Source of the DNA: Paragorgia papillata | Taxonomy: Eukaryota; Cnidaria; Anthozoa; Scleralcyonacea; Coralliidae | Assembly (NCBI GenBank): GCA_035771165.1 | Contig: JAWNZC010000372.1 | Location: forward strand, 1,521,501-1,585,500 | DNA length: 64,000 nucleotides | Direction: 5' to 3' | Shown: piece by piece, positions 1 to 64,000 of the stretch | Position numbering within the stretch: position 1 is the stretch's first letter | Layout of the letters: each line of letters opens with the position of its first letter | Translations under genes and position numbers: made by a program | The notes under the pieces: model-generated | Database searches by the model: none | What the model saw: the letters and a program-made list of their open reading frames with translations, nothing else | What the model was told of the DNA's origin: nothing

Positions 1-1034
1 TAAGTGTTGTTTTTCTAATTGCCAGGTCAATTGCATAAAATAGAATGAAAAACTACATACACCTTTTTGAGAATATCATATATTTCTGATAACCTCTTCC
101 CTTTTTCCCCTCTAAAAAAAGAAAGAGTCCCACAAATTCTAAACTTATAGATTTTTGTAAACCAACTAGTCAGGCCATTACAAATCCTGCATCCAGATTG
201 GATGAGGTACTTACTGTGCATCTATTGATGATAGACTACTAAGTTTACTTTAGTTTTTAGTCGAGGCTCTATTTTAAAGGGGTAACACTAGCAGGCTGGC
301 ACATAGACCTAGTTGGGCCTAGGGCAAAATAAAAATATTAGGGCCATGCCAGTTAATATATAGAAAAGCTTTACAGTAAGACCAAAAACTGTCCCAGTTG
401 CCCCCCCCCCCCCCCCCCCTCCCCTCTGGGCAGGCCTGAGCACTAGACAGTAATATATAACTGATAACTCTGTGGGGCATGGCCTTCTAAAGTAGTAAAG
501 AAATCAATTTTCAACTGTAAAAAATGATCATGGTACATTTCTTGCGTTTTGCCAAAGATAGTTTGTTTCTTTAAGATAATATTTTGCCTGACTAGTTGGT
601 TTATAGTAAAATTAACTTTTTGAGTATGTCAATATTTTAAATATTATATTGCCATTTTTTTGTGAAAATGTATGCAAATTCACCCATGGGATAAAATCTC
701 ACCTTGACCTGAAAATAATCGACAAATTAAATCTACCACGTGGCACATATATGTAGGAAAGGAAGGGACTGGGGGGCCGTGGGCTAAACATTCTTACTTC
801 AGCCAGTGGCTGAATTACGAAGGACGCCGATCAACGTGGCCGTGTCGAAGAACTGATCAAAGACAAATGCGCCCCAAGCAGCCGCCCTAATATCCCTACG
901 ACACCGTTTAGACCACGGATCACAGCTAAACGGTGTTGATTTTACAGAGGGGAAAAACTAGAGAATCCATCGAAGCACAGGGGAGATCAACTACAACTCT
1001 ACTCACATGAGTTTCAAGCTCGACAACGGGGTCT
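1..1034. other. Non-coding stretch, no gene seen
   Basis: No convincing exon on either strand. It holds a homopolymer C run at about 401-425 and a short hairpin near 902-936 whose 10-base arms (ACACCGTTTA and TAAACGGTGT) flank a 15-base loop. The hairpin region may be the tail of the 5S-like repeat that follows, but I cannot show it. Confidence 0.6.
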
Positions 1035-1088
1035 TTCCCAGATGGTCACCCATTGAAGTACTAACCCCCTCTAACTGGGCTTAACATT
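1035..1088 (-). repeat. 5S rRNA-derived fragment, probably a SINE head or pseudogene
   Basis: Read on the minus strand, this stretch resembles the 3' half of eukaryotic 5S rRNA: TTAAGCCCAG, then GGTTAGTACTT, then ATGGGTGACC and CTGGGAA, in the order and spacing of the internal promoter (A box, intermediate element, C box). The 5' third of 5S rRNA is not recognisable. That fits a 5S-derived SINE (SINE3-like) or a decayed 5S pseudogene better than a working 5S gene. I recognise it by motif only. Confidence 0.6.
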
Positions 1089-1264
1089 TTGGTCTACAGT
1101 GGTGAGAGGCAGCACGCTAGCGCACATCACCCGCGCTTCCCCACGTGGCTAATTTAAGAATGGTTTGGCGTTTTACAAGATATGATTTCATATCTCACTT
1201 CTTGCAATTAACAATAAGAACATTTCAGTCTATTCTAAATTACTTTAATTTCAACTTGTTTTAG

Positions 1265-1548
1265 TCGTGGGTTTCTTGGAAAATCATTACAGCATTATAA
1301 AGAGATAGTCCTTCTACGCTGTCCTGATGGTTGTCCTGTTATGTTTCTTTTTGATAACATAAACATTCACCATGGTAGACCAAGATATGAGCGATTTCAG
1401 CGTAAAACCAAACCAGTAATGTGGAATTTCACAGTGAGAGCTGTTTTGAAACCCAACGTATCTGGCATCACTGGTCTTTCAACAAAAGACATCGACGTTA
1501 CGCCTCAAAGACCACTAAAAGATTTAAAGGCAGATGATTTTTACCTAG
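1265..1548 (+). pseudogene. Exon of a broken DUF6589-like multicopy protein (part 1)
   Basis: Open exon bounded by an acceptor (TTTTAG before 1265) and a donor (CTAG/GTGTGT after 1548). It encodes about 94 residues, including a CPDGCPVMFLFDNINIHHG segment and a basic NFTVRAVLKPNV segment. The donor leaves one base of a codon; joined to the acceptor ending at 3205 it completes an Asp codon and the frame runs on, so I link the two exons. The family is an uncharacterised, often multicopy protein that I tentatively place near DUF6589, from memory. No function is assigned. Any 5' exons upstream were not identified. Confidence is moderate for coding origin and low for the family name. Confidence 0.5.
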
Positions 1549-3205
1549 GTGTGTAATCATAATTTACTTGGATTAATAGAATTGCACCAATATTGGTGTA
1601 TCATTATACCAGTATTTTCTTACTGATGTCCATGCTGATACTTAGAAAGTCAATGGCTGATGGCAAAGCCTAGTTTGCGGAAGAAAATATCATATTTATA
1701 AAAACTAATAACTCATGTAGTTGACACCTATTTTTTTCAAAGTTTTTATGGACTTTACTCTTGTAACAGTTATCATTCTTGGACTTTTCCTGAAAATTTG
1801 TTTTGATTGACTTTGGAAGTTATTTTCTTTAGTTATCAAATGTACATTTTCTAAAGATAGATTACAGTATGGACAAATATCAGCACTAAAATATCGGTTT
1901 TTGAAATATCGGTTACCTCAGTGCAACACTGGTTGAATTAACTCTCATGCAAAAGAAAAGCATATGATAGTTTTCACTCACTTCCTTGTTTATATTTATT
2001 TTTATTTTTCTGTTTATACTACAGTAATAAAACATCTGTTTTAATTATAAGTAATAGCATAACATATAGGTTGGTTAGTGATTAAATGTACCCGAAAGCC
2101 GAGGGAGGTTCGCCATCGGGACTTTTACTAAACCTCCCGAGGCTTAATCACTAATCAACCAATATGTTATGCTATCACTTTGTAATATTACGGTTACTGA
2201 GGAAGAAGGAGAGTAAAAGTCCCGAGGGCGAAGCCCGAGGGAATGTATCTGGCATAAAACCGACATCCAAACGTGGCCATCTATCGTGTGTGTAAAGGCT
2301 GACAATTTTTTACGGTAACTATCTTTATTTGAAATGCAATCGCCGTTTATATATCTATATATCTGTAAATATATTACAACTGCTTTTAAATACAATACAT
2401 ATATATATGACCGGTTCAATGGTTAACCATTGACCCAATGCAAATTCACGCACACAAACTAATATTAGATAATTGTCTATAAAAACAACAACAGTGTAAA
2501 GACATGCGCATTGCTTTAGTATTAGTTCCACATTTTATGTTCTAGGCAAACTGTAATAAATTCTTGAGATAACAAACCAGTAACACAATGAAAGTTTGCC
2601 TTTCGTTTAGGGCGCTGCCGCTACAAGCGGGTTCAGCGAACCTACTTCGAGATAGGCAAACACTTGTCTCTACTTTTCGATTGGGGTCGCTACCAGTGTA
2701 CTCTACTCGAAATGTTTTAGGCAAAGTCCCGTTGCCTTGGGCAATGATATTGCCTATTGCAAATTCACGGGAATCGTACCTTGTGCATAAACATTAGGTA
2801 TGATTAGTTACTACTAATCGTACCTGATGCATAAAGATTAGGTATGATTAGTTGCTAATCGTACCTCATCTTTATGCATCGGGTTATTTCGATATTAAAT
2901 GTGCGTGTGGAAACAATGAAAACCGAGCTGGCCGTGATATTACATCAATAATCATAATCGCTATTTAGTATTCGCAGCATATAGAAAATTAACTCAGCAA
3001 AAAACTTGTTTTACAAATGTACAGCTTATTAAAAAACGGTTAGTCATTTAATAGGTACAAAGCATTAAAGCATTATTTTTTAAGAGGGGATGAGCAATTT
3101 TCCTGTGCAACTATTTCAACTAAAACCTCTACAAAAACTTTTTTTTGTATAATCCACACCTTTTAGCACTGAGATATTCTAAGTCAAATTTCTTATTATA
3201 GCTAG
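1549..3205 (+). other. Intron with small inverted and direct repeats
   Basis: This is the presumed intron between parts 1 and 2 of the broken gene. It contains a 120-bp terminal-inverted-repeat unit (2055-2174, listed separately), a GC-richer stretch around 2580-2760 with no convincing exon, and a cluster at about 2768-2890 where AATCGTACCT and ATTAGGTATGATTAGT recur in direct and inverted orientation around ATGCATAAA. The last is a small repeat, perhaps a solo MITE. Confidence 0.45.
2055..2174. repeat. Short fold-back MITE-like element
   Basis: The left arm starts TAGCATAACATATAGGTTGG and the right arm ends with its near-complement (CCAATATGTTATGCTA). About 30 bases pair, including TTAGTGATTAA against TTAATCACTAA. 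The ends begin and finish in TA. The 60-base centre contains two CCCGA/TCGGG-type motifs. It is too short to code and fits a non-autonomous DNA transposon. Confidence 0.55.
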
Positions 3206-4137
3206 ATTCGTACCCAGACCTTCAGGCATTACTCTAGCAAAGATTTGATGATTATTTAATTGAAGCCTTAAATCTGGTTGTGAATGTCCTGAATGTGAGC
3301 TTCAGTGACCTTAAAAAGATGTCAGAAAAGGATTTTAATACCTTTATCACAGATGACAAATACAAGAGTAATAAGAAGAATGTTTTAGATGTTCATGTTC
3401 CAGATTTAAGACAAGAATATCCAGAATCAAACAACAAAGCCAGTGTCATAATTCTACCTCTTTATTGAAGCCGAATCTCTAACAGCTGGTACTGCATCTG
3501 TGATGCGTGAATTTGCCAGTGATATGAATATATCACTGGGTAAATCACAAGATTACCTTACCTATAATAGACATGTTAAGAAATTTGACATCCGGGCTGC
3601 CCGTGAACGTCACAAATTCTACAAAGAAATGGAATGCCATACCCAAAATATGGAACGATTCCGAGAAATTATGGAAATGGAAGACAGTGATGATCTTCAC
3701 AATGATGTCGAATTAGATCATAGTGCTGATTGCCCAACATCATTTAAGACACAAATGAAACAGTTAGCAAACCACACAAAGGAAGTAATGATAAAGTTAA
3801 AAGAAGGGACAAACAGATTAACAAACATGAAAGATCGAGTATTGTTTTTAAAGACCAAAAGTGGATTGTGGATTGATGTTTTAGATGACTTTGGACGTTC
3901 TCCATTACATCATGCTGTCATAGAAGAATGCACCAGTCTAGTAGAAAGCCTAATCTTGGCTGGTGCATGTGTCAATATTCCAGAAGGGTGTGGAGTTACG
4001 CCTGTGATGATTGCAATAAATCATAACAATCTTGAAGTAGTGAAAATTTTAATCAAGTATGGAGCACGAATTACTGGAAGCTTCCAGGGAAACATACCGG
4101 ATCCTCTTCAAATTGCATACGCCATTGGTAACAAATA
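3206..4137 (+). pseudogene. DUF6589-like protein with ankyrin repeats (part 2)
   Basis: The frame enters through the acceptor ending CTAG at 3205. An in-frame TAG lies at 3235-3237. The frame then runs to about 3460, where a one-base slip moves it to the next frame (the old frame stops at 3468, the new one continues from about 3470). The new frame holds an alpha-helical segment (VMREFASDMNISLG), an acidic and charged linker, and two ankyrin-like repeats: one around DDFGRSPLHHAV at 3885-3920, and GCGVTPVMIAINHNNLEVVK at about 3988-4047. The frame ends where the (ATC)n tail of the LINE begins. One nonsense codon, one frameshift and one insertion make this a pseudogene. Ankyrin repeats suggest a protein-binding surface; the rest is of unknown function. 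Confidence 0.6.
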
Positions 4138-4328
4138 TGATGATGATGACTTTATTTATACACGCTAACCCCATCAACACGAGCTGATTTCCACGAGGGG
4201 CGTGTAAAACATTAAATAGAAATATACAAGATATAGTAAAAATAGTAGTAGAAAACTATTTACATGAGTATTAGATAGGGTTATAGTAGAACGAAAGCTA
4301 GTTACATGTAGTTGATTGTAGAAGAAAG

Positions 4329-6608
4329 CTATTTACAAAAATTATATAGATTTCGTACGTTAGTCAATAATGTGAGTAGCGATTTATTTTCAAAACATGA
4401 AAGGGAATTACTCTCCCTAATTTCTTTTGGTAAAGAATTCCATAAGTATGCCCCGTCAAACATGAAACTTCTTTTCATGCTATTGGTATGTGGCTGAGGT
4501 AAACAAAGAGTATTTGAAGTGTTCCGAAGTTCATAGCCTGAAATCTCACTTTTGAACGTAAAAAGATCAGCGAGAGATTTAGGACCCACTTCGTTTAATA
4601 ATTTAAACATCATTTTTGCTTTGGTTTTTTCCCTTCCAGCTTTGAGCGGCTCCCAACCCGATGCACCCAGAGCAACCAAGTGATCCACTTCGTTACTCAT
4701 ATTCATTATAATTCTGGCAGATCTATTTTGTAATTTTTGGAGCTTTTTTATTGTGTTTCACCAAACACATCCCATACTTCACAATAGTAGTTAAAATATG
4801 GGCGAACAATAGAATTATGTACAGACAGAAGTGTATCCTCGTCAACAAATTCTTTTAAACGTCGGAGAGCTGATATTCCTGATGTTATTTTCTTACAAAT
4901 ATTATCAGTGTTACTTTTCCAAGACAAGTGTTGGTCAACTATCACTCCAAGAGTTTTGCGTTCGTATACTTGCTTAACTTGTATATTTTCAATATTTATA
5001 TTAGGATGTGTATTTGAAATACCTTTTATCATTGGTTTTGATCCAATTACCATAAATTCAGTTTTAGCTACATTTAGGCTAAGTTTATTTGCAATTAACC
5101 ATTTCCTAAGACTTTCTAAATCAGAATTCATTGCAATTTCAACATCTGCTATTGTTTCTCCAGTAGCTGTCAGGTTTGTATCATGTGCAAATAGTCGAGG
5201 TTTTGTGCTTTTTAAACACTGGGGTAAATCATTAATATATAGTAAAAAGAATAATGGCCCCAATATAGCTCGAGCCTTGGGGTACACCACACTTTATCAA
5301 TCTCTCTGATGAAATAAATCCATTCACTTGACATTTCTGGCTGCGGTTTGTGAGATAGAATTTTAATAGCGATAGAGCATTTCCTTTAATTCCATAGAGT
5401 TCTAATTTCTTTAGTAAAATTTGGTGATTAACAGTATCAAATGGTTTTTTTTAGTCTATTAAAACCACCAAGTTAAACATTTTTCTGTCTATATTCATAT
5501 ACCAGCTATTAGTGCAGTCCAGTAATGCTGTAGCTGTTCAATGAAATTTTCGAAAGCCAAATTGATAGTCACTGAGAAGTCCATAGTTGGTTAAGTAATT
5601 GTATAGTTGGTCATATAGAATTCGCTCCATAATTTTGCTTATCGCTGGCAAAACAGAAATTGGCCTGTAGTTACCTGGCAAATTTCGTTGGCCATTTTTA
5701 TAAAGAGGTGTTACTCGAGCTACTTTCCATTCAGTAGGAAAGGAACATAGAGTAATAGCCTGATTAAAGATATATGTTAATGAATTCGAATGACAGGAGC
5801 AGCTATCTTGAGAATTTTACTAGAAATTTTATCAACAGCAGTGGCTTTAGTGTTGATAGGCCATGCAAGAGATGATAATGTTTGTTAGTAGTAACAGCTT
5901 GAGAATTTGTATAATTATTTCCATCTATATTTAGCTCGTTCACTAATGTTGGTTTGTTTTTGCGACCTAGTAAGTGGTTTATTGTTTTCCAGGCCTGTTT
6001 GGGATTGAATTTTTGACCAGCAATTTTCTTGGAATAGAAATCTCTCTTAGCATTTTTTAATTCTATGTTCACTTTATTCCTAGACTTTTTATAATTTATC
6101 CAGTCTATTTCTAGGTTTGTGATAAATAGCTTGGAGTGGTGCATGCTTGTTGAGCACCTCAAGAAATAACTGCTTCCAAATTTCCCACATAGCATTTGGA
6201 TGATCAGCCAAAAATTAAACATATTCCCAATGTTGGTTTAGTAAATCCTTAATAAATTGTTGTAACAAGAAATGGCCGACTATGTGGCTTAATAATTTCT
6301 ATACAAACAGCCTCCAATTCAGCTGGAATTAGGTCATTTCTTATAGTGTAATTGATAGAGCTACGCAAATAAATACAAACTCCACCCCCATTTCTTGATC
6401 TATCTTTTCTAACAATATCATAGCCATCAAGGTTAATCATGTTATCCGTTATATTTGCATCAAGCCGCATCTCATTGAAGGCAAACAGATCAATGTACTT
6501 ATTTGACATTGAATAATTAATTTCATCTATCTTTTTAGGTAAACTAACAATATTCAGAAAAGCCATTTTGAAACCTCTTTCATTAGGGATTGAGTTAAGG
6601 GTTGTCAA
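4329..6608 (-). pseudogene. LINE ORF2 (endonuclease/reverse transcriptase), decayed
   Basis: Reading from 6608 downward: the N-terminal half of an APE-type endonuclease (FAFNEMRLD, then NGGGVCIYLRSSINY), stopping at about 6249 with the GDFN and SDH parts missing, apparently an internal deletion. A linker follows (6222-5803), then many stops and frameshifts through the RT fingers. The RT palm appears at 5290-4748 (LGPLFFLLYINDLP), then a C-terminal region to 4329 (TLCLPQPHTNSMKRSF, LWNSLP). The usual FADD catalytic motif reads FAHD, so one catalytic aspartate is lost. The enzyme would nick target DNA and copy the LINE RNA; this copy cannot do either. Confidence 0.85.
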
Positions 6609-6649
6609 AAAATCGCTACTCGCATTTTTGCTTGATAAGTCTACACTAA

Positions 6650-8317
6650 CTACTGTTTCAATATTTGTTTTACATAACTCAGATACATTGTCCAGTCTTT
6701 CTGGCGTCCATGAGTCAGTTGAAAAAAATGCTTAACATTATGGCTCGAGGCCACATTGGTGTTTCTGATCCTGTTTGATTTTAGAAAAGTACAAAATGCA
6801 TTTCCTAAGGCTCTATCCCCTTCACGGTTTAAATGAAGCTTGGAGCCATTTAATAATGATTTATCTATGCAGTCATTATCAATAAAAGTAATTTTATGTT
6901 TAGAGCTTAAACCATGTAGTAGTTTATTATATTCATTTATTTTCTTATTAGAAATTCGGCCATCATACCTTCTAATCACACTAGACACAGCTACCTCCTC
7001 TGCATGAGCTTTAACCTTGTTGATAAGGTTTTCCATATTGGATGCCACTTCTTCAGGTTCTTTGTGCACAAGATCATTCGTTCCTACATGAAGGATCACT
7101 GTGTCGAATCCATGATTTCCAGACCAATTTCTGTCCATCTTTTGTGTAATTTGATCGACAGTTGCTCCACTGTAGGAATGGCAAGTGGCATTGGACCTTG
7201 CTGTTCTTCCAATCTTGTTATTGTCCATATTCTTGACCATTGAATCCCCTATTACCAAGATATTCTTGTGGTTTGGCTTGGGGTTGGCTCCTCTTTCATG
7301 AGTATGGTTGCCTTGCTCATTACGGTTGCCTTGGTTTTTCTGGTATTTTGGTAAAGGGCGTTTCTCTGAGCTTTTAAACTTTAAATTTTGTTTTGAGCGA
7401 TAGTCATGGATTTGCGATTTGATACTATCGGTTTCTTTTTCTTGCATGATCTCAAGCTCTTCCAGGGAGTTTCTCTCACCGCCCTCTGATTCAACATGGT
7501 CATGAAGAACTGAGAAACGGTTTTGGCTTTGGGTCACTTCTGTTTTATCGATCTTTGAGGTACTTTGCCCAGCAACTTTCTTCTTTCCATCTATTTTTGT
7601 CCATTCATTTTGTTTTATATCAAGGACACTTTTGATACTGTTGTTATCACCCAATAATTCGTTTACGGTAGCTTTTAGTGATTGAATTTCAGCCGCCATT
7701 TTAGTATTGTCATGCGTCAATGTTTGTATCTTGGCTTCTTGTTCTGCTGCTCGCGGTATAGCGTGTTGATATTCTTCTTGCTGTTTGTTTTTTATTTCGG
7801 TGACTAGTTCCACTATATTTGCAATTTGTTGATCGTAATGCTTGAAATGTTCACATGTTGGGTTTCTGCTGTGGTTGTCATTTGGCTTGGTATCTTCTTC
7901 TGCGCTATCCACAACATTGACCATGTTCTCGTCTGTCGCGCCACTTTTCTCTTGATTTTCGCCGTCATTCTTACGGTCAGATTTCTGTGATGGAAAACGT
8001 TGAATTTCAACTGCAACTGTTGCACTTTCTGGAGGAACTGTGACGGGCAATTCCAAAGTCAAACACTCAGAAACATTCTCCTCGCCAGCAATAACATCGA
8101 CCACGTGTTCATTCGTCTCACCACTTTTCTCTTGATTTTCATCCTCGTTCGTATGGACAGATCTCTCCGATGGAACATCTTGAACTTTAACTGCAACTGT
8201 TGCATTTCTTGGATGAGCTGTGACGGGCAATTCCAAAGCTAAACGCTCAACATCTGCCTCCGAAAAGGAAGACAGACTATTTAAGGTTCGGCGAGACATA
8301 ATACCGCAATGATGCAC
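6650..8317 (-). CDS. LINE ORF1 with coiled coil and SGNH/GDSL-type esterase-like domain
   Basis: An uninterrupted frame of 555 codons; the likely start is the ATG at about 8299 (MSRRTLNSLSSF), since the nominal first codons lie close to the LINE 5' end. The first 150 residues contain two imperfect repeats of about 60 residues (each with LTLELPVT/LALELPVT and EKSG). A coiled-coil-like stretch follows (about 170-235). The C-terminal 200 residues form an SGNH-type fold: block I GDSMVKNM at about residue 355, block III HVGTNDL at about 412, and a late HLN (SKLHLNREG). CR1-like LINEs are known to carry such esterase-like ORF1 proteins, which bind the element RNA. Unusually, this ORF is intact although ORF2 is ruined. 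Confidence 0.85.
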   Translation of the reverse strand: MHHCGIMSRRTLNSLSSFSEADVERLALELPVTAHPRNATVAVKVQDVPSERSVHTNEDENQEKSGETNEHVVDVIAGEENVSECLTLELPVTVPPESATVAVEIQRFPSQKSDRKNDGENQEKSGATDENMVNVVDSAEEDTKPNDNHSRNPTCEHFKHYDQQIANIVELVTEIKNKQQEEYQHAIPRAAEQEAKIQTLTHDNTKMAAEIQSLKATVNELLGDNNSIKSVLDIKQNEWTKIDGKKKVAGQSTSKIDKTEVTQSQNRFSVLHDHVESEGGERNSLEELEIMQEKETDSIKSQIHDYRSKQNLKFKSSEKRPLPKYQKNQGNRNEQGNHTHERGANPKPNHKNILVIGDSMVKNMDNNKIGRTARSNATCHSYSGATVDQITQKMDRNWSGNHGFDTVILHVGTNDLVHKEPEEVASNMENLINKVKAHAEEVAVSSVIRRYDGRISNKKINEYNKLLHGLSSKHKITFIDNDCIDKSLLNGSKLHLNREGDRALGNAFCTFLKSNRIRNTNVASSHNVKHFFQLTHGRQKDWTMYLSYVKQILKQ

Positions 8318-8520
8318 GTAGAATTTTGTTTCAAATCAGCGTTCAGAGGATCCAAAATTAGCTCATACACGAAATAAACTGTTTAAAATTAAATGAAAAT
8401 TGCACTAAAAAGAGTTATTTGGGCGTAAAATGAAACGGCAAATTTAGAAATTTTGACGAGCTTAAAAACAAGCGTCAGCCATCTTGCTCTCGTCCCCGTA
8501 GTTCTCGTAGTTCACAAGTT

Positions 8521-9801
8521 CTTGAAGACAGAAGAATGTACGAAATACAAGCAAGGCAAGCAGTTCACAAAGAACTTGGCTTAAGAGAAGAATCATTACC
8601 AGTCCAGCCTAATGACACAAGATTAAATCATGAGCCTGACAAACATATGTCTGGGCGTGAAGATGTTCGATCAACATTCAACCTAACTATTGGAGACGCA
8701 AAGTCAACGTCAACTTTACGCGGCGTCCGCAATCGCGCACCAGATGAGTTTGGGTCATTCAAAGACGTCCCAGGAGATTTCCACACACAAGGCTACGTGA
8801 TGGAATGCCTTTCCCGTATATCTGGGCCTGGTGGTTTTTACTATGTAATCAGACAGATACTACGACGTCATAAAGTGACGCCAAAATTATTTGTTGACAT
8901 ATTCAAAGAGGGAAATTATGAGAGAAACATGGATGCGTTGAATAACTATTTTTGGGGTCTTTGCATTGCAGCTGTTGCTTCCTTCAAATCATCAGATTTT
9001 TTCCCAGATGACGAAGCATTGAAAAATGCCAAATCAACTGATGACAACGTGAATAACTTTCTACTGAAAAGTTTTAAAGCATACTTACAAGAAGCAAGCA
9101 AAACAGATGTGGTTGTAGCATATCACAGTAAATTCATTACTAGTTTTGGTCCACTTTTGCTGGCATTCCACGAGTCTGTCAAATACGGAAATGCAAAAAC
9201 AAGGGAGGGCTGTTGGTTGTCATCTCTTGTTTTGTTTTGTGCATTAAAGAAGAAAAATTACAAAGATGAGGCTATATCTCATATTGCAAACTTTCCAGCA
9301 TTGTGGCCAACGGCAATTCGTGAAATGTACCGGAGAAACTCATCTATCTCATACAAAGGATGGAAGGGGCATAACTTGGCCTTGGATGAATTTGTTGAGA
9401 CTGTGATGGTGCGGCCACTGAAGATGTTTTCAAAACATCATAGTACTTTATCTATGATGAAGAAGGTGAATATGAACTTAGAACTTTTAACACACATCAA
9501 ACAAGTCTTCAAGGAAGAGTTTGAAGTTCATAACAGAGTCAAAAGTGTCGTGCCAGATGCAATTCCTGATTGCCTAAAAATTGCATGGTTTGCAGTCCAA
9601 CAAGAATGGTTTGTTTCACAAGATAGGAATGTAATTCCAGTACTGGATCATAACAAGAAAGATCTATCTACAAGTGGCACCAAAGCCGTTCCCTCAGAAT
9701 GTACAGATATAGAATCAAGAGGAAAGTCATTCATTAACAAAAACATTAAAGAAATACTATGCCGGCTATTTCCTCATGAGGATATGATTAACAGAGATTG
9801 A
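8521..9801 (+). pseudogene. DUF6589-like protein, C-terminal part (part 3)
   Basis: A clean frame of 421 codons from the ATG at 8536, with the same frame open a little further upstream (Ser/Arg-rich, then QVLEDRR). It stops with TGA at 9799-9801. It reads as one globular, mostly helical protein with GFYYVIRQILRRHKVTPKLF, ALNNYFWGLCIAAVASF and a region rich in aromatic residues (CWLSSLVLFCALKKKNYKDE). No catalytic motif that I know is evident. It follows directly after the LINE that separates it from the ankyrin-bearing part 2, so I take it as the C-terminal part of the same gene. By itself it could still be translated if a promoter exists in the LINE 5' end. Family name tentative. Confidence 0.55.
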
Positions 9802-11081
9802 GAACGATAAATAGCTCTACCATGAGAGCCACTTTATCATGAGAACCAAAGCTTCAGATTTTTTATAGTTCTTAATTAACTACATTAAAATTTAAGGGTT
9901 ATTTTTATCAGTATAGATGATTATTAGTAATACAGTAGCATTATTACGTCCAGGAGAATAAGAGATTTATTAATCTATAATTGTTCCCATTATTTGTTGT
10001 TCTTGTTGGTGGTGGTGGTGGTTGTAATAGGAATTTTAACAGAACGGCATCCTCACTAACAAATACTGCATGCAAACGTTCTTTCAATTGACAAATTTTG
10101 TAATTTCCCCCTTATTAACCTCAAAAAAAGCATTGTTCTGCATGAGGTGAACCACAGTTTATAATCAATACATTGTAAATATTCTCATTCTCAATTTTTT
10201 TTTACTGTCGTGGCAATAGAAGTTGGGACTCTATGGAATATACTCTATAGGATTTTTAAACCCTATAGACTATTCTATTGAATATTCTGTAGCATTTCTA
10301 AAATTCTATAGAATCTGTCCCAATTTCTTATTAAAAACGCCATAGAATATTTTATAGCACATTTTCGTATGACCCTGTTTCTAATTGCTTGTTTAAAAAC
10401 CAGAAACCAATCAAATTCAAAACATGAAGTTAGCAATAATTTTCATCAAATGAATTGGACAACTTGAGGAATATATTGCAACAATATTTTAAGAACGCTT
10501 TTATTGCCATGACAGTAAACAATTACATAAACTATACATAAACTATACACTCAACCTTTCTTTTAGTTGCTGAATAGGGTTGACAGTTTGTAGCCGGAAA
10601 TTTCATTCTTAACTTTTTATCTAGATCAGTTTCAACCACTGACCACCATATATAGAGGTCAGTGGTTTCAACTTACTTTTGTTAAAATATATAATACTGT
10701 ATTAATATTATATAAACTTTGATAGTATTCATGGTACAGTATACATGCACACACCTTGTTGAATATAACATGTCAAAATACTAGTGATTAAATGACCATC
10801 AAGCCTCAGGAGTGTGTGTGAACTAGCTCTCTCTTAACTTTCAAGGACATCCTTAATACAGTATCTCACACATCATTGAATAATTTACATATATTAAGTA
10901 CAATTACAGTACATATTATCAACTTGGATGTACTTGAAACACATTTGGGAAGGGGACGCTATAATTTATATACTGCAAGTAGGCACAGCTTTAAGCAAAA
11001 CATCTAATATCAGCAGTATTCCAGTGATAACATAATTATTATAATGTAAACAGAAAGTTGAATATTATTGTATTACAGCGA
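9802..11081. other. Non-coding stretch with one MITE and one hairpin
   Basis: No gene is seen. It contains a GGT-rich microsatellite near 10,005-10,025 (TGGTGGTGGTGG), the MITE at 10,205, a hairpin at about 10,628-10,675 (ACCACTGACC against GGTCAGTGGT around CATATATAG), and AT-rich DNA downstream of the helicase pseudogene. Confidence 0.5.
10205..10515. mobile_element. MITE, CTGTYGTGGCAAT family, copy 1
   Basis: Ends read TTACTGTCGTGGCAATAGAAG at the left and CTTTTATTGCCATGACAGTAA at the right, an imperfect 20-base terminal inverted repeat bounded by TA. The interior shares the string CAAATTCAAAACATGAA with the related unit at 17.2 kb. It is non-coding, and the TA boundaries fit a Tc1/mariner-like origin. 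Confidence 0.6.
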
Positions 11082-12749
11082 TTACTGTACCTTATCATAT
11101 ATGTAATTAACAATTGCTTGTTTTTGGACATATATGAACTGAGGTCCAAGGTCTATGTATAATGCACTTTGACTTCTTGAATCTGTATCTGGTGGTATCT
11201 GTCTCAAAACATCCTTGTAAACCAATATGTGCAAAATATACTCACCATCACTAACACTTGCTTTGTAGCATCCAAATTTTTCAGCCTTGTCATAGCCATT
11301 TTTCTTCACATCTCTGTTACACTTTCCTGTGATTACATTAGATAGCTGCTTTAAAGTGAACTTCCTTCTGTTCAATTTCTTCATGCTTAACAAGCATAAT
11401 ATTATGTCACATGTCAATTCTGAAATATCTTCAACTGATCTCTCCAAATTTCTTTGGCACTGATCACATTTCAAATCACCACATTGTTGAGAATCACTGT
11501 TAAAATAGTCCAAAAGGATTCTTCTTCTACACAAACCCGTTTGGAAACAAAAATAAAAAAACTCTTGGAAATGTCTGTATCTCTTGTTTAAAACATCTAG
11601 CATGTGGTTGTTCTGCCTAAATATAGAATGGATATGTCTGTTGGCATCAATTGGACTAAAGTAAAGTATGCATTTACAAGTACACCCATCTCGACCACCC
11701 CGACCTGTCTCTTGGTAATATCAGTTGCAATTCTTTCATCTAGTTTACCATCTTTATATTCAATGGTGTACATAATATTGGGTTTGTTGTAATTATCAGT
11801 TACAACAATTGGTTCAGTAACTGATAGCACAGAACAGACATCTTGTTGTACATCATGTGTAGAAGTTGCAGTCAACATAACTATTGGAACAGAAGGGAAT
11901 TGCTTACATAAAAACCCCAATTTCAAGTATGCTGGCCTGAATTCTCTCCCCCACAAACTTACACAGTGACACTCATCCACCACAAATCGTTGTATGTTAC
12001 CTCTTGAAGATAAACTATTCAAGATATAGTGTAATGCAGAATCACCTACAAGACATTCAGGGGTGGTATACAGTAACTTAAAAGGGTTTAAAGGCAGGCT
12101 TAAATCGTGCAGTACTTGTTGTTTGTACGTCTCCAGTAATCCACTATATAAGGCTGCAGCTGGAATATTTCTCTCTTGGCAATGTGCAATCTGGTCAGAA
12201 ATAAAGGCTGTAATGGGCTCAATAACGATATTAATGCCAGGTTGAGAGACTGCTGGTAACTGGTATAGAAGAGATTTTCCTCCACCTGTGGGAATGTTTA
12301 TGAAACAATCTTTCCCACGAAGTATTGAATTCAGTGCATTTGCTTACAGTTTCAGGAATTTGAGGTAGCATTGATTCAGAGTCAGTGATGCTAATATGTT
12401 CTAAAGGTGAACTACAATTATCCACCACCACATTAGCATTTGTTTGACATGTAGGAGGTAAATCAGTTGCATTTTTAACATCATTAAACCAGTTCTCATT
12501 AACAAATGTTTTTATGCATTCAACTTCTGGTATTTCAAATCCTGCTGCATTGGATGACTTTCACGTTTTGTACACTTGAGTTAAAGTTGACCCACTAACA
12601 GTGATAGTTTCACGAGACATTGAATATTTGCTTAATTTTCCTCTTACAAGTAGAACATGCGTTGCTTTAATAGCTGCATGGTAATGATCAACATCTTTAA
12701 CTTGAAGCAATGTCATGTCATACCGTATTGTAAAGTTTTCTCCTGTTTC
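11082..12749 (-). pseudogene. RecQ-like DNA helicase, main exon, with internal deletion
   Basis: Begins at an acceptor (AATTCAG) at 12750-12752 and reads an N-terminal segment (GENFTIRYDMTLLQVKD, HAAIKATHVLLVRGKL). The helicase core follows: Walker A PTGGGKS at about 12,271-12,290, DECHC (motif II) at about 11,966-11,980, LTATST (motif III). Then at about 11,712 the frame jumps straight to a motif VI-like ETGRGGRDG in another frame, followed by the RecQ zinc-binding region (CRRRILLDYF...CDQCQ at about 11,530-11,440). Motifs IV and V are missing. Other lesions are an in-frame TGA at 12,561-12,563 and a frameshift near 12,340. RecQ enzymes unwind DNA 3' to 5' using ATP; this copy cannot. Similar RecQ-like genes can be multicopy and element-associated in invertebrates (inference). 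Confidence 0.85.
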
Positions 12750-12808
12750 CTGAATTGAATTGAATTGAATTAAATGTATTTTATTAGGATACTAATACAA
12801 AATTTTGA

Positions 12809-12872
12809 GAGGGAGGGAGGGAGGGAGGGAGGAAGGGAGGAAGGGAGGGAGGAACGAAGGAAGGAAGGAAGG
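12809..12872. repeat. GGGA/GGAA purine microsatellite
   Basis: About 16 units of GGGA, GGAA and AAGG with no pyrimidine on the plus strand apart from one C. It lies just inside the 3' end of the helicase intron and may form purine-tract structure. Confidence 0.8.
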
Positions 12873-14212
12873 AATCCTTTAAATATTATATAATTATTAT
12901 ACATGTAGGTGAAACAAAACATTAGAAATGGACAATAGGGTAGTTGTGACATGTACATATATATGCACACAAAAAACTAGCATTCTGTGTAATTGGATCT
13001 CTCACATATACATGTCTATTAGGGCTGTGGGTCAAAAACTTGCCTAGAAATGAAGTTTCGCTGGACACATTTAAAGAATAAGATTTCTTTAGTGAAAATG
13101 CATTTAAATGCGATGCAGATGCCAAATCAACTAATTGGCCCCAGAGTTGGCAACCAGTTTGGTCAAAAAGGGGGTGTGCTAAATAATGACGTCATCGGTT
13201 GTTGGAAAAAATATAAATTTTGGAAATCTGCAAGTTAAACATTTCTGCCAGATAGATCTATATAAGTGGACAAAAAAACTCAATTGCACTAATTACTTTC
13301 AGTCATTCGTTACAGAAATATCGTACACCAAAGTTTTTGAAAACTGCTGACTAAGCATTTTTGGTTTGTTTTATATGTCCAAATGGTTCATTTTAAATCC
13401 TTTATTTTTCTACCAGTAAAGTTCCTGCTAACAGATCATCTCTTAGAGAAAGGCTTAAAAGATTTACATAGCACTAGTATCTTTAATTCAACACTCCAGT
13501 TGTGCATGTGCATCTTAAAAAATGTGGAGTAAAATTTGGAGAGCAAGCAAAAATTAGATTTTCTGCCACACTCCTAAGCATTCAATGAATCATCCAGATC
13601 CTTAAAAATGAAGCGTAGTATCAAAATGCCACTTCAATCAATAGTATATCAAAGCAAAATAACAACTAAACGCTTATTTTGTAGTACAATGACCTTCTGA
13701 GGTGCCTAAAAACTGGACAATTAAAATAGTTGTGGCAGAAATGAAGAAATAATTAGCAACGTTTCTTGTTTTTCTCCTGGACGTTTAATTTTAGCTTGAT
13801 TTCCACAGTTTGTCGATTACCATTTTAAGAGAAAAGCTATCATCCTTTAATGGACAGACTTGAGTGCTGAATTTAAGGTACTAGGGCAAAAGAAATATCT
13901 TAGACCGTTCTCTTAAAGATGGTCTCTCAATAGAAGCTTTGCTGGTAGAAAAATAAACGAGTTACAATGAACCATTTAGAGATACAAAATAGATAAAAAA
14001 TGCTTAGTCAGCATTTTTCAAAAACTTTGGTCAACAATATTTCTGTAACGAATGACTGAGAGTAATCAGTCCAATTGAGTTTTTTTGTCCACTTATCTAG
14101 ATCTATCTGGCAGAAGTCTTTAACTTGCACATTTCCAAAATTTATATTTTTTCCAACTACATATGACGTCATTATTTAGCACACCCCCCTTTTTGATCAA
14201 ACTGGTTGTTAA

Positions 14213-16315
14213 AGTGTCTATGACATGAAAAAATGAGTATGGCGTTTTTTACACAGACTGAAAGATGTCCAGCCAAATAATAATCTCAGAAAGTTTGGCG
14301 TCATTCTGATGAATATTTTTGATGAATATTTTGCCATATTTTCGAATAAAAAGTACGAAAAGTCTGGGACCGAGTTTACGGTCAAGTAATACAGGTAAAT
14401 ACAGCAAGATAGAGCTTTTGAAAACGAGTCAGAAAACGAATATTTTGTGTCACCAGCTACTATAGAAGACGAAGAATCAAATGAGGATATGATTAAGCAG
14501 TTTTTGGTTGATGCTGATAGCCTGATAGTGATGAACCATCAGATCATGATGCTGTCGAGAGGCGATCGTCGATGAGGTTTACATAATTCCTGATTGACAT
14601 TCCTTCGGGAAATATTGTCCAAAGATTTGGCAGAGTGTTACAGTTAATAGTGAATTATTCTGAATATTGCCGAGATTAACAAAACAAATAGAACTAAAAC
14701 AGCAATATTTTCTATTCTGTTTCTATTATATATAATATTATAAAATATATTCACGCATCTCAAGCCAGTTGGCTCAGGTGGAATCACATGTGTGCCAATA
14801 CTCCAATAGACAATAATGAGTATCGCTTCTGCCTTCTGGGTCTAAGTAAATTACGTTGGGTCTTGCGAGATTCTCATGTTATAAAGCAAATAGCACTGCG
14901 GATAACAAAAGGTCTTTAAAATGCGCAGAGCAAAGATGTGGCGTGAGTCAAAAGTCGGGACAATGATTTTTGTGCATCATACATAATTTCTGTTCTTCTG
15001 CGAAACCTGTCCAGTTACTCTGGTGCATGCGAATCATTTTGCGGCTGATCCATACCACAGTACCGTCCTCTTGAAGGCTGGGTTGGGCCATAGTCATAGC
15101 GGCGAAACATAATCTTATATACAGTAAAAACCCGCTAACAAGAACCTACATTTTACCAAATCAGCCTCGGATAAGTTCTTATATAAATAAATTCTTAATT
15201 TCAGCCTGAGGTTCTTAATAGTGGTAGGTTCTTGTTAGCGGGTTTTTACTGTATTGGCCTTTCCCTAAAATATATTATTCCACCTGATTGTTGTGATATA
15301 CGAAACCTCCTCGATCAGTACGACTTTAGTTCAAGTCGTCTAGCGTTACAATATTTCTGCTCTGGTTCTTGGTTCTATTACTTATAACTATTTTGATCTG
15401 AGTTACTGTTTATATATCCCACATTTCAGCGACTCATGCATTTTCAGCTGGCTTGTCAATCACTACATAATTTGTGCAGGCGATAAAACTGCGTGGTCAT
15501 AAGCTCGCTCGACCCTTGTTAACCAAATACTTATTACTGATATAAATACGTAAAGAAACTCGCGCTAGAGATTAAATTGACCATATATGCACGGATCAAC
15601 ATTAACATCACTAACTTTCACTTTTTTTTACAGTTCTATGTAACACCACTCACTGCCAAATTGATTTCTAAGTGATTATTGTTATAGTATAACATATAGT
15701 TAACTTTTAGCAAATCCCATGACCAGACCGACGATGAACTTGCACACAAATTGCACGCAAAACAACGTAATTCTTAGACCAACATTCTACCTTCTATAAT
15801 GGTTCTGTTCACGACGTTGTGCTGCGATCACTTCAACAGTTTACGGCGACGACGTTTTATGCGAACGCTGATCAAAAGTAAACAAAACGTTCAGTTTCTT
15901 GCCCTAACTTCACTCCTACTAGGAGTGTTTATATTCGCGCTTCAATGGAAAAATGAATATCCAGAGGTCGTCAACACATCGGTAATATAGAATTTCACTT
16001 TTTTCGCTAAAATAAAGTTGTTTTATTCAGACCCATAGCCATCCCAATTTGCTCAAAAACGGCTAATAATACCTGTTATTTTGTTTAGTCGGCTTGAGAT
16101 GTGTCCACACGCCTACGTCATAAGTAACCGGATAGCCGGTCTGACCGCGCGATGGAATTTCGCACTCTTCGAGTCGTTTCAGGTGAACTTCGAAGAGTCG
16201 TAGTTCGGAAAATATGCGACAAAATGATGCCAAACTTCGTGAGATTACCTTTCACAAGTATATCTTTCACTTAGTACAAAAAAATCGTATACCATTTTTT
16301 CATGTCATAGACACT
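14213..16315. mobile_element. 2.1-kb DNA element with TTAA target duplication
   Basis: TTAA stands at 14209-14212 and again at 16316-16319. The ends are near-perfect inverted repeats, AGTGTCTATGACATGAAAAA running in from each side. Removing the element and one TTAA restores the arm of the surrounding fold-back element. The interior has a short acidic coding remnant (about 14,420-14,560) and a 63-codon frame at 15,799-15,990 with a hydrophobic segment (FLALTSLLLGVFIFAL). No transposase core is visible. TTAA duplications are typical of the piggyBac and Kolobok superfamilies; which one is not clear. A smaller relative lies at 41,875. Confidence 0.8.
15122..15251. mobile_element. pogo/Tc1-like MITE, 130 bp
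   Basis: Terminal inverted repeats of about 28 bases start CAGTAAAAACCCGCTAACAA, flanked by TA on both sides. The two arms enclose about 75 bases. The CAGTA...CCCGCTAACA end resembles pogo-type elements of the Tc1/mariner group. It is nested in the TTAA element. Confidence 0.8.
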
Positions 16316-16779
16316 TTAACTCCGGGGCCAATTAGTTGATTTCACATCTGCATCGCATTTAATTGCATTTCCACTAAAGAAATCTTATTCTTTAAATGTG
16401 TCCAGCCAAACTTAAGAATATCGAGGCACAGCCACCAGCCTATATTGGCATTTATAACAACTTGAAGTTTTAACAGTAGTCATTCAATCAACAAGTAAGT
16501 TGATTAAAGACTAATTAAAATATTGTTAATTTACTTTACAAACACACAAGCAAAATTTTAAGTACATACTTTTACTATAGTGCTAAAAGATTCCCATAGC
16601 CTATGGCTATGATATTACAAAGTACAAGGTGATAGAGTGCAACTATTGTACTATAAAAAACCATGTAATATTTTCAAACGACTTAAATATTCAACAGAAT
16701 AGATTTAATAGCTAGAAGAGTGCATGTATGCAGTGTTATAATATTTTTGTAAAATACCTAACACAGTAAAACATCTTAC
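16316..16779. other. Rest of the fold-back arm and helicase intron
   Basis: Contains the last 100 bases of the fold-back arm and then AT-rich intron DNA up to the donor of helicase exon 1. No separate gene is seen. Confidence 0.5.
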
Positions 16780-16968
16780 CATCTTTTCACTTGCAATTAA
16801 AATGTTCTCTTCCATCAGCTTGCCTTGGACTTCAAATGTATGACATTTTGCAGCATCCAAATCTAAACTTTGGTTCTTATGTTGTGAACGAAAATGATGT
16901 TGTAAGTCCTTATACATATCTTTTCTTTCCACACAATCGTCGTGGGGACAAGACAAGAGACAAGACAT
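16780..16968 (-). pseudogene. RecQ-like helicase, first coding exon (zinc-finger-like)
   Basis: ATG at 16968, 63 codons, donor GATG/GTAAGA at 16780/16779. The exon is phase 0 and so is the acceptor at 12749, so the two join cleanly over a 4-kb intron. It encodes a CxxxxC...HxxxxH pattern (SCPHDDCVERKDMYKDLQHH, then FRSQH), like a C2H2 zinc finger, which could bind nucleic acid, followed by KCHTFEVQGKLMEEN. The exon itself is intact. Assignment to the helicase rests on phase, strand and position; I recall related invertebrate RecQ-like proteins with such an N-terminus, but have not checked. Confidence 0.55.
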
Positions 16969-17075
16969 TATTTAGACAAACTAAAAGCCAGTGCGAAATG
17001 CGACCTCAATGGGACAAACCAATTTAAGCCCGTGTAAATCGCGCGGAAGACTAAGGTTGAGTTTTACTAATTTTG

Positions 17076-17139
17076 CTAGGCCTTCCCCAGCGGGTCCGTT
17101 CGGATCACTTCCGAAACGTGTCAAACGAGGAAGGCCTAG
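17076..17139. repeat. Hairpin with CTAGGCCTTCC arms
   Basis: Perfect 11-base arms, CTAGGCCTTCC and GGAAGGCCTAG, enclose 42 bases. The loop is GC-richer than the surroundings. It may be a small MITE remnant or a structured site near the helicase 5' end. Confidence 0.5.
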
Positions 17140-17165
17140 AAACTAGGCTAGCCAGGATGTAATTA

Positions 17166-17430
17166 CTGTTGTGGCAATGGATGTGTTCCTAAAAATAGGT
17201 GAAATTTATAGACCAATTCATTTTATGAAGTTTGTTGAATAAATTGGTGCTTGGAATTTGATTGTGTGTTTTTTCTAATAATTATATTTCCTATTGGTTA
17301 TTAAAAAATCGAAAACCACTCAAATTCAAAACATGAATTTGTCCACCAAGCTTCATCAAATGAATTGCTCAGAATGAGGAATTGAATCTCGGCTATTTTT
17401 AGAAACAATTCTATTACCACCATGCACCGA
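17166..17430. mobile_element. MITE, CTGTYGTGGCAAT family, copy 2
   Basis: Left end TTACTGTTGTGGCAATGGATG, interior CAAATTCAAAACATGAATTT, then ATTCTATTACCACCATG near a TA. The right end is more decayed than in the copy at 10.2 kb. The two copies bracket the helicase pseudogene. Confidence 0.5.
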
Positions 17431-18034
17431 GTACCAAAATATGTCATAGAATAAATAATTATATAATTTATTTTTAAGGTTAACTATCTCGCTTCTCTGT
17501 GTGGCCACAGTGTTGGTGATACTGTGCGGAGGATGATGTCAAAACTAGGGACAAACAACATCTGGTCATGTTACAGCTTTAACTTTTAAAAGTTTGAACC
17601 TATGCAGTGTCATCATAAGTAAGTAAAAATATTTGTGTCCCAAAGGTATCTATAAATTGGCATTTTCAGTAGTATTTTGGAATAAGCTAATTGCAGATGA
17701 CCATTAAGTAGTAACCATTAATTGGATTAATAATTACATCAATTAAGTCATTGAAAAAGTAGGAAGTTGATTTGCTTTTAGGACAACAATAGACCTCTTT
17801 CATAATGGTGGCCAGTCTAAATATTCTTTTTTATGCATGAAAATTAGCCTTTCTGTGATGCCCTAATGCGAACTAAAATGAAAAGTTTGTTGCAATTCAT
17901 ATTTTTCCGAAGCAGAAAAGTGCTAAGTTCACTACGATAATATGGTCTGCACGCAGGCTAGGATACGGTAGTGTAAGTGTTTTATATTTATCCTTTTCGA
18001 CGTCAGTATTGACACTTTGTATTTACCATTACAG
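17431..18034. other. Non-coding stretch, nothing supported
   Basis: AT-rich sequence with no exon, tRNA or repeat that I can support. Confidence 0.5.
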
Positions 18035-18141
18035 AAGCTTGTGTGAGAAGTCACAAAAATGCGAGTAATCTGAAAGTTGAGGAACATATCTCAGAGGTGT
18101 TGAAGCATGCCCCACACAAACCTGGTGGTTCAAGATATCAG
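18035..18141 (+). CDS. Possible orphan exon
   Basis: The only good coding candidate in this area. A consensus acceptor (TTTACCATTACAG) and donor (CAG/GTAACT) bound a 107-base open frame with a plausible composition (ACVRSHKNASNLKVEEHISE, then VLKHAPHKPGGSRYQ). No partner exons could be joined. It could be a fragment of another multicopy gene. Treat as a weak call. Confidence 0.3.
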
Positions 18142-19493
18142 GTAACTATTTTGTTTATTATTGCTTTGATTGTATTTTAATTTTGTCGTATTTACCAATT
18201 GCCAGTGATAATTACCAATTTTTAATGTGTTTTTATGAGATGCTCGCAAATTGTAAAAGGTAGAGCCGATATATATATATATATATATATATAGTTTTAG
18301 TATCAACCATAAACAACCTTTCTTTTACGTAAAAAAGTCTTATCAAACATTGTTCCAAATTTTCAGGTAGTTTTACCTTTTTGTTTGTAGAAGTCTCCCC
18401 ATTCGAAATGTAGAGTACTAGCTCGGTGTAGATATTCTCCATAGACATAAGCGAATTCATTTTCTTATTCGAAAATGTCAATTAACCAATTAAAAAATTA
18501 ATTAATTTTTAAAAAATTAATTAAAATTCTTCCAGACCTCTTGACAAATTTAATTTTGTCAATGTATTTGCTTCACTACAAATGTAAATTGCTATTAGTC
18601 AATGTTGGCAAATTCTCGGGCCATCCTAAATTTACCTGTCCTTTGTTTTATACTTTGTAGTACAGTAATGCAGATAAAATCAGTGATCTAGGACATGAAG
18701 GAGAGCACTGAACGAATTTATTATTATTATTTATTTTAAGTTCATTAACTATATATATATATATATATATATTGCATGCAATTTTAGCACTGGTTGACAA
18801 TTCACTTGTCCGTAAATATGTTATTTTAAATATTTTATGTATGTTTCATGTGTATATACAGTAGATCGACTTGATGTGAATAAGTTAATTTGATAACAAA
18901 CGTTTAATTACGAATTATTTCGACCTGTTTCCTACGTCGCATTCGATTGTCATATTTAATTTAGCCGAATTTAAATGTTTGCAGAAAACGAACAAAGATT
19001 TTTCCACAATGTCGAGACTACAAATACAAAAATTAATGTAAAAAATTAGTACTGGTAATTTGTGTGTTTAAATTGTGCAACGATACGTCACCATCTGAAA
19101 CCAACATGCCATTCGGACGTTGTGTCCGTCTGACCCTAATGGATACAACAACTTTAAATATTTAGACGAATTAAATCCTTGAGACGAATATAATTCGTTT
19201 TATACTTCGTATATAACCATCGTATTTATTTGAAGGCGGGGGTGATTTGCAGATTGCAGAACGAGAAAACTCGTTATTCGGAGGGTTAGGATCTTTGTTG
19301 TTTTGGGGACAATGCTAAAATAATGCCAATAATTTATTGGTTTCAACGTGCGGAAGGGCTGCTCCTAATATACTGTTCTGCTTCTGCAAATCACCCCCGC
19401 CGTTTACTTCATTGAATTAAATTTGTGTGAATTCAATGTGACGATTCTGCGACGTATGAACCAGGCTCGTATATAAACGTGAAATAAATATTC
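18142..19493. other. AT-rich non-coding stretch with (AT)n tracts
   Basis: Contains (AT)n at about 18,269-18,292 and 18,751-18,772 and an inverted AATTAATTTTT/AAAAATTAATT pair near 18,495-18,525. No gene is visible. Confidence 0.5.
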
Positions 19494-19657
19494 AAATCGA
19501 ATACTCTAAAAAGGTGTACTGCCGAAATATTGTGTAGGAGATATAACGTTTCGAGCGAAGGCCCTTCGTCAGGTCATTCTTTAGGGCCTTCGCTCGAAAC
19601 GTTAGACCTCCTCCACACTATTTCGGCAGTACACTAACCTTTTAGAGTATTCGATTT
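19494..19657. repeat. 160-bp palindrome with hammerhead-like core strings
   Basis: The outer arms AAATCGAATACTCTAAA and TTTAGAGTATTCGATTT pair, as do the inner arms (GTACTGCCGAAAT, AACGTTTCGAGCGAAGGCCC), leaving a loop near TTCGTCAGGTCATTC. On the minus strand the inner part reads CTGACGA...CGAAACGTT, resembling the conserved boxes of a hammerhead ribozyme, but the would-be stem II does not pair well. Probably derived from a Penelope/retrozyme-type terminal repeat. Confidence 0.6.
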
Positions 19658-19916
19658 GTATTTCTTCACTACCTACGCAGCAGAACACTTTTATATCACT
19701 CATTTCAAAATAAATATTGTAGCTCTGTACAAACTATATTTGCCTTGATTATTATTATTATTATGCGGCAAAGCCCTATATTATTTAAATTTACTTTAAC
19801 CATTTGACTTAAACTGACCTTTAGGCTATAACGCCAAATGATTTTGAACCGCCGTTTGAAAATTTCTTTTTATTACGCTACGTAAAACGTATAGTAACGT
19901 CAGTTATTATAAAAGG

Positions 19917-20310
19917 CCAACGTTGTCATAACGTTGCTGTTACGCCTATTAAACGTTTTCACAACGTCGCTGTTTCGTAATTCGAACGTTTTCACAACGT
20001 CGCTGTCGCAACGTTGTGACAACGTTGTAAAAACGTCGCTGTTTCGTAATTCGAACGTTTTCACAACGTCACTGTCACAACGTTGTGACAACGTTGTAAA
20101 AACGTCGCAGTTTCGTAATTCAAACGTTGTCACAACGTTTTCACAACGTTGTCATAACGTTGTCATAACGTTGCCGTTTCGTAATTTAAAACGTTGTCAC
20201 AACGTTGCCTGCTGTCTACAAATTTTCGTTGTTACAACGTTGTCACACAACGTTGTCGCAACATAAGTCCAACGTTGTCACAACGTTGTAACAACGTAAA
20301 TGTGTTAGCT
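19917..20310. repeat. AACGTTGTNACAACGTT minisatellite
   Basis: About 390 bases dominated by self-complementary units such as ACGTTGTCACAACGTT, interleaved with a longer unit containing GTCGCTGTTTCGTAATTCGA. Units of about 60-70 bases repeat at 19,965, 20,035 and 20,105. Long frames on both strands are by-products of the repeat. Confidence 0.8.
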
Positions 20311-21724
20311 GGGAAACCGCTACAAGTCTTTCCCTTTTAGTCAAACATTTTCCACATGCCAACCTCATCGTCTCATGTCCTTGAAACTTGAAATTACAAA
20401 TGACTTACTGACAAGCATTTTCGTCTTCATACTCGAGGACCACACTTTCAATTTTCATGCAGTCCGCCAAATATTGAAAGCGATTTTCTAAGCGAACAGC
20501 CAAAAACGAGCAAGCGACGAAGAACGACGAAGAATCTTTATCAACTAAACTTTAAAAACACTTGGACTGCATTTTGACTTCCCTTCGTAACTAGATCTTC
20601 AAGTTTTGAATGTTTTTTTATGACAAAAAAGGTTCCAAGCTTCCCTATAAGACTGCATGTCGGCAGTTGTTTACTCTCGAACGATAAACTTTGGACTTTT
20701 GAATATCACGTGAACGTCATCTCGATTACGCAACTTAATTCAATTATGTTAATTTCTCTAATTATGTAACAAAAAAATAAATAAGTTATTTACCGTTTTG
20801 GTCGGTCAGTACAGAAAAATATTTTTCTATACGGACCTCCCAGCCGGTAAATAACATATATATATTTTACAATTCTTTCTTTCCATGTTTACAAAAACAT
20901 CGCTACAGCATCTGAAAACATTTTTCAAAGGCACTGAATTGGTTGAAAACAGGGGTTGAAAACTATCAAACAACTACCTAGGGGTGTTAAATTATCTGCA
21001 CTCACAGAGGAAATTTGTGCTGTTAATAAAGATGAATAGGGTAAACGTACTTTGGATGTATAGTAAAATGTCCTAGGATGTCCAAAGGGAATAGAAGTTT
21101 TGGCTTTTTCTGGAACAATCCCATGTGAAGTGAAATAAAATATGAAATATTTTATCGAAAAGCTAAAGGTCGTAGATTTCAAGCAATATGTCATGTGATT
21201 AATAACAGCTTTCTTTTTTTAGTCAACATTGCTTCGATTGAAGACAATGAGGTTAGCTGTGTCGCACACTTATTTTAATAAGAAATTGGACGAATTTGGT
21301 CAGGCACGCTTGTCCTAAGTGACCCCGAAAACGCCAGACGTTTTTGTCGCAATTTTTTCCGATTTCCGAGCGCATATTTTGGAAGACTGGTAGCGAAATT
21401 AATTATCGAAAAATTAGCTGTATTTCCGGGCTTAGGTACCCTTTAGGATGGCCTTGAGTGAGAGATATTTAGGGGTTTAAATGATACCAAGATTGCCATG
21501 GTAACATTTGTTTTGGTGCGACAACCTTTGTCGATCTGTAACCCTGTTGGGCAAAATGTCGTCTTATACGCTCGCGGCCGTAAATGTTGAAGATTTTCGG
21601 CTTCAAATAACTTCTTTATTCTTGGATATTAACTGCCTGTTTTTAATATTTTGCAAAGCCAAGATGCTCATTGAAAAACGTATGTTTTTTGTTTTTGGAG
21701 TTCGTGTTTGAAATCGCTGAAATA
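20311..21724. other. Non-coding stretch, nothing supported
   Basis: Upstream region of copy A of the GGDG family. No exon with convincing splice signals, no RNA gene and no terminal repeats were found. A promoter for copy A could lie near 21,600-21,720, but I see no clear core element. Confidence 0.45.
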
Positions 21725-24184
21725 TGCCTTTGACGAAGGCTACTGATCACAAGCGTTTCAATGTCGATGCTTATATGAAGACACTACGCCAGCAATCGGA
21801 AACGATTGGAGTAAAAACCAAATAAGTCCGGACTCAAACTAAACGCCTTGAGCGTTTGGATGAAAAGGTATGCAAGGCCCAGTTCGATTGTAATATTTAA
21901 TATTATATATACAGTACAGTGATTATGGACATCTTAGATTGAACAATATATAAAACACGTTGTGTTGTAGGTAGCCAGTTTAGTGAATGAGATAGAAGAT
22001 AGAGAAGATGTTAGAAACAGCTTACAAGGTGCCTGTAAGAGCAAGAGTAAGGAGGGGTTTTTAAGCCAAAAAGCAGTCGGAATGAGAAGAAAGATGCCAA
22101 TGGGTTCCAATAGCTGTAGCCCTTCAACTGGGAAGAAGAAGCGAGTAGAAACTATGCAAGCAGCAAGCGAAATATATGGAGGAAGTAATGAAGATCAGAA
22201 GCCAGCAATGCAAGGGTTATTAGAAACAGTAGATAGAAAGTGTAGCGAGGCAGATATTGTTAATTGTATCGATAATTGTGGAAAGTTAAAAGGGAAGGTC
22301 TTTCCTAAGATATATAAGAAGGATCTAGAAAAATTTGAATCATCTACTGATAATATGCTTAGGTCTATTGCTGTTTATTACAGTAGGGGGGTAGTGGCAA
22401 GGCTTAAGTACAGATCAGTTTATAGAGGATCAGGCTACAAATATTTGCATGGTAGAAAGAGGTCTGTGCGCATATCAGTTGCTAACTGTCCCACCCCGAG
22501 GATTGTACCATACCATAAATTAATATATAAAGGCTATCGATATAGGTAAGGTCTACAGTGTTCGTGATATGCTTTGTACTGATTTAGAAGAGAATGAGAA
22601 AGTGAATGGTTGTTATCGAGACTTAGAGGAGCTTTTGCTCAAGTTGAGTAGTTTTACCTTAACAATGCAGAGCAATATAATCTTATGTTTTTTTGCGAAC
22701 GTAACACATTTCATGTCTCTTTGGGTGGTGATGGGGCACCATTTGGTAAGGATGATTCAGCATGTGCATGGTTGGTAAGTTTTTTTAATATTGGGCATGG
22801 GGTTTTGAGTCGCAATGAAAATGTTCTCTTATTTGGAGCTATTTGTAGTGAAAATTGTCAAGCAGTTGTAAATTTCATCAGAAAGCTAATGATAGCAATA
22901 AAAAGGATTGAGGCCAGTTCATATACTGTTTCCTGTAAAGGACAATTAGTAAATGTTAAATTTATAATATCTGAGTTGCCTAATGATATGAAAATGTTGG
23001 CATTTTTAGGTGGTGAGCTGAGTACCAGTGCAAAATATTTCTCCACATTTGGTGATGTTTCAACAGAAAATGCCGACAACGTTAATGGTACTTTTGGTCT
23101 GGAGGAGAGCAATACATGGAGGCCATGGAAATATAGTGAAAGGGTTAAAGTAGCTACTTCAGTTGAAAAAATGAAAAATAATTTATTAATAAGTAAAAAA
23201 AGATTTCTCAGACAACTAAGCGAACAAAGATCACAACATTTATCGCGCAACAGAAAAGCAGACAGCAATTCGTCCCACTGATTGGCAATCTTATTGACCA
23301 AGCTCATGTTGATCCTTTGCATTTAAAGAATAATGCTTGTGCTCTCACCCACCGCTATCTTTTGCACCTTGCAATTGCCTTGTCTAATATTTCCAATTCT
23401 GTATCTTCTTTTTCTCAGATTTCTCCAAATTCTCCATTATTTAAATATGTTGAAATATTAAGGTCAAAGTGTTCTCTTTCCAGGCTGGCAAAGAAAATAA
23501 TAAAGTGGTTTAATGACACCAAGGCTAATGGGAAGGACTTCGACTATAGATTTACAGGTAAGGACTCTGGACTATTTCTCCACAATTTTATGTTTTTGAT
23601 TGATTTTCTTGAATAACGTACTACTGGGAAGCAAAAAGAAATCCTTCATGTTCATGCTTATCTCTCTCTGCCTTTGTCTGCGAAATAGTGTGTCTCTGTT
23701 TAGCCATGTCAACATTACCGATGAACAGGTAACTCAGTTAAAACATTATTGTCAGAGCTTCTTTTGTGGTTATTGTTTATTTCTTAATGTTAACCCTACT
23801 ATTTGGACCCTGGGCAACGTTGTCCCTTTGCATGTTGAGCAGATGAAAGCTAAGTATGGGCTGGGCCTAGGCTTAAATTCCATGGAAGGTAGAGAAGCCA
23901 AACATCTTGCTGTAGCTCAATACAGTAAAAATACTGCTTACCTTCATAGATAGGAACAGATATTCCAGCATGAATATATATCACTAATATGGCTGAGGGA
24001 AAAAGGTTATAATATTAACCACTTTTTTGTTTTTGCTAAGCCAACGGATTTACCAAAACGTGTGCATGGGGAACACGTGGAATTTTGTATTTGTGGCCTA
24101 GGAAAGAGGCAACCATCTGATAGTGGATGGAGGTTTTGTAACGACAGCTTAAGAAGCAAAATAATGACAAGTATTGAAAAATGA
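21725..24184 (+). pseudogene. GGDG-PFGKD family protein, copy A (decayed)
   Basis: Exon 1 starts at ATG 21725 (MPLTKATDHKRFNVDAYMKT), carries an in-frame TAA, and ends at a donor (GAAAAG/GTATGC) near 21,866. Exon 2 starts after TTGTAG near 21,970. The frame then breaks at about 22,530, 22,665, 23,230 and 23,610. Landmarks in order: YKKDLEKFESSTDNMLRSIA; GGDGAPFGKDDSACAW at about 22,725; ELPNDMKMLAFLGGEL at about 22,975; a Leu-rich helical part; LNSMEGREAKH at about 23,870; a C-terminal CxC...FC cluster near 24,090-24,140. I do not recognise the family; three copies in 34 kb suggest a mobile or expanding gene. The Asp residues in GGDG and ELPND and the Glu in MEGRE could be a DDE-type triad, which is only a guess. 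Confidence 0.75.
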
Positions 24185-24293
24185 AAAATACTTTTTTAAA
24201 TTAATTTAAGTATGTGCTATTAATAGCTCCATGTAGTTTACTAGTAATACTGTAACCTCTTCATTTTTTCTGTTTGTGTGTGCCAGAGGTGGA

Positions 24294-24366
24294 GAGAGAG
24301 GAAAGAGTGGTTAGAGTGTGTGACTAGTGGTCACAAGGTTGTGGGTTCAATTCCCGTCTGGGGACT
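24294..24366 (+). repeat. tRNA-derived SINE head (tRNA-Thr-like)
   Basis: Has an A-box-like TGGTTAGAGTG (24,308-24,318) and a B box GGTTCAATTCC (24,344-24,354) at tRNA spacing. Between them TGTGA and TCACA can form an anticodon stem around CTAGTGG, giving anticodon AGT. The acceptor stem does not pair well, so it is not a working tRNA. It abuts the 3' end of the minus-strand LINE. Confidence 0.55.
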
Positions 24367-24411
24367 TGGAATTTTCTCAAAAAACTGACAACTTGACTAG
24401 CAAATTAAAAA

Positions 24412-27400
24412 CGTTATTTATTTTTATTTTTATTTATTTATTTATTAGACTTTATTGGGTAACAAAAATATATAGATTTACAAAAATACATCTTTACATT
24501 GACAAACAACAACTAAATAGAGACAGTAAAAAATAACATATGAACTATAGTAGTTACCCAAACAGACGAGGCGTGAACGGGACGCAAGTACCCATGCGAG
24601 GAGGCACCTCCCCGCAAAAAGATATAGAAAAATTAAGAAAGAAAAATTATTACGAACTAACAAATTAAATAGTAAAATAAAATTAATTCCTGTGACAAGG
24701 ACGATCTCTTACGAGAGACCAAGTACACGTTAGGTTTACATCAAAAACTGTTAATAGAAGTCCTGAGTAGTAACAAAAAAGAAAATTTTTAAATATAGGA
24801 AATATAGGACACTTGGAAATTGATAGGTTGAGCTATTTTACAAATATTGTTCCATAGTTTGACAATCCGGTTAAAATAAGAGGCCTGATATGTCCTAGTT
24901 TTGCAAATCGGATGTTTTAACATAAGAGTAGGATTAAGACTAAGCGGGTTCGGTCGTGCGTAACAAAAGAAACATATTCGTGAACATTTAAATCAGAGAT
25001 ACCATAAAGAGCTTTATGAAAGAAAATTAAATCTCTAATTTCTCGGTCATAGCACAGGGGTAAAAGCTTAAGAGCTGATAACCGTTCATTGTAGGAAGAT
25101 TCCCCGATCTTCGTCTTTAGAATCCATCTGGTGGCTCGCCTTTGGATCTTTTCAATTTTGGCCTTCTGCACGCTATGGTGCGGAGACCAAACCTCGCTGG
25201 CATAACAAACCTGAGCTTTGACCAATGACAAGTACCGTGTTCGCCGAACCTTGACATCAGATAGAAAAGGACAAGTTCTTTTTAACAGCCCTAGAAGTTT
25301 GATAGCTTTAGCCACTATACCATTGATGTGTAAATCCCAAGATAGATTCTGGGTCATAACTACCCCAAGATCTTTTTCTTCTTCGACATGTAATAGGTTC
25401 ACTGGACCAAGTTGGTAGGTGAAGGAAACAGGGGTCTTCTTCGGTGACACTGTTAAAACTTTACATTTGGATTCATTAAACGACATGTTGTTGTTGCAAC
25501 TCCAAGTGGCCAGATCAGACAATGTTTGTTGCAGATGCTGAGCATCGGCTTCAAAAGTAATTTGTCTAAAAGCTTTGGTGTCATCAACATATAAGGCAAC
25601 CTTTGCTTCATCAGATATAATGTTTGGCAAATCATTTATGAATAAAACAAATAGCATCGGTCCGAGTATGCTGCCCTGCGGAATACCAGACGTTACAGGT
25701 ATACCAGCTAGAGGCTGTACCGTCCACAACAACTCTTTGGGTGCGACCAGTAAGGTAATCTCTGAACCAGGCAAGGACATTCCCTTTCACGCCATACAAC
25801 TTTAGTTTTGTCAAAATTAAGTTGTGGTCAATGGAGTCGAAGGCTTTGGCAAAGTCTAGATATAAAATATCAGTCTGAATATTTTTGTCTAGATTTCGTC
25901 CAATGATATGGAGGACTTGCAGAAGTTGAGTAGTGCACAAACGACTCCTTAAGAATCCATGTTGCATTAGGGTAATAGAGCAAATCATGTGATCGTACAG
26001 CCTTCTGCAAACGCAGCGTTCCAACATTTTACCAATGATAGGAAGCTCTTTAGCATCTTTCTTATGGACCGGAGTAACGTCAGCCGCTTTCCACTCAGAA
26101 GGAAGTCGTCCAATGCGCAACGAATAATTGAAAAAGTCACAAAGACTGGGTGCAATCTGATGGCTACATTCTTTAAGTAGGCGCACCAAAATACCATCAG
26201 GGCCACATGCTTTTGTCGTGTCCAAGTTATTCAAACAATTAGCGACCTCATCTGTACTGAATTCAAATTCGGATAGTTCTTCATTCGAACTCAATTCAGA
26301 TTCAGATAGTTCCTGGGAGGCTGATTGATTACTACATTCCGAGTTCACAATTGGTTTTGAAAACAAAGAGGAGAAATAAGAATTGAGAAGTTCCGCCTTT
26401 TCTACTGGGGTTTTGGCTGTAGTACCTTTATGAGTAATCTCAGAAGTTTGATTTGTCCTGTGATGTAAAATAGCTTTATGATAACTCCGAAAAGCTTTAG
26501 GGTTAGTGGTGAAAAATGTCTCAATCTTAGCTAAATATTCACAATGTTTTCTCTTTACCAAGCACTTGGTAGTTTGACTTATTGCTCGTAGTTTCCGTTT
26601 CCATGTTTCGCTTTTATGCTGACGGTACTTTTTCAAAATGGAATACTTCTTACGAAGTAAATTACGAACCTCCCCATCTATCCAAGGAGGAGAGTTTGTG
26701 TCTTTGATAATTTTTGTTGGAATATGTTCATACACTGTTGCCAGAAAGAGGTCTTTCCAGAGAGACCAACGTTCATCAATATCATTTGTGTTGTCCATAT
26801 TATCACCAAAGCTACACGAGACAGAGAACTTCGAAGGCCTTCGAAATCACCTTGCTTGTAGTTAAAGACTCGGCGCGTTATCGGCTTAGCTCATCTAAAC
26901 TTTAGTCTTATAAAAAATTCAATAATAAAGTGATCTGTTGGAAAATCACATTGTTCAGGACTTGTGGTGTATACGTTGTCAATGACTTCAGGAAAATTAC
27001 ACAGCAATAAGTTAACTTTATTTCCTGCTAGATGTGTAGGGCCTTTAATGAACTGGTGTAAAAAGTTATCGCCCACAATATTGCACCGGGCATCGCCAAT
27101 CGCTTGTCCCCCAGTGCTGATAGCAGTGGCTTGGCCGATTGTCTTATCATTCGACCAATTTACGTTGGGAACATTAAAATCTCCTGTCACAACCACGCAG
27201 TCGGATTCTGTAGTGCTTTGAATAGAGGCATTCAGTTGAGCTAAAACATCGAGTGCTGAGTCAGGAGGGTGGTATAATGTATATAAAATAACTGATTTGT
27301 TGTTTGATTTGGTAAGTTCTACCACAACGAGTTCAATGTCCGCTCTTTCGAGATCTAGTCGGCGAATTGAATATATTTCCGATTTTACGGCGACAAAAAT

Positions 27401-27834
27401 GCCACCTCCAACTTTACTAGTTCTATCCCGACAGAAGATGGAATATCCCTGTAAAAGTTCAGTTTAGAATGTTCTCGTTTAGCCAACTTTCGCATATGCA
27501 AACCACATCATAACCACCCCTATACACCAGTTGTTGCAGCAACGTGATCTTGTTTACCTTGCACGAAGGATTACCGTCGAGTGGAACATGGCTCCTTGCG
27601 TTTAGGTATAGAGCTGTTAAACCATCTGTTGTCGAGTTGACAGGGCCAGGATATAGCTCTTGACATATAGATTGTTATATCGATCACAGGATGAAAGTCT
27701 GGTGATGAAAGGCAGATATATCCATGTTTGGACCACTTGAACTGAGGCGCATGAAGCGGAGCGACGATGCGAAATTTGGTTTTAATATGTAGATGGGTCA
27801 GAAACACAGGCGAGAGAAATGTTTCGATATGCAC
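24412..27834 (-). mobile_element. Non-LTR retrotransposon (CR1/Rex-like), 5' truncated
   Basis: Minus-strand LINE of about 3.4 kb. The 3' end reads CCCAATAAAGTC followed by an ATAAATAAATAAA-type tail (24,412-24,455). ORF2 covers about 24,917-27,660. Upstream of it the frame continues for some 60 codons to about 27,834 with no ORF1. It lies between copies A and B of the GGDG family. It differs from the (TCA)n-tailed LINEs at 4 and 53 kb in both tail and RT motif. Confidence 0.85.
24917..27660 (-). pseudogene. LINE ORF2 (endonuclease and reverse transcriptase), frameshifted
   Basis: Endonuclease: LTALYLNARS at about 27,630, CESWLNENI at about 27,490, GGGIFVAVKSEIYS, TGDFNVPNVNW at about 27,180, and a DHFIIEF end near 26,930. 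Reverse transcriptase: ACGPDGILVRLLKEC at about 26,190, LYLDFAKAFDSIDHN at about 25,850, GIPQGSILGPMLFVLFINDL at about 25,650, then the catalytic ALYVDDTKAF at about 25,590 and a thumb to 24,917. Lesions: frameshifts near 27,450 and 25,700, a small deletion near 26,035 that removes most of the NYRPIS-type block, and weak spots in the N-terminal part. The catalytic Asp pair is retained. A near-cognate of the motif before NPGP lies upstream (ITIYMSRAIS, about 27,690), recalling the 2A-like start of LINE-B. Confidence 0.85.
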
Positions 27835-29732
27835 ACTCAGTGTATAATACTTGTTAACAGTTTTGTATTAGTTAATTGTTGCAAAAATATTAGAGTGAAT
27901 AAAGTCATGAAAAAGAGCAGAAGAGCCAATGCAGTACATATGATTGTTAACTGCGGTAGATTTCGATGTTTTGTTAATTTCAACCAGTGACAGAAAGTTG
28001 CAATGCTTGGGATGCGGTAACGAGACATACGTAAGTATCTTTTAATACACGCGCGCGTGTTCCACGAGACACGTATACGTATACATGCAAAATTTGAAGT
28101 ACGATCGAAAGATCGTTGACGCGAAAATTTCGTTGGCGTGCGATGACCGTTGTACTGAGAATGACGATGTCAAACCACGCGGCGTAAGCAAACGTATAAT
28201 GAGCTTGCATAAGAAATCGTAAAAAGAAGAAAACCAAACTGTTCCAGCGACGTTAAGAAAATCTTTATAATGTCGTTATTGTCAATTTATAAGCGTAAAT
28301 AAGATTAAAAGATTAAATAAGATTAAATTTTATTTAATCGTGCATTCTTCTTGATATTTTACATGGTCAGAATAATTTACAGGCCATGTTTATCACTGCT
28401 CATATGCTAATTTTCCAGCACCAGCATATTGGTTTTTCTATCAAAACTAATTAGTTTTGTAACCATGAAAAGAAATTCTTACCATTTTTAAGTAAAGTTT
28501 TCCTGTTTGTATAAAATGTGAGGTAAATTAATATTATAATAAATTCAATTACGGAATTCTGAAAATTCAATAAAATAATAATGGTACAATATAAATCCTC
28601 TAGTCTAGCCTATAAGTTATTGCATTGTATTTGTTTAGCAATGATATATGCACAGCCTTTTTTATACCATAATCATATACACCTTAGTTTATGTATATTA
28701 TATTCCAGCTTACATATATCTACAGTAGGGTATTTATAGTATACACCGTATATTATTTGCCAAACTAGAGGTCTGCACTGGGAAAATGTTGCCCAATGTC
28801 TTGACTGGATGAACAGAGGCCAAGGTCATATGAAATAAACACTGACTACTGAGGGCCTAGCTGTTCACACGAGACAGTTATCTCGAAGGGTACAGATAAC
28901 TTGGGTCTATATAGTATGGTTGCAATGTTGACACTGTGCATGTTTTACATGATAAAACTCAACTACCAAATGAATTTACAGTATCTCTGACTCCTGAGAT
29001 ACTGTACATACAACTCTAGCTTCATGTGAACATTTCATCCCATTGCATGGGATGAAGTGTTCACATGAAGCTGCGGTTACCGTCTCTCTCAGGCTGAGTT
29101 TTCTCTATCCCCCAGGTCATCTCGGTCTCTAACATCGATATATCCCAAGGGATAGGGATATAATGTAACTCACCTGAGACATGCCCTCATGGTAATAGGA
29201 CCTGAGGGTCAATGTTTTCCAGTAGACCCACCATGTTTGGTAAATAACCTATATCCTTAATTATTTTCCTGTGTTTGGTCATATTTTGTTTGCTGCAGGT
29301 TTTAGCTTTTTTATGGGTGGTTTTAGCCTGCAAGGTCTGTACACTAAAATTGTGGACCGCTTGTTAGCCAATCAGAAATCAAGTGCTCTAGCATTAACCA
29401 GAATGAAATCCTAAAGTGTGCCATTGACCTGTAAATAGGTTAATTTACCAAATATTACACTGGGTCTACTGTACATGTATGTACCACTAAAATAAAGTTA
29501 TATAAGAAAGAGATTTTACTACAAATGTCACAACATTTCGATCCACACCATGTAATCTTTTGGCCACCCTCTTTGCAACATGAAGCAACATAAAAATGGT
29601 GGAATATTGTTGCCTGGTTTTGAATCGAAATGTTGCAGGCATTTGACCAAGGCTGTAAGAAGGTATGTGATCCTGTAATAATTATATGTTACATGTACAC
29701 ATAATAACATAATAATTTACAGCACCATGATA

Positions 29733-29733
<1 letters not shown>
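27835..29733. other. Non-coding stretch with one strong hairpin
   Basis: No exon could be supported. It contains CACGCGCGCGTG at about 28,049, an AT-rich part to 28,600, the hairpin listed at 29,018, and sequence of mixed composition. Confidence 0.5.
29018..29072. repeat. 55-base near-perfect hairpin
   Basis: AGCTTCATGTGAACA plus TTCATCCCA pairs with TGGGATGAA plus TGTTCACATGAAGCT across a five-base loop (TTGCA). There is one bulge. It could be a small palindromic MITE or a structured RNA site; neither is shown. Confidence 0.6.
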
Positions 29734-29766
<33 letters not shown>

Positions 29767-30006
29767 TGGGGCAACCCACAGGATTTTGACTGATCGACAT
29801 ACCCCGAGACAGGGAAATTTGACTTTCTTGACAACCTCGAGGGATGGGGGTTTTGACATGTAAAATGATCTTAATACTATATTTTAGCATTTGATATTTC
29901 CCATGCAGGGGTATTTTGACCAACAAGGCTATTCTACTGCAGGGGAATTTGACGATTTTTCAATATACCCGTGGGTCCCCCCTGGGGCTTAACATTGATA
30001 GGTGCA
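29734..30006. mobile_element. Harbinger-like MITE with TAA target duplication
   Basis: Terminal inverted repeats of about 30 bases (TGCACCTATCAATGTTAAGC at each end, continuing CCCAGGG) are bounded by TAA at 29731-29733 and at 30007-30009. It is 273 bp and non-coding. A 3-bp TWA duplication is typical of the PIF/Harbinger group. Confidence 0.8.
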
Positions 30007-30612
30007 TAAGTACAGTAGATTTGTTATATTGATCAGTATGACTTTTTTACCACTGTAAACTTAATTTTCTTAATATCCAATTACACGCCGGGCACAAAAG
30101 GCGCCAAATTCGCCATGTTTTGCGTGCACAGCTTCATCTTGGACGTGCCGCAAAACTGGAGACTGGGAATGAGTTGACAATCGGTTAGTCCCGAGACAAA
30201 ATCGGAAAACGGAATGAAAAAGAACGTCGAAGGCCCAACATTTTGATACCAACCATGTTGTTGTAGGGCCAATCGTTCAGTTTTTACACAGTATTCAAGT
30301 TCGGTAGATTGAGGAAACTTTCTATCATCTTGAAAATGTACATTTTGACCCTTGGGCTATTTTCTTTGGAATTTGCGTAATCCGATTTCCAGTGATATGA
30401 GAAGGGCAGTGAGATATTCATCCGAAATGCTGTCGTTTTAGTTTTTGACGTTTAAGCCACTGTAACGTGTAATTCGCAAGTTTTCATACCCAACTTTTGC
30501 CGTGATGCCACGTTTTGACATCGCTGCTTACGTCAAGGAGCGCAAACATCTGAGGGAGAAAGTTGTCATGGGGAACCGCAATTTAAAATCGATTCAAAAT
30601 TAAATTTCTGCC

Positions 30613-31719
30613 ATGGCTGTTGTAAAGGAAGAGAAGAGAAAGGAGCTTCGCAGTGTTAAAGAAAAGTACCGAAGGCTTGATAACAAGGTAGTTCATACGT
30701 TTCATGATCTTGATATTAAAGTATAATCTGTACAGTACATGTATCAATAACTTATATAAATGTGAATATAAAGGTACATGTAATACAAATATTTTTCTTG
30801 TTGCTATTGGAAATAGATAGAGAATGTTGTGAAAGCTGTTGAAAGTTTGAAGGAAGTAGAGAAAGAGCTAGTTCAACCAGGTAGTACAGTTCAGCCGGTG
30901 AATGGAACAAGTGCATGTAGATGGAAAATTCCTACGTTTTTAAATGTTGATGGGAAAATTGGTATAAGTCCATCACTAGCCAGGCAGCGTAGACAAGAAA
31001 CATTTCAGGCAGCCAGAAAAATTAATGGGGGAAAGAATGAGTTGTTTGTTGCTGCGGAAGTAGGTGTGATAGACACTGCATTAGTGAAATGTTCAAAGGA
31101 TGTTTTAGTTACTGCAATGTCCTCCAATAAGAAGTTTTGTAATTCATTGATGCCAATCATTTATAAAAAGTCATTGAAGGCTTATGAGGCATCTGATGAA
31201 AATATGGTTAGAAGTATTGCTGTATACTATAGTGGAGGTATAACTGGTAAACAAAAGTATCGAAAGATCTATAAGGATAGTAGTTATAAGCTAAATAGGA
31301 ATAGAAATAAAAATCAACGTCTAGCCATAGATAGTTGCCCTTTACCTAGGTTAGTACCGTATAACCGCCTAATGCCCCATATTAAGTCTATTTCTTTGGG
31401 CACAATTTTTAGTGTTACTGACACACTGTGTGATGGTTTAGATGAATGTGATAGGGTAAGTGGGTGCTACCACAGCTTGAAGGAGCTGTTAATTAAACTT
31501 GCAGAGTTTTTCCTGTTGGCATGGTTTGGGGAACCATACACATTTTTTGTAGCTTTAGGAGGGGATGGCACGCCTTTTGGAAAGGATGACACACTTCGGG
31601 TCTGTTCAACTAATACTTTGCTAATGACAAAACAAAGGAGTCGGGTAACATATACCACAGTTCTCACTAACAGTTCTCATTGTCAAACACGTCTTTTACT
31701 CTTATACGAAAGACGTTGA
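30613..31719 (+). pseudogene. GGDG-PFGKD family protein, copy B (3' truncated)
   Basis: Exon 1: ATG 30613 (MAVVKEEKRKELRSVKEKYR, coiled-coil-like) to donor AACAAG/GTAGTT at 30687. An upstream ATG at 30507 leads into an in-frame TAA, so 30613 is preferred. Exon 2 starts at 30817 in phase (IENVVKAVESLKEVEKELV) and stays open through YKKSLKAYEASDENMVRSIA, CPLPRLVPYNRL and TLCDGLDECDRV to GGDGTPFGKDD at about 31,560-31,590. There the similarity to copies A and C ends and an unrelated tail runs to a stop at 31719. The N-terminal half is the best preserved of the three copies and has no lesions; the C-terminal half (ELPNDMK, MEGREAKH, cysteine cluster) is gone. Function unknown. Confidence 0.7.
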
Positions 31720-33423
31720 AGACATTAAAAATATGAAATATTACTCATGTATTGTTTGTCTACATATTCGTATCACTAGAAATACGGACAGCTTGCTACA
31801 AATGCCATTTCCAACAGTTCTCACCCAAGTCCTCTCTTTAAAAATTATAAATAAGTTATATATTTATATCTGAGTATTGGTGGGTACTCTTGGAAATGCA
31901 TGAAAAACAGCGATTGGGAAAGGGGAATTAAGAGAAACAGTTTACGCATATGGCCTTGTATCAACATTTACAATTTACATAACAGTTTGATGCAACTACT
32001 CGCAGATATTTTGTAAATGTTAGGTGAGAAATGCGCGTGAGTAATGTCAAAGAATTAACTAATAGCCCGTCACACTCCGATGACGTCATTCTCTTCTCCA
32101 AGGCGAATGTTGCGAAACAATGAGCACATGGACTTAGTCTGATCTGCGTGGTCTTGGGGATTTGTTTCCAAAAATAAAAAACCTCCATCGCAGAATAACT
32201 TGGCGTTTGCCTACTGAAATACGAGATATGTTTTCGCACGAATATCTATACTGTAAATAACAATATATTTCCGGTTCTTGGGTGACGTCATCAGGTTTGT
32301 CTTCTGAACTGAAGTCTCTCAAGACTGTGAAAAATCAATTGCCACTTAACCTGAATGACATTATGCGTCAGAACCCTTAAATTGCTCCAAAAATCAGTAC
32401 TTTTTTTCTGGACCCTTACACAGACAATCATGGCCAAAAGTGGTGGGCCACTGACGATACTTTTTGGTATGAATTTGAACACCCCCCCTTTCCCCCTTGC
32501 AATGTTGTGATTTGTGTAATTTCGCTCATGTTTCATATGGCAACATGTCACACATTTAACATGGTAATGTGAAGAACATGAAACATGATGAAATAATAGT
32601 GCAACGCCAAAATATTTGGCTCTCAGCTGCGCAACTTACTATCAAGTCATATTTCTAGTTGTAGCAAATTTTATGTGAAAGTGAATGTAGCAATAATATT
32701 TTTCACCACATTGTATTCTATTATGTTTTCCTGTCTTAAACACTCAACATTGCACGGGAGAGGGGGGGGGGAGGGGCTATAAGATAGTAAAACTAAAGTT
32801 ACAATAATGAAATAACGAGTTAACAAAACAAATATCAACAACGCATTTTTAGGATTTTTTAAATTTGGCTCTAGTTTTTTGGCTCTAGTTTTTTTGCTAT
32901 AGTAGTATAGCACTTTAAAATTTGCACAATCCAAGATCTTTTGATGACACATACTACTGCACAAAAAATGCCAAAAAAAGTAAAAAGTAAAAGATTTAAC
33001 ACTCCGTTTATTTTCAAAAATTATTTTTATTCTGGAATTCCGGGAATTTAAAATCCCGCAAATTCCTTCGAACACGTGATGTATAATTGAAATCTTGTTA
33101 TGCTCCAAACATTTGGAAATCAAATATTGAAAAGAAACGAGCTTAGGGGTAAAAAACTGAAATGGTTTTTTCGCCTCCAGAGCCATCGAGATAGTAGTAT
33201 ATCGATTGTTGTTTTTTGACAACGGAGCCCCTAGGCGTACGCTTCGGCACACGGAGACTAAGACGCTTAAATTAAAACGGTGATGAAATAATTGGGGTGA
33301 CATATCTCATATTTGACCCTAATTTAAAGTAGTATACCTTCACTTTCAGGAGTTTTCCTTTTAAATAAATACAGCCTCAGATAAGCAGTTTAGGAATTAG
33401 GAAGAAAATTATCGATACATTGA
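31720..33423. other. Non-coding stretch, nothing supported
   Basis: No conserved coding motif, terminal repeat or RNA gene found. The minus-strand open frame near 32,671-33,303 is AT-rich and low-complexity and does not look like a real protein. Confidence 0.5.
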
Positions 33424-33705
33424 AAATTGTGGGCGTGGGAAACCTTCAAAGTTGGTAAAATTTTAAAAATTAATTTCATTTTTGGGGAAAAAGTTTTATA
33501 CCGTTAGAAAGCCCACGTGACGCTCAGCCTGAATTTTCAGGTTTTGTGATGTAATAGTTAAAATTGTGGGCGTGCCAGCAAAAATAGCTAACTTCTTTGC
33601 ATTTTAACGTATGGCTCCGGGAAACAAATCGTTAGAAAGAACCTGTCGAGGTCTACCCGATTCTGCAGGTTTTGTGACGTCACATCCAAAAATGTGGGCG
33701 TGGCA
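33424..33705. repeat. Diverged tandem repeat, period about 130 bp
   Basis: TGTGGGCGTG recurs near 33,429, 33,566 and 33,692, and CGTTAGAAAG recurs near 33,503 and 33,631 with CAGGTTTTGTGA about 35 bases later. About two and a half units are present, well diverged. Confidence 0.6.
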
Positions 33706-33757
33706 TCCAAAAATTAAAAAAATCTTTAAAAAAATATTTAAAAAAAATTTATTTTTT

Positions 33758-34680
33758 TTAATTAATGTCGATAGTAAAGACTGAAGGTAATTTGACAGTA
33801 CGCTTTTTCCTGTTTATGACTTCATTTAGAACCCGCCAAGTACTCCTCATATTTGTCTTGGCATGTTCTAATTTTTCTTCATAATACAGGCGTTTGGCAA
33901 TTCGCAATGAGTGGTTTAGTTTAGTTTTATATGTTTTGTAAATAGTCTCATTCATGGGACTTGGGGTACAAAGAAATTTTTTATATAATTTCTTTTTTCT
34001 TTTTATAGACTTCATAAGAGCCTTGGAAAGCCAGGGTTTTTTTAAATTATATTTCATGGATATTAGACTTTTTCAGTATCGGGAAACAGAAATTGTAGAA
34101 TGCAGCTTTTCGATCATTATATCCATTTAGATCCGCCCAATTTGTATTTTGTAGCTGATTGTGGAATTTCGAAATATACGTACGCATTTTGTATCCGTAT
34201 CATTACAGTATTCATAAAAAAAAACAAAGATCGGCAAATGATCAGAAATATCTGTAAATAATAAACCACTGAAAGAGCAATTATCTAAGGAATTAGTAAA
34301 AATGTTGTCATTGAGAGTAGCGGTATGAGAAGTTATTCTGGTGGGGCGCGTTATCAAGGGGAAAACATGTTGGAATACATTATATCTAAAAATTCTCCAG
34401 TCAATTGATGATGATGGTAATCCATTAGATTTAAATTGAAATCACCCATTAGATAACAAAGTTTGTTTTCTTTGGAAATTATAGGCATCAAAGAATTAGT
34501 ATTTTTAACAAAATCATTGACGTTTTGATTTGGGGGTCTATAAACAATTCCTACAATGTTTTTCCTGCAAATTTCAACAAACAATGATTCTGTGCATACA
34601 GAATCACTGAAAGCTAAATCGGCTCGTTACTTTAAAATCTAATTCATTTGCTAAATACAGACCAACGCCCCCACCATGGC
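33758..34680 (-). pseudogene. LINE endonuclease fragment (LINE-A), truncated at both ends
   Basis: Minus strand, starting at HGGGVGLYLANELDF beside the minisatellite: NIVGIVYRPPNQNVNDF (about 34,560), LMGDFNLNLMDYHHHQLTGE (about 34,440), ITRPTRITSHTATLND (about 34,345), FTDISDHLPIFVF (about 34,250), then a linker (PWLSKALMKSIKRKKKLYKK, about 34,030) to a stop at 33758. The catalytic GDFN and SDH motifs are present. The N-terminal third of the endonuclease is replaced by the minisatellite, and no reverse transcriptase follows. Frame breaks occur near 34,360 and 34,090. Missing RT on the 3' side is unusual for a simple 5'-truncated LINE and implies a deletion. Confidence 0.8.
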
Positions 34681-34681
34681 C

Positions 34682-34903
34682 AGATGACTGCGATGACTGC
34701 GATGACTGCGATGACTGCGATGACTGCGATGAATGCGATGACTGCGATGACTGCGATGAATGCGATGGATGAATGTGATGGACGAATGCGACGACTGCGA
34801 TGACTGCGAGGACTGCGAAGACTGCGAGGACTGCGATGGATGCGATGGATGAATGCGATGGATGACTGCGATGACTGCGATGACTGCGATGAATACGATG
34901 AGT
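34682..34903. repeat. GATGACTGC nonanucleotide minisatellite
   Basis: About 24 units of GATGACTGC with variants GATGAATGC, GATGGATGA, GAGGACTGC and GACGACTGC. Degenerate units continue at 49,891-49,975, on the far side of LINE-B. It was therefore one array before LINE-B landed in it. Frames over it give Ser-Ser-Gln and Ile-Ala-Val strings, which are artefacts. Confidence 0.85.
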
Positions 34904-34904
34904 G

Positions 34905-34944
34905 CAATGTATTTAATCTCGTTTGTCGCTGTGAGGTCTACGAG
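34905..34944 (+). mobile_element. LINE-B, 5' fragment separated by the transposon
   Basis: The 40 bases before the transposon start with CAATGTATTTAATCTCG. Read in the frame of the ATG at 34907 they give MYLISFVAVRSTR, which runs directly into the sequence after the transposon (46,594 onward), where the same frame stays open. The preceding TACGATGAGTG (34,894-34,904) matches TACGATGAATG right after the LINE-B tail (49,891), the likely LINE target duplication. Confidence 0.7.
34939..34944. repeat. 6-bp target-site duplication TACGAG, left copy
   Basis: TACGAG immediately precedes the left end of the transposon (TATGAAGCGG). The identical right copy is at 46,588-46,593. Confidence 0.85.
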
Positions 34945-35265
34945 TATGAAGCGGTTTCCCTGTCAAAAAAGACATTGGGTGTGCACTTGTCATTATGATA
35001 TTTGAACATGCTATTATGATATTTGAACATGCTATTATGATATTTGAACATGCTATGATGATATTTGAACATGCTATTATGCCCTTCAAACATGTTATTA
35101 TATACGATCCAAATTTACACACCTAATGTTGTCTGCACACCTCAAGCCGACTGCACACCTCAAGCCGTCGACTGCACACCTTTACACACCTAATGTTGTC
35201 TGCACACCTCAAGCCGATTGCACACCTCATGCACACCTCAAGCACTCAAGCAATACGCGCGGTAC
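34945..35265 (+). repeat. Left terminal inverted repeat of the transposon
   Basis: Built in three parts: an outer unique 45 bases (TATGAAGCGGTTTCCCTGTC onward), about five tandem copies of a 21-base unit (ATGATATTTGAACATGCTATT), then a variable cluster of CTGCACACCTCAAGCCG and TTTACACACCTAATGTTGT units. Tandem subterminal motifs are the usual binding sites for a transposase. Confidence 0.85.
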
Positions 35266-35307
35266 TTCGTGTAGACAACATATAATAGACCCAAAGATAA
35301 TCAAAAT

Positions 35308-37552
35308 GGCGACCGAAGAGATTAAGCATGAAATAGGCAGGATGTTACAGGAAATTTACGTGACGATGAGCTGGACTACGTTAGTTTTCAACTTGAACGA
35401 GTGGAACGTATTTTATGCCTGTGTATGCAAGCAGTGGATGCTGATCCTAGTGTTGCTAGAGTGTTGTCATACATTTTTGAAGCTAAGCATTTAATAGTAT
35501 CAGAAAGGTGCAATGCATATTTGAACCAACAAGAGAGGGATCATAATAGTTTCCAGTCTGGAAAAGTGTTTGAAGGAGATCGTGGACGACCACAGTACAA
35601 CATAAGCAAGGAACAGTTGACCTATTTCATTGGTTTTGGTTTCAAAGCTACTCAAATAGCAGAAATGTTGGGAGTGAGCGAATCTACAGTAAGAAGGAGA
35701 CTTCGAGAGTATAACTTGTCAGCCAAAGATTATACCACTATTTCTGATGAAGCGCTGGATGAAACAGTTAGTGATATTAAGAACGATTTCCAGCAAAGTG
35801 GATACAGAATTGTAAAGGGACTTTTAAGAGCCAGGGGCATTTGTATTCCAGAGCGCCGTGTCTTGGAATCCTTGAGAAGAGTCGATCTTGAAGGAGTTAT
35901 AATGCGTTCTTTGCATCTTAAAACCATTCACAGAAGAAAGTATAAGGTGTATGGCCCCAATGCCCTTTGGCATATTGATACCAACCACAAACTTATTAGG
36001 TAAGACTTGAGTATTTGATTTTTTTCAATAAAGAATTTATGCTGTACATATTCTTGGTTAAGGGTTTGCAATTGACATCATGGTGGCCATGTTGGAGGGG
36101 AATTTAACAAAAGAATCTCATTAGTAGCTATTGTATTTGGAGTGTCTCCTAAATCTCAAGGGATTGATTGCAAACCACCAATAGGGCAATAGGTTCAAGG
36201 GTTTATTCAAATACTATTGCTTATCATATGTACTGTTCTCTAAAATCGTGAATTATAATAGTAATCGACTAATAGTAATAAATAATAATGGTAATAATAA
36301 CAGTAATAATAATGAAAATAATAATAGTAATATACAGTAATACACTAATACAGTAGTAATAATAATAGTAATTATTATATACAGTGGTAATATTAATTGT
36401 AAAAAAGCCATTATTACTAATAATGGCTTTTTTCTTATATCTTTCCAGATGGAGGCTTGTCATATTTGGTGGAATTGATGGGTTTTCCCGTACTATTGTT
36501 TTCCTCTCGTGTCACAACAACAATCGAGCTGATACTGGCCTTAATGAATTTCTAAAAGGTGTTGAAAAATATGGTCTTCCTAGTCGTGTGCGCACAGACC
36601 AAGGAGGAGAGAATGTTGAAATTGCAAAGTACATGTTAAGTCACCCTGATAGAGGCCAAGGCCGTGGAAGCCACATAACAGGCAAGAGTGTACACAACCA
36701 AAGGATTGAAAGATTGTGGCGAGACGTGTACCATGCCTGCACATTTAAATATTATTGGATGTTTGTGTTTATGGAAAATAGAGGAATTCTTGACATTAAC
36801 AACGATGTCCACCTTTTTTGTCTTCATTTTGTATTTATTCCTCGTATAAGAAAACATCTTTCAGATTTTTCAAATGGGTGGCAACACCATGGACTGTCAA
36901 CAGAAAAGGGAAAAACACCTATACAAATTTGGATTGAAGGGATGTTCAACTTGTCAAACAGCAATCATAGGGTGGCAAGAGAGTACTGGGAACCAACAAC
37001 AAATGTAAGTTATTGTCATGCTTGGTTGGTTATATATCACCTACAGTATTTCTATATATATGTGTATAATAATTACTAAAAGCCCAATCACACAAAATGA
37101 AATCAACTTGCCTTATTTTTATCAATTTTTTCTGACAATGAAGTGCATAAATGTAATATTATACTTCCAGTTCCAATCTGTTAAGCTAACCCAATCCTGT
37201 AATTTAAATCTAAACCAATTTTCTTGGTTGGCATATAAGAATAGTTACACTGAATTACACAGTTCGGCAACATTGAACTATAGCGATAGTAACTATAAAC
37301 CAAACTTTTACATTTCATATTCCACAGGATGAGTTAGCATCATATGGTATAGATTGGGATGGTCCAATACCATCACAACAATGGGGCAGTCAAGTCGATG
37401 ATGAAGGAATAACTGTGCCAGAAATTGTGTCAGCATTTCAAGATGATCCTGCACTGCAAAACTTGGAAAGGATGGTAAACCCACTGGGACAAACATCTAA
37501 CTATGGTATAGATCTATTTGAGCAGGCAGTTGCTATCGCATGTCAGACATAA
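35308..37552 (+). CDS. Integrase-core (DDE) transposase, IS3EU-like, three exons
   Basis: Exon 1 ends at 35999 (AG/GTAAGA), exon 2 is 36449-37004, exon 3 is 37328-37552 (TAA). Junctions keep the frame. Domains: an N-terminal helical part; a helix-turn-helix [20 protein letters not shown] at about 35,643-35,702; an HTH-linked connector ([20 protein letters not shown]); then the integrase core with [10 protein letters not shown] (first Asp), [19 protein letters not shown] (second Asp) and [11 protein letters not shown] (Glu), the last two 36 residues apart. A C-terminal acidic tail follows. Lesion: the first ATG (35308, [14 protein letters not shown]) is in a different frame; a one-base slip near 35,360 is needed, otherwise translation would start at the ATG at 35425 and give about 451 residues with the HTH and DDE intact. 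It should cut and join the element ends. Confidence 0.8.
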
Positions 37553-37967
37553 TGTAATGCTATTGTATGTTTACATGAGATTGAGACCCAGCTGAAAAGA
37601 CATGACAGGGCTAAGGACTAGGATATATTAAACTGTGTATTTTACTTCAAAAGTACTGAAACACCAATGTTGGTCCAGTATGAGATTACAGGTAGGTTAA
37701 GTTTACATGAAAAAAAATGTCATATACCAGTTTGACTTCAAACTACAGTAGTATCACAGTACAACTAGTAAGTCATTTGTTTCAGTTCAGGAGCTGGAGA
37801 CTACCGTTTAAGTTCATTTTCCAAACTGGTCTCATGTAAACTTCAACAAGAATTTGGTGGAGATCGGTCTGAACTTGTACCAGTATGAGTTCATGCCACT
37901 CTCATATAATTAGATTATACTGTAACACTGGCAAGTCTGACAGTATTGTAAACATTACTTCCGAAAT

Positions 37968-38390
37968 CAGTAGAGTGCTCATCAGGCCAAAAATAACGAC
38001 GTGTCAATAACAAGCATAATGCAAAGGAATGTAATCACGTGAGTGAAGGAATGCAGTCTTTACAGCAAGTGTATGCTTGTGCTTCTTTATTTATTTATTA
38101 TGGCAGAGTTCAATGTTGCATCTATAAAAGATGCAAATTAATTCTACTGTGGGAAGTCTCTGTCACTTGAACTACGGGACAGCATTATCAATGACATAGT
38201 TTACAATTTACATCGTGTACATACCGTATATGGCTGAAGTGTTGATTTGCAAGATCTTTTCAACATTTGAAACGTCTTTGTTTACCTCTCTCAGGTGATT
38301 ACATTCCTTTGCGTTAGCGTTAGGCTTGTTATTGACGCGTTAGGCTTGTTATTGACACGTCGTTAATTTGAGTGTGCGAGCACTCTACTG
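37968..38390. mobile_element. MITE between the two transposon genes
   Basis: Ends CAGTAGAGTGCTC and GAGCACTCTACTG; the inverted similarity extends about 75 bases inward (AACGACGTGTCAATAACAAG, GCAAAGGAATGTAATCAC). The right arm holds an internal duplication of GCGTTAGGCTTGTTATTGAC. It lies between the 3' ends of the convergent transposase and ligase genes. Confidence 0.75.
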
Positions 38391-39087
38391 GTATTGGTAA
38401 TACATAAATGAATAAACCCATAGAGCTTGAGGTTGTAAATTAATTTTTTCTATGAACAACACAATTTCTGGCTGCTGATACTGCAAAACATAAAATTTAA
38501 TCAAATTTTAAAAAGGAATTATCAAAATAGGGTACAGTACAGGGTAACATGCAGCAACACATGACTACAGTCATGAATTATACTGCACTGATCAGTCTTA
38601 TAAAACTGTTACTGTCCTATACAGTATAATATAAAAAATGATAAACGCAACTTACATTAAATCCTTAAAAATGATGGCCATTTTTAATGGCGACTATTCT
38701 TTTATAACAAGTTCAATGTACAGTTCAAGGTACAGCTTATTAAGAGGCCCATCAAATTGATTGTGCAAAGGGGTCCTGAAAAGGGACCATCCTGTTGCAG
38801 GTGTCCCTCCTTACAACTTGCATTCTCTTAGACCTTCCTTCACACAAAATATTTTGAAAGAAACCATAAAGACTCAACCTTGTCCCCCAGGGTGTTTCTT
38901 GGGGATGAGGTTGGCAACTGGCTGCTACAGTATGAAAGGGGTCTGTAACATACAGTACATGTACCAAAATGTGAACATTAAAAATGTAACTGTACACAGT
39001 ATTTGACATTTGATAACCACAACAGTATGTGAATCTGTTGTACGTGTAAATGTACACAGAAACAGAACAGAAAGTATTTACTGCATG
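38391..39087. other. 3' flank of the HECT gene, nothing coding seen
   Basis: AT-rich DNA between the MITE and the ligase stop codon, presumably including the ligase 3' UTR. No clear polyadenylation site could be chosen. Confidence 0.4.
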
Positions 39088-42000
39088 TTAATTCTGACCA
39101 AATGCACAACATCTGTATTTCAGAGAGATCATCACATTTCGAGAGAACTCTTCGAAGTCTTCTCCATGCTTAACTGGTAATTTCAGAACCAAAAAACATG
39201 TATCAGCATCAAGTAAGGCATTGTCTTCTGGAAGGAACTCGATGGATATAGGTTTCTTAAAACCCAGTGGTGGAATTGACATAGTAGCACATGCAAATTT
39301 CAGAAGGAGACGAACCACTTCAACATTACCACCAAGTACAGGAATATCTTCTAAAATATACAATATGGTGCACTTATTATAATTATAACACCAAATTTTT
39401 CAAACAAGATCATTTGAGGGGAAAAGGGAATTACACTAGAGTATAATAAATACATACAGTTGAGTTCAGTGTCTAAAACCAACTTCCTGGGTATATTTTT
39501 ATCAGTTTCCCTAGTACAGTATACAGGGTATACAGTAACCGTACCTAGAATTTTCATTGGAAAATGTGACGGAAATTTTTTGACAAAATTTTCGTTTAAA
39601 AAAACGTATTTACACCACATATTTTAATTAAAAATTGACAATAATTAGAGATGATCAAGTTCAATTAATACTAATAAATGAAATAAAAAAGATGGGTCAG
39701 TTTTGAAGTTACAGCAAATTTTAGGACATAAAAGTGATGTAAAAGTGAGTTATGGCAGTTTGTGTGAATTGTTTTTGTGAGTGATGATACTATTTAATTA
39801 GAAATTGTTTAAACAACAATCGCAATAAGAAAAAACTGTATAGAGCCACTTCAAAAGAATGTTCTATGTCTACTTTTTTCTCTTATTCTGGATAAAAAGG
39901 TTCTAGAAATGTAGAACTAACCTTTGACATTCTCATTAAGTGCAATAAACCTCTTTAAATTGTTGTAAGAAATAAGTTGTTCAGGAGCAGCAGTTGTGAC
40001 CTTTCCAAAACATGATAGCAACTTTTCAGCAGTAAGACATGCTTCAGAGCTAGGAGTCACAAATAAATCACTAGCAACATCAGAATTGCCAAACATATCA
40101 ATCAAGCCAAAGAGATTCAAACCTTCTCTGAAATTGTTGAGGGCAACAACACGTTTAGTTACTAGCTCCTCAACTAGTAACTGTATGATGAATTCTTGCC
40201 TTGTCTGTTGCTTTATCAACTTTCCTGCAGGCCACCCAGATCGGTCAACTAATACGCTGTACTGAGGGATGTCCAGAAGTTCATTTATACCCTCATCATC
40301 ATCTGCATCACAGAGCTGAAAATAATTGTAAAACGCATTGCTTGTGAGGCACAGATTGGATCACTGTTTGATCTTACAAAAATCTGTACCAACCTGAACA
40401 AACCAACATCAAAACAAAGAAAACAAAGATTTAAACACAACCTAAGTGTTTAAATAACCTAACCCAAACCTAATCTGGTCGACACAAGCTGAGTAACTGA
40501 ACATTCTGGCTTCTGCAAACCCCCAACTTTACCAAAAAACAATATACACATGCATGATGCATACACACTTATCAAAGACAATTGTTGAAATCCAATACAT
40601 GTACATGTATATGTATAAGTCAAAACACTTGATGTTTGATTTCTTGGGAAACTAGTTACCAAGATAGTGTGTTTTCCATAGTCTCAATGTTTTCCTCATC
40701 TTCATCTCAGAAAACATTAAAACTGTTAGAAAACCAAAATGAACTGTTTCCTTTGGTATCAGACATTAAGTCCACAGTACATTTAATGCTTGCCTCCACT
40801 CCCTCCTACATATACAATTTAGCACTTGTATATCGTTCTTGTCTAAATTTCCAGACAGGGGTGTACATTAAGAAGCTTGGATTTACCTTTGTTTAATTAG
40901 AATAACTTACTTCTTTAATAAAAGATGACAATGTCAAATTTGCAGGAGTTTTTGGAAGATCGTCTACATCCAAGAAACCAGCAGCCAGGTCTTTCTCGCC
41001 AGTGGCAATATAATTGTAGACATAGGGTGCAAGTACGGGAAAGACTGGGCCAGAATGTAAAATTGAGTGGGCAATCATTATACCAGCTAGCTTCATTAAA
41101 TTGGCCTTTTCCCAACTGTGGATTGGTACTCTCCTGATTTCCTTTCCTTCAAACAAGTTACTGTTGATTGCACGCATAATGTCTCCAAAATATTCACCTG
41201 TTAAGCCTCCAGCATCAATTCCCTGTTCATACGGCCCTTCAAAATTGATACTGACAGGTCTCCGCAACTCATCCTTAGACTTGGATTTATAGAAAATGAG
41301 TGACCTCACCCAGATTCGTTCGCGTTCAATGTCTATCAAAACTGATCTCCCTTGTAAAACCAATTGTTGGTACTTTGTTAACAAATCTTTAAGAGAGAAT
41401 GCTTTCTCATTGCCTAAAAAACCAAAATAACCAATATACTGCTCACACCCCATCCAGACCATCCTTTGTTAAATTTCTGAGATGGAGGGGGGGGGGGGGG
41501 GGGAGGAGGGGATGGGGGTAGCTGGGTATGGCTCAATGGCTCATTCAAAAGTTAAAACTATTCAATAAATTCCGACTACATTTACAGATTCAATTTCTAG
41601 TTTAAATTCTGATTTTGTTAGTACATGTATAGGAACATACATCTGGTTTAATTATGACATATAGATTTAGCTAGTCTATGGACATGCATGTACCTGATAA
41701 ATATAATATTTATATCAAGTAATAAATTGGTTAATTTCTATTTAAACATACTAACTTTTATTGTTACTTTTATTGTTTTATGTAATTTACATGAATTCCT
41801 AATTTTTTTGCAAGGATAAAGCTGTAATAATTTATAGTAATAAGATATAAATATTTGAAATCAGCATGGCTTAAAGTGTCTATAAAATGAAAATTCCTCA
41901 CTTTTTTTTATGATTGAATTTGAAAGAACATGTAAATGATGAATAATGGCTTTTACATGACTTTCATACATGTATCTTACTAATACTCCATTCTTGAATT

Positions 42001-44085
42001 ACTATAATTTATGTGTTATGTAAATTGAGTTGTGACATAAGGACACAGCATTGTTGCAAAACGTAAAATCAGGCATATCTCCAGACTGGTTTGACTAAAC
42101 AGACTTGAACTTTGTAGACTTACTCAGTCATCAAAACTAAGCATTGTTCTTATTTGGTGTCCATAGTAACAGATTTGTTCCCAGCACACTTTATATAAAA
42201 ACATATGTTTTAATTTTTTTGTCATTACAGTTTTGTTTTATTTTTTTTATGTTGTGTCCATCTTGTGACATCACAGCTTAATACATAATGCGTAATAACT
42301 CAAGAATAGACTTCTGAGATATGAAAGATAATGTATGAAAGTAAATAATTATGTAAAAACCATTCATTACTTTACATATTCTTTCAAATACATTCATAAA
42401 AGAGGGGTGAATTTTCATTGCATAGGCACTTTAAATAATTAAACCACATTTTAAAGTGTCCTCTAGTAGACATGCTTCACAAGTCCATATAATAAACAAC
42501 ATGACATGTGCGCATTAAACATATAAATTATAAAGTAAACCTATGAACAAACATTCATACTGTAAAACGGAAAATTTTGAGACAATCTTTTAAATATCAG
42601 TAAGATTTTCAAAAAAATTTCGAGAACTAATGGAACAACATACTGTACAGTATGGCAACTATACCTGGGTTTTGGTCTTTAAAAATGACTGCAGGCAAAT
42701 CATCATCAGAGGACAAATCTGTATAAACATAAAAACAATAAAGTAAAATTATGATTGCAGTTTGTAAGTTGCTTCAAGTTTATATGTGGTTAAAAACAAA
42801 TTATTTTAAAGAGATAAAAACTAATGTTACCATGCATAGCCAGTTAGCCACTATTAAGTCTGAGTCTGAGGATATCACAGACTTTTAGTTTTGCTGTATT
42901 TAATGCTGTGTCACACTTTTGATATCATGACCAAAATTACATAAACAAAATGTCATATAATTATACACTGTTACTGGACAGTAGCAAAATGTCAGTATAT
43001 ATATATATATATAATATTTATTTATACTGTATACATATACACTGCAATTTTCAGTTTATCTTGGAGATAGATAGTTTTATTTAAAAGTTTGATCGTTGAA
43101 ATGCACAAGTTGCCAAGGGAAATTTGAAACATTGTCATGTGAGAATTTTCCTGATGTCATGGGCAAATTTAAAAGTTTGGGCAACACCTTAATTTCTATT
43201 GGTCAAAATGTGCAAACATGCAACTTTCCCATGGGAATGTGTCAAATTGTAAAATGATCAAACTTTCCAATAAAACTTCCGGTCTCCAAGCTCAACTGAA
43301 AACCATTTTTTATCATTTTCAGTGACAGTTCTAACTTTCAAATAATTTTCAAGTCATGCACATGTGAAACTTTGTCAAAACCAATACTTTTACAATTTTA
43401 AAGCTTTTCTTTACTAATACCTTCATCAATACAGCCTGCAAGTTTTGCAGCTGCTTTATTCACATCTCCACCAAAAGATGATAATATACGTTGCAAAGTT
43501 GAATCATCTTCATTTGGAAACATCTCCTTAAGCCTTCTCAAGTCCTGTACAATAATTATAAGCAATGTCATCTATCAAAAGTGTGTTTTAATTAAAAATA
43601 TAAAATTGCAATAAAAATAAATTGATATATATATATATATATATATAGTTCAATCTACAGACACGGTGTTTCGCTGTACAACAGCTCATCAGTGTAGCTT
43701 GGAACAATCTGAATGAATTTCACCAATTACTTATACACATGCGATCGTCGGTGACAACCGCATGTGGGAAAGCATCGGTGAAATACATTCAGATAGCGTG
43801 AAGTGCGCATGGGCCCAGAGTGCTCAAACTTCCACAAGGGTAGTGAGCGTTGCATTATCGCTAATAGGTACCCACGGCAACTTCACAGAGTGCTCAACAA
43901 CACCGAAGTGAAGGAGCGTACATAGTTCAATCTACAGACACGGTGTTTCGCTGTACAACAGCTCATCAGTGTAGCTTGGAACAATCTGAATGAATTTCAC
44001 CAATTACTTATACACATGCGATCGTCGGTGACAACCGCATGTGGGAAAGCATCGGTGAAATACATTCAGATAGCGTGAAGTGCGC

Positions 44086-44126
<41 letters not shown>

Positions 44127-46204
44127 TATACTGTACATATACACACATACATAATTATACATATACACTGACTGAATAGATTATATTACTGTACCTTGTT
44201 GCAGGTATCATCTGAGGTTTCTTTGTGATTATTAGTGGAACTATTCTCACAATGTGACAATGAAGGCTCCATACGTGAACTTTGACCACCATTACAGGAC
44301 AGTTCATGGCTTCGTAACAATGATATGGCAACAGTTTGCCCACAATTAAAGCAAGAAACAGCAGGAACACTTGCTAAATCCACTGTCTCTCCAGGCTATT
44401 TTAAAAACATTTAAATTTTATTTTTAAACAAACTTACATTTTTACAAAATAGATATACTACCAAATAGCATTGCTAACCTAAAGCACTAAGGTATTGATT
44501 TAAGTTTTTATAAGTATGTTGGTATAATTTTACAGATATGTATTTCTTAATGGTTGTATAATATTTGTGTAGTTTATTAAACAGCAAAATAATTACCCAA
44601 GAATAAATTTCACATACTGTATACAGTGTTGTAAATATACTGTAAAATATAATACAGAAACTAAATAAGAAGTAAAATTGAATTAAGTCATTTACAAATA
44701 AATAACTAGTAGATTCCAACATACTGTAGCCATGTTCCTTTAATTTTAAATAGAAATGTTCCACTATTTCTTTATTAAAAGCTGGTAATGATAAATTTCT
44801 TACATGCCCTGGTAATACAACTCCTGGTAATACAACTCCATTGTCTAACACCCATTCTAAGAGAGAATTCTTAGAATATTCTACATGTATAGTATATAGT
44901 AGGATAAAAAAAATCCATAGCAGAATATTTTCATGGTCTAGCCTCCTCCACAAGCAACTCTGTGTCTTCCCAGATGTATGAGCTGATTTATCTGAGCATT
45001 ATATATATATGGCTCTGCTAGCTACTGTAGCTGACATTACTGATTGACATGAGCTGGCATAGGCACCCTATGTATACTGGGGTTATAATTTTTAGTGTCT
45101 CCTTCCATTATGTCATCAACCCTTCTCAAATCCTATCTATTCCCCACAGTCACTTTTATAATATAATAATCAGCTCACACATATGGGAAGACAAGAGAGT
45201 TGCATGAGAGAAGGTAAGGGTTAAAAACTTTTCCAATCCTCACCTCCAGGATCAAATGAAACTTCTATTGCCACCTCCAAGATAACACTTCATACTTTTC
45301 TGTCCCCCCCCCCCACCCCCACACACACACACAAATACATGCACTAAAATGTGACACTCCTCATCATCTCTATTTAATATTAAAGGAGCTAATTTAAAAA
45401 CGGAAAATAAGCTATTAGACATGTCAACATTAACATAATTGTTGTACATTGTGTCATACAGTCAATGGCATTTGTTTTAGGTGGTTTTTTTTGTGATTTA
45501 TACACCCTAAGGTTAGTTCATTTACTTTTAAAATTGTTTTTAAAAATTGTTGATATAAAAAAAATTAAATTACTGTTTACCTTTGAAATTGGAGTTACGT
45601 CTAGATTGTTTTGCAAAGGTCTCACATAGCCAATTGCTTGTCCAAGGGTCTCTTTCAAATAAGGGACACTGTATCCCAAAGGTGGAATTGGAATTAATTC
45701 TAGCGTACGCCGGGTACCAGCTGATCGTAGTATTTCAAAGGCCCCGTCTACATCTTTAAGCTTCGGATACTCCGCCTCAAGTACAGATTTCACATGCAGC
45801 CACAAGCCTTTTTTATCAGCAAAGACTATCTTTTTTTCCCCAAGTCCCAAACTTGTTAACCGTCCTTTCTGATCTCTTGACGGAATTGTTTCTTGATATT
45901 TCTCTGCCATACATACAAATTGGTGAGTCCAAGATTCTTTTATTTTATACGGTTTCCAACGGGAAGAAGACGAAGCAGGTCTACTAGGCCTGTTTCGAAA
46001 AACAGGAAACAATTTAGGTAACTCAGTCAGTGTGGAAGGTGAAGGCCTTGAAAGTGAAACTGAATCAGTTGTTGAAACTCCACAATTTTGGCTTACACTG
46101 TTAATCGATGATTCGTTATCTTGGTGTAATGTATTCGTTAGAATATTAACCGCTTGATTAATCAAGTGCATTGCCCTGTCCCTTTTCTCGTTCGATTCCG
46201 CCAT
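39088..46204 (-). CDS. HECT-type E3 ubiquitin ligase with UBZ-like and CUE-like modules, seven exons
   Basis: Exons (minus strand): 46204-45581, 44395-44195, 43544-43421, 42718-42665, 41413-40911, 40315-39922, 39350-39088. All have GT-AG borders; the total is 2,163 bases, exactly 721 codons with no internal stop. Start ATG 46204 (MAESNEKRDRAMHLINQAVN). Exon 1: Ser/Pro-rich, then a globular part. Exon 2: CFNCGQTVAISLLRSHELSC, a CxxC...HxxxC UBZ4-like ubiquitin-binding finger. Exon 3: LKEMFPNEDDSTLQRILSSF, CUE-like. Exons 5-7: HECT N-lobe (RPVSINFEG, GIDAGGLTGEYF), E2-facing region, then the C-lobe with catalytic Cys in LLDADTCFLVLKLP near 39,180. A HECT enzyme takes ubiquitin from an E2 onto this Cys and passes it to a substrate. 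Within the transposon it is either a cargo gene or a helper; its target is unknown. An extra coding-like stretch in intron 1 (about 44,700-44,880) was left out. Confidence 0.85.
41487..41503. repeat. Poly-G tract
   Basis: A run of about 17 G in ligase intron 4, just upstream of exon 5 on the minus strand (so C-rich near the acceptor in the transcript). Confidence 0.8.
41875..42430. mobile_element. TTAA-site MITE, relative of the 14.2-kb element
   Basis: TTAA at 41871-41874 and 42431-42434. Ends AGTGTCTATAAAATGAAAAT and ATTTTCATTGCATAGGCACT form about 24 bases of inverted repeat. The first ten bases match the element at 14,213. It is 556 bp, non-coding, in ligase intron 4. Confidence 0.8.
43626..43647. 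repeat. (TA)n microsatellite at the retrozyme edge
   Basis: An AT run that ends exactly where the hammerhead repeat starts. A second run (44,086-44,102, followed by a CA run to about 44,126) begins where the repeat stops. Confidence 0.85.
43655..43697 (-). ncRNA. Type I hammerhead ribozyme, unit 1
   Basis: On the minus strand: stem I CTACA with TGTAG; core box CTGATGA (43,692-43,686); stem II GCTGT-TGT-ACAGC, all five pairs; core box GAAA (43,72-69 in the same count, that is 43,672-43,669); a three-pair stem III with loop CCG inside ACACCGTGT; cleavage-site C at 43,660 in the context GTC. All conserved core positions are present. The very short stem III is typical of the Penelope/retrozyme class and often needs a dimer to act. 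Confidence 0.88.
43932..43974 (-). ncRNA. Type I hammerhead ribozyme, unit 2
   Basis: Same sequence as unit 1, 277 bases further on, with stems I, II and III and both core boxes intact. Having two ribozymes in tandem means a transcript could in principle be cut at both and release a 277-base monomer. Confidence 0.88.
44396..45580 (-). other. HECT gene intron 1 with a coding-like stretch and CA/C tracts
   Basis: Minus-strand frame at about 44,880-44,700 reads VLDNGVVLPG, HVRNLSLPAFNKEIVEHFYL and KLKEHGYSMLE, which looks like real protein. It contains an internal 15-base duplication (TTGTATTACCAGGAG). The exons on both sides join in phase without it, so it is either an optional exon or a trapped fragment. 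A C/CA tract is at about 45,304-45,334. Confidence 0.35.
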
Positions 46205-46269
46205 GTTTGATAAAACCACATGATATCGTTCATTACATGTTTGACTATACGAAGTACTGCAGTCGACAG

Positions 46270-46587
46270 CTTGAGGTGTGCAATCGGCTTGAGGTGTGCA
46301 GACAACATTAGGTGTGTAAAGGTGTGCAGTCGACGGCTTGAGGTGTGCAGACAACATTAGGTGTGTAAAGGTGTGCAGTCGTTGGCTTGAGGTGTGCAGA
46401 CAACATTAGGTGTGTAAATTTGGATCGTATATAATAACATGTTTGAAGGGCATAATAGCATGTTCAAATATCATCATAGCATGTTCAAATATCATAATAG
46501 CATGTTCAAATATCATAATAGCATGTTCAAATATCATAATGACAAGTGCACACCCAATGTCATTTTTGACAGGGAAACCGCTTCATA
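46270..46587 (-). repeat. Right terminal inverted repeat of the transposon
   Basis: Inverted counterpart of the left end, with the same outer 45 bases, the same 21-base units, and one extra CTGCACACC/TTTACACACC block compared with the left end. Differences between the arms are few in the outer 140 bases, suggesting the element is fairly young. Confidence 0.85.
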
Positions 46588-46593
46588 TACGAG
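46588..46593. repeat. 6-bp target-site duplication TACGAG, right copy
   Basis: Follows the last base of the right inverted repeat (CCGCTTCATA) and is identical to the left copy. Confidence 0.85.
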
Positions 46594-46858
46594 GCATGGA
46601 TCAACCACCCTAGCTCTTCCATCAAAGCCATTTGTAGTTGACTTGACTATCTATATGGATATTTCATCTAATCCAGGACCTAGCATCCAGAATAATTCGA
46701 AAACGGCAGAAAACTTGGTAAATCAAGACCAACAACGATCGTCACGCTCGGTCGCCTTCGTTAGTAAATATAATTATTCAAGAACAGAATTGGTTTCCTT
46801 GAAGAAGTATGCGAGTAACTCTCTCCCTTTTGAAGTAATTTTAAATCTGAAACACTAG
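46594..46858 (+). pseudogene. LINE-B ORF N-terminus with 2A-like NPGP motif
   Basis: The frame continues from the ATG at 34907 across the transposon. It contains VVDLTIYMDISSNPGPSIQN (NPGP coded at about 46,670-46,681) and then a charged region, and stops at 46,856-46,858. Several invertebrate LINEs begin with 2A-like peptides (core DxExNPGP) that make the ribosome skip a bond. Here the Glu position is Ser, so activity is doubtful. The following endonuclease frame is reached only by a one-base slip near 46,840. Confidence 0.65.
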
Positions 46859-46899
46859 GTGGTCGTCGTCTTCGTACTCGTGGTGTCCGAAGTGGAAAC

Positions 46900-49419
46900 T
46901 TGGCTCGTCTAAAACGAAAGAAACAAATCCAAATTCCTATTCCAGTCATTATTTGCTCAAGGCAAAGACCTGTAAACAACTTACGTAATTTAAATAACTT
47001 GATTACAGGGAAGATATCAAAACCTGGTCCTACTCCTCCCATGATCATTCCCAAATGTATGGTCATTAATGCTCGCTCCCTGGTAAAACCGGACGCGGCT
47101 CCAGCTTTATATGCTGAGCTATGCAGCAAAAATATTGACATCTGCTTTCTTTCTGAATCTTGGCTCAACAACAAAGTTCCATCGAGTTTGATATGCCCCG
47201 ATGGGTATATTATTATGAGGAAAGATCGTTGTGACCTGCGTATTGGAGGGGGAGTTGCCATTATCTGCAGAAATGATTGGCAGATAAAGAGTCTGAACCA
47301 CCGAAATAATTTGGAATGTATATGGTGCGTTATTACAACAGTTAAATCTAAATTTTTTGTCGCTGCGATCTATCATCCTCCAGAACCTATATATCCTGAA
47401 GTGGAGCTTTTGGACCACTTGTCTGAAACTTGTGAACAAATCCTTTCGTCTGAGCCTGACGCAAAAGTTATCATTGCAGGTAATATAAACCAACTAAAGT
47501 TACGAGATTTTCTTAGCCAGCACAACTTAGAGCAGATGGTGAAGAAATCAACAAGAGGCAAGAGAATACTAGATGTATTTCTGACCAATTGCCCGCACCT
47601 CTGGAAACCACCAATTGTGTTTAAGGGTCTTGTGCGGTCAGACCATTTGACTGTTATGGTGTCCCCTCGTGATGCCGCTAAACCTGAAAGGAAGGTTATT
47701 AATTTTAGAGACGTTAGGGAACATCGAAAGTTAGAGATGGATCGAAAGCTAGAAGCGTGTGATTGGAATGGCATATGTTCCTGTGAAGATGTTGATAAGG
47801 CGGTTCAATCGCTGAATGATATAATCACAGTCTTATTCAATCAAAGTTTCCCCTTAATTAGAGCAAAAGTTTCTTCTCGTGACCCTCCTTTTATGTCACC
47901 ATTGGTTAAACACCTGTGTACTATTAGGAATAAGAATTTAAAGAAGTATGGTTTAATAGAGAATACTGATCTCCAAGACCAAATTAATAGCCTTGTTCGA
48001 AAGAACCAGGTGCGTGCGGTTCGAAGCGAAAACAACAAACATGGAGCTGGGACTAAAGGTTGGTGGAATACAGTAAATAAGATCACCGGTAGAAAGCTCA
48101 AGAATCAAAACGTCAGTTCGATTATTGATCCAGAGGTAATAAATTCTTACTTCCAGGAAATTAACACTGACATTCAGTATACAAGTCCAGAACCACTAAC
48201 CATCTCTGAAGGTACTCGGATTCCTATTGTTGACGAGCATATTGTTTGGACGTTTCTGACGAGCCTGAAACGCACAGCAACTGGCCCAGATGAGATCCCA
48301 TACTGGTTATGGAAAGATTTTGCCCATCATCTTGCACCAATTATTACGAAGATTTTTAACCTTTCACTTATACAGCAGTCTGTTCCTTCTCTGTGGAAGC
48401 TCGCCAATATACTACCAAGTCCTAAAGAATCCCCTTTGTCAGTTTGTACCCAGCTCAGACCGATTTCATTGACGAACGTTATTATGAGACTGTTTGAGAG
48501 GCTGGTCTATAAACAAGAGATTTCAAAAGAGCTAAACTCTGTTATTGGTAAGGACCAGTTTGCCTATAAGAAGGATTGTAATACAACAATGGCTCTAATT
48601 AAATGCCAACATAATTGGCTAAAATGGCTGGACAATGACGCAGATTATGTTCGACTACTATCATTTGACTTCAGTAAAGCGTTTGACACCGTCTCCCACA
48701 AAATAATTTCTGAGAAGCTTAAGTCAACCAGCATTAATCCATACCTCATTAATTGGATGATGAGCTTTCTGGAAAACCGTAAACAGAGAGTCTTTGTGGA
48801 TGGAATAAAAACAAGTTATGTTGTCATTAACAGGGGTGTGCCTCAGGGTACAGTCCTTGGGCCGATTATATTTTCCTTGATGGTAAACGACATTAAGCCA
48901 GCTGATCCAAAGAATAACTCACTCGTGAAGTATGCTGATGACATTACCATTGGTGTACCTGTCAGAAATAACTGTGATACTGCGTCAGCGGAGGTGGAAA
49001 ACGTTGAGAGCTGGGCAACTAATAATAGGATGTCATTGAATTTCTCTAAAACATGGGAAATGCTTGTGCATGGTAAAACCAACAAGCCCTTACCACAAGA
49101 GTTACCAGGCATTGAACGAAAAGGATGGCTAAAACTTCTTGGGGTTACTTTCCAGGAAGATCCCTGTAACTGGGATCTTCATATTGACAATTTGTTGCAT
49201 AAAGCGAGCAGTCGTTTGTATATTATTAGAGTATGCAAATTCTATAGATATACCAGGGATGAGATCAACAGATTATTTGACTCGCTGATAATGTCACTCT
49301 TTCTTTATGGATTAGAAGTATGGGGCTCTGCGTTCCAAAGCAAATACCTAGACCGTATTGATCGATTTATTAAGCGAGCCTTTCGATTTGGATATACTAC
49401 TAGGAATATTAAGATATGA
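46900..49419 (+). pseudogene. LINE-B endonuclease/reverse transcriptase, long open frame
   Basis: An 839-codon frame with no ATG at its nominal start (TTG); it is the continuation of the ORF begun upstream. Endonuclease: MVINARSLVKPDAAP, FLSESWLNNKVP, GGGVAIICRNDW, then IIAGNINQLKLRDF, where the usual Asp of GDxN is Asn at about residue 195 (codon 47,482-47,484), and VRSDHLTVMV. Linker: TKGWWNTVNKITGRK. RT: RTATGPDEIPYWLWK, LRPISLTNVIMRLFERLVYK, LSFDFSKAFDTVSHK, RGVPQGTVLGPIIFSLMVND, catalytic KYADDITIGVP at about 48,930, then a thumb (LLGVTFQEDPCNWDLHIDNL). The RT looks intact; the Asp-to-Asn change should harm the endonuclease. The last 60 residues were cut off by the insertion at 49,416. 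Confidence 0.88.
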
Positions 49420-49554
49420 ATGAATGAATATTTTAATAATACTTGATTGGCAATTTGCAAAAATTACAAATTGAAAAACTCAAGTTTACATGGATTGGAG
49501 AAACTAAGTGTTAAAAACTATTACACAAGTTAAATATATATATGTACATTGGAT
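49416..49554 (-). mobile_element. 139-bp LINE tail fragment with TTAAGAT duplication
   Basis: TTAAGAT stands at 49,409-49,415 and again at 49,555-49,561. The insert is an extreme 5'-truncated LINE in minus orientation: read on that strand it ends in ATATTCATTCATTCAT. It introduces the stop that ends the 839-codon frame. Confidence 0.75.
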
Positions 49555-49561
49555 TTAAGAT

Positions 49562-49761
49562 GCTTCGCTACAAAAGTGCGTCCCACTTATGAATTTAGTA
49601 GAATAACTAGTGATAGCGGACATGTGTTGCATGACTTACTCCCCCAGAAAAGAGGGAGAGTTCTTCGAGAGCGAGGGCACGAGTATGTTCTACCAAAAGT
49701 GAACACAGAAAGATTCAAACGATCTTTCATTAATAGATGTCTCTTTAAATTTATTAAATAG
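49562..49761 (+). pseudogene. LINE-B ORF C-terminus, displaced
   Basis: After the insertion the ORF resumes with TKVRPTYEFSRITSDSGHVL, then a basic end (NTERFKRSFINRCLFKFIK) and a stop. This is the normal kind of C-terminus for this LINE type, so removal of the 139-bp insert and one duplication copy would extend the ORF. Confidence 0.7.
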
Positions 49762-51443
49762 TGCAATTGTATTTAATGTACTAATGTATTTAATATTTCA
49801 ATTTAGTGACCATTGATTGATTGTAAAGATACACGTTTGATGTATTCTTATTAATAAAGACTTTTATTATTATTATTATTATTATTATAGTACGATGAAT
49901 GTGATTTAAACTATTGTAGTACGATGCGTACTATTAGTACGGTGAATGTGATGATTGCGATGAACGCAGTCTATCATGCTATCATTTACATCTTATATTA
50001 CCATAACTCATCCACTATAATTTTCTATTATTACTTTATTTTGTTATGTACTTTTTTTTTTATATAACAGTCATCATATAATCTATAACAAATACAGACT
50101 TTATAAATATATTACACTAACACACATTGTGAGCAATTATACATAAATGATACATTTATATCATTTAATAATAAATATTAATATAAAAAATTAAAAAATC
50201 TAATCGGCAGAACGAACCAATCAGCTGAGCGCTTGCTAGGGCTACGTACTGACTCGGAATTTGTGATGCAAAATATTCAAACAGTTATGAAAATTAAATG
50301 TTTTTTTGTTAACTGTAATGTTAATATTTTTCAGTAAAGCCAAAGACAGCGAAATTTTCGCTTGTCCTTTTTATTAAGTTATACTGACGTTGAGTGAACA
50401 AACTGGACCTTAGGCTTAGGCTTATTCTTCTTAGTCACAGTCTTGTTTATATTATTTTGACTTTCTTTTCTCAAGACCTTTGAATGTTCTGGACATTGTA
50501 AAACCTTAATTTTAGTGTCATTAAAGTTGTTTACAAAGTAACGTGTCTTTGCGTGGCTTCTTTTGACCTTGTACCACTATAACTTTATATTTAAATATAT
50601 TTCGACGGTGCATTGCTTTAGCATTCGGCTGAGGCGGATAACACAAACCGAGGCCTTGATAATTCTCTATCATGCGAAAACCGAATCCAATAATTATTAA
50701 ATATTATGCATGCAGTGGCAGGGGCGGATTTAATATACGTCAAACACGTCAAGTGACTAAGGTAAAAAAATCTGAGATACGAAGATTTAAGGGTTTCTTC
50801 TGATTTTGCAATTTTTAACATATTTGGCAAGATACGGTTTATTCTTTGCCGGAGAATAATTTCATAATTTCTAGAGCCCTAGTCAGACGCCGCGCAAGTT
50901 ATTCTGTGGCGACCTGTGACCGCTATCGGCCCTGTAGCCTGCAAAGCAGGCTTAGCTTGGTACTAGAACCGTATAAGAGGTAACTATGGCGGGAAGTGGT
51001 CACCGACCGGCACGTTTATCCACGTCAAAATGGCCGAAATACGTCGGAATCATGAGCGCTCATTGGTCAATGCCAATGGAATTACTTCGGCAAGGATGGC
51101 AAGAAGACCTGTATTGCTCTTAGGCGAGTCTATAGATAATCTGTCATTCTATTTATATTGCTCATAACGAATGAAGCAATGCTACTTAACCCCATTCTCA
51201 CCCGAAGACTAACAATAGAGGAGCGCAATTTTGGCTTATACGGCTACAACCGAAACATACATCGACAACGAGTCCCTTTTATATACCAATTCCAAGATGC
51301 TGCGACGCGTTGGACTCAAAAACACAAACAACAAGTTTGGTAAGCACTCACTTTATCTCTCCTTTATTATATTAGCGTGTTGTTAGTGTTTATTATTTTG
51401 TTCTAACTATTTACTTAAATCACATCGACTCCCAACCCCAAAT
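49762..51443. other. Non-coding stretch; minisatellite remnant then unassigned DNA
   Basis: Starts with the LINE-B 3' UTR and (ATT)n tail, then a decayed remnant of the GATGACTGC array (49,891-49,975). The rest, to 51,443, shows no gene. A weak 61-codon frame (51,158-51,343) ends at a donor-like GTAAGC and may be a remnant of the element that carries the hammerhead. Confidence 0.5.
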
Positions 51444-51487
51444 CCCTGCTGATGAGACCACCATAGAAGGTCGAAACGCATCCAGGG
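51444..51487 (+). ncRNA. Hammerhead ribozyme, second type (slightly degenerate)
   Basis: Stem I CCCTG (51,444-51,448) with CAGGG (51,483-51,487); core CTGATGA; stem II GACC-ACCATAGAA-GGTC; core GAAA (51,473-51,476); then CGCATC ending in the cleavage C. Stem III has only the A-U closing pair, because the expected CGCGTC reads CGCATC (one change). Its stems share no sequence with the 43.6-kb hammerheads, so it is an independent family, probably the terminal repeat of a Penelope-like element. Confidence 0.7.
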
Positions 51488-52106
51488 TTGTGTTCTAAGA
51501 TCCTGATTGCACTATACTATACGTTACAAATCGTTTATTCTTTTTCTGATGTTTTTTCATGGTTCCTAAACAGTAATTTTACACTGCATGTCCAACAGCG
51601 TTTTCCGTGTCGCGTTTCATACGCAACATAGCCGGAGGCTAATTGCGCTCTTCATTCAAATTCTCCCTCGTTTCACAATAATACGCGACCAAAACTCCAA
51701 TGTGGTTCCCATAACTACACATAAACCTTTATAAAAATGTCATATGTCATGTATCTTTACTAATTATGGGATTCCCCTTTTTGATTACTGGAAGAAATTT
51801 AACATTTACAAACTGTCACGGTCTCAGATAAAATTAAAATACCAAAGTCCTCGTTTTGAACGAAGGCTTTCTTGAAAATAATAAAATGTGCCATTAAAAA
51901 AATGTTGAAAATTAGTTACGATTTTTCTTTAAAGTGCTATCAATACGCGGGAAATGCCATTTTAGAGACCCAAATTTCAAAAATTTTCCGGGGCCATGCC
52001 CTCAGACCCCCCTAGATTGTGTGTTTGACTAAGGTATAAATTTTCCTAGATCCGCCCCTGAGTGGGTACGATTTGTTGTGATGGACAATATAAAACTTAT
52101 TGTAGG

Positions 52107-55100
52107 TAGCGAGCTTAGTGGAACAAATTGAAGAGAGAGTAGAGATTAGAAGTCAGTTGGTTAATGGTAATGATGGAGAGCGAGAAGAAAGCTTAGATGC
52201 CAGGAAGGAGAAGGGGTTTGTAGGGAAGAAAGCAGCAAAGATGCGAAGGAAAAGACCAAGCAACAGTGAAGGAATTAGTGCGTCAACCGCAAGACAGCGC
52301 AGGATGGAAACGATTGAAGCCGCAAATGCAATTCATGGAGGATGCCAAGAAAACACAACTCCAGCCACTGTTGGATTATTGAAAAATTTGGACAATAGAT
52401 GTAATGTTGACGATGTTGTAGATGCTTTTGGTAGTTGTAAGAGGTTAAAGAGTAAGGTAGTCCCCCAGGTATATAAGAAGGATCTTAACATATTTGAAAG
52501 TTCAACTGAAAATATGTTAAGATCTGTAGCCGTATATTATAGTAAAGGAGTAATGGGTAAAGTTAAGTACAGGTCAGTATATAGAGCATCTTCATATAAG
52601 CATTCACTTCAACAAAAGAAGGCTGTGCGTATAACAGTTACTAACTGCCCAATCCCCAGGCTTGTTCCTTACCATAAGTTAATGTCCTATATCAAGTCCA
52701 TTGACACAGGTAAGTTGTATAGTGTTCATGACACCCTCTGTGATGGTTTAGAAGAGTGCGAGAAAGTGAATAGTTCTTATCGTAACCTTGAGGAACTTCT
52801 TCTCAGATTGACCGAGTTTTATCTTAATAATGACCTCTATGAGATTTTGACTTTTAGTGAACCTAACACTTTTCATGTTGCTTTAGGTGGAGATGGTACT
52901 CCTTTTGGTAAAGACGAAAGCGCTTGTGCATGGCTTGTTAGCATTTTGAATATTGGAAAGGGAGTATTAAGTAGTAATGAGAATTTTCTTTTGTTTGGTG
53001 CCAATTGCACTGAAAACTGCTTGCCTGTTACCCGGTTTTTAAAAGCTCTAATGATTGATGTCCATAAGATTGAGAATACTACATACCCTGTTGTCTGCAA
53101 GAGTGAAACTGTTAACATCAAATTTGTAATTTCAGAGTTGCCTAATGACATGAAAATGTTAGCTTATCTAGGTGGTGAGCTAAGTAACAGTGCAAAGTAC
53201 TTCTCTTCATTTGCAGATGTATCTAAGGACACAATATTATTGAATGGTGAAGGGATATTTGGCTGTCAATCATCAGATACATGGAAACCGTGGGATTACG
53301 ATAATTAAAGTGGTGATAAGTAAAGTCTTTGAAAGGATTCTGTATAATCAGTTATACGGGTATCTGACAAGAAACCAATTACTTTCTAAACATCAATTTG
53401 GTTTTCGCCGGCTACACTCTACAACATCAGCCCTACTTGATAGTACAAATAGCTGGTACGTAAAAATGGATCGAAAAATGTTTAATTTAGTTGTATTCCT
53501 TGACCTAAAAAAGGCATTCGATACCGTAAATCACGAGATATTATTGGTATTACCAGGGGAGCACTCAGTTAATGCGGTCTTACCTAATGAATCGTAGGCA
53601 AAAATGTCAGTTAAATAATGTAGTTTCATGTGAAAACAATATCGCCTGTGGAATTCCTCAGGGCTCTATTTTAGGCCCATTATTTTTCCTACTTTACATA
53701 AATGATCTCCCAGCATGTTTAGATAAATCTACATCACGGCTATTTGCTGATGATACAAATTTAACTGTATCTGGTGAGTCGATTAATGAAATTGAAACAG
53801 CCATGAATCTGGACCTAATGTGTGTAAAAGACTGCCTTCAGGCAAATAAATTAAGCCTTAATGTAGTTAAAACTGAATTTATTCTGATCGGCTCAAGATA
53901 CAATCTTAAGAATATAGACGAACAGCCTAGTATCAATATCGATAATGAATCAGTAAAGCAGGTTACTGAAGCTAAGGTACTTGGGGTCAAAATTGATCAA
54001 TACTTAGTTTGGGATAAACATGTTGATCATATCGCGAAGAAAATAACTTCAGGAATTGGAGCAATTAGACGGATAAAACAGTTTGCTGATAGAAATACAC
54101 TAATTTCGGTCTTTAATGCTCTAGTCCAGCCTCATTTTAATTACTCCAGTGAAGTATGAGATTCCCTAGGCCTATGCCAGTCCAAAAGATTATAAAAATT
54201 GCAAAATAGGGCTGCAAGACTCATTATGAATATGTCAAATGATGTTAATCATCTGGAGGCCTTAAGTGCTTTAGGTTGGTAAACTCTCGAAGTTCAACGA
54301 ATGAAATCCAAGGCAAAACGAATGTACAAGGTCCTGCATGATATGACACCAAGTTGTCTTGCGGACATATTTACATATACAAGTGAGATTATGGATTATG
54401 ATCTCAGGGATTCCCAGACTTCACTTCAGTTACCATTTCCCAAAACAGAAAGTTTGAAGAAGAGTTATAGTGGGGCAAAAGTGTGGAATTCTTTACCGTC
54501 CATATTAAGAGAATGCCCAGTGTCTCTTCCAATTTTTAAAAGTAAAATTGGTGCTCACACTTTTTCTTAATTATTTCATTATGTAATATTTAATTAGGCT
54601 TAATCCTTAGTTGACTTGTAAATATATATATATATTATTATTTTTTTTATTTTTTTTTAATAATTTAATTGTAATATGTAACTAAATGTGTATTTCTTTT
54701 TATTTGTATATTTTCTTTTTAATGTACACCCGACGCGTACTGAAATAAAGTTCTATCATCATCATTATCAAAGAGTAAAAGTAATTGGAAAAGTAGAAAA
54801 CCTGAAAAAGACTTTAAATATGAAAAAGCTTGCCGTTGCAACAAGGCGATCAAAAATGACAACTTTTATTTCTCAGCAGAAAAGCAGACAAGAATTTCTT
54901 CCATTGGTTCATCAGCTCATTGACCGGGCCCATGTTGATCCCCTTCACCTTAAGAATAATATCTGTGCTTTGGCCCATCGACATCTTTTAAATCAAGCTG
55001 TTAGTTTTTCCAACCTCTCTAATGCTGTGTCCTCTTTTGCTCAGCTTCTACCAGGTTCTCCCCTTTTAAAATATATTGAAACATTAAGGTCACAATGTTT

Positions 55101-55814
55101 TCTCTCTAGGTTGGCCAAGAAAGTTATTCGATGGTTCAATGAGACTGGTGCCAAAGGAAAGGAATTTGATTACAGGTAGGGATTCAAGATTTTTCTTGTA
55201 TAATTTTATGCTTTTAATTGATATCCTTGAAAAAGGTGCCACTGGTAAGCAAATAGAGGTACTTCACATGCATTCTTATCTCTGTCTTTGCTTGAGAGAC
55301 TGTCTCCCTATTTAGCCGTGTTAATATAATTGATGAAGAGGTAAGCAAATTGAGACAACTGTGTACAAGCTTTTACCGTGGCTATTATTTAGTTTTCTCT
55401 GTGAACCCCACTGTGTGGACTCTTGGATATGTTGTTCCAGCACATACAGAGGAAATGAAAGGTAAGTACAGTTTTGGACTGGGGCTAAACTCGATGGAAG
55501 GCAGAGAAGCCAAACATATTGCTATAGCTAAATATAGCAAGAACACTGCCTACCTACACCGATGGAACCAAATCTTTCTCCATGAATATATTTCTCTTGT
55601 TTGACTTCGGGAGAAAGGTTACAATACTGACAAAACTAACAATAATGTTCTTTCTAAGCTTACTTATATTCCAGCACGTGTTACCAAGAATGTTGAATTT
55701 TGTAATTGTGGTCTTAAAAAGACAGTGGCAGATGATGCAGAATGTAGATTTTGCAGTCACAGCCTCAGGGACAAGGTCAAGGTAAGTATTGAGAAATGTA
55801 AAGTATTAATCTAG
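52107..55814 (+). pseudogene. GGDG-PFGKD family protein, copy C, split by a LINE
   Basis: Exon starts after TTGTAG at about 52,106 (VASLVEQIEERVEIRSQL) and runs open for 390 codons to about 53,295: YKKDLNIFESSTENMLRSVA, CPIPRLVPYHKL, TLCDGLEECEKVN, ALGGDGTPFGKDESACAWLV (about 52,880), LFGANCTENC, ELPNDMKMLAYLGGELSNSA (about 53,140). A LINE then intervenes (53,300-54,775) and the gene resumes with QRVKVIGKVENLKKTLNMKK, a Leu-rich helical part, LNSMEGREAKH (about 55,490), a TGA in place of Trp at 55,602-55,604, and a cysteine cluster (FCNCGLKK...CRFCSHSL). Further frameshifts lie near 55,175 and 55,305. This is the most complete copy and shows what the family looks like (about 700 residues). 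Role unknown. Confidence 0.75.
53300..54775 (+). mobile_element. 5'-truncated (TCA)n-tailed LINE inside copy C
   Basis: Begins in the middle of the RT (SKVFERILYNQLYGYLTRNQ), has FLDLKKAFDTVNHE, GIPQGSILGPLFFLLYINDL and RLFADDTNLTVSGES (catalytic Asp pair present, about 53,750), a thumb, and a C-terminal part to 54,570. The tail is TGAAATAAAGTTCTATCATC with further TCA units (about 54,740-54,768). It has frameshifts near 53,560 and 54,160. It belongs to the same family as the LINE at 4.1-8.5 kb. Junctions are visible because copy A lacks it. Confidence 0.85.
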
Positions 55815-56379
55815 TTTAACTTACAGAGTTTTACCACCAGAGTTATTATTATGCAAATGCTGAGGCTCAACAACCTTGTCAACCTTGAGAGAAAAGACCA
55901 TACAGTAGCTGGATAATAATTTTAATTTTATTTTGAAGTGGGAGGTTTACCATGGTGATTACTCCACTGCATCAGTTTGAATAGCTATGTATTTTTAGAA
56001 GACAAAATTTTGGGTTAAAGGTTACTAGGGTGTTTTTACTAGGAGAACAAGCTTCCTGTAATAGTGTAGTTTTTTAACTTTTTTATCCCAGTTTGGCCCT
56101 AGCTACAGCGGTCTCCTTAACCAGTGATACTGCTGTTGTTAGGATTGTTACTAGGGTGTTTTTACTAGGAGAACAAGCTTACTGTAATAGTGTAGTTTTT
56201 ATACTTTTTTATCCCAGTTTGGCCCTGCTACAGCAGTCTCCTTAACCGGTGATACTGGTGTTGTTAGGATTGTGCTGGGTTTTTTATCTTTTCTTTTTCA
56301 GTGAAACTAGCTATTTTAGCAAGCCCATATCAGATATACTTTATACTAGCTTTTTTCATGCTTACTGTCTTTTATTCTG
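55815..56379. repeat. Non-coding stretch with a 126-bp tandem duplication
   Basis: TTACTAGGGTGTTTTTACTA starts at 56,022 and again at 56,148; both units continue through AGGAGAACAAGCTT, TATCCCAGTTTGGCCCT and GTCTCCTTAACC. They are about 95 percent alike by eye. No gene. Confidence 0.7.
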
Positions 56380-56720
56380 AATATCAGTGTTGTGTGGACT
56401 CTTGCGCATGTTGTTCCAGCACATACACAATAAAATCAAGAAGTATGGAAATCAGGTTAGTATGGTTTTGGACTGGGGCTAATCCTGATGGTTGGTGGAG
56501 AAGCCAAAACTTGGAGGTTGTCCATTACCGGTAAATTGTAAAATATGTGTCTTACATATGCTGTTCTTTCTAAGCTTTTTTACTATATATTACAAACTGT
56601 TACACACTGTACCAGCGACATTGGGTTTTGTAACTGTGGTTTAAATAAGAGCAATACAAAGTGCAGATTCTGCAGTCACCATCTCAGGAACAAGGTCAAG
56701 GGATATCTACTGTACATGTA
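56380..56720 (+). pseudogene. Decayed extra copy of the copy C terminal exons
   Basis: GTGTGGACTCTTGCGCATG and TTGTTCCAGCACATACA match the copy C segment at 55,411-55,445. After a gap, GGTTTTGTAACTGTGGTTTAAA and TGCAGATTCTGCAGTCACC match the cysteine cluster at 55,690-55,765 (FCNCGLNK, CRFCSHHLRNKVK in translation). The parts in between are eroded. This is a partial tandem duplication of the gene 3' end. Confidence 0.65.
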
Positions 56721-56776
56721 AGTACTTTATTGTGAAATGCAAATTTTATACAGTACGTTATAACATACTTTCAACC

Positions 56777-57010
56777 TGTTTTGGGGCAGATAAATATGAG
56801 TTGAACAACAACTAACCGGTCTAGCCTGGGCAGATAAATATGAGTTGAACAACAACTAACCAGTCTGGTCTGGGCAGACAAATATGAGTTGGACAAAAAA
56901 GCGGTCTAGCCTGTTGTATAATAATGATTATGTTAATTACTGGATGTATATAAATATGGGACGTTGATGCCTTGGAGGAGGATAATAATAAATACGTATC
57001 GTAATACAAC
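56777..57010 (+). repeat. 5' LTR (tentative limits) and primer-binding site
   Basis: Ends in ...AATACAACA, followed at once by TGGTGGCAGCGGTGG, which fits an LTR ending in CA and a tRNA primer-binding site. Inside: TATATAAATA at about 56,948, AATAATAAATA near 56,985, and a 46-base unit (GGCAGATAAATATGAGTTG...) repeated two and a half times (about 56,785-56,905). The start at TGTTTTGGGG (56,777) is a guess. No 3' LTR was found in the window. Confidence 0.55.
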
Positions 57011-57065
57011 ATGGTGGCAGCGGTGGAATATTTCTAGTTGGTTTTGGCAAGTCGGACAAGTCGAA

Positions 57066-58076
57066 ATGAATCCACCAACGAGCACGATCGTAACACCAGA
57101 GGCGTTTAACTTTGCTAAGCCAGAAGAATGGCCGAAATGGATTAGAAGATATGGGCGATATCGAATAGCATCAGGTTTGGATAAGAAAAGTGAAAGTATA
57201 CAGGTAAATTCGCTCCTATATACTATGGGTGATAACGCTGACGATATCATGATGAGTTTTGTATTTGATCCTGTGGACGATAGCGGGGAGTACGATAAAG
57301 TCAAGGAGAAATTCGATAATCATTTTGTGGTTAAGCGGAACACAATATACGAGGGAACGAAATTCAATCAACGGGTTCAAGGAGCAGACGAGGCGGTTGA
57401 GTCTTTTATAACCGCATTATATTGCCTGGTGGAATATTGCGAGTATGGAGCACTCCGAGATGAGATGATTCGTGATCGATTGGTGGTTGGACTACGAGAT
57501 GCAAAACTCAGTGAAAGACTACAAATGGACGCGACCCTGAGCTTAGAAAAAGCTGTCAAGATGGCAAGACAAAGCGAGAACGTTCATAAACAACAGGAAG
57601 TCGTTCGAGCAAGTACTTCGGGGGAATCAAAGTCTTTAAATATGGATGCAATTAGAGTATCAAAGTTCAAGGGAAACAAGAAACAGGAATTTAAAAAAGT
57701 GTCACAGACATCAAAGTATTCAGGGCCGGCGAGAAAAACACCGTGTTCAAGATGTGGAAATTTATTTCACAATCGTAATGTTTGTCCGGCACGTGAGGCT
57801 AATTGTCACCAATGTGGCCGTGTGGGACATTACGCAAGAATGTGTCAGTCAATGAAAGTGGACGAGATTTATGGCATTGAAAGTTCAGACAGCGAAGATG
57901 ATAACCCGGAGATATTTCTGGGTGAGGTGTCCGACTCAAGTAAAGAATCGTGGGAAACTGAAATCACTATTAACGGAAAACTAGTTAATTTCAAACTAGA
58001 TAGTGGAGCAGAGGTCATTGAGCAAGCGTCATTCCCTGGGGAGTTTACAACGCCATACCGGAACCACCTCGTTTGA
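57066..58076 (+). pseudogene. Ty3/gypsy-like Gag with two zinc knuckles, then protease start
   Basis: ATG 57066 (MNPPTSTIVTPEAFNFAKPE), about 55 bases after the primer-binding site. The capsid-like region (WPKWIRRYGRYRIA, ESFITALYCLVEYCEYGALR, IRDRLVVGLRDAKLSERLQ) is followed by two CCHC knuckles, CSRCGNLFHNRNVC and CHQCGRVGHYARMC (about 57,748-57,845), an acidic stretch and the protease motif FKLDSGAEV (about 57,985-58,011). Just after it a short duplicated string (GTCATT twice, 12 bases apart) shifts the frame. Gag packages the element RNA into particles; the protease cleaves it. The gag part itself is intact. Confidence 0.85.
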
Positions 58077-58396
58077 AGAAGGCGAACAAAAGGTTATATG
58101 GTCCGTGTCTTTATCAATTGGTATGCAAGGGGAAATTTATCGCAACGCTGCGATACGAGAAGAAATCCTATGAAGAAGAAATTTACGTCATTGAAGACCT
58201 TGAAAGGCGGTTATTGGGCAGACAAGCATGTAATGATTTGGGTATCATCGAAAAAGTCGCTGAAATTCAATCTGCGAGTGACAAACAACAGTACGTGAGA
58301 AAGCATCCTCGGTTGTTTAAAGGTCTGGGATGTCTTGAAAGAGAATACGAGATTAAGATCGACTCTGGGGTGCAGCCATTTAACCTAACTATTTAA
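58077..58396 (+). pseudogene. Protease C-terminus and start of pol, truncated
   Basis: The frame after the slip reads KRLYGPCLYQLVCKG, then LERRLLGRQACNDLGI (end of the protease) and YVRKHPRLFKGLGCLEREYE, IKIDSGVQPF (the linker just before the reverse transcriptase). It breaks off at about 58,390 with no RT, RNase H or integrase. The element is therefore a 5' remnant. Confidence 0.8.
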
Positions 58397-59052
58397 CCCG
58401 ACAATTTTCTGGTCTGTAAGGCTGTTAGTTTACAGTAGGCTTAACGTTATCAGAAGATAATGGACCAGGGTCCTTTAACTTATCGTCTTATTTGTGTATT
58501 TGCTAATTTAAATATTGCAGGGGCGGATCCAGACTGTTGCAACTTTCAAATGCAACAGTCAGATTTTCCAAATAATAATAAAATATTAGTATAATTAATA
58601 TCTTAATTAGATTAAATTTCAAATTTCAATTTTCGGAACACATTGAACATTGATTTTATTTTCGAAAGAATTCAAGATACATAGAAGTTCTGTTTGGATG
58701 TGAGCGCAAATAATTCAATAATTTTAATGCTTGTATGCATTAACCCGCAAAATTTCCTGGGCAGCACGCTTGATTAATGCCCTCTTTTCAGCCATCACTG
58801 AGTCAGATCACCCTGAAGGTGCATCAGTAAAACGTTTTTACAACAGTTGTGACGTATACAGACTGCAAAATGGGCTATATTTAGCATTTTTTAAACAGTT
58901 GGGCCAATTAACTGGGGGGCTAACCAATCAAAACCCAGGCTTATGAAACAGTTTGCAACAGATTGCGTAATGCGTCAGTGGAAATTATCCCTTGAGCGAT
59001 GTGGTTAAGTACTGCGCTGAACATTGCGGCCTTGTCTCACTGTCCTTGAAAA
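58397..59052. other. Non-coding stretch, nothing supported
   Basis: No gene or repeat that I can support; it precedes the putative first exon of the OTU-like gene and may hold its promoter. Confidence 0.4.
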
Positions 59053-61944
<2,892 letters not shown>

Positions 61945-62550
61945 CCCTTAGACATAGCGGGACTTTTCTATGGAATTCATTTGACAAATCAATTACTCAA
62001 TCCAAATCTTTAAAACTATTTCAGAATAATCTAAAATCACTATTATTCACAATACTCAATTAGGACCGATCTTCAAATAGAATCTATATCATATACTCAC
62101 GTATCATCATGACTTCTATGCTCCCCATCAGGTACATGGTGATTGGTTTTGAAACTCGAAAGAGTTTGTAAAAAACACCATTTATACCAAATATCCAATA
62201 AATATATATTTCTTACAGATAACATTACATAAGAACATATACTGTATATATGTGTGTGTGTGTAGGTATACACATTGTATCTGTAATTTAACTTAATTAA
62301 CCCGCATCAATAATATTATCTGTAATTAATACTAACTACTAATATTTCACATGTAATTATGGTATGATAAATTAAATGATTGATTGATTGATTGATACAT
62401 ACATACATACACACACATACACACACACATACATATACATATATATATATATATATATATAAACAGATAAACCAGATTTTGTTGCGTATAGCTCAAAGAG
62501 TGCTCGATACTTTTTGGTAGAGCGGATATGTATTCAGTTTTAAGTGAATA
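61945..62550. other. Non-coding stretch with TG, CA and AT microsatellites
   Basis: Includes GTGTGTGTGTG near 62,251, a GATTGATTGATTGATACATACATACA tract, an ACACAC run and (AT)n at about 62,440-62,462. At 62,475-62,550 lies sequence (TCAAAGAGTGCTCGATAC) that may belong to the hammerhead element that follows. Confidence 0.5.
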
Positions 62551-62742
62551 CCCTTGTGGAAGTTTGAGCACTCTGGGCCCATGCGCACTTCACGCTATCT
62601 GAATGTACTTCACCGATGCTGTCCCACATGCGGTTGTCGCCGACGATCGCATGTGTATAAGTAATTGATGAAATTCATTCAGATTGTTCCAAGCTACACT
62701 GATGAGCTGTTGTACAGCGAAACACCGTGTCTGTAGATTGAA
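62551..62742 (+). mobile_element. Retrozyme-like copy, plus strand, partial
   Basis: From ACCCTTGTGGAAGTTTGAGC to the AT run at 62,743 it matches the reverse complement of the 43.6-kb repeat, including GCACTCTGGGCCCATGCGCA and the hammerhead. Upstream of 62,550 the two diverge, so this is about 190 of the 277 bases. It abuts the 3' end of the Penelope-like element through a shared AT run. Confidence 0.8.
62694..62736 (+). ncRNA. Type I hammerhead ribozyme, third copy
   Basis: Stem I CTACA (62,694-62,698) and TGTAG (62,732-62,736); CTGATGA (62,699-62,705); stem II GCTGT-TGT-ACAGC; GAAA (62,719-62,722); stem III inside ACACCGTGT; cleavage after C 62,731. Identical in core and stems to the two copies at 43.6 and 43.9 kb. 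Confidence 0.88.
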
Positions 62743-64000
62743 CTATATATATATATATATATAGTTAAATCAGTAGTCGTAAGACAGGAACATTTAAAAC
62801 ATTTTGACATTTCGGGCACAGCCCCTTCTTCAGAAAAGCATATGATATATCTAACAGTCTGCTTTTATAGGCTTAAACTAGAATAAATTAAAATCACATA
62901 AGTTCAATCCTTTGGGAACAAATGTGTTCAATTTAAAAGTCCAGAACGCTTCTCTTTCGGTAGGATTAGAATAATTAGTTTTATCAATAATATTTACACA
63001 CTCATGACCTGCACTAAAAAAGTGTGCATACAAATGTTCTCCCGGCATACCACGTTGACCCCTTCCGTATCGGTTCAAACTGCTTTTGTGATTGTTAAAT
63101 CACGTACGGAATGAATTAATGGTACTGCCAACATAAGATTTGTTGCACCTTTTACAGTTTAAAAGATAAATAATAGATAAGGAATGACAATTGAATCCAT
63201 AATTAATATAATATATGCGTTTAGCATCCGAGTCCTGAAAGGTATGCACACCAGCGACCAATTTGCATATTTGACATCGCAATTTACCACAAGGTTGCAT
63301 TCCCCTAGGGCCGGAATTCAATTGAATGGGTGTAGGAATTTTTGCCTTAATTAAATGATCTTTAAGGTTTTTAGGTCTATGGAAAGAAACAAATGGTGCT
63401 AACGTAAAAGCATTCTTAGTAGAAGAACTACCTAATAATATTGGAAATAAATCATTAATAACACGTGAAGCTTTAGACAGAGAGGGATGAAAATCCAAAA
63501 TTAAAGGACTGACACGCTGTCTATTAGCACTCGCCGGTTTTCTAGCGAGTGCCTCCGAGCGAGAAATACGTTGAGCCCTAAAAATTTGTTTATCCAAAAA
63601 ATTATTCTTATAACCTTTCTTTAAAAACCATGTTTTCATCTCTCTCGTTCTAGCTTTGAAATCTTCTTGATTTTTGCATATGCGTCTAATACGTAAAGCT
63701 TGAATATAAGGAATCGCACGTTTGACATGATTAGGATGACAAGACCTCCTACCAAGATATTGATGGGTGTCCGTCTGTTTACAATATAAATCAGTCAAAA
63801 TAGAGCCTCCCGATAAAAATATAGATACGTAAAAAAATGCCACAGAATGATCAGAGACACTCCGTGTAAATTTAATGGTATCATGAAAAGAATTGAGAGC
63901 AATGAGAAATTGATCTAAAAGATCCCGGTCATATGTCCAAATCATAAAAATGTCATCTAGAAAATGTTTCCAAAACCACGGATCGTTGCGGAAATAATTC
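62743..64000 (-). mobile_element. Penelope-like element, 3' part, runs off the window
   Basis: Minus-strand element containing the end of a reverse transcriptase and a GIY-YIG endonuclease (described below), then about 100 bases of 3' flank with a hammerhead-like string on the minus strand at 62,833-62,806 (CTGAAGAAGGGGCTGTGCCC, then GAAATGTC). In that string one core base is changed and the stem II fit is imperfect. It ends at the AT run at 62,743-62,763. The rest of the element lies beyond base 64,000. Confidence 0.8.
62881..64000 (-). pseudogene. Penelope-like reverse transcriptase / GIY-YIG endonuclease
   Basis: Reading down from 64,000: WKHFLDDIFMIW holds the RT catalytic Asp pair (about 63,950), then STDLY-like SILTDLYCKQTDTHQYLGR, SCHPNHVKRAIPYIQALR, a basic linker, and RGMQPCGKLRCQIC, a cysteine-rich knuckle. 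The GIY-YIG domain follows: IIYLLNCKRCNKSYVGST, SFRT, an in-frame TGA at about 63,099 in place of Arg, then NNHKSSLNRYGRGQRG, EHLYAHFFSAGH and a stop near 62,881. Penelope-like elements copy their RNA with the RT and cut DNA with the GIY-YIG domain. The TGA inactivates this copy. Such enzymes are the suspected helpers of retrozymes, and one lies next door here. Confidence 0.88.

Follow-up and report, generated by a model that had tools for sequence, protein, structure and literature searches.

It is an open question which enzyme copies animal retrozymes and which template it uses, and the junctions of a single family speak to it directly. Such a family is represented in the window, the whole stretch of 64,000 nucleotides of Paragorgia papillata DNA analysed here, by an insertion on the minus strand at 43648..44087. 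Animal non-LTR retrozymes have been described before, together with their circles and the Penelope hypothesis (parts of PMC7229834 and PMC7761336 drawn on here). Penelope-like elements were named in those 2020 papers, in the same parts, as candidate mobilisers, because the two kinds of element share hammerheads and a tandem arrangement and occur together. Junction evidence, comprising a single start near the ribozyme, a TA target, many end points and the ends of co-resident Penelope-like elements, makes the question of mobiliser and template testable.

The insertion and its hammerheads

The insertion consists of 1.6 units of 277 bp, with its 3' end, GATTGAAC, at 43655-43648 and its 5' end at 44087. 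Direct copies of 169 nt at 43642-43810 (its initial 6 nt being TA repeat) and 43919-44087 are 99.4 % identical. Of the original prediction of two units at a spacing of 277, the spacing stood and the two full units did not, since the repeated part is 169 nt long. Both copies contain a full type I core, CTGATGA-GCTGTTGTACAGC-GAA-ACACCGTGT-C, on the minus strand, with a predicted cut before TGTAG. Hammerhead 1 lies at 43648..43705 (minus, core at 43692), its stem I formed by GUUC/GAAC and CUACA/UGUAG, the outer GUUC/GAAC read by eye, and hammerhead 2 at 43925..43982 (minus, core at 43969). The 277-nt monomer between the predicted cleavage sites 43937/43936 and 43660/43659 would thus correspond to 43660..43936 on the minus strand.

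A strict hammerhead descriptor, demanding the core and minimum lengths of 4 bp for helix II, 3 bp for helix III and 5 bp for helix I, gave three matches in the 64-kb window (43692 and 43969, minus; 62699, plus), compared with none in 300 order-1 Markov randomisations. A complete type I hammerhead was therefore present in each copy, as originally predicted. The Rfam search of the window gave no retrozyme hammerhead match at gathering scores, the best model on the element being Hammerhead_HH9 (16.6 bits, E 0.058, against a cut-off of 52), and the identification consequently rests on the core and the helices. Matches to miRNA and snoRNA models in the window were set aside, as all were below gathering scores and lay on repeats or a hairpin. 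A scan for the hammerhead core gave no match in a set of viral contigs from which records close to the genome of the window may be absent.

The 277-nt unit has a GC content of 46.9 %. The longest ATG/GTG/TTG frame overlapping it has 54 amino acids and extends into the flank, in agreement with the expectation of a unit without an ORF. The RNA of the unit, in a frame one base off the monomer, was predicted to fold with -104.6 kcal/mol (z -6.5), and none of 200 shuffled sequences was as stable. The AT runs expected at both edges are TA runs, at 43625..43647 at the 3' end, as read from the sequence, and at 44086..44102 at the 5' end, where the two initial bases are common to the element and (CA)n comes next. 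With its type I core, a dispersed tandem unit within the range of 150-450 bp, non-coding sequence with GC below 50 % and strongly self-paired RNA, the element is, judged from its sequence, an animal non-LTR retrozyme, a kind already known.

The insertion is located in a 650-bp intron (43545..44194, minus) of a HECT/CUE gene, with GT..AG ends (GTACAG...TTGTACAG). The exon after the intron gave a CUE match (E 3.5e-05), and a HECT match (E 4.1e-11) came from the exons beyond it, which were joined manually. Both the ribozymes and the gene are on the minus strand, so that the hammerheads are in sense with the ligase gene, as had been proposed. A gene with an integrase core (PF24764) is found at 35332-37079 on the plus strand, opposite to the nearby HECT gene, and tandem repeats of 49 and 21 bp occur at 46285-46418 and 46451-46540, near the 5' part of the latter.

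The genomic family and conservation of the core

The genome (617.9 Mb in 473 contigs) was searched with a 440-base query, and the best 40 of 392 candidates were scored. The search for the unit suggested with the original prediction revealed a dispersed family, 126 best matches being merged into 40 arrays, among which short or old copies are under-represented because the arrays are the best-scoring candidates for a query of 440 bases. Four arrays (L011, L034, L027 and L046) were left out as segmental duplicates, giving 36 independent arrays of 1.61 to 25.75 units.

In these 36 arrays, with matches allowing up to 6 edits, the core motif was intact in 148 of 151 hammerheads, a count taken from the best-scoring arrays and from which more decayed hammerheads would escape through the edit limit. 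Core changes in most genomic copies, which would have spoken against the prediction, were thus not observed. Compensatory changes in the unit RNA were sought, and at paired columns the variants changed one side alone or broke the pair; the exception was L013, the divergent unit of which has two double changes preserving pairing (61/129 and 64/126).

Insertion ends

The 3' ends of the arrays fall on one base, 12 nt past the cut site, in 39 of 40 arrays (35 of 36 without segmental duplicates). As read from the printed ends, the common 3' end is GATTGAAC, either exactly or with one base changed, followed by TA repeats; the sole exception, L036, stops 10 nt earlier, likewise in a TA run. A run of at least 8 alternating T/A directly follows the 3' end in 33 of the 36 arrays, the run being slightly broken in L022 and L038 and L036 having been misread by the script.

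The 5' ends, on the other hand, fall on 32 distinct points of the circle, with the poorly mapped L013 as an extra one. At least 8 nt of TA adjoin the 5' side in 23 of 36 arrays and fewer than 8 nt in the other 13. Without L013, the 5' ends were distributed non-uniformly, 19 of 32 falling into the same quarter of the circle (KS test, P 0.007), and the 23 distinct 5' joints flanked by TA had on average 1.22 nt of TA microhomology, compared with 0.68 nt in simulations (P 0.006). Any target site duplication would be hidden by the TA runs present on both sides of most arrays.

A fixed 3' end, a free 5' end and non-integer numbers of laps are the footprint of primed reverse transcription lapping a circular or multimeric RNA. 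Of the movement by retrotransposition envisaged originally, the reverse transcription is thus supported by the common 3' end together with the scattered 5' ends. A satellite spreading at the DNA level, by unequal exchange, extrachromosomal circles or recombination at TA repeats and with the ribozyme as a passenger, would also produce tandem arrays of similar units, and the 11-unit periodicity of one array (L020, see below) is of the kind that it would leave. Such spread is not expected to fix one end, leave the other free and yield non-integer lap numbers, since DNA circles would open randomly at both sides and here the 5' side alone is free; a neutral passenger should, moreover, have more decayed cores than 3 in 151. 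We consider this origin extremely improbable.

Array-wide variants and the template

The distribution of variants among units was analysed with L013 and the four segmental duplicates left out. In 13 of the 23 arrays with at least two full units, some variant was present in every full unit. The mean difference between units was 1.45 within an array and 2.16 between arrays, compared with 2.51 in label permutations, none of 2000 of which was as low. An alternative comparison limited to units of 250-300 nt (1.15 within arrays versus 3.96) is dominated by L020 and L013, and the values of 1.45 and 2.16 are preferred. Six variants, at alignment columns 12, 34, 62, 89, 99 and 209, were array-wide in a single array only, column 62 also varying in one unit of L035. 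Other array-wide variants are common to several arrays: column 159 in L016, L040 and L048, column 220 in L020 and L043, and column 222 in L036 and L037. L030 mixes two unit types (units 1, 2 and 4 versus units 3, 5 and 6), and in L020 (C88:2548030-2555118), with 25.75 units, single-unit variants recur at 11-unit steps, as after an 11-unit duplication. The mixed units of L030 and the variants repeated every 11 units in L020 indicate that later exchange also shaped the arrays.

Array-wide variants fit the use of one circular template per insertion, and also the copying of an already homogeneous array. In the latter case a Penelope-type enzyme would reverse transcribe long, uncut multimeric transcripts of arrays, and the ribozyme would be dispensable for copying. 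The variants shared by several arrays (columns 159, 220 and 222) are expected from whole-array copying and the mixed unit types of L030 are in line with it, as is the use of unprocessed RNA and the tolerance of hammerhead mutants by an anole enzyme (PMC11167929). The six variants that are array-wide in one array only, column 62 with the qualification given above, argue against it, as does the retention of the core in 148 of 151 hammerheads, which suggests that the ribozyme is used. Copying of uncut multimers is accordingly regarded as rather unlikely, and a circular template is favoured, not proven.

The second copy and the Penelope-like element

A second, single-lap copy of the retrozyme is present in the window at 62549..62743 on the plus strand (core at 62699, predicted cut at 62731/62732), with the 3' end GATTGAAC followed by a TA run. 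It adjoins, 5' to 5', a putative remnant in the opposite orientation (62462..62548, minus), hereafter called element X, the supposed 3' end of which is marked by a TA run (62440-62461). The identity and orientation of element X we infer from two features, a TTGAGCACTCT-like box and the TA run. A reading of the copy at 62.4-62.7 kb as a variant with a different 5' half was rejected, the foreign part being better read as an opposite-orientation element with its own TA run.

On its 3' side the second copy is joined, tail to tail through a TA run of 20 bp (62744..62763), to the 3' part of a Penelope-like element (62764..64000, minus), which has an in-frame stop at 63100, continues past the end of the window and ends in the tail GATTTAAC at 62771-62764. 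A minimal hammerhead-like motif, CTGAAGAAGGGGC..GCCCGAAATGTC, is found in it at 62806..62833 (minus). The ORF has 171 homologous proteins at E up to 0.001, and among the at least 120 homologues listed many are annotated with PF26215 and several also with RT (PF00078) and GIY-YIG (PF01541) domains. The name Penelope-like rests on these homologues, as Pfam gave no family for the ORF of the window at E up to 0.01; no solved structure matched the piece in the window at E up to 1.

The ends of Penelope-like copies were read in the best 30 of 43 matches. Among these, three of the four copies of the subfamily of the window that reach the hammerhead (L049, L050 and L059) end in GATTTAAC(TA)n, and the fourth, L053, departs from the common sequence before GATTTAAC, without a TA run. 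In L051 and L052 similarity stops next to a short TA run, before the hammerhead is reached. In a second subfamily the TA run begins 32-38 nt from the end of the motif in seven copies and 84 nt from it in two, L064 and L065 looking like one duplicated copy, and in two further motifs the distance is 0 and 51 nt. Altogether, a TA run occurs within 160 nt after 14 of 18 distinct Penelope-type hammerhead motifs in the best 30 of 43 matches, L053, L056, L075 and L078 having none by the rule of the script. The tails GATTTAAC and GATTGAAC are alike at 7 of 8 bases, for which a random 8-mer of the window gives 6e-4, a value for a likeness noticed before it was tested. The Penelope-type footprint, a fixed internal start of reverse transcription downstream of a hammerhead and an AT-rich target, is therefore found in the retrozyme, and in the Penelope-like copies at the 14 of 18 motifs.

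LINE-driven elements, too, typically have a fixed 3' end together with 5' ends that vary, and further reverse transcriptase genes (PF00078) are present in the window; both points would favour mobilisation by a LINE-type enzyme. In this genome, however, the TA runs at the ends of Penelope-like copies are closely preceded by a hammerhead motif, and a LINE-type mobiliser is considered very unlikely.

Other hammerhead-like sequences were observed in the flanks of the arrays, several of them ending in TA runs. A second hammerhead-like family (CTGATGATCCCGTTTAGGGTGAAACCTCTGGTA, then GCGAAGAC) occurs at L010, L017, L018, L029, L031, L041, L058, L069 and L077 and, by eye, ends in TA runs at two sites; it was found with a looser pattern and fails a tighter one through a weak helix II. 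Further families are present at L041, L047, L061 and L068, and the downstream sequence runs into TA repeats at L041, L047 and L068. At the centre of a palindromic stretch at 19450-19700 (minus) lies CTGACGAAGGGCCTTCGCTCGAAACGTTA, a Penelope-type hammerhead-like motif that also flanks arrays L043 and L044. A box T[TC]GAGCACTCT is located near 43827 and 43897 (minus), 62507 (minus) and 62564 (plus) in the window, and in L050, L058, L061, L068, L069 and L077, the sequences of the elements otherwise differing.

Proposed mechanism

The explanation which we prefer, and consider probable, is that of a 277-nt non-autonomous retrozyme, the cut monomers of which, probably circularised, are copied into (TA)n from a fixed site by a Penelope-like RT/endonuclease. 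Array transcripts would be cut by their hammerheads into monomers, which a host RNA ligase, to judge from the literature, would probably close to circles. After nicking a (TA)n tract, the Penelope-like RT/endonuclease would begin cDNA synthesis at an invariant position within the RNA, 12 nt beyond the hammerhead cut, and lap the circle for less than one to many rounds. At whatever point copying had ended, the cDNA would be reattached to the target DNA, in many cases through TA microhomology of 1-3 nt. As the retrozyme has no long ORF, and so no RT/GIY-YIG protein of its own, it could act like a Penelope-like element only in trans, and the Penelope-like element near the second copy is a likely engine. 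The mobilisation of retrozymes by Penelope elements, proposed earlier from shared features and co-existence, is supported here by junctions. In the open-licence literature of PubMed Central, no fixed 3' start in TA repeats, match to the ends of co-resident Penelope-like elements or array-wide variants were found described for retrozymes.

A more far-reaching version, put forward tentatively and with somewhat more doubt than belief, is rolling-circle, target-primed reverse transcription of a ribozyme-made circle at (TA)n by a Penelope-type enzyme, which would go round it for less than one to several laps, with copying on both strands. As either strand of (TA)n provides an identical primer, one element could be copied in from each strand and the two joined 5' to 5', and the 5'-to-5' joint at 62549 may then have arisen by two-strand copying. 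The pseudo-LTR tandems of Penelope-like elements would likewise result from lapping of their own hammerhead circles, and retrozymes would be miniature Penelope satellites.

Comparison with known systems

The preferred explanation can be compared with data on a purified Penelope-like protein, that of the green anole element PAc (Frangieh 2024, PMC11167929). This enzyme starts reverse transcription internally, at two adjacent sites downstream of the hammerhead. It has a preference for AT-rich DNA, both strands of which it cuts and extends. Uncut RNA was its main substrate in vitro and hammerhead mutants were still inserted, so that neither cleavage nor circles need be required. PAc resembles the present family in the hammerhead upstream of an internal RT start, the AT-rich target, its two start sites and a tail signature at the insertion ends. 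It differs in being protein-coding, which the retrozyme is not, and in starting about 85-92 nt past the cut rather than 12 nt (PMC11167929). The Penelope elements of the rotifer Adineta vaga share a preference for simple AT-rich targets, microhomology at a 5' junction and inverted arrangements with the retrozyme; they are coding, and a hammerhead is unmentioned in the part of that description drawn on here (PMC3846280).

The animal non-LTR retrozymes of coral, mussel and axolotl (Cervera and de la Pena 2020, PMC7229834) are described, in the sections used, with type I hammerheads and with dispersed, tandemly arranged units of 150-450 bp that have a GC content below 50 % and give strongly self-paired RNA, all of which applies to the present family. 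Target duplications are mentioned 'when present' in those sections, whereas here insertion is into TA repeats with one fixed 3' site, and the evidence for the mobiliser is there the shared hammerheads, tandem arrangement and co-existence, here the junctions. Plant LTR retrozymes, as far as they are described in the portions of PMC7229834 and PMC7761336 cited, likewise have a unit bordered by hammerheads that gives rise to circular RNA, but their hammerheads are of type III and are accompanied by LTRs, a PBS, a PPT and 4-bp target duplications.
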